Source of the DNA: Candidatus Faecisoma merdavium
Lineage (GTDB): Bacteria; Bacillota_I; Bacilli_A; RF39; UBA660
Direction of reading: 5' to 3'
DNA: 39,628 nucleotides
Assembly (NCBI GenBank): GCA_018716405.1
Contig: DVJX01000048.1
Span: 1 to 39,628 of the forward strand
A model generated the notes under the pieces. The model ran no database searches. It was given only the letters and a program-made list of their open reading frames with translations, and was not told where the DNA came from. Positions within the stretch are counted from its first letter, which is position 1. Each line of letters begins with the position of its first letter. This document shows positions 1 to 39,628 of this stretch, piece after piece. The position numbers were made by a program, and so were the translations under genes.

Positions 1-1935
1 TTTCTATTTCCTACAATTATTTTTTCGGATTCTTCTAATAGTGACATAACATTTTCAGCAACTTTTGAAGCTGGATTTACTTATGGAAATGTTTCTGATT
101 GCAATACAGGAACAGGTATATATTATTTTAAAGGTATTAATAAAGTTGGCGATTATGATGTTTGTTTATGGAGCGCTGCAGAAAAACGTGAGACTAGTAT
201 ATTTAGTTGTGAAGATAATTCTATGGAAAAATTTCCGATCACAGTAAATGGTAGTGATGGAAATGAATATTATGGCTATGGATGCAGAAAACCTAATGAT
301 GAGTCAAGTATAGAATATCAGGAACAAACAATATATGTTGGACAAGATATATCTGTTGGTAATATGTTTAGTGATAGTTGTGAAATCATATCTGGACATG
401 AATATGGACATTTAGGCAGTGATAGTCCAGCCAGTAATCCATGTTGGCTTACTGCTGATAAAGAAGGTGTTGTAAAATTAAAAATAAAAAATAAAACTGA
501 TGGTTGGGTAAGATATCTACAAGTCAACATAGAAAGAGCTTATGTCAAAGTGTCTGAATTAGATAATAAATATAAGTATGGATCTGTAAAATCGTGTGAA
601 TTATATAGTGAACACGCAAATTTGGTAAATTTTGATAATTTAAAATTTTGTGGATATCAATATGGGAAAGATGGCGAATTAATAAAAAATTTAACATGTC
701 AAGATACAGGATATGAACCGTTTTTCTTGAATTTTGAAAGTGCTGATGGAATTTTTTATAAAGGCTATGGATGTAGGAAGATTGTAGAAGAAACAGAAAT
801 AAAGTATGAAGATAAGACGATATATGTTGGACAAGATATATCTGTTGGTAATATGTTTAGTGATAATTGCGAAATTATATCTGGTGGTGAATATGGGCAT
901 TTAGGCAGCGATAGCCCAGCTAGTAATCCATGTTGGTTTACAGCTGATAAAGTAGGAAATACAAAAATTAAAGTTACCAATAAAAATACATCACTTACTA
1001 AATATTATAATTTTACAATAAAAAAAGCAATTACAAGCATTTCTGAATTGGATGATAAGTATTATTATGGCTCAGTTAAAGCATGTTCTCTTCTATTTTC
1101 AGGCAAAGATTATGCTAAAATAGTTAACTTTGAACATTTAAAATTTTGCGGCAATACTTATTTTAGTCCATTAAATCCTAGCGTGTTTGAATGTGAAAAT
1201 GACGATTATGAACAATTTGCATTAACTTTTAGTGATGGAACAAAAGTTTATGAAGGTTTTGGCTGTAGAAAAGAAAAAACGGATGAAGATTTTGAATCAA
1301 AGATTTGCAAAGTTGTTTCTTATGTAAAGAAAGTATCAAATGATAAAAATATTTCATTAGAAGGTTTACCGCCTCTGTTAATTAATGGAGTTGAATATAA
1401 CATTAATGATTTGTCTTGTAATAATGATATTTCTTGTAGTGGAGATGAGTGTAATTATTTTTTAGAAAAAGAAATTAAAAATGTTAGAGAACATTGTAAT
1501 ACTGTTTATCAAAATTATTCTTTTAATGAATATGATTCACATGTTGGCCGTATGAATGAATGTATAAGTTTCAACTCGTTTTATGTAGAGTTGGTTAATA
1601 AAGGAATTGTAAATGATTTAGCTAGCTATTGTGGAATATTATCAGAAGGTTTTGCTAGCAAGGTATCTTTCGTTTTAAACATTATAATGATAGCAGGTCC
1701 TATTTTAGCTATTTTATTAGGTTCAGTTGATTTTATTAAAGTAATTACTAATGGTGATGCTAATAAAGAAATGAAAACAGCGTTTAAACATTTTATGATA
1801 AGAGTAGGATTAGCAGCATTACTATTTATAGTGCCTTTGCTTTTATCATTCATATTAAATATATTTATGGCAAATGAAGGCGGATATGACCCTGAAAATC
1901 CATTTTGTAATGTTAATGATTGGAGTGAACAATGA
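1..1935 (+). CDS. 5'-partial Cys-rich tandem-repeat surface protein with C-terminal VirB2/T4SS-pilin-like two-TM segment
   Basis: Frame 1 is open from base 1 (FLFPTIIFSDSSNSDITFSATFEAGFTYGNVSDCNTG...), so the ORF-track start at 223 is internal. Repeated YVGQDISVGNMFSD(S/N)CEIISG.EYGHLGSDSPASNPCW; C-terminus FVLNIIMIAGPILAILLGSVDFIKVITNGDANKEMKTAFKHFMIRVGLAALLFIVPLLLSFILNIFM. Confidence 0.75.
   Translation, partial: FLFPTIIFSDSSNSDITFSATFEAGFTYGNVSDCNTGTGIYYFKGINKVGDYDVCLWSAAEKRETSIFSCEDNSMEKFPITVNGSDGNEYYGYGCRKPNDESSIEYQEQTIYVGQDISVGNMFSDSCEIISGHEYGHLGSDSPASNPCWLTADKEGVVKLKIKNKTDGWVRYLQVNIERAYVKVSELDNKYKYGSVKSCELYSEHANLVNFDNLKFCGYQYGKDGELIKNLTCQDTGYEPFFLNFESADGIFYKGYGCRKIVEETEIKYEDKTIYVGQDISVGNMFSDNCEIISGGEYGHLGSDSPASNPCWFTADKVGNTKIKVTNKNTSLTKYYNFTIKKAITSISELDDKYYYGSVKACSLLFSGKDYAKIVNFEHLKFCGNTYFSPLNPSVFECENDDYEQFALTFSDGTKVYEGFGCRKEKTDEDFESKICKVVSYVKKVSNDKNISLEGLPPLLINGVEYNINDLSCNNDISCSGDECNYFLEKEIKNVREHCNTVYQNYSFNEYDSHVGRMNECISFNSFYVELVNKGIVNDLASYCGILSEGFASKVSFVLNIIMIAGPILAILLGSVDFIKVITNGDANKEMKTAFKHFMIRVGLAALLFIVPLLLSFILNIFMANEGGYDPENPFCNVNDWSEQ
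331..1300 (+). repeat. Intragenic tandem repeat, period 489 nt (163 codons), two near-complete units plus partial third
   Basis: atatatgttggacaagatatatctgttggtaatatgtttagtgat occurs at 331 and 820; GYGCRK/GFGCRK and SELD(N/D)KY.YGSVK.C motifs recur. Confidence 0.85.
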
Positions 1936-2462
1936 AATTATACGTAATTAGACATGGTGAAACTATTGAAAATGCAAGTGATTGTTTATGTGGAAGAATT
2001 AATAGTTCTTTAACAGAGAAGGGAATAGAACAAGCAAAACAAGTAGGAAAATATTTTAAAGATAAAAAAATTGATTTAATCATTAGTTCTCCTTTAGATA
2101 GATGTAAATTAACAGCCCAACTAATAAGTAATGACACACCAATAATTTATTCTGATAGTTTATTAGGACGAGATCATGGAGAATTTACTGGTGTGCCAAA
2201 AAATTCAATAAATTTTGATGATTATTGGAATTACAATAAAGATATACAGTATGAAAAAGCTGAAAGTGTTAAAACATTATATAATAGGGTTGCTAAATTA
2301 ATTGAAGAAATAAAGGAAAAATATAATGGTAAAAATATAATATTAGTTACTCATAGTGGAATAATAAGGGTATTATATTATTACTTTAAAGGAATTCCAG
2401 AAGATGGTATATTAAGTGAAGTAACAATAAAAAATTGTGAAATATTTGAATATGATATATAA
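1932..2462 (+). CDS. Histidine phosphatase family protein (phosphoglycerate mutase-like)
   Basis: N-terminal YVIRHGET motif, SSPLDRCKLTA, and VTHSGIIR second histidine motif. Confidence 0.85.
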   Translation: MKLYVIRHGETIENASDCLCGRINSSLTEKGIEQAKQVGKYFKDKKIDLIISSPLDRCKLTAQLISNDTPIIYSDSLLGRDHGEFTGVPKNSINFDDYWNYNKDIQYEKAESVKTLYNRVAKLIEEIKEKYNGKNIILVTHSGIIRVLYYYFKGIPEDGILSEVTIKNCEIFEYDI

Positions 2463-2472
2463 GGAGGAAAAT

Positions 2473-3654
2473 ATGAAAATATTATCTGTAAATGCAGGTA
2501 GTTCATCATTAAAATTTCAAATGTATGAAATGCCAGAAGAAAAAGTATTAATATCAGGTGTCTTTGAAAGAATCGGTATAGAAAATAGTATGTATACTAT
2601 TAAAATTAATGGTAATAAAACATCTAAAAATGCTTTATTACCAACTCATAAAGAAGCAGTTAAATTATTAGTAAATGAGTTAATTGAAAATAAAGTAATA
2701 AATTCTTTAGATGAAATAAAAGGAATTGGGCATAGAATAGTACAAGGAGCAGATAAATTTGAAAGTTCAGTTGTAATTGATGATAAAGTTATAGAAACAA
2801 TTTCTGAATTAAGTGCTTTAGCTCCATTACATAATCCAGCTGCAGTAATTGGGATAAAAGCTTTTAAAGAAATAATTCCAGATGCAGTTGCAGTTGCAGT
2901 TTTTGATACATCATTCCATCAAACAATGGAAAAGGAAACATATCTTTATGCACTTCCATACAATTGGTATACTGATTATCAAGTAAGAAAATATGGAGCT
3001 CATGGAACTAGTCATAAGTATGTTGCAGATAGATTATCAAAAATATTGAATAGAGAAGATATTAAAGTAATTGTTTGTCATTTAGGTAATGGTGGAAGTA
3101 TTACTGCAATTAATAATGGTAAATGTGTTGATACATCAATGGGATTTACTCCTAATGCTGGTATTATTATGGGAACAAGATGTGGAGATATAGATGTAAG
3201 TATAGTTCCTTATATGATGCAAAAAACTAATCTTACTTATCAAGAATTAGATAATGTAATAAATAAACAAAGTGGCCTATTAGGTATTAGTGGTGTAAGT
3301 AGTGATTCAAGAGATATTGAATCTGGAATTAAAGAAGGCAATGAAAGATGCATTTTAGCACAAAAAATGTTTGTCAGAAAAGTTGTTGATTATATAGCTA
3401 AATATTATGTTTTATTAAATGGTGTAGATGCAATTGCATTTACTGCGGGAATAGGAGAAAATAGCATTTCAACTAGAAAACATATTATTGATTCCTTAAA
3501 AGTGTTAGGTATTAAATTAGATGAAGAAGCTAATAATATTAGAGGAGAAGAAAAATTAATAACAACAAATGATTCAAGTATTCCATGCTATGTAATACCA
3601 ACAGATGAAGAAGTTATGATGGCACGCGATACATATAAATTTATTGAAGGATAA
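2473..3654 (+). CDS. ackA: Acetate kinase
   Basis: MKILSVNAGSSSLKFQMYEM; GHRIVQGA; HLGNGGSITA; GIGENS. Start moved to 2473 behind AAGGAGG RBS. Confidence 0.95.
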   Translation: MKILSVNAGSSSLKFQMYEMPEEKVLISGVFERIGIENSMYTIKINGNKTSKNALLPTHKEAVKLLVNELIENKVINSLDEIKGIGHRIVQGADKFESSVVIDDKVIETISELSALAPLHNPAAVIGIKAFKEIIPDAVAVAVFDTSFHQTMEKETYLYALPYNWYTDYQVRKYGAHGTSHKYVADRLSKILNREDIKVIVCHLGNGGSITAINNGKCVDTSMGFTPNAGIIMGTRCGDIDVSIVPYMMQKTNLTYQELDNVINKQSGLLGISGVSSDSRDIESGIKEGNERCILAQKMFVRKVVDYIAKYYVLLNGVDAIAFTAGIGENSISTRKHIIDSLKVLGIKLDEEANNIRGEEKLITTNDSSIPCYVIPTDEEVMMARDTYKFIEG

Positions 3655-3668
3655 TCCTTCTTTTTTTT
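3646..3668 (+). terminator. Rho-independent terminator whose 3-nt loop is the ackA stop codon
   Basis: GAAGGA-TAA-TCCTTC-TTTTTTTT. Confidence 0.85.
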
Positions 3669-3722
3669 CTAGACATAATCTATTAAATATAGTATAATTG
3701 TTGCAGTAGAAAGTGTGATATT

Positions 3723-4664
3723 ATGTTGTTTAAAAAAATATATAAGATGATAAAAAAATATGATACAATAGTTATTGCTAGGCATATAGGATCTGATCCT
3801 GATGCTTTAGGTAGTACAATAGGTTTAAAAGAAGCAATATTATATAATTTTCCAAATAAAAAAGTTTATACAGTAGGTTCTCCTGCTAGTAGATTTAAAT
3901 ATATTGGAAATACTGATAAATTAGATGAAATAAATTTTAACAATAGTTTATTGATAGTTACTGATACACCTGATAAAAAAAGAATAGATGGTATTGATGT
4001 AAGTAAATTTGGTTTTGTAATAAAAATCGATCATCATCCATTTATAGAGAAATATGCAGATATTGAACTTATAGATGATAATGCTAGTAGTGCAAGTCAA
4101 TTAATAATTGAATTAATAAAAATTAATAATATGAAAATAAATGATACAATAGCTTCAAAATTATTTATTGGGGTAGTTGCTGATACTAATAGATTTTTAT
4201 ATAGTTATACATCTTTTAAGACATTTGAGTTAGTATCATGGTTAATAAAGAAAACAGATTTAAATTTCACACAACTATATCCTAATCTTTATAATAGGCC
4301 ATTTAAAGAAATAAAATTTTTGGGTTATATAGCGTCTAATTTGATAATTACTGAAAATGGCTTAGGATATTTAAAGATTACGGATGAAATATTAAAAAAT
4401 TATGAAGTTGATCCTTCTACTGCTGGAAATTTAATTGAAAATTTGAATAATATTCAAGAGGTAAAAGTTATTGCTCTTTGCAGTGAAGATAAAGGAAATA
4501 ATTATATAAAATGTTCTATAAGATCAAAAGGTCCAATTATAAACGAGTTACTTACCGATTATAATGGTGGGGGTCATATGTATGCTTGTGGAGCAAGACC
4601 AAAAAATTTCGATGATGTAGATAGAATGTTAAAAGATTTAGATGAGTTATGTAAAAATTATTAG
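3723..4664 (+). CDS. nrnA: DHH/DHHA1 phosphoesterase, NrnA-like nanoRNase/pAp phosphatase
   Basis: HIGSDPDALGS, TDTP, KIDHHPF, and C-terminal GGGHMYACGA motifs. Confidence 0.8.
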   Translation: MLFKKIYKMIKKYDTIVIARHIGSDPDALGSTIGLKEAILYNFPNKKVYTVGSPASRFKYIGNTDKLDEINFNNSLLIVTDTPDKKRIDGIDVSKFGFVIKIDHHPFIEKYADIELIDDNASSASQLIIELIKINNMKINDTIASKLFIGVVADTNRFLYSYTSFKTFELVSWLIKKTDLNFTQLYPNLYNRPFKEIKFLGYIASNLIITENGLGYLKITDEILKNYEVDPSTAGNLIENLNNIQEVKVIALCSEDKGNNYIKCSIRSKGPIINELLTDYNGGGHMYACGARPKNFDDVDRMLKDLDELCKNY

Positions 4665-4681
4665 TGATGGGGGAATTTTAT

Positions 4682-5311
4682 ATGTTGGATAAGGTTATAA
4701 AATTATTAAAAACTAAACCATTTTATATTCCTGAAATTTTAATTAAAAATTATAGAAAATTAAATATATCTGATTCAGAACTTATTTTATTAATTTATTT
4801 AATTAATACAACAGATGTTTTTAATCCAAAACAAATTGCTAAAGACCTAAATTTCAAATTAAATGAGGTAATGGAAATATTTAATAGTTTGATTGAAAAG
4901 AATATTATAAAGATTGATATTATAAATAAAAGTGTAAGAGAAGAAATAATTAATTTAGATGAATTATACAATAAATTAGCTTTTGTAATTGTAAATGATA
5001 AAACAAAAGAAAGCAGTAATTTGTTTGATGTTTTTGAAAAAGAATTTGGGCGAACTTTATCACCAATGGATTATGAAATAATAACCGATTGGCAAAAAGA
5101 TTTTGATGATAAATTAATTTTGCTCGCTTTGAAAGAAGCAGTTTTTAATAATGTTACCAATTTAAGATATATAGATAAAATAATTAGAGATTGGAGTAAA
5201 AAAGGTATTAAATCAAAGGAAGACATAATAAAAGACAAAAAAAATTATGAAAGTAAAAAATCAAATAAAAAATTATTTGATTATGATTGGTTAAATGAAC
5301 GAGATAGTTAA
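4682..5311 (+). CDS. dnaD: DnaD-family DNA replication protein
   Basis: N-terminal winged-helix region and C-terminal DnaD domain (FEKEFGRTLSPMDYEIITDWQKDFDDKLILLALKEAVFNNVTNLRYIDKIIRDW); precedes nth as in Bacillus. Confidence 0.85.
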   Translation: MLDKVIKLLKTKPFYIPEILIKNYRKLNISDSELILLIYLINTTDVFNPKQIAKDLNFKLNEVMEIFNSLIEKNIIKIDIINKSVREEIINLDELYNKLAFVIVNDKTKESSNLFDVFEKEFGRTLSPMDYEIITDWQKDFDDKLILLALKEAVFNNVTNLRYIDKIIRDWSKKGIKSKEDIIKDKKNYESKKSNKKLFDYDWLNERDS

Positions 5312-5903
5312 ATATTTAGATGAATTAATACCTAATCCAAAATGTGAATTAAATTATAATAAAGATTACGAATTATTAATTGCAACAATGTTGAGTGCTC
5401 AAACAACAGATAAAAGAGTTAATATGGTAACAAGTATATTATTTAAAAAATATAATAGTTTAGAGTCTTTAAGAAAAGCTGATATTAATGATATTATAAA
5501 TATTATTAAACCAATTGGAACTTACAATAAAAAAGCTAAAAATATTATTGAAATTGCTAATAAATTAAAAGAAAAAAATGATATTGTACCAAATGATAGA
5601 CTATTTTTAGAAAGCTTACCTGGTGTTGGAAGAAAAACAACTAATGTTGTTTTAAGTAATATATATAATGTAGAGTGCATTGCTGTGGATACACATGTTT
5701 ATAGAGTAAGTATACGATTAGGAATTGCTAAAAAAAGTGATGACGTTTATAAGGTAGAAAAGAAATTAAACAAATTTTTTAAAGGTTATAATCTGTGTAG
5801 ATTACATCATCAATTGGTTTTATTTGGAAGATACTATTGTAAAGCAAAAAATCCAAATTGTGAAAATTGTAAATTAAAAAATATATGTAAAAAAGAAGGA
5901 TAA
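5295..5903 (+). CDS. nth: Endonuclease III
   Basis: LLIATMLSAQTTDKRVN, LPGVGRKTTNVVLS, VDTHVYRV, and the 4Fe-4S motif CKAKNPNCENCKLKNIC. Confidence 0.93.
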   Translation: MNEIVKYLDELIPNPKCELNYNKDYELLIATMLSAQTTDKRVNMVTSILFKKYNSLESLRKADINDIINIIKPIGTYNKKAKNIIEIANKLKEKNDIVPNDRLFLESLPGVGRKTTNVVLSNIYNVECIAVDTHVYRVSIRLGIAKKSDDVYKVEKKLNKFFKGYNLCRLHHQLVLFGRYYCKAKNPNCENCKLKNICKKEG

Positions 5904-5915
5904 CCCTTCTATTTT
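5894..5915. terminator. Bidirectional terminator between convergent nth and ponA
   Basis: AGAAGG-ATAAC-CCTTCT with A-rich upstream and T-rich downstream; nth stop in loop, ponA stop at 5909-5911. Confidence 0.6.
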
Positions 5916-8728
5916 ATTTGTACTAATTTGATTTGTGTATCTGTAAAACTTCCGTATTTAATATGATATGTAATAGTATATGTCTCTTTCTTATTTGTTT
6001 GTATATAAGATGTGCTATTAAATACTTGGTTATCTGAATTTCTCATTACAGTACATGTAATAGTTGCTAAATTTGTAATATCATTTATTCCATTAGATAG
6101 TACTATAATTGGTTTTTCTGGTTCGATATATTCATCGCCAATACTTAATGTAATTGTTGAATTCCCATTTATTTGAGTACTTATTACTGAGCCATTATTG
6201 TTTTCTACTGTAAATTCTAAACCACTACTAGCATTGTCTTTAAAAATACTATAACTTGTTTTTACTACAAATGTAGTTGTCTCTGTTACAGGGTAAACAA
6301 AACTTGTATTACTTGTTGTAGAAATTAATTTTAAATTTCCGGTACTATCTTTTATATATATATCATAAACAACAGAACCAATATTTTTATTATTATAATC
6401 TAGATGTTCATTTATCTGTTTTTGTCTTGTTTCTTCATCAGTATATAATTTAGAATACATTTCATTTAGATAATTAGTATCTAAGAAATCAGGTGTTTTA
6501 ATAGCATCCCACGATAATGTATTGTTGCTATAGTTTAGATTTGTTACATTTTCTAATTGACTAAATCTAGTAGATGTTTTTGTTGGTTCAAATCCTTTTT
6601 TAAAGTATGCAGTGTATCTTTGTGATTTTGGAGTGTATTCACTAGGTAACATTGCATTTGGAAGACCATATTCAACTTCTAATTTTACAACTCCACTAGG
6701 TTGTTCCCAACTGGAATTTTCTGTATAAACAGATTTAGCAATTGCTTGGAAAATTCTTTTTACAGAGTAATCACTGAAAGTTAAACAATGCTCTTTTTCT
6801 AAATATTCATAACCATACCAAACAGCAATAGCATAAGAATCATTGAAACTAGCAACCCATCTATCACTTATTGCATTACTTGGTAAATCATGCGCTTTAA
6901 TATCTTCATAACTTAAATTAGTAGTACCAGTTTTAGCTGCATAATTAACACCATTAACACTTAAACCAACTGCATAACCTGCGGTATCTTCTAGAATTTT
7001 TGTTATCATATAAGCAGTTTCTTCACTCATTGCTTTTCTAGTGATAGGTTTTACTTGATATGTTTCTTTAGTTTCACTATACTCAATTTTTGTAAAACTA
7101 TGTGGTTCATAGTAGTATCCACCATTTGAAAATGCTGCATACGCTGCGGCTAAAGTAAGAGGGGATTCACCATTATATCCACCTAATGAGTGAGCTTCGT
7201 GTAAAAAATCTTCTGGTGAAAGTCCTAAATTTGTTACAAATTCTTTAATATTATTTGAATTGTTTTGTTGAAATGCTTTTAAAGCTGGAATATTTCTTGA
7301 GTGTTTTAATGCTTCGTGTAATGTTTGGAAATAATAGTATTTATAATCCCAGTTTCTAAGTTCAATTCCTCCAGTATAAGAATATGGTTCGTCAGTAAAT
7401 GGAGTATAAGTTGACCAGTTATTATACTGTATTCCAGGTCCATAATCATATAAAGGTTTAGCAGAAGAGCCAATTTGTCTATTCAAATCTGTAGCTAAAT
7501 TTTTTCCTCTAACAACTCTGTTTCTTCCACCACCTACAGCTTTGATTTCACCTGTATTAACATCTAATACAATTGATGATCCTTGAACATACTCATCTTT
7601 CCATTCATAAAGTGTTCCATTCATTACTCCTGCCATAGTTTCTTGCATAGATTTATCCATTGTAGTATAAATTTTCATAGGAACTTCATATGGATTGTTT
7701 CCAGTTCTATCTATAACTTCTTCCACTACAGTATCAATGAAATCTTGATATGTATTGGTAGAAGTTTCTTCTTCTTTTTTTACTAATAATTTATCAACAG
7801 TTAATTCTTTAGCAATATTATATTCTTCTTCATTAATATAACCATGTCTTAACATTAGGCTTAAAACGGTTTGTCTTCTTTCTTCACAAGCATCCGGATA
7901 AAGATAAGGGTTATAAGCATTAGGAGCTTGGAAAAGTCCTGCTATCATAGCGGCTTCAGCAACATTTAATTCACTAGCGCTTTTCCCAAAATAATCTTGA
8001 CTTGCTTGTTCAACTCCACGGTTAGAACCACCTAAGTTATTAGAGTTAACATAAAATTCAATAATTTGTTCTTTAGTATAATGAGTTTCAATTTCAAAAA
8101 CTGATACATAAATATCGGTAAATTTACGAATAATACCTTCTATTCCTTTATCTTCAGTGGAAGTAAAAGCGTTTTTAGATACTTGCATAGTAAGGGTTGA
8201 AGCACCACCACCACCTTGACCTAATATTTGACTAATAGAAGCTTTTAAAAATCTTGGCAAATCAACGCCACTATGTTGAAAAAATCTTGAATCTTCAGTA
8301 GCAATAATAGCATCAATTAAAGATTGTGATAATTCATCATATGTAACTTTTTGGCGCATTTCATCACCGATTTTGGCAAATTCTTCGCCATTGGCTAAAT
8401 ATAAGATAGTAGCATCTTTATTATATAATTTTTCTTCTGTAAACGAAGGAGCTGTGGCAACTATATAAGCACCAAAAGATATTCCTAAAATCAAACAAAA
8501 TATAGCAAAAGAAAAACAGAAAATCATAAATGATTTAAATATTTCTATTTTATTTAATTTCTTCTTCTTTTTTTTAGTTGTAAGAAAATATATCATTCCA
8601 ATAAATAGCATTAACAATATAGTTGGAATAAAACTTATTAAAAATGTTCCTACAATTAAAATAATTAAGCTAATAAATGCTGCAATAATTATTTTTTTAT
8701 TTTTCTTCCAAATTTTTTTCATTTTCAT
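5909..8728 (-). CDS. ponA: Class A penicillin-binding protein (transglycosylase/transpeptidase) with C-terminal Ig/FN3-like extension
   Basis: GT51 motifs (ATEDSRFFQHSGVD, GGGGASTLTMQ, NLGGSNRGVEQASQDYFGKSASELNVAEAAMIAG) and transpeptidase motifs (GSSAKP, KTGTTN). Confidence 0.92.
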   Translation of the reverse strand: MKMKKIWKKNKKIIIAAFISLIILIVGTFLISFIPTILLMLFIGMIYFLTTKKKKKKLNKIEIFKSFMIFCFSFAIFCLILGISFGAYIVATAPSFTEEKLYNKDATILYLANGEEFAKIGDEMRQKVTYDELSQSLIDAIIATEDSRFFQHSGVDLPRFLKASISQILGQGGGGASTLTMQVSKNAFTSTEDKGIEGIIRKFTDIYVSVFEIETHYTKEQIIEFYVNSNNLGGSNRGVEQASQDYFGKSASELNVAEAAMIAGLFQAPNAYNPYLYPDACEERRQTVLSLMLRHGYINEEEYNIAKELTVDKLLVKKEEETSTNTYQDFIDTVVEEVIDRTGNNPYEVPMKIYTTMDKSMQETMAGVMNGTLYEWKDEYVQGSSIVLDVNTGEIKAVGGGRNRVVRGKNLATDLNRQIGSSAKPLYDYGPGIQYNNWSTYTPFTDEPYSYTGGIELRNWDYKYYYFQTLHEALKHSRNIPALKAFQQNNSNNIKEFVTNLGLSPEDFLHEAHSLGGYNGESPLTLAAAYAAFSNGGYYYEPHSFTKIEYSETKETYQVKPITRKAMSEETAYMITKILEDTAGYAVGLSVNGVNYAAKTGTTNLSYEDIKAHDLPSNAISDRWVASFNDSYAIAVWYGYEYLEKEHCLTFSDYSVKRIFQAIAKSVYTENSSWEQPSGVVKLEVEYGLPNAMLPSEYTPKSQRYTAYFKKGFEPTKTSTRFSQLENVTNLNYSNNTLSWDAIKTPDFLDTNYLNEMYSKLYTDEETRQKQINEHLDYNNKNIGSVVYDIYIKDSTGNLKLISTTSNTSFVYPVTETTTFVVKTSYSIFKDNASSGLEFTVENNNGSVISTQINGNSTITLSIGDEYIEPEKPIIVLSNGINDITNLATITCTVMRNSDNQVFNSTSYIQTNKKETYTITYHIKYGSFTDTQIKLVQIK

Positions 8729-9278
8729 CTCTCCTTATTTTATCTATAACACTTAAATAATCTAAGCATGGATTATATCCTTGTTTTATTAAATATCCAT
8801 TTTCTACAAAATATTCTTTTGGAATAGATTTACGTTTACTATTATCTAAAAAATTTAACAATTTGTCAATTTCTAACAAATATGTCTCATTATTATGAGT
8901 GAATCTAACAATTATAAATCCAATTCCACCACAATTTTTAATCTTTTTTAAATGTTCAATTTGATGATTATGAATATTGGCTAAAGGGAAATAATCTTTT
9001 TTTGTTTCTTTCGCTTCGAAATCAACATAGTTACCTTTATAGATCCCGTTATAATCTGTTGTTGATGGAATTATAAAGTGTGCTTCTGTTATAACGGCGT
9101 CTTTTCTATTTTTATAATCAACTTTATTTATTGTAATTGGGGTAGGTTTTTTATATATTACTGCAATTTCATTTTTTCTGTAATATACATTTGAATCATT
9201 AATATCATTTTCTAAATTCATACCTCTATTACTATTACTTATTTTAAAATTTCTTTTTATCCCATTTGGGTAATTCAT
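8697..9278 (-). CDS. recU: Holliday junction resolvase RecU
   Basis: NRGMNLENDINDSNVYYRKNEIAVIYKKPTPI; DYNGIYKGNYVDFEAKETKK; paired with ponA as in Bacillus. Confidence 0.92.
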   Translation of the reverse strand: MNYPNGIKRNFKISNSNRGMNLENDINDSNVYYRKNEIAVIYKKPTPITINKVDYKNRKDAVITEAHFIIPSTTDYNGIYKGNYVDFEAKETKKDYFPLANIHNHQIEHLKKIKNCGGIGFIIVRFTHNNETYLLEIDKLLNFLDNSKRKSIPKEYFVENGYLIKQGYNPCLDYLSVIDKIRRDENEKNLEEK

Positions 9279-9395
9279 ATCATCACCATTATTATTATAC
9301 TATATAACAAAAATAATTTAAACTAATTTTGACATGTTTTGTCGAATTTAATGCAATATTTACATATATATGATTTAATAAAAATAGGTGATAAC

Positions 9396-9485
9396 ATGGA
9401 TCATATAGAAGAAATTTTTAATAACATGATTGAAGATATAAAATACATTAAGTTAGCAACTTACTTTAAAAATATGGGAAGATAA
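9396..9485 (+). CDS. Possible 29-aa small protein (MDHIEEIFNNMIEDIKYIKLATYFKNMGR)
   Basis: ATG preceded by AGGTGAT RBS; lies in the recU/gpsB gap; not in the ORF track because of length. Confidence 0.35.
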   Translation: MDHIEEIFNNMIEDIKYIKLATYFKNMGR

Positions 9486-9490
9486 TTTTA

Positions 9491-9520
9491 TTGACAAATT
9501 ATCTTTTTTTGTTATATAAT
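9491..9520 (+). promoter_or_regulatory. Sigma-A promoter for gpsB-rnpB
   Basis: TTGACA (9491-9496), 18-nt spacer, TATAAT (9515-9520). Confidence 0.8.
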
Positions 9521-9537
9521 TTATATGGGTGATATTA

Positions 9538-9867
9538 GTGTATCAAGATAGGGTTGTATTAACTGTAAAAGATATTTATGAAAAAGAATTTAAGCTAGAT
9601 ACAAGGGGGTATCGTCCTCAAGAAGTTGATAAATTTTTAGACATAATTATGCGCGATTATGAAGAGTTTATATCAATAAACAAAGAATTATCTGATGAAA
9701 TTAAGGACTTAACTAATGATAATATGAAATTAAAACAAGAAATTAGAAGTTTAAAAATGAAATTGGATATTCTAAAAGAAAGCGCTGATAATGATACTGG
9801 AAGTAACAGTGTTGATGTTTTAAAAAGATTATCTAATTTAGAAAAAATTATATATGGTAAAGAATAA
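9538..9867 (+). CDS. gpsB: DivIVA-domain cell division protein GpsB
   Basis: VYQDRVVLTVKDIYEKEFKLDTRGYRPQEVDKFLDIIMRDYEEF. GTG at 9538 follows a GGGTGAT RBS better than the track start at 9529. Confidence 0.88.
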   Translation: MYQDRVVLTVKDIYEKEFKLDTRGYRPQEVDKFLDIIMRDYEEFISINKELSDEIKDLTNDNMKLKQEIRSLKMKLDILKESADNDTGSNSVDVLKRLSNLEKIIYGKE

Positions 9868-10200
9868 TACTTGACAAACGCTGCATTTGTTGTAGAGGAA
9901 AGTCCATGCTTGCACTATCCTGAGATGGTAGTAGTGATTGTGCATAGGGAAAAAATAACCTATGGTAGTTTATACTAACGGCATCGAAATAATCCTATAA
10001 GGATTAAATTAGATATAAAGTGCCACAGAAACGATGCTTCTAGTAATAGAAGAATGAAACGCGGTAAACCCCACAAGCAAGAAACCCAAATTATGGTAGG
10101 GGAGTTTAAAGTAGGGAATTCAACTTACTTTAGAACCAATTTATTGGTAGATAGATGTTTGTCGCTCTATTTTGAGTACAGAACATGGCTTATAAGTATT
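9866..10200 (+). ncRNA. rnpB: RNase P RNA
   Basis: GTAGAGGAAAGTCCATGCT, GTGCCACAGAAACGA, GAAACGCGGTAAACCCC, AGATAGATG and ACAGAACATGGCTTATAAG landmarks; P1 AATACTT/AAGTATT; located after gpsB as in Bacillus. Confidence 0.92.
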
Positions 10201-10223
10201 ATTTTTTTTATTATGAGGTGAAT

Positions 10224-10694
10224 ATGAAGGAAATAGGAGAAAAATTAAAAGAGGCAAGAGAAAATATCGGTATTTCTATTGAAGAAGCTGCCGAAGATTT
10301 AAAAATCGATGCTTCTCAAATAATAAATATTGAAAATGGTGAAGTCGAACAATTTCAAGATGTGTTTAATTTAAAGTATTTTATAAGAGATTATGCTAAA
10401 TATTTAGGTTTAAATAAAGAACAAATTATTGATGATTTTAATGAATATTTATTTGATTATACTTCTAAAATATCATTAGATGATATAAAAAGAGAAAAAA
10501 AAATAAAAAATGAAGATAAAATTAAATCACCATATACAATAGAAAGAAAAAGTGAAAAGATTTATCAAAATTTTATATATATAGCAATAGTTGTTTTATT
10601 AATTACAATTTGTGTTTTACTTTATACAATTTTAAATGACAATGAAACTGAAGATAATTTAGTCTATGGAGGAACATATGAACTTACCAAATAA
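10224..10694 (+). CDS. RodZ-like HTH membrane protein
   Basis: MKEIGEKLKEARENIGISIEEAAEDLKIDASQIINIENGE plus a single TM IAIVVLLITICVLLYTIL. Start moved to 10224 (GAGGTGA RBS) because 10185 is inside rnpB. Confidence 0.75.
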   Translation: MKEIGEKLKEARENIGISIEEAAEDLKIDASQIINIENGEVEQFQDVFNLKYFIRDYAKYLGLNKEQIIDDFNEYLFDYTSKISLDDIKREKKIKNEDKIKSPYTIERKSEKIYQNFIYIAIVVLLITICVLLYTILNDNETEDNLVYGGTYELTK

Positions 10695-11268
10695 AATAAC
10701 TTCTTTAAGAATATTTATTACAATTTTAATAATAATAATATTGTTATTTCCTTTTGATTCTGTTGGTTTAACAGCAACAAAACTATTTATAAATGAATTA
10801 ATAGTTGTTGATATTAAATATTTTATAGCGGGTGTATTATTTATTTTAGCTTCAATAACAGATTTTTTAGATGGTTATATTGCAAGAAAGTATAACATGA
10901 TTTCTGACTTAGGGAAAATGTTAGATGCAATAGCCGATAAATTTTTAGTAAATTCAGTTTTGATAATTTTAGCTAGCCAAGGATTAATTCATCCTATAAT
11001 TCCTGTTATTGTGGTAGCTAGAGATACTGTTGTAGATATTATCAAGATGATTGTTGGAAGTAAAAAAGAAGTTGTTGCAGCAATTAAGTCTGGAAAGCTT
11101 AAAACTGCGTGTTTAATGTTAGGCATTATATTAACTTTATTTAATAACTTGCCTTTTGAATTATATAATATAAAAGTTTCTGATGCTTTACTTATAATTG
11201 CAACAGTTTTAAGTGTTTATTCTGGGATACAATATTATCAAATAAATAAAAAAATAATTTTAAGTTAA
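10678..11268 (+). CDS. pgsA: CDP-diacylglycerol--glycerol-3-phosphate 3-phosphatidyltransferase
   Basis: CDP-alcohol phosphotransferase signature DFLDGYIARKYNMISDLGKMLDAIADK. Confidence 0.92.
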   Translation: MNLPNKITSLRIFITILIIIILLFPFDSVGLTATKLFINELIVVDIKYFIAGVLFILASITDFLDGYIARKYNMISDLGKMLDAIADKFLVNSVLIILASQGLIHPIIPVIVVARDTVVDIIKMIVGSKKEVVAAIKSGKLKTACLMLGIILTLFNNLPFELYNIKVSDALLIIATVLSVYSGIQYYQINKKIILS

Positions 11269-11280
11269 ATTATTTTTTTT
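11249..11280 (+). terminator. Terminator overlapping pgsA stop
   Basis: AAAAAATAATTT-TAAGTT-AAATTATTTTTTTT. Confidence 0.65.
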
Positions 11281-11314
11281 TAAATATAAATACAAAAATT
11301 TGTTCGTATTTATA

Positions 11315-11343
11315 TTGACTTTTGTTTTTTTTTCGTTTATAAT
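11315..11343 (+). promoter_or_regulatory. recA promoter
   Basis: TTGACT (11315-11320), 17-nt spacer, TATAAT (11338-11343). Confidence 0.8.
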
Positions 11344-11374
11344 GTGAATGTAGGAGTTAAAATTAGGAGGAATT

Positions 11375-12388
11375 ATGACAAAAAGTAATGACAAAACATT
11401 AGATCAAGTTTTACAAGATATAGAAAAACAGTTTGGGAAAGGTTCAATTATGAAATTAGGCTCTAACGAAAAAAGACAAATTGACGTCATTCCCAGTGGT
11501 TCTATTGCTTTGGATATGATATTAGGAATAGGTGGTTATCCTAAAGGAAGAATTATTGAAATTTATGGTCCAGAATCAAGTGGTAAAACAACTTTTGCTT
11601 TACACGCTATAGCTGAAGCTCAAAAATTAGGTGGAAGAGTAGCTTTCATTGATGCAGAAAACTCATTAGACCCACAATATGCAGAAAAATTAGGTGTTAA
11701 TATAGATGATTTATTATTATCACAACCTGATAATGGTGAACAAGCTTTAGAAATTTGTGAAGCATTGGTAAGAAGTGGCGCTATTAGTGTTATCGTAATA
11801 GATTCTGTTGCTGCTTTAGTTCCACAAGCAGAAATTGAAGGTGAAATGGGAGATTCTCATGTTGGATTACAAGCTAGACTTATGAGTCAAGCTTTAAGAA
11901 AATTAGCTGGGGTTATAAATAAAACAAATACAGTTGCTATTTTTATAAATCAATTAAGAGAAAAAGTAGGTGTAATGTTTGGAAATCCTGAAGTTACACC
12001 TGGTGGTAGAGCTCTAAAGTTTTATTCTTCAATAAGATTAGAAATAAGAAGAGCAGAACAATTAAAATTAGGGACAGATATTGTTGGAAATAAGACTACT
12101 ATTAAAGTAGTTAAAAACAAAATGGCTCCACCTTTTAAATCATGTACTGTTGATATAATGTATGGTGAAGGTGTTTCGCATGAAGGAGAATTGATTGATT
12201 TAGCAAGTGATGCAAACATCATTGAAAAAAGTGGTGCATGGTATTCATATAATGGAGAAAAAATTGGCCAAGGTAAAGAAAATGTTAAAGAAATGTTAAA
12301 GAAAAATAAAAAACTATCTGATGAAATTGAGGATAAAGTTAGGGTACATTATGGTTTAAAAAAAGAAACAGAAAAGAACATCAAATGA
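11375..12388 (+). CDS. recA: Recombinase RecA
   Basis: [84 protein letters not shown]. Confidence 0.98.
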
Positions 12389-12397
12389 TGTTCTTTT
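12372..12397. terminator. Bidirectional terminator shared by the coding ends of recA and the HerA-like ATPase
   Basis: Perfect 12-nt inverted repeat AAAAGAACATCA-AA-TGATGTTCTTTT; recA TGA is in the 3' arm. Confidence 0.75.
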
Positions 12398-14141
12398 ACC
12401 ATGTTTTTAAAATATCACAATTTGTGCTTTGAGGCATTGGATTTGGCATTTGCATTTTTACTATCATTGGAATATTAAAAGCTTTACCAAATGCCATACA
12501 AGTTCCTGATTGTAAGCTTTTTTGTTTTTCAATTATATCTAAACTTATATTTGGTAACATTTTTTGTATATATTCTACATCTAATGGGTGTGTAATTTTA
12601 AATATTAGAAAATTACTCATTTGAGATATAACAGTATCTGATAATTCTACTGGTCGTTGAGAAATTAAATCTAAAATAAGTCCATATTTTCTTCCTTCTT
12701 TAGCAACTCTATCAAATATGTTATATCCTATTAAAGATGTATCATTATCTTTTTGTACATATCTATGAGCTTCTTCTAAAAAAATATGGAAAGGTAATGA
12801 TGCTCTATTTGGTAAATTTTTAACATAATTAAATAACAATTTAGCAAATGTTTTAGTTACAAATTTAGCAAACCAGTCTTCTACATCTTCTAAATTAAAA
12901 TTAATTATTTGAGCTTTTCTATTATTTTTACTTACTAAACTAGCAATATATTGATCTTTTGTAATAAAATTAGTTACAGCAAAGTATTTAGAATATTCAC
13001 TTATTAAGATAGAATGTAATCTTACTTTTAAAGTGATAGCATCATTGTATGCTTTTTCATTTCTTAGTAATCCTTCAGATATTAAAGTAAAATTTAAAGC
13101 TTTTTCTAAATCTTCTAATGTAAAAAAATTTGTATTTTTTTCTTCATAATGTTCTAAATCTTCATCGATAAAACTTGTAACATATTCAGATAATAAAACA
13201 CTTTCTGAAAAGTTATCTTTATCATTTATTAAAAAGCAATCAATAAATTTTCTTGTATATCCAGCACCTTTAACTATAGCGTTAGGATTAAATTGAGGAG
13301 TTTGACAAGAATTAAATATAGAAAAAACATCATTTCTTTTACTACTAGCGTTTTGATTTGAATATAAAATTGATAGTATAGCTTTAGCAATTAAGTGATT
13401 TTTATATTTTAATGCCATTTCATCGCTAGAAGAAAAAATTTTAACTAATTTAACCATTCGCTCTATTATTGGAAGTTGTGAATGACTAGTCGCATTCAAT
13501 AATATTGCGAAATCATCATTATCTAATAACCAAAGAGGAATTAATAAAGGTTGACCATTTAAATCATTTTTATTAGTTGTATAATATTTAAATTGATAAT
13601 TTGGGTTTATTTGACTAAAATTAGAAAATGCATTGTGGTATTCTCCATAAGCATCAAATATAAATATATTTGCCTTATATGGTTGAAAGTTTTTATTAGT
13701 AAATATATTTTGCAGCATTCTAGCAACTCCACAAGATTTACCAGAACCACTATTACCAAATATAGCTAAATGGTTAGAAAACAAATCATTAATGTTTACC
13801 ATTATTGGATAATTATCATATAAAGCACTAGTTCCCAACATAAATGTTTCTTTACTATTTTGACCAATTATTATTTTTAATTCTTCGGCATTAATCATTC
13901 TTACTTTTGCGTCCATAGTAGGTTTTCTTATAACGCCACCAATAAATTTATTATCTACAATTTCTCCTAGAAATCTAATTTTAATTAAAGAACCATCAAT
14001 ATCGTCAATTTCACCCAGAACCTTTTTGTTTACATCTTCAAATATAACATGCATATTCATCAAACTAGTTGGTATTTTAACATTGCTTGGAATTTGTACA
14101 TGAGCATTGTTATTACTTATATAAATTATTTTTCCTAACAT
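12396..14141 (-). CDS. HerA-like/DUF87 ATPase
   Basis: Walker A GNSGSGKSCGVARML, Walker B-like LPFHIFLEEAHRYV, FDRVAKEGRKYGLILDLISQRPVELSDTVISQMSNFLIFKIT typical of HerA/VirB4-type helicases. Confidence 0.85.
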   Translation of the reverse strand: MLGKIIYISNNNAHVQIPSNVKIPTSLMNMHVIFEDVNKKVLGEIDDIDGSLIKIRFLGEIVDNKFIGGVIRKPTMDAKVRMINAEELKIIIGQNSKETFMLGTSALYDNYPIMVNINDLFSNHLAIFGNSGSGKSCGVARMLQNIFTNKNFQPYKANIFIFDAYGEYHNAFSNFSQINPNYQFKYYTTNKNDLNGQPLLIPLWLLDNDDFAILLNATSHSQLPIIERMVKLVKIFSSSDEMALKYKNHLIAKAILSILYSNQNASSKRNDVFSIFNSCQTPQFNPNAIVKGAGYTRKFIDCFLINDKDNFSESVLLSEYVTSFIDEDLEHYEEKNTNFFTLEDLEKALNFTLISEGLLRNEKAYNDAITLKVRLHSILISEYSKYFAVTNFITKDQYIASLVSKNNRKAQIINFNLEDVEDWFAKFVTKTFAKLLFNYVKNLPNRASLPFHIFLEEAHRYVQKDNDTSLIGYNIFDRVAKEGRKYGLILDLISQRPVELSDTVISQMSNFLIFKITHPLDVEYIQKMLPNISLDIIEKQKSLQSGTCMAFGKAFNIPMIVKMQMPNPMPQSTNCDILKTW

Positions 14142-14202
14142 TCTATCACCTTTTTATTCTAAAAATAATTATACAATAAATTTTAAAAAAAATCTACAAT
14201 TT

Positions 14203-14232
14203 CTTGACTTATCATAGTTTAAATATTACAAT
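14203..14232 (+). promoter_or_regulatory. rny promoter
   Basis: TTGACT, 17-nt spacer, TACAAT (14227-14232), upstream of a GGAGG RBS. Confidence 0.65.
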
Positions 14233-14271
14233 AATAGTAGAGTTTAGTACTCTAGAAAGTGGAGGTAATAT

Positions 14272-15825
14272 ATGAATGATGTAATACTATCCATTTTATT
14301 TATTGTATTAGGACTTTTTATCGGAATCATTTTAATGATTATACTAAATTATATAAAAAACAATTTATCTAATAAAAAAGCTGAATCAATTATTGATAAA
14401 GCGAATAAAGAAGCAGATAAAATTAAGAGAAATGGCTTATTAGAAGCTAAAGAAGAAGCTCACAAAATAAAATTAGAAACAGAAAAAGAAATTAAAGAAA
14501 AGAAAAATGAAATAAAAGAATCTGAAGAAAGATTGCTATTAAGAGAAAGTAATATTGATAAAAGAGATCAAACACTACAAAATAGAGAGCAACTATTAGA
14601 AGAAAGAGAAAATAATTTAGTAAATAAACAAAAAGAAGTTTTAAAAGAACAAGATAAAGTGGAGGAAATTAAAAAACAACAAGTTGAATTGTTGGAAAAA
14701 ATAGCTGGGTATTCAAAAAATGAGGCTAGAGATTTAGTTTTAAAGAAAGTAGAAGAAATGATGAATTTAGAAATTTCTGCTTATATTAAAGATAGGGAAG
14801 TAGAAGCTAAATTAGAAGTTGATAAAAAGGCTAAAAACATGTTAGTAAATGTAATGCAAAAGTATGCTGGTGATGTAGCAAGTGATCAAACAGTAACTGT
14901 TGTAAATTTGCCAAATGATGATATGAAAGGTAGATTAATTGGTAGAGAAGGTAGAAATATTAGATCTATTGAAGCAGTAACTGGCGTTGATTTGATTATT
15001 GATGATACACCAGAAGCAATTGTGTTATCTAGCTTTGATCCATATAGAAGGGAAATTGCTAGAGTTACAATTGAAGCACTAATAAAAGATGGAAGAATCC
15101 ATCCTGGTAGAATTGAAGAACTATATGATAAATCAGTAAAAGAAATGAAATTAAAATTATTAGAGTATGGAGAAGAAGCTTTATTTGAATTGGGTATTAC
15201 TAAAGTTGATCCTGAATTACAAGAATTACTAGGAAAACTTCATTTTAGAACTAGCTTTGGACAAAATGCTTTAAAACATTCGATTGAAGTTGCACATCTA
15301 GCTGGTATTATGGCTGGTGAATTAGGGGAAAATGTAGCTTTAGCTAAAAGAGCTGGATTATTTCATGATATTGGTAAGTCAATTGATCATGAAGTTGAAG
15401 GTTCTCATGTTGATATAGGATCTTCTTTAGCTAAAAAATATAAAGAGAATGATATTGTAATAAATGCTATAGAATCACATCATGGTGATAAAGAAGCCAA
15501 TAATGTTATTTCAGTATTAGTCTCTATAGCAGATGCTTTATCTGCATCAAGACCTGGTGCTAGAAATGACTCATTAGAAAATTATGTTCAAAGATTACAA
15601 GAATTAGAAAATATTGGAAATGAAGTTCCTGGTGTTGAAAAATCATATGCAATGCAAGCAGGTAGAGAATTAAGAGTAATCGTTAAACCAGAAGAAGTAG
15701 ATGATGCTTTAAGTTATAAGATAGCTCGTGATATTAAAAACAAAATTGAAGATACATTACAATATCCAGGTACTATTAAAGTTATAGTAATTAGAGAAAC
15801 TAGAGCCCAAGAAGAAGCAAAATAG
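14272..15825 (+). CDS. rny: Ribonuclease Y
   Basis: N-terminal TM, coiled coil, KH motif ([45 protein letters not shown]), HD motif ([11 protein letters not shown]). Confidence 0.96.
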
Positions 15826-15847
15826 TAGAAATTAATCTACTATTTTT
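15820..15847 (+). terminator. Terminator overlapping rny stop
   Basis: AAATAGTAGA-AATTAA-TCTACTATTTTTTT. Confidence 0.75.
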
Positions 15848-16045
15848 TTATCTATAATATGGTCCATAGTAAGGATATGGTTGATATGGATAAGGGTATG
15901 GTGGTCTATAAGGTGGACGCCAGAAGTTTGGAGCTAACGCAGCTCCTGTTACCCCTCCTAATAAAAATGGGAAAACGAAACCTCCAAATCTTTCATCATT
16001 ATTATATTGTCCTTTAAAATTTGTTGGAATATTTTGATAGTACAT
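15848..16045 (-). CDS. Small Pro/Tyr-rich protein, coat-like
   Basis: 65 aa with hydrophobic middle (GGFVFPFLLGGVTGAALAP) and RPPYRPPYPYPYQPYPYYGPYYR tail; GGAGA RBS upstream. Confidence 0.6.
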   Translation of the reverse strand: MYYQNIPTNFKGQYNNDERFGGFVFPFLLGGVTGAALAPNFWRPPYRPPYPYPYQPYPYYGPYYR

Positions 16046-16123
16046 AGTAAATCTCCTTTCAAATTATTTTATGAAATATAGAAAAAAATGTTATATATAA
16101 CATATATTTAAATAGGTGAGTAT

Positions 16124-16963
16124 ATGAAAAAAATATTTGAAATAATAGGATTTTTATCTTTAATGCTTTTTACTTTCACTTATACTAGTAAAATATCAAT
16201 GGTTATAAAAGAAAATGATGACCTTTTATCTCAAATAAAAGAAGTTTCTACTCAATATAAAAAAGATCCAATTAATGCTACTATAAAAGATAATACTATT
16301 GTTGCTGGAGTATCTGGTAGCCAAATTGATATAGATGAAAGTTATAGTAAAATGAAAAAATTAAATCAATTTAATTCAAATCTATTTGTTTATGAAAAAG
16401 TAAAGCCTGATATAAGTGTTGCTAATAATTATGATAAATATATAGTGGGAGGAATTAAAAATGAAGTTAGTATTATTTTTTTAGTTGAAGAAAACAATAA
16501 AATAGATTCAATATTAAATATACTAGATGAATATGAAATTAAAGCAAATTTTTTTGTTGATGGAAATTGGTTTGAAAACAACAATAATAAAATTATCGAT
16601 TTAATTGAAAATGATTATATTATAGGCTCATTAGGATATAATTATAATTACGATGTAAGTGGGATTAATTGGATGAATACAATCGTCACCAAAATAGGAA
16701 ATCAAAATGATACTTATTGTTATGCTGAGGTAGAAAATGATAAAAATTTAAATATTTGTAAAAATAATAAAAGTTATACTATTAAACCAAATATAATTGT
16801 AAAAAATAATCCTTTAATAACAATTAAAAATAATTTAAAAAAAGGGAGTATAATATCTTTAAAAATAAATGATGAAGTAAAAAATCAATTACCATTAATA
16901 ATTGAATATATTAATTCAAGAGATTATAATATAGTAAATTTAGAAGAATTTTTGGATGAATAA
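16124..16963 (+). CDS. Membrane-anchored degenerate polysaccharide deacetylase (NodB-like) protein
   Basis: N-terminal TM; NodB-like framework (VSIIFLVEENNKIDSILNILDEYEIKANFFVDGNWFENNNNKIIDLIENDYIIGSLGYNYN... GSIISLKIN... IIEYINSRDYNIVNLEEFL) without catalytic Asp/His residues. Confidence 0.6.
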   Translation: MKKIFEIIGFLSLMLFTFTYTSKISMVIKENDDLLSQIKEVSTQYKKDPINATIKDNTIVAGVSGSQIDIDESYSKMKKLNQFNSNLFVYEKVKPDISVANNYDKYIVGGIKNEVSIIFLVEENNKIDSILNILDEYEIKANFFVDGNWFENNNNKIIDLIENDYIIGSLGYNYNYDVSGINWMNTIVTKIGNQNDTYCYAEVENDKNLNICKNNKSYTIKPNIIVKNNPLITIKNNLKKGSIISLKINDEVKNQLPLIIEYINSRDYNIVNLEEFLDE

Positions 16964-17012
16964 TTCTTTTTTTGTGCTATAATAATAAACAGTTTTAAAG
17001 GACGTGATTCAA

Positions 17013-19292
17013 ATGAAAAAATTTAATTTACCTGTAATCCTTTTAAATGGTATTGTATTATTACCTAATAATACTTTAAAGTTAGAATTTGATAATAAAA
17101 AATCTAATAATAATGTTATTGAAATGTCTTTGTCATTTCATGATAATTATATATTAGTAATAAGTGAATATAAAAAAAATAAAACAAAAATCGGAGTTTT
17201 ATCAAAGTTAGAAAATATTTTACAATTACCAAATGGTAATACTCGTGTTGATTTAAGAGGAATAAGAAGAGTAAATGTTATTGAATTTTTGAATATGGAT
17301 ACGGATGAACCTTTAGAATCTATTGTAAGTGAAATAGAACCACAAAAAATTGATAATGAAATATTAATAATAAATAAATTAAAAAAAGAATTAAAAAAAA
17401 TTGTTCAAATTGTTCCATATATAAGTAATAGTTTTTTAAACATAGTAGAAAAAGAGACAAATCTAGATAAATTTACTGATTTAGTAGTTTCTAATATAAC
17501 TAATGATAAAGAAAGACTATTAGAATATCTAAATAACACAAATTCGTTAAGTAGAGCAGAAATGTTATTAAAAGACATTTATGATGAACAAGAAAAATTT
17601 AAAATAGAACGTAATTTAGATTTAAAAGTAAAAAAAGAAATGGATGAAAGTCAAAAAGAATTTTTATTACGTGAAAAAATGAAATTTTTAAAAGAAGAGC
17701 TTGGTGATTCTTCTAAAGAAAGTGAAATAGATAAATTAAAAAAGCGAATTAATGATCTAGATTGCCCTAAAAAAATAAAAGATAAATTAACTTATGAAAT
17801 GAATAGATATGAATCATGTGTAAGTATGTCACCAGAAATCAACATTATAAGAGATTATATTGAATGGTTGTTATGTTTACCATGGAATAATTATACTATG
17901 GATAATGAAAATTTAAAACAAGTAAAAAAATCATTAGATGAATCACATTTTGGCTTAAAGGAAGTAAAGGATAGAATTATAGAATATTTAGCTGTAAAGA
18001 AAATGAGCAATAATCAAAATGGTTCAATTATATGTTTGGTTGGACCTCCAGGAGTAGGTAAAACAACTTTAGCTATGTCGATTGCTAAAGCAATAAATCG
18101 TAATTTTGTTCAAATATCAGTAGGTGGGCTTAGAGATGAATCAGAAATAATTGGTCATAGAAGAACTTATGTTGGTGCAGGTCCTGGTAGAATAATAACA
18201 TCTATAAAAAAAGCTAAGTCAAATAATCCATTATTTTTAATTGATGAAGTGGATAAAATGAATAGTGATTATAAAGGTGATCCATCAAGTTGTTTGTTAA
18301 ATGTATTGGATAAAGAACAAAATAAATATTTTAGTGATAATTATATTGAAGAAGATTTTGATTTATCCAATGTATTATTTATTTTAACCGCTAATTATAT
18401 TGAAAATATTCCTGATCCATTAAAAGATAGGTTAGAAATAATTAATTTACAAGGTTATACAGAATATGAAAAATTAGATATTGCAATTAAACATTTGATA
18501 CCAAAAATAATAAAAAAGAATGGATTAAATAGTGATTATGTTTCTATTGATAATAATACTATTTTGAAAATAATAAGAAATTATACTAAGGAAGCTGGAG
18601 TAAGAGAATTAGAAAGACAATTAGATAAAATAGTTAGAAAAATAGTAACTCAAATTGTTGTTAAAAATATAAAAATAAATAAAATTATAATAACTGAACA
18701 AAATTTAATTAAATATTTAGGTAAAGAAAAATACAAATATAATGAAAAAAAGAAAGAACAAATTGGAGTTGTTAATGGCCTTGCTTATACACCATATGGT
18801 GGTGATGTATTACCAATTGAAGTTAATTATTATAAAGGAAAAGGGAATCTGATTTTAACTGGTAGCTTAGGTGATGTTATGAAAGAAAGTGCTAATATTG
18901 CATTAAGTTATTTAAAGGCTAATTATCGGTATTATAATATAAATTATAAATTATTTGAAAATGATATTCATATTCACGTTCCAGAAGGAGCTATAAAAAA
19001 AGATGGCCCAAGTGCAGGTATTGCTTTAACTTTAGCAATATTAAGTTGTTTAACAAAACTAAAGATACCTTCTAGTTTAGCTATGACTGGTGAAATAACT
19101 TTACGAGGGCACATTTTAGAAATTGGTGGTCTAAAAGAAAAATCATTAGGTGCATTAAGATCTGGTATTAATAAAATTATAATCCCATATGATAATGATA
19201 TTAGTGATTTACCAAAAGAAGTAAAAAATAATATAAAATTTATTAAAGTAAAAAATTTCAAGGATGTTTATGAGGTGATAAAAAATGACTGA
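17013..19292 (+). CDS. lon: ATP-dependent protease Lon (LonA)
   Basis: GPPGVGKTTLAMSIAKAINRNFVQISVGGLRDESEIIGHRRTYVGAGPGRI; IDEVDKM; proteolytic-site KDGPSAGIALTLAI. Start at 17013 after AAAGGACG RBS. Confidence 0.96.
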   Translation: MKKFNLPVILLNGIVLLPNNTLKLEFDNKKSNNNVIEMSLSFHDNYILVISEYKKNKTKIGVLSKLENILQLPNGNTRVDLRGIRRVNVIEFLNMDTDEPLESIVSEIEPQKIDNEILIINKLKKELKKIVQIVPYISNSFLNIVEKETNLDKFTDLVVSNITNDKERLLEYLNNTNSLSRAEMLLKDIYDEQEKFKIERNLDLKVKKEMDESQKEFLLREKMKFLKEELGDSSKESEIDKLKKRINDLDCPKKIKDKLTYEMNRYESCVSMSPEINIIRDYIEWLLCLPWNNYTMDNENLKQVKKSLDESHFGLKEVKDRIIEYLAVKKMSNNQNGSIICLVGPPGVGKTTLAMSIAKAINRNFVQISVGGLRDESEIIGHRRTYVGAGPGRIITSIKKAKSNNPLFLIDEVDKMNSDYKGDPSSCLLNVLDKEQNKYFSDNYIEEDFDLSNVLFILTANYIENIPDPLKDRLEIINLQGYTEYEKLDIAIKHLIPKIIKKNGLNSDYVSIDNNTILKIIRNYTKEAGVRELERQLDKIVRKIVTQIVVKNIKINKIIITEQNLIKYLGKEKYKYNEKKKEQIGVVNGLAYTPYGGDVLPIEVNYYKGKGNLILTGSLGDVMKESANIALSYLKANYRYYNINYKLFENDIHIHVPEGAIKKDGPSAGIALTLAILSCLTKLKIPSSLAMTGEITLRGHILEIGGLKEKSLGALRSGINKIIIPYDNDISDLPKEVKNNIKFIKVKNFKDVYEVIKND

Positions 19293-19989
19293 CGAATACA
19301 AAAGTTATTTATATTTAAAATTATTTTTAAGTATTATTCATGATGATAATATGATTGATGATATTAAAAATAACTATTATGTTAATTATATAATGGATCC
19401 TGATTTTGTTGAAACATTTAATTATTTAACAATAGAATTTGCTAAAGACAATATTTTAACTGATGAAGCAAAAGAAAGAATTTTCCGCCTAATTTCATAT
19501 TTTAGATTTAATGTAAAGTATAAAGATAAAGAAGCTAAAAGTTATTATTATAAAATGTTTAACGAAATGATATCAGCATTAAATTGTAGTAATGGGGAAA
19601 ATAGTGATGAATATTATTATTTAGAAACAATAAAAAGGTATGAAATTAAAAGTGCAATTAGAATGGAAAAATTTATGCAATTAAAAAATTTTGTAATATC
19701 ATCTATTGGTTCAGATTTTAATTTTTTAGAATTGTTTTCAGATAGATTATCTGATAAAACATTTAAAGAAGAAGTCCATAAATTGGTAAATAATAAAATA
19801 TTTTTTCTTTCGTTGAATGCTATTTTATGTGAGTATCCAGATTTATTAAGTCAAGATATATTTAAAAATAGACTCAAAATTTTACTTGAATTAAATAAAG
19901 GTGATAAACTATTATTATCAAAAAATGATTTAGAAACAAAAGCATTTGTTTTAAAAAATAATTTTAAATATAAAAAATACATCAATTAA
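19285..19989 (+). CDS. Hypothetical protein
   Basis: 234-aa ORF overlapping the 3' end of lon by 8 nt; no recognised motif. Confidence 0.65.
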   Translation: MTDEYKSYLYLKLFLSIIHDDNMIDDIKNNYYVNYIMDPDFVETFNYLTIEFAKDNILTDEAKERIFRLISYFRFNVKYKDKEAKSYYYKMFNEMISALNCSNGENSDEYYYLETIKRYEIKSAIRMEKFMQLKNFVISSIGSDFNFLELFSDRLSDKTFKEEVHKLVNNKIFFLSLNAILCEYPDLLSQDIFKNRLKILLELNKGDKLLLSKNDLETKAFVLKNNFKYKKYIN

Positions 19990-20002
19990 CTGATGTATTT
20001 TT
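19973..20002. terminator. Bidirectional terminator containing both convergent stop codons
   Basis: AAAAATACATCA-ATTAAC-TGATGTATTTTT; stop of the 234-aa ORF at 19987-19989 and of rnj at 19982-19984. Confidence 0.8.
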
Positions 20003-21640
20003 GTTTTTTATTTCCATGATAACAGGTAAAATTATAGGATTTCTACCAGTTTTATTATAAATATAATCTGATAATTCAGAAATAATTATTGATTTAAATT
20101 CTGATGTATTTTTATTTTGAATAATATTTAATGTTTTATTTTCTATATCATGCAATAATTCCATATTATCATTTACTAAAACAAAACCACGAGTAGTAAC
20201 AGTTGGATTACTAATTAATTTATTATTTTTTAACGGTATTGTAATAATAACTATACCATCTTGGCTCATTGCTTTTCTTTCTTTCATTACAACATTATTA
20301 ATATCCCCAATTTTATTACCATCTACATAAGAATTTCCTGTTTCAATCTTTTCACCTATTTTTATTTTACCATTTTTAAGTTCTAGAGTATCCCCATTAC
20401 TTAATACGAAAGTATTTTGCTTTGGAATATCACACATAATACCAATATCTGCGTGTTTTTTAAGCATTCTATATTCTCCATGAACAGGCATAAAATATTT
20501 AGGTTTAATTAATCTTATCATTAATTTTAATTCTTCTTCACTAGCATGACCAGATGTATGAACATCTGATAATGATGTATTTGTATATACTTTAACACCT
20601 TTTAAATATAATTTGTTGATTGTTCTAGAAATACTTACAGCATTGCCAGGAATTGTAGAAGAAGAAAATATAACAGTATCATTTCCTTTTAATTTTATTT
20701 GTCTATGATTTCCATTTGCAATTCTACTCAAAGCAGCAAGTGGTTCTCCTTGTGAACCGGTACATAATAAACATACTTTATGATCAGGCATACTATTTGC
20801 TTCTTCAGGCGTTATAAATATTTCTTTATTTTTTATGTATCCGCCTTCTATAGATATTTCGATATTATTGTTCATACTACGACCAAAAATAGCTATTTTT
20901 CTATTATTTCTTTTACATGTATCAACAATATGTTTAAGTCTATAAATATTAGAAGCAAATGTTGCAATAATAATTCTACCATGATGTTTTTTGAAAATAT
21001 CAGATAATGCTTCATCAACTTTTGATTCACTAATTGAAAATCCAGAATTTAATGCATTTGTACTATCACTGAATAGTAAAGTAACGCCTTTTTTTCCTAT
21101 TTCAGCCATTTTGTGAATATTAGCCATAGGTCCAATTGGTGTTAAATCAAATTTAAAATCTCCAGTAGTTACAATGTTTCCATTAGGTGTATGAATACAT
21201 ATTCCATGACTATCTGGAATAGAGTGTGTTGTCATAAAAAATTCAACCATCATATGTTTAAATTTAATTTTTGATTGTTCATTATAAACAAATAAATTTT
21301 TATATTGAATTTTTCTTTCTTCTAATTTTCTTTTAATCAAACCAATTGCTTGATTAGGAGCATATATGAATGGAATATTTACATTTTGTAATAAAAATGG
21401 AATAGCTCCTATATGATCTTCATGACCATGAGTTATAAATAAAGCTTTAATTTTTCGTTCATTTTTTTTCAAAAAGGTAAAATCAGGTATTATATAATCA
21501 ACGCCTATAACATCATCAGGAAAAGTAACTCCAGCGTCTATTATGATTATTTCATTTTCATGCATTACGCAGTACATGTTTTTTCCAACTTCGCCTAAGC
21601 CACCTAAAGCAAACACTTTAGTTACACTTTCTTTAAACAT
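19982..21640 (-). CDS. rnj: Ribonuclease J
   Basis: Metallo-beta-lactamase motif FITHGHEDHIGAIPF; GDFKFDLTPIGP; FSDSTNALNSGFSISE; TSGHASEEELKLMIRLIKPKYFMPVHGEYRML. Start at 21640 behind AGGAGG. Confidence 0.95.
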   Translation of the reverse strand: MFKESVTKVFALGGLGEVGKNMYCVMHENEIIIIDAGVTFPDDVIGVDYIIPDFTFLKKNERKIKALFITHGHEDHIGAIPFLLQNVNIPFIYAPNQAIGLIKRKLEERKIQYKNLFVYNEQSKIKFKHMMVEFFMTTHSIPDSHGICIHTPNGNIVTTGDFKFDLTPIGPMANIHKMAEIGKKGVTLLFSDSTNALNSGFSISESKVDEALSDIFKKHHGRIIIATFASNIYRLKHIVDTCKRNNRKIAIFGRSMNNNIEISIEGGYIKNKEIFITPEEANSMPDHKVCLLCTGSQGEPLAALSRIANGNHRQIKLKGNDTVIFSSSTIPGNAVSISRTINKLYLKGVKVYTNTSLSDVHTSGHASEEELKLMIRLIKPKYFMPVHGEYRMLKKHADIGIMCDIPKQNTFVLSNGDTLELKNGKIKIGEKIETGNSYVDGNKIGDINNVVMKERKAMSQDGIVIITIPLKNNKLISNPTVTTRGFVLVNDNMELLHDIENKTLNIIQNKNTSEFKSIIISELSDYIYNKTGRNPIILPVIMEIKNKNTSVN

Positions 21641-21673
21641 AATTTCCTCCTTTCTTAAGAATTTGACTTTATA

Positions 21674-21702
21674 ATTATACATTGTTTAGTCATTTTTGTC
21701 AA
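21674..21702 (-). promoter_or_regulatory. rnj promoter
   Basis: On minus strand: TTGACA (21702-21697), 17-nt spacer, TATAAT (21679-21674). Confidence 0.8.
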
Positions 21703-21754
21703 AAAAAATATACACCGTTATTTTTTTATGCTATAATTTTATTGGGTGAGATAT

Positions 21755-22726
21755 ATGGGATTATTTGATAAATTTAAAAATATATTTACAAATAAAAAAG
21801 AAGCTGTAGCTTATCAAGAAGGATTAGAAAAAACAAGCAAAGAATTTGTTAATAAAATTAATTTATTAAGTAATAAATATAAAAAAGTAAGTGAGGAATA
21901 TTTTGAAGAATTAGAAGAAATATTTATTATGGCTGATATTGGCGTTGAGACTGTTATTAAATTTATTGATAAATTAAAAAGAAGAGTAAAAAAAGAAAAT
22001 ATAGTTGATTCTAAGGATTTAATGGATATTATAATAGATGAAATGTTTATTATATATGTTAATAATGACATTATTGTTAATAAAATCAATTATGTAGAAA
22101 ATGGACCAACTGTTATATTATTTGTTGGTGTTAATGGAGTAGGGAAAACTACTAGTATAGGTAAAATTGCTTATAAATTAAAAAATCAAGGTAAAAAAGT
22201 ATTATTAGTAGCTGGGGATACTTTTAGAGCAGGTGCAGTTGAACAAATAATTGAATGGGGTAATAAGACTAATTGTGATGTCGTTTATAGCGATAATAAA
22301 GATGCATCCAGTGTTATATATGATGGATTAGAAAAAGCAAAAAAAGAAAATTATGATGTTGTTTTGATTGATACAGCAGGAAGACTTCAAAATAAAGTTA
22401 ATTTAATGAACGAATTAGATAAAATAAATAAAGTAATTGGTAAATTAATACCGAACGCTCCTCATGAAACACTACTAGTTATTGATGCAACAACAGGTCA
22501 AAATGGTATTAGTCAAGCAAAAAGTTTTAAAGAAATAACTAATATAACTGGAATTGTATTAACTAAATTAGATGGAACTGCAAAAGGTGGAATAGTTTTA
22601 GCAATAAAGGAAAATGTTGGAATACCAGTTAAATTTATTGGATTGGGTGAAAAAGAAGAAGATTTAAGAGTCTTTGATATTGAAAAATATATATATGGAT
22701 TATTTGGAGGTAGTCATGAAAAATAA
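21755..22726 (+). CDS. ftsY: Signal recognition particle receptor FtsY
   Basis: GVNGVGKTTSIGKIAYKLK, AGDTFRAGAVEQ, LIDTAGRLQNKVNLMNEL, TKLDGTAKGGIVL. Confidence 0.95.
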   Translation: MGLFDKFKNIFTNKKEAVAYQEGLEKTSKEFVNKINLLSNKYKKVSEEYFEELEEIFIMADIGVETVIKFIDKLKRRVKKENIVDSKDLMDIIIDEMFIIYVNNDIIVNKINYVENGPTVILFVGVNGVGKTTSIGKIAYKLKNQGKKVLLVAGDTFRAGAVEQIIEWGNKTNCDVVYSDNKDASSVIYDGLEKAKKENYDVVLIDTAGRLQNKVNLMNELDKINKVIGKLIPNAPHETLLVIDATTGQNGISQAKSFKEITNITGIVLTKLDGTAKGGIVLAIKENVGIPVKFIGLGEKEEDLRVFDIEKYIYGLFGGSHEK

Positions 22727-22970
22727 ATTAGATATAGATGTTATAGAACAAATAACAATTTTATTACAAATTGCTTTATCTATTTTTTTGATATCTTTTG
22801 GGATTGCTAGTTTTTATGAAAAAGAATTATTTATAATATGTCAAATATTAATAGGACTATTAATGTTTGCAATAGGGTATAATAATCATAAAATATATAA
22901 AAGAAAATATATGACACCTGTTTATTTTGGTCTAGGTATCGTTATAATATTAACATCATTATTTAGTTAA
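22716..22970 (+). CDS. Small membrane protein (hypothetical)
   Basis: 84-aa hydrophobic ORF; ATG at 22716 after GGAGG, overlapping the ftsY end by 11 nt. Confidence 0.65.
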   Translation: MKNKLDIDVIEQITILLQIALSIFLISFGIASFYEKELFIICQILIGLLMFAIGYNNHKIYKRKYMTPVYFGLGIVIILTSLFS

Positions 22971-22971
22971 T

Positions 22972-23262
22972 ATGGAAAATCAAATATTATTATGTATTTT
23001 ATATGATTATTATGCAGAACTGTTAACACCTAAACAAAGAAATTATTTTAAAGATTATTATTTTGAAAATTTTACACTAAGTGAAATGAGTGAAAATTAT
23101 GATATTAGTAGAAATGCTATTCATAAAAATTTAAAAGAAACAGAAGAAAAATTATTTTATTATGAAGAAAAATTAAAATTATATGAAAAAAATAAAAAAA
23201 TAAAAAAAATCATCTATGAATTAGATGATGATATAAAAAACAAAATATTAGAATTAATTTAA
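22972..23262 (+). CDS. ylxM: YlxM/p13-like HTH protein
   Basis: LLTPKQRNYFKDYYFENFTLSEMSENYDISRNAIHKNLKETEEKL; downstream of ftsY. Confidence 0.85.
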   Translation: MENQILLCILYDYYAELLTPKQRNYFKDYYFENFTLSEMSENYDISRNAIHKNLKETEEKLFYYEEKLKLYEKNKKIKKIIYELDDDIKNKILELI

Positions 23263-23484
23263 AATTTCTATTTCATTAAATAATTCTTTAACATCAATAT
23301 TTAATGCTTTAGCTATTTTACTAAAAGTATTAAATGTGATGTTTTTAAATTCTTTACCAGATTCTATTTGCTTTATATAAGAAACACTCAAATCAGACTT
23401 TTCAGCTAATTGTTCCTGAGTCATATTTGACTTTAATCTAAAATATTTTATATTTTTTACTAAAATTGTATAATCATTTGACAT
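23254..23484 (-). CDS. XRE-family HTH regulator A
   Basis: FRLKSNMTQEQLAEKSDLSVSYIKQIESGKEFKNITFNTFSKIAKALNIDVKELF. Confidence 0.85.
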   Translation of the reverse strand: MSNDYTILVKNIKYFRLKSNMTQEQLAEKSDLSVSYIKQIESGKEFKNITFNTFSKIAKALNIDVKELFNEIEILN

Positions 23485-23495
23485 TATATCACCTC

Positions 23496-23512
23496 TTGGT
23501 AAAAATTACCAA
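23496..23512. promoter_or_regulatory. Palindrome in regulator A promoter/leader
   Basis: TTGGTAA-AAA-TTACCAA between the minus-strand TATAAT and the AGGTGA RBS. Confidence 0.55.
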
Positions 23513-23543
23513 TTATATTTTCTCATAAATTTTAACATTTTGC

Positions 23544-23562
23544 AGTACACTATTAGTGCACT
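23544..23562. promoter_or_regulatory. 19-bp dyad in regulator B promoter
   Basis: AGTACACTATTAGTGCACT; upstream of extended -10 TGATATAAT (23569-23574), covering the -35 position. Confidence 0.55.
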
Positions 23563-23594
23563 TTGTGATATAATTAATAACAAGGAGTTGTAAC

Positions 23595-23804
23595 ATGAAC
23601 TTAAAATTAAAAGAAGCAAGAATAAAAAAAGGTTATACTGCTAAATATATGGCAGAACAATTAAATATAAGTAAGCCTTTTTATTCACAATTAGAAAATG
23701 ATAGAAGAACTTTGTCTTATATTATGGCAATCAAAATAGCTGATATTCTAAAAACAAAACCTGATAAATTATTTTATGATGATTTTAAAGAAAGAATGAA
23801 ATAA
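23595..23804 (+). CDS. XRE-family HTH regulator B
   Basis: LKEARIKKGYTAKYMAEQLNISKPFYSQLENDRRTLSYIMAIKIADILKTKPDKLF. Confidence 0.85.
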   Translation: MNLKLKEARIKKGYTAKYMAEQLNISKPFYSQLENDRRTLSYIMAIKIADILKTKPDKLFYDDFKERMK

Positions 23805-23862
23805 TTCTTTTTTTTATTTATAAAATATGTTATTATATAGTTTAAGAAATGGAGTTGATGAT

Positions 23863-25116
23863 ATGGTTAATTCATTATTACCTTTAGATAATTTTTATGT
23901 TGTTAATAAAACTATCTTAGATGACCAAGACCGTTTAACTCTAACTCTTTTGTATCAACCAATAATTGGTAGTATTGCTGTTAGTTTATATTTAACTTTA
24001 TGGAGTTTTTTGGATAAAAATAAAATAACTTCTACTAGTAATACACATAATGACTTGGTTGTTAGTATGCAATTAAAATTAGAAGATATTAAAGAAGCAA
24101 AAGATAAATTAGAAGCAATAGGATTAATTAAAACATATTTAAAAAAAGGTGATGTTAATAATTATGTATATGAACTATATGGACCATTATCCGCTTTTGA
24201 ATTTATTAATAATCCAATTTTAAATACTGCTTTATATAATAATATCAATAAAAAAGAATATAAAAGAATAATCGATTCATTTACAATTCCTAAAATAGAT
24301 TTAAAAGATTATAAAAATGTTTCATGTAATTTTAAAGATGTTTTCAGTTTTGTTAGTACTGATAAAATAGAAACTAAAAATATAAAAAAAGTTAATCATT
24401 TAGATTTATCTTTTGAACCGACCATTAATTTTAATGAGTTATTAAGTTTAATCCCAGAAGAAATGCTTAATGTAAGAAGCATATCTAAATCTGATAGAGA
24501 ATTAATTTATCAATTATCATTTATTTATAATTTAAATAATGAAGCAATGAGTGAAGTATTAAGAAATAGTATTGTTGATAGAAAAATAGACATGGAAGTG
24601 TTAAAACAAAATTGTCGTAGTTTTTATAAATTTGAACACAAAGGAAAAATACCTAAAATAGTATTTCAAGATGATGTTTCTTCGTTTAAAGAAATTAATA
24701 CAAGAAAAGATAAATTAATTAATCAATTTGAAACAACTAATCCTTATGAATTTTTGGCTTTAAAACAAGACTCTAAACCTACTGTTAAAGATTTGGAAAT
24801 AATTGAATATTTAATGATTGAGCAAAAATTAAACCCAGGAGTAATAAATGTTTTAATTGATTATGTTTTAAAAATAAATAATAATAAATTAGTAAGAGGA
24901 TTTGTTGAACAAATAGCTGTTCAATGGAAAAGAAGTAAAATTGAAACAGTATCTGATGCAATGGAATTTGCTTTAAAAGAATATGATCAAAAAAACACTA
25001 AAAAAGTTAAAGTTACTAAAAAAGAAAAAATTCCTAATTGGGTTAATCAAGATGTACAAGAAGAAATGTTATCCGATGAAGAATTAAAACAATTTGAAAG
25101 TGAGTTGGGTAGATGA
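23863..25116 (+). CDS. dnaB: Replication initiation/membrane attachment protein DnaB (Gram-positive type)
   Basis: Size, DnaB/DnaD-like C-terminal helices (PTVKDLEIIEYLMIEQKLNPGVINVLIDYVLKINNNKLVRGFVEQIAVQWKRSKIETVSDAMEF), and position just before dnaI. Start at 23863 after GGAG. Confidence 0.85.
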   Translation: MVNSLLPLDNFYVVNKTILDDQDRLTLTLLYQPIIGSIAVSLYLTLWSFLDKNKITSTSNTHNDLVVSMQLKLEDIKEAKDKLEAIGLIKTYLKKGDVNNYVYELYGPLSAFEFINNPILNTALYNNINKKEYKRIIDSFTIPKIDLKDYKNVSCNFKDVFSFVSTDKIETKNIKKVNHLDLSFEPTINFNELLSLIPEEMLNVRSISKSDRELIYQLSFIYNLNNEAMSEVLRNSIVDRKIDMEVLKQNCRSFYKFEHKGKIPKIVFQDDVSSFKEINTRKDKLINQFETTNPYEFLALKQDSKPTVKDLEIIEYLMIEQKLNPGVINVLIDYVLKINNNKLVRGFVEQIAVQWKRSKIETVSDAMEFALKEYDQKNTKKVKVTKKEKIPNWVNQDVQEEMLSDEELKQFESELGR

Positions 25117-26003
25117 TAAGATTAAGTGATAATATAAAATGTGATATGGATGATTTAAAAAAATCGTATAATGAAGCATTAAAAAATAAAGATTTTAAAG
25201 ATTTTATTAGTAAATTAAAATCTGATGATAATGTGTTAATGAAATATACATCAACATTAGAGGAGTGTAGCCTAGAATATAATAACTGTTTAAATTGTAA
25301 GGGATTAAAAGAATGTCAAAATCAATTAAAAGGATATGCTTACCTACCTAAAGTAGTTGGTAAAAATATAACATTTCATTTCAAACCTTGTAAATATAAA
25401 TTAAATAATGATAAAAAATATGCTTATTCTAAAAATGTAAAATATTATAATTTGCCTAAAAGCTATTTAGATGCAACATGGGATAAGGTAGATAAAAGAC
25501 TAGTTAGTAGAAAAGAAACAATTATTTGGTTAAATAATTTTATTAATAATCCAACTAATAAAGGATTATATTTAACTGGCAATTTTGGCTGTGGAAAAAC
25601 ATTTTTAGTTGTAGCTACATTTAACGAATTAGCTAAAAAAAATATTAAAAGTGCAATTATATTTTGGCCAGAATTTTTAAGAGATTTAAAGTCATCATTT
25701 GAAACTGATTATGAAGAAAAAATGGAATATGTTAAAAATGTGCCTTTATTATTGATTGATGATTTAGGTGCAGAAACGGCTACATCTTGGTCAAGAGATG
25801 AAATATTATGTCCAATATTACAACATCGTATGGATAATAATTTATCTACTTTTATAACATCTAATTTACCAATTGATTCTTTAGAACAACACTTATCACA
25901 GACTAAAGATGGAGTAGAATTAATTAAAGCAAAAAGAATAATTGAAAGAATTAAACATTTAACTGATGAAATAGAAATGATTAGTAAAAATATGAGAAAC
26001 TGA
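25113..26003 (+). CDS. dnaI: Primosomal helicase loader DnaI
   Basis: Cys-containing N-terminal region; GLYLTGNFGCGKTFLVVATFNELAKK; LLIDDLGAE; FITSNLPIDSLEQHL. Confidence 0.92.
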   Translation: MIRLSDNIKCDMDDLKKSYNEALKNKDFKDFISKLKSDDNVLMKYTSTLEECSLEYNNCLNCKGLKECQNQLKGYAYLPKVVGKNITFHFKPCKYKLNNDKKYAYSKNVKYYNLPKSYLDATWDKVDKRLVSRKETIIWLNNFINNPTNKGLYLTGNFGCGKTFLVVATFNELAKKNIKSAIIFWPEFLRDLKSSFETDYEEKMEYVKNVPLLLIDDLGAETATSWSRDEILCPILQHRMDNNLSTFITSNLPIDSLEQHLSQTKDGVELIKAKRIIERIKHLTDEIEMISKNMRN

Positions 26004-26019
26004 TATTTGTAAATGTAAT

Positions 26020-26048
26020 TTGACTTAGTTTTAGTTTTAATGTATTAT
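26020..26048 (+). promoter_or_regulatory. Promoter upstream of acyltransferase gene
   Basis: TTGACT, 17-nt spacer, TATTAT. Confidence 0.55.
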
Positions 26049-26075
26049 ACTTAACAATATGTATGGGGGATTTGT

Positions 26076-27194
26076 ATGAAAAATATTTTTATTAGTGAAA
26101 TGCATGAAAAAGATGTTGAAAATTTTACTTCTGATTTTGGATTGTTTTTAAGACGTGTATCTGATAAACCATTTAAACATATGTGTAATTTATTTACTAA
26201 TGCTAATATTATTTATCAAAACTATGGTAAGGGATTGTCAGATGAAGAATATTTTAGAAATTTAACTAATATATATGAGCCTTTAAATAATAAAAATATT
26301 AGTCCAGACAAGAACAATATTATTGTTGAAAGATATCCAGAATTAGATGATGAGCCATATATTTTTGTGTGCAATCATACCACACCAGAAGATATAGAAA
26401 CTGTTTTAAATATAATAGATAGAAATGCTTATTTAGTTTTAGGGTCAATAGAATCTTTAAAATACAATCCTGAAATGTATTTAACTTGGTTAAATGGTAT
26501 GATTCCATTTGATATTTTAGATGATAATCAAAGAAAAATTGTTTTAGAAAAGATGATTAGAGTTTTAAAAACTAACAGTATATTAATTTTCCCTGAAGGA
26601 TCTCATAATTATAGTCCTAATAATTTGGTTAATAAATTGTTTACAGGCCCTGTGAATTTATCTTTAAAAACAGGAAGAAAAATTGTTATAATAACAATGA
26701 TAAAAGATTTTGAAAATAATATTTCTTATATTGATGTAGGAAATCCAATTGATTTAAATAATATAAATTTGTTTGAAGAATTAAAAAAACAATCAGAAAA
26801 AGATTATGTTGAAGAATTAACTGCTTATATTAGGGATAAAATGGCTACTGCTGTTTACTATTTAATTTCAAGACATTTTAAACAATTAAAAAAGAATGAT
26901 TATAAAAATATTGAAGAATATTTAAGAATGAAAAAAATAAAGTATGCTTTTGAAAAGTTGAAGTGGAATCATGATGTTTTTGATGCTGAATATTTGATTA
27001 GGAAAACAAAAGAAGATAGAGAATATGAAGATATATTAGAAAGTATGGTAAATTTAACTTTAAATCCTAATGCTCATATAGGTGGAAATAAATATTGGAT
27101 TTTAAAGTTAATTGATTATTTAAATAAAGATACTATATATCGTATGAGAGAGTATTGGCAGGAATCAAATAAAGTTTTAAGAAAAGTTAAATAG
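26076..27194 (+). CDS. PlsC/LPLAT-like acyltransferase-domain protein
   Basis: NHTTPEDIE (H-x4-D) and IFPEGSHN (FPEG) acyltransferase motifs. Confidence 0.7.
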   Translation: MKNIFISEMHEKDVENFTSDFGLFLRRVSDKPFKHMCNLFTNANIIYQNYGKGLSDEEYFRNLTNIYEPLNNKNISPDKNNIIVERYPELDDEPYIFVCNHTTPEDIETVLNIIDRNAYLVLGSIESLKYNPEMYLTWLNGMIPFDILDDNQRKIVLEKMIRVLKTNSILIFPEGSHNYSPNNLVNKLFTGPVNLSLKTGRKIVIITMIKDFENNISYIDVGNPIDLNNINLFEELKKQSEKDYVEELTAYIRDKMATAVYYLISRHFKQLKKNDYKNIEEYLRMKKIKYAFEKLKWNHDVFDAEYLIRKTKEDREYEDILESMVNLTLNPNAHIGGNKYWILKLIDYLNKDTIYRMREYWQESNKVLRKVK

Positions 27195-27244
27195 TATTAA
27201 TTTTTCTTTTTTTTATGGTACAATATACTTAAGGTGGTGTAATT

Positions 27245-29137
27245 ATGATTGAGTTTGAAATACCTTTTGTTTGCTTAATATTTACTCTTCTTATTGCTAT
27301 AGTATTTTTTAAAAAGAAAAAAGTAAAACTAGAAGAAAATTATTATTATAAAAATGTGTTAATTTTTACCTTATTGGTTAATATAACAAATTTTGTTTCA
27401 CATTATGGTGCAAGTATATATTTAGTTGATAATGTAAATCATTGGTATGCTAATATATTTGCTCTTATAAATAAATTAGGATCATTATTTATTGTTATAA
27501 TTACATTTAATGTTTTGTGTTATATTTTATACATAAGTTTTAAAAATTATCGAAAAAAATTTAAATTGTATAAAGTTATAAATTATATTTTTTATTTTAT
27601 TGTTGGTATTTTAATTTTTATATTAGATTTTAAAGTTATTAAACAAGGAGAAATAACGAGTGGTACTGGTAGTTCTGTTATGTTTTCTTTTGGTATAGTA
27701 TTTTTCAACCTATTTGTATCGTTTATTATTTCGCTAATAAATATTAAAAAATTTGATAAAAGATATTATTCAATATTTATAATCATTCCAATAATATTTT
27801 TATTAGGATTATTTGTTTTATATCATCCAGAATTTAATATATATGACTTAATATTGTGTTTATTATGTTATCTTATGTACTTTACTATTGAAAATCCTGA
27901 TTTGAAAACTATTATCGAGTTAAATATGGCTAAGGAAAATGCTGAGAAAGCTAATCGAGCAAAATCTGATTTTTTATCAAGCATGAGTCATGAAATAAGA
28001 ACGCCTTTAAATGCTATTGTTGGGTTATCTGAGGATATTGCCACTTACAAAGATAAGTTGCCACTAGAAGTACATGATGATATTGAAGATATTAAATCTG
28101 CTTCTCAAACTTTACTTGAAATAATTGGAAATATATTGGACATAAATAAAATTGAATCAGAAAAAATGGAAATAATTGAAGTTCCATACAATTTTAAAGA
28201 AGAAATTATAAGTATGTGTCGTGTAACTATAACTAAAATAGATGGAAAAGATATAAAATTTAAATTAAACATAGCTGATGATATTCCATATGAATTAATT
28301 GGAGATAAAGTTCGCATTAAACAAATTATTAATAATCTGTTAAGTAATTCTATAAAATATACTTTAAAAGGCGAAATTAATTTAAATGTAAAATGTATTA
28401 ATAATTATGAAAAAAAGTTTACAACTTTAATAATATCATGTCAAGATACAGGAAGGGGAATAAAACCAGAATATATTAATAAATTATTTGATAAATTTGA
28501 AAGATTAGATGTAGAAAAAAATACTACCGTTGAAGGGACAGGCTTAGGACTTGCAATAACAAAAAAATTAGTTGAAATGATGGGTGGAAAAATTAACGTT
28601 CAATCACAATATAATATAGGCTCAATATTTATAGTTCAAATACCACAAAAAATTAGTTTGATTGAAAAACCGATATCTGAAAAAGATTTAGATGTACAAA
28701 ATATTAATCAAATTAATATATTAAAAAATGATGAAACTAAAATTCCTACACCATCACAAAATGGTAATAAAAAAATTCTTATAGTAGATGATAATAAATT
28801 AAATATTAAGGTTGCTATCAAATTATTAAAAGATTTTAATTATGAAATAGATTCATGTTATGATGGAATTGAGTGTTTAAAAAAAATTGAAGATGGAAAT
28901 ATATATGATTTGATATTAATGGATATTATGATGCCAAATATGAATGGTGAGGAATGTCTTTTAAAATTAAAAGGACTAGATTCATTTAAAACACCAGTTA
29001 TTGCTTTAACTGCTGATGCGATATCTGGTGCAGAACAAAAATATAAATCACTTGGATTTATTGATTATATTTCTAAACCATTTTCCAAAGAACAGATAAA
29101 AAATAAATTAGATAAAATATTTAATGATAGTAATTAA
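27245..29137 (+). CDS. Hybrid sensor histidine kinase with multi-TM N-terminus and C-terminal receiver domain
   Basis: Multiple TM segments; H-box [24 protein letters not shown] and GTGLGLAI ATPase boxes; receiver DDNKLN...LILMDIMMP...TADA...KPF. Confidence 0.92.
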
Positions 29138-29233
29138 TAAAAATGGATATTTAATTTGGGTATTTCTAATAAAAATGCCTTTTTATATGGTATAATAACT
29201 ATTGTTATTTATGATTATATGAGGTGGTAAAAA

Positions 29234-30091
29234 ATGATTAAAGGAAAACCATTTGTAAAATGGGCTGGAGGAAAAAGACAAATTATAGATAAATTGAAAC
29301 AATATGTTCCAGATGAATTTAATACTTATTATGAACCATTTGTTGGTGGGGGTGCTTTATTATTTGAATTATCTCCTAAAAACGCAGTTATTAATGATTA
29401 TAATAAAGAACTTATGAATGTATATGAATGTATTAAAGATTATAAAAAATTTGAATCTATGTGTAAAGAGTTAAATCACCATGAAACTATGCATTCTGAA
29501 GATTATTATTATGAAATTAGAAATTTGGATAGAGATAAAAAGAAATTTAGTAAATTGGCTGATTATAAAAGAGCTGCTAGAACTATTTATCTTAATAAAT
29601 CTTGTTTTAATGGACTATATAGAGTAAATAGTAAAAACGAATTTAATGTCCCTTTTGGAAAGAAAAATAAAGTTAATACTTACGAAGGACAAAATCTAGG
29701 AATTATATGTGGTTTTTTAAACTATAACAATATTACATTATTATCTGTTGATTTTGAAGAAGCAGTGAAAGATGCTAAAAAAGGAGATTTTATTTATTTT
29801 GATCCTCCGTATGATTCTGACACTAACACTTTTAATAGTTATACTGAAGATGGATTTGATAAAGAAGAGCAAAAAAGACTTGCAGAAGTATTTAAAAATT
29901 TGGATAAAAGAGGTTGTTATGTAATGTTATCAAATCATAATACAACTTTGGTTAATGAATTATATAAAGATTATAATATTCATGTTATTGAAGCTAAAAG
30001 AAATATTAATGCTAATGGGAAAAAAAGAGGAAAAGTAGAAGAAGTAATTATTACTAATTTTGAAAACAAGAGGGGATTCAATAATGAATGA
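29234..30091 (+). CDS. dpnM: DNA adenine methylase, DpnM/Dam type (GATC predicted)
   Basis: PFVKWAGGKRQI, YYEPFVGGGALLFEL, DFIYFDPPYDSDTNTFNSYTEDGF. Confidence 0.93.
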   Translation: MIKGKPFVKWAGGKRQIIDKLKQYVPDEFNTYYEPFVGGGALLFELSPKNAVINDYNKELMNVYECIKDYKKFESMCKELNHHETMHSEDYYYEIRNLDRDKKKFSKLADYKRAARTIYLNKSCFNGLYRVNSKNEFNVPFGKKNKVNTYEGQNLGIICGFLNYNNITLLSVDFEEAVKDAKKGDFIYFDPPYDSDTNTFNSYTEDGFDKEEQKRLAEVFKNLDKRGCYVMLSNHNTTLVNELYKDYNIHVIEAKRNINANGKKRGKVEEVIITNFENKRGFNNE

Positions 30092-30506
30092 TAGGCAATT
30101 CACTATATTGTGTAGTTTAATTACATTTATTTTATCTTTATTTTCTTCACTACTCATTAAAGCATATGATAATAGTAAAGCAAAGAAGAAACAAAAATAT
30201 AATGAGTTTTACAGAGAATTTTATATTATTTGGAACAAAATTCATCAAGGTAGAGCATATGATTTTACAGATTTAAAAAAAGCGGACAGAGAAAGTGTTG
30301 TAGATTTTTTGTTAGAACACTATTATTATGCTTCTAAAAAATTACAAATCCTAATATATGAATTAAAAACAGCTCGATTAGATAATTTTGGTAATAATAA
30401 TAGCGAAAATAAACGAATTTGCAATCAATGTTATAGAGAAATAATTGGCTATATGACAGATAAAGAACAAAAATATAGAAAAAAATATAATAATATAAAT
30501 TATTAA
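30084..30506 (+). CDS. Small single-TM protein of unknown function inside the DpnII-type operon
   Basis: 140 aa; N-terminal TM FTILCSLITFILSLFSSLLIKA then basic, helical cytosolic region; ATG at 30084 after GAGGGGA overlaps the dpnM stop. Confidence 0.7.
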   Translation: MNDRQFTILCSLITFILSLFSSLLIKAYDNSKAKKKQKYNEFYREFYIIWNKIHQGRAYDFTDLKKADRESVVDFLLEHYYYASKKLQILIYELKTARLDNFGNNNSENKRICNQCYREIIGYMTDKEQKYRKKYNNINY

Positions 30507-30564
30507 AAAGAAATAAGGTATAAATATTGTATAATATATATGAATATATGAGGAGGTAGTTTGT

Positions 30565-31344
30565 ATGAGTAAGAAATGTTATTATGAAAATAAAAATTTT
30601 AAACTTATACAAGGTGATTCGTTAAAAATACTTAAGTATATTGAACCTAAAAGTATTGATATGATTTTTGCAGATCCTCCTTATTTTTTGTCTGGTGATG
30701 GAATATCTTGCAGTAGTGGTAAGATGGTAAGTGTTAAAAAAGGTGCATGGGATGAAAAGATAGATATTAAAGAAAAGCATAAATTTAATAGAAAATGGAT
30801 TAGATTATGTAAAGAAGTTTTAAAAGATGATGGGACTATTTGGATAAGTGGAACTATGCACAACATATATTCAATAGGTATGGCACTTGAAGAAGAAGGA
30901 TTTAAAATTATTAATAATATTACTTGGAAAAAATTAAATCCACCTCCTAATATTAGTTGTAGAGCTTTTGTTCATTCAACTGAAACAATATTATGGGCAA
31001 AGAAAGATATAAAAAATGCTAGACATAAATTTAACTATGGACTGATGAAAAAAATGAATGATAATAAACAAATGAAAGATGTTTGGGAAACATCTTTAAC
31101 TAAGTCTAGTGAAAAAAGGTGTGGTAAACACCCAACACAAAAACCAATTGAATTGTTAGAAAAAATTATTTTAGCATCAACTAATGAAGAAGATCTAATT
31201 TTAGATCCTTTTAATGGTAGTGGTACTACTGGTATTGTTGCTAGTAGATTAAATAGAAAATATGTCGGAATTGAAAAGGAAAAAGAATATTTAGATTTGA
31301 CTATAAAAAGAAAGGAGAGCGATATATATGAACAGAAATTTTAA
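30565..31344 (+). CDS. dpnA: DpnA-like adenine DNA methyltransferase
   Basis: DMIFADPPYFLSGDGISCSSGKMVSVKKGAWDE; KHPTQKPIELLEKIILAST; LDPFNGSGTTGIVA. Confidence 0.93.
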   Translation: MSKKCYYENKNFKLIQGDSLKILKYIEPKSIDMIFADPPYFLSGDGISCSSGKMVSVKKGAWDEKIDIKEKHKFNRKWIRLCKEVLKDDGTIWISGTMHNIYSIGMALEEEGFKIINNITWKKLNPPPNISCRAFVHSTETILWAKKDIKNARHKFNYGLMKKMNDNKQMKDVWETSLTKSSEKRCGKHPTQKPIELLEKIILASTNEEDLILDPFNGSGTTGIVASRLNRKYVGIEKEKEYLDLTIKRKESDIYEQKF

Positions 31345-32185
31345 TGAATGGTTAAGCAAATTTAAATCAAGTATATCAGATTATACTTATTATGTTGATT
31401 TTGAGAAAATATACAAAAATGTTGATAAAGTAAAAATTGAACTTAATATTTTAAATTCATTAATCGGTAGTAAAAATATTGAAGAAGAATTTAAAAATAT
31501 TTTAATTAAATATCCAGAAACTTTAGAATGTATTCCTGTTTTACTAGCAATAAGATCAAACGAAATATTTGTTAAAGATGAAATAAATGAATATTTATTT
31601 AAATTTGATAAAATGGTTTATTCTATTTCTGATTATGTGAGATTTATGAAAGAATCAGGATTATTTGATTTGTTACAAAATCATATAATTAATAATTTAC
31701 ATGATTATGTATTAGGAATAGAAGTTGGATTAGATTCAAATGGTAGAAAAAATCGTGGTGGCCATTTAATGGAAAATTTAGTCGAAAACTATATTGAAAA
31801 AGCAGGATTTGTAAAAGGAAAGAATTATTTTAAAGAAATGTATTTAAAAGATATAGAAAGAAAATGGAATCTTGATTTAAGTTCTATGTCAGGTAATAAT
31901 GTATCAACAAAAAGATTTGATTTTGTTATTAAAACCGATAGTCAAGTTTATGTGATAGAAGCTAATTTTTATACTGGTGGTGGATCGAAGTTAAATGAAA
32001 CTGCAAGAAGTTATAAAATGTTAGCACAAGAATCTAAAAAAGTTAAAAATGTAACATTTATTTGGATAACTGATGGTATAGGTTGGAATAGTGCTAGAAA
32101 AAATTTAGAAGAAACATTTAATGTGTTAGATACAATGTATAATATTAGTGACTTAGAAAAAGGAGTTTTAGAAAAATTAATTTAG
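31328..32185 (+). CDS. dpnB: DpnII-family type II restriction endonuclease (GATC predicted)
   Basis: Position overlapping dpnA by 17 nt; LLAIRSNEIFVKD; RGGHLMENLVENYIEKAGF; KRFDFVIKTDSQVYVIEANFYTGGGSKLNETARSYK. Confidence 0.92.
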   Translation: MNRNFNEWLSKFKSSISDYTYYVDFEKIYKNVDKVKIELNILNSLIGSKNIEEEFKNILIKYPETLECIPVLLAIRSNEIFVKDEINEYLFKFDKMVYSISDYVRFMKESGLFDLLQNHIINNLHDYVLGIEVGLDSNGRKNRGGHLMENLVENYIEKAGFVKGKNYFKEMYLKDIERKWNLDLSSMSGNNVSTKRFDFVIKTDSQVYVIEANFYTGGGSKLNETARSYKMLAQESKKVKNVTFIWITDGIGWNSARKNLEETFNVLDTMYNISDLEKGVLEKLI

Positions 32186-32188
32186 TTT

Positions 32189-32217
32189 AAAATCATTGAG
32201 AAAATCAATGATTTTTT
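32189..32217 (+). terminator. Terminator after R-M operon
   Basis: AAAATCATTGA-GAAAA-TCAATGATTTT TT. Confidence 0.8.
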
Positions 32218-32280
32218 AGTACAAAAACATATACAACTATTTTATTACTTCATATTATAAACTAGGTAAGGAGGATTAAG

Positions 32281-32523
32281 ATGTTTAATAAAAGATGTTG
32301 TTGTAATAAAGGTTTTATGCCACAACCTATGCAACCAATTTATGAACCTATGATCAATAATTGTGTTGAAAAAGATTTTTATTGTGAGGTACCACATATT
32401 TGTCCTATAAATACTCACACAATTAATAGAGTTCATTATGTTCATAGTTATACTCCAAAGTATACTTGTTCTGAAGAAACACAAATCATAAATGATGATT
32501 GTGGATGCAATATGTTTAAATAA
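32281..32523 (+). CDS. CotD-like Cys/His-rich coat-type protein
   Basis: N-terminal KRCCCNKGF, central HTINRVHYVHSYTPKY, C-terminal DDCGCNMF; AGGAGG RBS. Confidence 0.6.
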   Translation: MFNKRCCCNKGFMPQPMQPIYEPMINNCVEKDFYCEVPHICPINTHTINRVHYVHSYTPKYTCSEETQIINDDCGCNMFK

Positions 32524-32548
32524 AAAGTCCAACATTTTGTTGGATTTT
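32524..32548. terminator. Bidirectional terminator between CotD-like gene and GT39 gene
   Basis: AAAGTCCAACA-TTT-TGTTGGATTTT. Confidence 0.65.
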
Positions 32549-34229
32549 ATTTTGTTATTTTATAATAAGTTGATTCAACATCACTATTTAATTCTAATAA
32601 TACCTCGTAATTTTTATAACCAGATTTTTCTAAAACTAAATTTAAAATTTCATCTTTATTTAACCAATTTTTAATACATAGTATAAATTCGTTAGATTCA
32701 TTTAATTCTTTATTATTTAATATTTCAAAATCATGAATATTTTTATTTAAGATTAGTGAAGCTTTATAAGTATTAAATTCTGGTAATGAACTTAAATGAG
32801 TAAAGTAATTATCAAATACATAAACAAAATATTTATCACTATTATCTTTAGCTAATTCCATAGCTTTTTCATAATCCTTATATAAATAAACTGGGGTATT
32901 ATTATATAAACCATTAATGCTTAGTAATAAACTAATTGATAATCCAACTATGAAAATAGTTTTTTTATTATCAAATAAGAATGTTAAAATATATAATATT
33001 GCTATAGATATAACTGGGAATAATAACATCATATATCTAGAAGTATAATTTTCTCCTAAAAAAGGTGCTATTTTAGATATGGTCATAATAAATAAAATAA
33101 TAGGTAAAAATATAACAATAATATTTAATTTGTTTTTTAATATTTCTTTTTTATTTATTTTATGTATAACTGCAATAATTAATCCAATAATTAGAAGGTA
33201 GATAATATTTTGTAATCCAAATAAATCAATTAATTGATTACCATAATACTGTAAACTTTCTAAAAAAATTTTAGTTTTAGCCTCGCTACTACCTATACCA
33301 CGATAAGAAAAGAATATATCTTCAATACAAAATGGGTAAATAACTATACCAATTAAAGCTGATATGACATGTAGTTTTAAAAAGTCAAACCATTTTTTAT
33401 ATTTTTTGTTGAGTAATAAATAAATTGATAAAATAATAAATATTAAAACTATGTAAATACAAAAATAATATTGGGTTAAAAATCCTAAGATAATTGTTAA
33501 AATAAACCAAAATTTATCTTTTACTTTGAAATCATCTTTAATAAATTTGATTATAAAATATAAATATAAAATACTAAAGAAAGTAACCATCATATACATT
33601 CTTTGAAACATGACAGTACTAATACATCCTATACTAGCACCATATAAAATCATAGATGGAATAACTAACTCTTTATGATTTAATGCTTCAACTATTTTTT
33701 TAATAATTAGTAAAACACCGATAAAGAAAATTAAATTAAGACTAAATATTATATATTTGGTAAAATTATTATAAAAAAGTGTTGATGTTAAATGGACAAG
33801 ATAATAGAAGAATGGTGGATGAACATCTCTTGCTTGATTTTGATAAACAGAAAAATAATTAAAAACATCTCCTTTTTGAATGGCTAGATATTCTAATGCA
33901 TCTTCTTTATATTTCCAAGTAGGAATTTCTTTAGATAATATCTCATCCTTATTAAAATATTCAATATTTGTTTTATATTTAATTAAATTATTAATTCGAT
34001 TGCTTAAGCTACCCGTTAAAACTTGTTTATATAAAATATCTTGATTAGCTTCTGCATATCCAAACCATCTATAAACATTATCATATTTATAATTGCTTGA
34101 TCCATATGAGAATATTTCATCTTCATGAAAACCCTGTTTCTGATTAATAAAATAAAACATTAATCCACATAAGATAACAATCGTTAGAATAATAAACTTA
34201 TTTTCTTTTAAGTATTTCATCATAATCAC
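32547..34229 (-). CDS. Polytopic GT-C glycosyltransferase (GT39/PMT-like)
   Basis: Many TM segments; QGFHEDEIFSYG and ARDVHPPFFYYLVHL motifs of GT39/ArnT-like enzymes. Confidence 0.75.
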   Translation of the reverse strand: MIMMKYLKENKFIILTIVILCGLMFYFINQKQGFHEDEIFSYGSSNYKYDNVYRWFGYAEANQDILYKQVLTGSLSNRINNLIKYKTNIEYFNKDEILSKEIPTWKYKEDALEYLAIQKGDVFNYFSVYQNQARDVHPPFFYYLVHLTSTLFYNNFTKYIIFSLNLIFFIGVLLIIKKIVEALNHKELVIPSMILYGASIGCISTVMFQRMYMMVTFFSILYLYFIIKFIKDDFKVKDKFWFILTIILGFLTQYYFCIYIVLIFIILSIYLLLNKKYKKWFDFLKLHVISALIGIVIYPFCIEDIFFSYRGIGSSEAKTKIFLESLQYYGNQLIDLFGLQNIIYLLIIGLIIAVIHKINKKEILKNKLNIIVIFLPIILFIMTISKIAPFLGENYTSRYMMLLFPVISIAILYILTFLFDNKKTIFIVGLSISLLLSINGLYNNTPVYLYKDYEKAMELAKDNSDKYFVYVFDNYFTHLSSLPEFNTYKASLILNKNIHDFEILNNKELNESNEFILCIKNWLNKDEILNLVLEKSGYKNYEVLLELNSDVESTYYKITK

Positions 34230-34243
34230 CTAAAGGTATTATA

Positions 34244-34909
34244 TCATATCTTTTTAAAATATTCCTCTAATGTTAAATTATTTTCATAAATATATTTAGC
34301 TACCTCAATTCCAACATAACGATAATGCCATGGCTCATATTTAAAACCTGTTATATGTTCTTTTCCTTTAGGATATCTTAAAATAAAACCATATTTATGA
34401 GCATTATTTTTCATCCAAATAAATTCTTTAGAGTTTTCAAAATTATCATAATCTTTGTTGGAACCTTCAACATCTACTGCTAAACCAGTTTGATGTTCGG
34501 AATGTCCTGGTTTAGCTGAACAATCTAAGGCATAGTTCAAACTTTTTTCTTTAACATAATAATTGAACAATTCATTTTGATAATTATAATCACGATAAGC
34601 TGATACTGCTACTATTCTATAGCCTAGTTTATTTGCATCACTACTTAATTTTTCAAAAGCTATTTTAGCTTCTTTTTTTAAGTATTTATCTTTATTAGCA
34701 TATTTTAAAGAAATACTTTCTAAATCTTTTGGAATATAACTACTTAGTAATTGATTATTTTTATTAACCAAAACTAATATATCATCAGGATTTTCAATGA
34801 GTTTAATATTTTTATAAAATACTTCTTCATCTTTATTAAAAAACAATAAAATTAAAATACCAATAATTATATAATAAGCTTTTTTTAAATTTTTTTCCAT
34901 GATATTCAC
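34244..34909 (-). CDS. D-alanyl-D-alanine carboxypeptidase family protein (VanY type)
   Basis: SAYRDYNYQNELF, GHSEHQTGLAVDV, GFILRYPKGKEHITGFKYEPWHYRYVG. Confidence 0.9.
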   Translation of the reverse strand: MNIMEKNLKKAYYIIIGILILLFFNKDEEVFYKNIKLIENPDDILVLVNKNNQLLSSYIPKDLESISLKYANKDKYLKKEAKIAFEKLSSDANKLGYRIVAVSAYRDYNYQNELFNYYVKEKSLNYALDCSAKPGHSEHQTGLAVDVEGSNKDYDNFENSKEFIWMKNNAHKYGFILRYPKGKEHITGFKYEPWHYRYVGIEVAKYIYENNLTLEEYFKKI

Positions 34910-34988
34910 CTATAATAATTATATGCAAATTCCTAAATTTGGTATAAGTTTTGTAAGTTTTATGATATAATAATTTTGGTGAATATAA

Positions 34989-36563
34989 ATGAAAAAATAC
35001 GTATTAATTATTTTAACAGTTGCTTTTATAACAATGTTGCCACTTTTTACTAGTGATTATAAATCAAGCCATGATACCAAATTCCATTTAACTAACATTG
35101 ATAGTTTAACAGAACAAATAAAAAAAGATTTTTTTAATCCAAGTAAAATAGTTGGGAATATTGGTAATGATTTTGGGTATGGAACAAATTTATTTTATCC
35201 TTCTCTAAGTCATTATGTAGCATCTTATATAAACGTTGTTATAGATAATCCAGTTATTAGTGTGGAGATAGTTTATTTTATAAGTTTATTTTTATCTGGA
35301 ATTAGTATGTTTCTATTGTCTAAAGCATTATCTAAAAATGATTATATTGGATTAATATCCGCAATTATTTATATGCTTTTTCCATATCATTTATCTGATA
35401 TTTATATAAGAGATGCAATAGGTGAAAGTTTACTTTTTATATTTTTACCTTTAATTTTATTGGGATTATATGAATTATTTAATGATAATAATAAGAAATT
35501 TTATATATTTTTTGTAATAGGATATGTTGGTGGTATATTATCGCATTTAACAATGATGACATATTTTACTGTTTTAATTTTAATATTTTTAATTTTTAAA
35601 TATAAAAAAAGTATTAAATATATAAAACAATTTGTAATAGCATCAATATTTATTTTAGCTATTGCTTCACCATTTTTAGTTGCTTTATTACAACAAAGAT
35701 TACTAGGTAATTATAATGTATTTGTAGAAGGCGTTATGGTTCAAGGAACTTGGGGGAATGCCTTAAATATTTTAAAATATATTATGATAGGAGATAATTG
35801 GGGAACAGGAGAAACAAGATTTTATATTGATTTGATTGTTTTAATTTTATTATTTTTAACATTAAAGAAATATAAACAATATAATAATAAATATTATAAT
35901 TGCATTTTAATATTTGGTATAATTAGTTTAATTTTATCAAGCAAATTATTTCCTTGGGATTTATTACCTAAATCATTCAGAATAATCCAATTTCCATGGC
36001 GATTTGTAACATTTGTTTCCTTATCAATTAGTATTTTAGCACCACTTTGTATAAGTAAATTTAATGACAAAAAAATGTTAAGTATTATTTTAATTATATT
36101 TATGGTATTACTTGCTCAACCTAACTTAAAACAAGCAACTAATGAAGTTATTGATGTTAATAATTTAGAATATTGGTATGGTCTAGGATATCAAAAGGAA
36201 TATTTACCAGTTAATACTGCTAATAATTTAGACTATTTTGATAATCGAAATCATGATATAATAATTAAAGAAGGAAATGCTAATGTTGAAATAATTAATA
36301 ATGATGTTCCATATTTAGAATTTAAAGTTGATGGTAATGCAACTGTTGAGTTACCTAGAATTTATTATATTGGCTATACATTATTAAATGAAAATAATGA
36401 TAAAGTTGATTTTTATGAAAACGAGTATGGTTTTATTGAAGCTAAATTGGAAAGTGGAACTTATAAATTAGATTTTACTGGAACTAAATATGATCAAATA
36501 GCTAAATTTGTTTCAATAATTAGTATATTAGGATTTGGAGTGTTTGTATGGAGAAAAAAATAA
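34989..36563 (+). CDS. Polytopic membrane protein, putative GT-C/YfhO-like glycosyltransferase
   Basis: Many TM segments; N-terminal SSHDTKFHLTNIDSL with GYGTNLFYPSLSHY; directly followed by GT2 and GtrA genes. Confidence 0.6.
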   Translation: MKKYVLIILTVAFITMLPLFTSDYKSSHDTKFHLTNIDSLTEQIKKDFFNPSKIVGNIGNDFGYGTNLFYPSLSHYVASYINVVIDNPVISVEIVYFISLFLSGISMFLLSKALSKNDYIGLISAIIYMLFPYHLSDIYIRDAIGESLLFIFLPLILLGLYELFNDNNKKFYIFFVIGYVGGILSHLTMMTYFTVLILIFLIFKYKKSIKYIKQFVIASIFILAIASPFLVALLQQRLLGNYNVFVEGVMVQGTWGNALNILKYIMIGDNWGTGETRFYIDLIVLILLFLTLKKYKQYNNKYYNCILIFGIISLILSSKLFPWDLLPKSFRIIQFPWRFVTFVSLSISILAPLCISKFNDKKMLSIILIIFMVLLAQPNLKQATNEVIDVNNLEYWYGLGYQKEYLPVNTANNLDYFDNRNHDIIIKEGNANVEIINNDVPYLEFKVDGNATVELPRIYYIGYTLLNENNDKVDFYENEYGFIEAKLESGTYKLDFTGTKYDQIAKFVSIISILGFGVFVWRKK

Positions 36564-37489
36564 GTGTTATAGTACCTTGTTACAATGAAGAAGAATCATT
36601 ACCAATTTTTTATGAAGAAATAAATAAAGTAATGAATGAAATGAAAAAGGTTAAGTTTGAATTAATATTTATTAATGATGGTTCAAAAGATAGAACTTTA
36701 GAAATATTAAGAGAATTAGCTAAAAAAGATAAACATGTAAGATATATATCTTTTTCAAGAAATTTTGGTAAAGAAGCTGGTATTTTAGCAGGTTTAGAAG
36801 CATCAGTTGGTGATTATGTTTGTATGATGGACGTTGATTTACAAGATCCACCACATTTATTAATTGAAATGTATGAAACACTACAAAATAGTGATTATGA
36901 TTGTGTTGCGACTCGTAGTGTTTCAAGAAATGGATATTCATTTTTTAGAAAATTATTTACAAAGTGGTATTATAAAATAATGAATAAAATATCTAAAACA
37001 GAAATAGTAGATGGAGCAAGAGATTTTAGATTGATGTCTAGACAAATGGTTGATGCAATTTTATCTTTAAAAGAATATAATAGATATTCTAAAGGTATAT
37101 TTAGTTGGGTAGGATTTAAAACTAAATGGTTAACATTTGAAAATACAGAAAGAGTAGCAGGAACTACTAAGTGGAATTTTTGGAAGTTATTTGCTTATTC
37201 AATGGAGAGTATCGTTGGCTTTTCAACTGTTCCTTTATTAATTTCTTCAATAGCAGGAATATTATTTTGTATTATTTCATTTATAATGATTTTAGTTATT
37301 ATTATTAAAACTTTAATATTTGGAGATCCAGTATCAGGTTGGCCTAGTTTAGTATGTATTATATTTTTTGTAAGTGGTGTTCAACTATTCTGTTTGGGAA
37401 TAATAGGACAATATTTATCTAAAACATATTTAGAAGTTAAAAATAGACCGGTATATATAATCAAGGAGACTGAAAAAGATGTTAAATAA
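36548..37489 (+). CDS. GT2 family polyprenyl-phosphate glycosyltransferase (GtrB/CsbB-like)
   Basis: SVIVPCYNEEESLPIFYEEI, FINDGSKDRT, SFSRNFGKEAGILAGLEASVGDYVCMMDVDLQDPP; two C-terminal TM segments. Confidence 0.92.
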   Translation: MEKKISVIVPCYNEEESLPIFYEEINKVMNEMKKVKFELIFINDGSKDRTLEILRELAKKDKHVRYISFSRNFGKEAGILAGLEASVGDYVCMMDVDLQDPPHLLIEMYETLQNSDYDCVATRSVSRNGYSFFRKLFTKWYYKIMNKISKTEIVDGARDFRLMSRQMVDAILSLKEYNRYSKGIFSWVGFKTKWLTFENTERVAGTTKWNFWKLFAYSMESIVGFSTVPLLISSIAGILFCIISFIMILVIIIKTLIFGDPVSGWPSLVCIIFFVSGVQLFCLGIIGQYLSKTYLEVKNRPVYIIKETEKDVK

Positions 37490-37886
37490 GTTACTTAATT
37501 TATATAAAAAATATAAAGAAATAATTAATTATTTAATATTCGGAGTACTAACTACTTTAATTTCGATTGTTACTTATGCAATTTTCACTAAAGTATTTCA
37601 TATTGATTATTTAATAAGCAATGTATTATCATGGATAATAGCTGTTTTATTTGCTTATATAACTAATAAAATATATGTATTTGAAAGTAAATCAAAAAAA
37701 AATATTAAAGAGATAACTAGTTTTTTCTTTTTTAGAGTTGTTTCATTAATTATCGAAATGATTATATTGTATATATTTGTTGATATATTACATATTGATG
37801 ATTTGGTAACTAAAATAATTGCTCAGATTATTGTAATTGTTTCTAATTATGTATTTAGTAAAGTGTTTGTCTTTAATAAAAATTAA
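37479..37886 (+). CDS. GtrA-family protein (putative polyprenyl-P-sugar flippase)
   Basis: Four TM segments: INYLIFGVLTTLISIVTYAIFTK ... NVLSWIIAVLFAYITNKIYVFESK ... SNYVFSKVFVF. Confidence 0.88.
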   Translation: MLNKLLNLYKKYKEIINYLIFGVLTTLISIVTYAIFTKVFHIDYLISNVLSWIIAVLFAYITNKIYVFESKSKKNIKEITSFFFFRVVSLIIEMIILYIFVDILHIDDLVTKIIAQIIVIVSNYVFSKVFVFNKN

Positions 37887-37890
37887 ATTT

Positions 37891-37919
37891 AACTATTCTT
37901 GTTTTAGAATGGTTTTTTT
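37891..37919 (+). terminator. Terminator after GtrA gene
   Basis: AACTATTCT-TGTTTT-AGAATGGTTTTTTT (one G:U pair). Confidence 0.7.
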
Positions 37920-37943
37920 GATATACTTTTTATAGGTGATTAT

Positions 37944-39218
37944 ATGAAAAAAAATATGAAATTTAAAGTAATGTTATTTATAATATTAACAATCATAGTA
38001 GTTTGTTTATTTTTCTTTTTTAATAAAAAAGAGGAAGTAAATAATCCAGAAAGTAATATAGATAATCCTAGTGAAGAACAAAATAATGAAGTAGAAAACA
38101 AACCAGATGAAGTTGGAACTAATTATTTAAATGATATAAAATATACAGTTAAAGTTGATAAAGAAATAGAAGATGTAATAGTTGAATTTTTAAACGTTTA
38201 TTATAATTCAATTAAAGAATTAAAAGAAAATGACATGACTTATCTATTTAAAGATTCTACTTCAGAACAAGCTTTAATAAATCAAACAGCAGTATCCTTA
38301 TTAATTGAAACTAGAAAATTAAAACCAAATGATTTAAGTTTAGATAAAGCAAAATATGATTTAGATTTTATTGAAGTAAATACTAATGGTAATGCAGTAA
38401 ATATTACTGTATTAGAAAATAATTATTTAAACTTTAATTTTATGAAAGAAATTGAATCTAAAATTTACAATATTGAAAATGAATTTACTTTAGAAAAAGT
38501 AGATGGTAAATATAAAATAACTAAATATAATAAAGTTCAAGATTTTTTTGTTATGATAACTGATTTATATAGTGGTGGTGGTAAAACTAAATTAGATCAA
38601 ATTAAGCAAGATTATTTAGACTTAATAAATGAAAAACTAAAAAAAGATAGAAAAGATTATAATGACTTCTTAAATGGAACAGGTATAAATAGGAAAACTT
38701 GTGATCATGAATATAATAGGGAAGAGGCTTTAAAACAAACTGTTTGGGTTAATAAAAGAGATCCTGAATGGATGGAGTTTGATTCTAATTGTCAAAATTT
38801 TGCGTCTCAAGTATTATATAGCGGTGGAATTCCTATGGATTATACTGGTAGTGCTTCACAATATTTACAATGGAAAGGTTATGATTATTCATATAATGAA
38901 AGTGAAACAGCAAGTGGGTTGGTTTATACTTGGACGTATGTTCCATATTTTAGAGAATATGCTTTAAATAATACAGGGTATGGATTATGTGCAACAGTAG
39001 ATGAAAACTTATATTATGCTGAAGCAGGCGATGTTATTCATGTAGGTACTACTGGACCTACTAGACATGCTTTAGTTGTAATAGGCGATTATAAAAAAGA
39101 TGGTAAAACAATTGATATATTAGTTAATTCAAATACAGTTGATTTAGAAAACTATCCTATTTCTGCTTATTCGTATCCTTATGTTAGTTTAATTAAAGTT
39201 TATGGATGGAATGAATGA
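37944..39218 (+). CDS. Membrane-anchored amidase-domain (Amidase_6-like) protein
   Basis: N-terminal TM; YNREEALKQTVWVNKRDPEWMEFDSNCQNFASQVLYSGGIPM; AGDVIHVGTTGPTRHALVVIGD. Confidence 0.8.
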   Translation: MKKNMKFKVMLFIILTIIVVCLFFFFNKKEEVNNPESNIDNPSEEQNNEVENKPDEVGTNYLNDIKYTVKVDKEIEDVIVEFLNVYYNSIKELKENDMTYLFKDSTSEQALINQTAVSLLIETRKLKPNDLSLDKAKYDLDFIEVNTNGNAVNITVLENNYLNFNFMKEIESKIYNIENEFTLEKVDGKYKITKYNKVQDFFVMITDLYSGGGKTKLDQIKQDYLDLINEKLKKDRKDYNDFLNGTGINRKTCDHEYNREEALKQTVWVNKRDPEWMEFDSNCQNFASQVLYSGGIPMDYTGSASQYLQWKGYDYSYNESETASGLVYTWTYVPYFREYALNNTGYGLCATVDENLYYAEAGDVIHVGTTGPTRHALVVIGDYKKDGKTIDILVNSNTVDLENYPISAYSYPYVSLIKVYGWNE

Positions 39219-39334
39219 AAAAAGATATTATAAAAATAATAGCAATTATATTAATAATAATTGGATGTATTGTTATATACAATAAAATAGATACGAATAA
39301 AGAAGTTGAAATTGTAAGTTTAGAAATTTTCTAA
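39215..39334 (+). CDS. 39-aa hydrophobic small protein (MKKDIIKIIAIILIIIGCIVIYNKIDTNKEVEIVSLEIF)
   Basis: ATGA overlap with the amidase gene; one TM; ends in a terminator hairpin. Confidence 0.5.
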   Translation: MKKDIIKIIAIILIIIGCIVIYNKIDTNKEVEIVSLEIF

Positions 39335-39342
39335 ACTTTTTT
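39316..39342 (+). terminator. Terminator across the 39-aa ORF stop
   Basis: AAGTTTAGAA-ATT-TTCTAAACTTTTTT. Confidence 0.75.
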
Positions 39343-39352
39343 GTAATAAAAA

Positions 39353-39372
39353 AAGATAGAATAATCTATCTT
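39353..39372 (-). terminator. Terminator of the second VanY gene
   Basis: Minus strand AAGATAGA-TTAT-TCTATCTTTTTTT; stop codon at 39371-39373 overlaps the stem. Confidence 0.65.
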
Positions 39373-39628
39373 AGCAAGCATTTTTATATTCACAATAATA
39401 TGCATAATATTCATCGTAGGTTAAACCGCTTTCTTTTACTTTAGTAGCTAGATCTTTACCAACGTATCTATAATGCCATGATTCATAGTTGTATCCAGTT
39501 ATATATTCTTTACCTTTAGGATATCTCAATATAAATCCATATAAGTGAGCATTTTCTTGTAGCCATTCAAATTCTAAAGTATTTTCAAATTCATTTCCAA
39601 CATCTCCATCTGTAACTATATCTAATGC
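39371..39628 (-). CDS. 5'-partial D-alanyl-D-alanine carboxypeptidase (VanY type), second paralog
   Basis: Manual minus-strand translation: ALDIVTDGDVGNEFENTLEFEWLQENAHLYGFILRYPKGKEYITGYNYESWHYRYVGKDLATKVKESGLTYDEYYAYYCEYKNAC*. Confidence 0.88.
   Translation of the reverse strand, partial: ALDIVTDGDVGNEFENTLEFEWLQENAHLYGFILRYPKGKEYITGYNYESWHYRYVGKDLATKVKESGLTYDEYYAYYCEYKNAC

Follow-up and report, generated by a model that had tools for sequence, protein, structure and literature searches.

Conjugative pilins of the VirB2, TrbC and TraA type carry a signal peptide and two membrane helices with a basic loop, and both of their ends lie outside. According to a 2025 review, VirB2 subunits are not found in Gram-positive T4SSs, the Patescibacteria being the sole recent exception, and Gram-positive systems often rely on anchored adhesins instead (PMC12857230). 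The Patescibacteria possess VirB2-like pilins that match PF18895, and Gram-positive T4SS classes were described as being without such pilins; in the same work VirB2 is termed a small protein, arrays of 2-11 pilin genes are reported, and Bartonella and Anaplasma are cited as bacteria whose tandem diverging VirB2 copies are thought to vary the exposed surface (PMC12102498). VirB2-type pilins as such are already known; what appears new in the Bacilli family described here is the fusion to large ectodomains, the Bacilli host and a locus in which Tad and T4SS genes are joined. Neither a VirB2 fused to a large ectodomain nor a joined Tad-T4SS locus in Bacilli or Tenericutes was found in the open-access literature that we searched. 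The family represents a second monoderm lineage with VirB2-type pilins, some of which are fused to adhesin-like domains.

The window, by which we mean the whole stretch of DNA analysed (39,628 nucleotides), opens inside a gene for such a fusion. Like the Patescibacteria pilins (PMC12102498), the pilins of this monoderm family have the hairpin by profile, occur in multiple diverged copies and accompany virB3/PrgI, virB4, virB6 and virD4, with no relaxase found in a search limited to PF03432; unlike them, the Bacilli hairpin bears an ectodomain of up to ~590 aa and its T4SS is joined to a Tad locus. With VirB2/TrbC/TraA (PF04956) the window protein shares a probable signal peptide, a two-helix hairpin, a basic loop and predicted outside ends, but PF04956 was not among the families matched, and the fusion carries a large ectodomain and conserved Cys residues on both outer flanks of the hairpin. 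Several diverging copies are also a feature of Bartonella and Anaplasma VirB2, whereas here entire ectodomains are swapped. The presumed role, holding partner cells for a monoderm T4SS, resembles that of LPxTG adhesins such as PrgB (PMC12857230); the window protein, however, is anchored through a pilin hairpin rather than by sortase, and no sequence relation to them was seen. As in Tad (Flp, type IVc) pilus systems, CpaB/RcpC, TadA and pilin-like genes are present within the family's locus; the differences are that the protein encoded in the window does not belong to the type IV pilins and that the Tad genes are followed immediately by those of the T4SS. Our main reading, to which we assign a probability of roughly 0.5, is that the protein is an adhesin-type VirB2 subunit of an orphan chromosomal T4SS of this lineage.

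The open reading frame at 1-1935 on the + strand has no start within the window. It accounts for 644 aa, with the C-terminus ...NVNDWSEQ, and 24 of these residues are Cys. Since the window is the entire contig C11 of its assembly (1.31 Mb, 104 contigs), the absence of the 5' end reflects a contig break and not the choice of window. A signal peptide opens the full-length relatives of the same genus, from which we infer that the first residues in the window, FLFPTIIFS, are likely the end of such a peptide and that perhaps only 10-20 aa are missing. Three Cys-rich modules alternate with two Ig-like modules; after them come a stalk of helices and, at the membrane, a hairpin of two helices:

1-1935, + strand: fusion gene of ectodomain and VirB2 (T4SS_pilin), 5'-truncated by the contig start
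1-27, + strand: FLFPTIIFS, probable end of a signal peptide, inferred from full-length relatives
79-291, + strand: Cys-rich copy 1 (aa 27-97, ends GYGCRK), z=8.2 and 11.5 against the other copies
316-543, + strand: Ig-like copy 1 (aa 106-181), z=56 against copy 2; all-beta in the model, Foldseek neighbours are Ig-like/cadherin-like chains
559-780, + strand: Cys-rich copy 2 (aa 187-260), z=21.9 against copy 3
802-1035, + strand: Ig-like copy 2 (aa 268-345), from repeat comparison and structure model
1042-1272, + strand: Cys-rich copy 3 (aa 348-424), from repeat comparison
1285-1644, + strand: membrane-proximal helical stalk (aa 429-548) with family-invariant C499, C521 and C544, from alignments and low-confidence model helices
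1600-1920, + strand: 3' module with ~92% DNA identity to a paralogue on contig C7 that has an unrelated ectodomain
1648-1728, + strand: first membrane helix (aa 550-576) of the T4SS_pilin hairpin, from hydropathy, a model helix at 549-583 and the PF18895 region in relatives
1729-1803, + strand: basic loop between the two helices, DFIKVITNGDANKEMKTAFKHFMIR (aa 577-601, net charge +2), with invariant D, K and R positions; cytoplasmic by prediction
1804-1869, + strand: membrane helix 2 (aa 602-623), from hydropathy and model
1870-1932, + strand: C-terminal tail (aa 624-644, net charge -5), predicted outside; its C636 is invariant among the fusions and the aligned standalone pilins
1932-3654, + strand: phosphoglycerate-mutase-like (PGAM) gene, then ackA; both serve to recognise the lysS-fusion-PGAM-ackA site by synteny

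Both kinds of module are ~75 aa long, and the Cys-rich one ends in the pattern G-G-CRK. The two Ig-like copies (aa ~106-181 and ~268-345) resemble each other at z=56 above shuffled controls, and the three Cys-rich copies (aa ~27-97, 187-260 and 348-424) give pairwise values of z=8 to 22 over shuffles. The AlphaFold model of the window protein is only rough (mean pLDDT 61, hairpin blocks 55-70). The Ig-like modules are drawn in it as all-beta, with block pLDDT mostly of 77-92 and one weak block in each. Foldseek neighbours of the chain are multi-domain Ig- and cadherin-type proteins, the S-layer proteins SbsB and SbsC, and the LigA variable region; whole-chain TM-scores are near 0.1, and the comparison therefore supports only the fold class of single modules. 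No structural match to the hairpin appeared in the Foldseek searches of the window and relative models, and a relative modelled with six orthologues (mean pLDDT 66) had no Foldseek match at E <=0.001. Searched as a sequence against Pfam, NCBIfam, PHROGs and PDB sequences, the window protein gave chance-level matches only (Frizzled, MscL, a sub-cut-off toxin C-domain, a terminase fragment), which we rejected.

An earlier note on this DNA, made from the sequence alone, had described a protein of more than 640 aa, open from base 1 with its N-terminus outside the window, rich in Cys-containing repeats and ending in two hydrophobic helices around a loop. All of this held: the contig starts inside the gene, the module copies stand well above shuffles, and hydropathy places the segments at aa ~550-576 and 602-623, enclosing DFIKVITNGDANKEMKTAFKHFMIR. 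The structure model that it proposed gave all-beta Ig-like modules in the chain present; the hairpin was modelled with moderate confidence and without a structural match. The note had called the architecture unusual and had named a conventional signal peptide together with a known domain architecture as grounds for refutation. A signal peptide is probable, but the overall architecture has no known counterpart, and the proposal is not refuted on those grounds.

The fusion genes of the genus occupy a fixed site, lysS - fusion(s) - PGAM - ackA, apart from the T4SS locus, and the window gene itself is not in that locus. In the window's genome, lysS and one fusion gene lie close to the end of contig C7, while C11 starts inside a second fusion gene, followed by PGAM and ackA; we infer that the two contigs likely adjoin. 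A viral or mobile-element origin of the fusion gene was considered and is unsupported, the lysS-ackA position being held in most of the genus.

The homology of the tail hairpin to T4SS_pilin is shown, albeit through relatives. The window tail itself has no match to PF18895 (curated cut-off 26.6 bits) in Pfam even at E 10, so that the pilin link must run through its relatives, and 22 of 24 same-genus tails do match this family (best E 2.8e-7). In whole-genome searches, six proteins at places of tail matches exceed the cut-off, with 33.0, 31.6, 30.2, 27.6, 27.5 and 27.2 bits; these values include lysS-ackA orthologues in G004 (33.0 and 31.6), G011 (30.2) and G015 (27.6 and 27.2), and the same-site orthologues in these three genomes and G017 range over 27.2-33.0 bits. 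A standalone pilin of 152 aa (L043, genome G030) scores 29.9 bits against PF18895 and aligns with the window tail at E 2.2e-12 and 41% identity. Profile-profile comparison of the fusion tails with standalone pilins of 105-150 aa gives 99.4% and E 4e-21. Five positions (P, D, R, F and C) are invariant among standalone pilins and all five are retained in the window tail; a Cys lies just ahead of helix 1 in nearly all members and another after helix 2 in all, from which an outer-face disulfide across the hairpin may be inferred as a possibility. Hydropathy and charge fit a VirB2-type topology, which remains a prediction, with two membrane helices, the loop (net +2) inside and the C-terminus (net -5) outside. 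PF04956 (VirB2/TrbC) was absent from the families listed at E up to 10 for any tail and for the window protein, and the hairpin profile found nothing in the PDB. The pilin-like tail proposed in the earlier note thus held through relatives only, and of the two families that it named, PF18895 was supported in this way and PF04956 was not.

Simple two-helix membrane segments might resemble each other by convergence. The weak chance matches to the Frizzled and MscL models and the lack of a direct PF18895 match for the window sequence speak for this explanation. Against it stand the profile-profile E of 4e-21, the orthologues above the PF18895 cut-off, the common Cys, P, D and R positions and the location beside virB6 in relatives. 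We regard convergence as very unlikely and already disfavoured.

All genomes compared are MAGs, and the named records with the tail are MAGs labelled uncultured Bacilli, Tenericutes or Bacillales. The tail is present in 17/17 other genomes of the genus and in 19/19 genomes of other genera of the family, and was absent from all 23 sampled genomes from other families of the class; PF18895 matches follow in 31/37 family genomes (own included) and in 3/23 others. A single-sequence search of GTDB contigs gave no match, and a search with an alignment as the query gave 21 loci. Searches of plasmids and of viral contigs gave no match to the tail. The window ectodomain was found in none of 17 sister species and in no viral contig; a 14-bit match in G028 was dismissed, as it falls inside a different gene. 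It is shown, then, that the tail is conserved while the ectodomain turns over: the 27 same-genus tails are all mutually recognisable, and their ectodomains are of several types, the window type matching none of the 26 others. The closest tail to that of the window belongs to the paralogue on C7 (tree support 100/99). The two genes share ~92% DNA identity over nt ~1600-1920; upstream the identity drops to background, and downstream the likeness stops at the stop codon. Two unrelated ectodomains therefore sit on a tail module that was shared or converted recently. We read this as a constant anchor with a changing outer face under selection; recombination was not formally tested.

The earlier note had stated that neither VirB4 nor VirD4 is encoded in the window, and this is correct; both are found elsewhere in the same genome. 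The locus was reconstructed from contigs of 19 genomes, starting from distant tail matches. Its Tad part consists of a pilin-like gene, CpaB, TadA, TadB, TadC, two more pilin-like genes and TadZ, and it continues with one or two hairpin pilins, VirB6-like, VirB3-like and a split VirB4 (181 + 594 aa), ending with a ~770-aa protein, a lipoprotein-like gene and VirD4. The presence of a T4SS in the window's own genome is shown: the Tad half lies on C8 and the T4SS half on C20, where virB3, virB4, virB6, virD4 and a SpoIID-CHAP enzyme are flanked by smpB/rnr. In Pfam searches of this genome VirD4 scores 190 bits, VirB4 (P-loop_TraG) 50.8, VirB6 (TrbL_4) 27.9 bits with a cut-off of 27, TadA (T2SSE) 96 bits and CpaB/RcpC 35.4 bits, and the ~770-aa protein is identified as SpoIID + CHAP; VirB3/PrgI stays under its cut-off (20.3 of 27 bits) and TadB has no Pfam match. 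Several gene names of the locus rest on position and homology among relatives, and those of TadB, TadC and TadZ on nothing else.

A VirB4 ortholog is present in 32/36 other family genomes at 69-94% identity (one fragmented at contig ends) and in 0/23 other class members, where two leftover matches reach 28-30%. Over most of the genus VirB4 is 91-94% identical (at least 91% in nearly all same-genus species), whereas the ectodomain is unrecognisable. The best plasmid matches of VirB4 are conjugative ATPases of Firmicutes and mollicutes, all below 60% identity, with the best-ranked of those listed at 31%. Together, VirB4, VirD4, VirB6, VirB3 and a wall hydrolase fit the monoderm (MPF-FATA-like) class, an assignment made from plasmid matches without a tree. 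No match to the relaxase family PF03432, the single relaxase family searched, was found in the own genome, which is 91% complete.

Several observations on this machinery stand by themselves. One protein of the T4SS locus on C20 (L081:11858-14176) combines SpoIID and CHAP; lytic enzymes of the SpoIID kind seem out of the ordinary for a T4SS. A second VirD4-like gene lies beside a serine recombinase on C70 of the same genome (L083:1-3535) and probably belongs to a separate integrative element. In the T4SS locus of G008, a transposase-like gene on the opposite strand (L053:8374-9774) has inserted between the two genes for hairpin pilins. In G040, which belongs to a different family of the class, PF18895 matches (C5:7731-13122), one of them in a 512-aa ORF, flank a distant virB4; this region could possibly represent a mobile-element source of the family's system.

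The neighbourhood of the hairpin gene is shown for the relatives. In 16 of the 19 genomes mapped it is the immediate 5' neighbour of virB6, with both genes on one strand, and in five other genera (G032, G033, G036, G023 and G027; L086-L090) this virB6-adjacent gene encodes a fusion of 347-661 aa, with a signal-peptide-like N-terminus and the hairpin at or near the C-terminus. The architecture, which the earlier note had proposed to look for in related genomes, is present there inside the T4SS operon itself, and these five fusions are the strongest tie between the ectodomain-hairpin architecture and the T4SS. The T4SS locus of the window's genus retains its own short pilins, and in the window genome a short hairpin pilin (L035) is next to TadZ on C8.

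Within the hybrid locus, the partner of the fusion might alternatively be the Tad pilus and not the T4SS. This is supported by the own-genome short hairpin pilin adjoining TadZ on C8, with the T4SS on C20, but is at odds with the hairpin gene lying directly beside virB6 in most genomes mapped and with the hairpin family being T4SS_pilin and not type IV pilin; we find it unlikely. It is also unlikely that the protein is a polymerising main pilin, in which entire filaments would be built of fusion subunits, each with its ectodomain: the VirB2-like predicted topology and the conserved hairpin would allow this, but a helical filament would offer little room for ectodomains of 350-600 aa, and short pilins without ectodomains exist in the same genome (L035).

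Hairpins are also found in other protein contexts. In the window's own genome (L034:8145-9380, C102) a protein of 411 aa starts with the same hairpin and also has an M23 peptidase domain (42 bits), so that it reads as a wall hydrolase on a pilin-like anchor. Two hairpin proteins of G021 (L045:7840-9234 and 10002-11330) have C-termini that resemble YkuD L,D-transpeptidases, and L044 contains an additional large hairpin ORF of 403 aa.

The main rival to our reading, and a possible one, is that the hairpin was copied from a pilin long ago and now merely anchors a surface protein that acts on its own, independently of the T4SS. In its favour, gene and T4SS lie apart in the window's genus, the hairpin also occurs at the opposite end of the M23 enzyme in the same genome and on the putative YkuD-like proteins of another genus, and the ectodomains are far larger than any known pilin. 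It does not account well for the pilin-specific residues that remain invariant, for fusions replacing the pilin adjoining virB6 in five other genera, or for the same family-wide range of T4SS and tail.

In the adhesin-type VirB2 reading, Sec would export the fusion protein, its ectodomain of alternating Cys-rich and Ig-like modules would face outward, and the two helices would insert in the manner of VirB2, leaving both termini on the outer side and the basic loop in the cytoplasm. The hairpin may dock on the VirB6/VirB4 platform, or on a pilus built by that platform, and a species-specific binding domain would thereby be shown to partner cells. Docking on VirB6 or a pilus is inferred from the homology, the virB6 position of the sister fusions and the shared conserved residues; pilus assembly and adhesion are likewise inferences, and there are no binding or functional data. 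In its favour are the tail homology through relatives, the place of hairpin genes beside virB6, the T4SS in the same genome, and the family-wide range that the tail and virB4 share. Points against it are the distance of the gene from the T4SS in this genus, the lack of a direct PF18895 match or a structural match for the hairpin, and the simplicity of the hairpin, which would let it be taken up as a mere anchor, as the M23 peptidase fusion illustrates.

A bolder reading, which we offer tentatively and would not back as the likelier outcome, is a joint claim that this monoderm Bacilli family keeps an orphan Tad-T4SS hybrid whose VirB2 subunits bear swappable adhesin ectodomains and that the hybrid is used for cell-to-cell contact or delivery, not for mobile-element transfer. 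Should the fusion indeed act together with the T4SS, a single molecule would be both pilin and adhesin, and the exchange of one exon-like domain could alter contact specificity without any change in the machine. With its joined locus, the family also offers an opportunity to test how a Tad pilus and a T4SS encoded together are related.

Elsewhere in the window, a Cys-rich ORF of 80 aa at 32281-32523 (MFNKRCCCNKG...) is like small spore-coat-like proteins, though it overlaps an antisense ORF and its status as a gene is doubtful. At 29234-32185, two genes for DNA methylases and one for a likely restriction enzyme form, by eye, a DpnII/MboI-like restriction-modification cluster. Two VanY-like D-Ala-D-Ala carboxypeptidase genes are located at 34244-34909 and 39371-39628, the second being truncated by the contig end.
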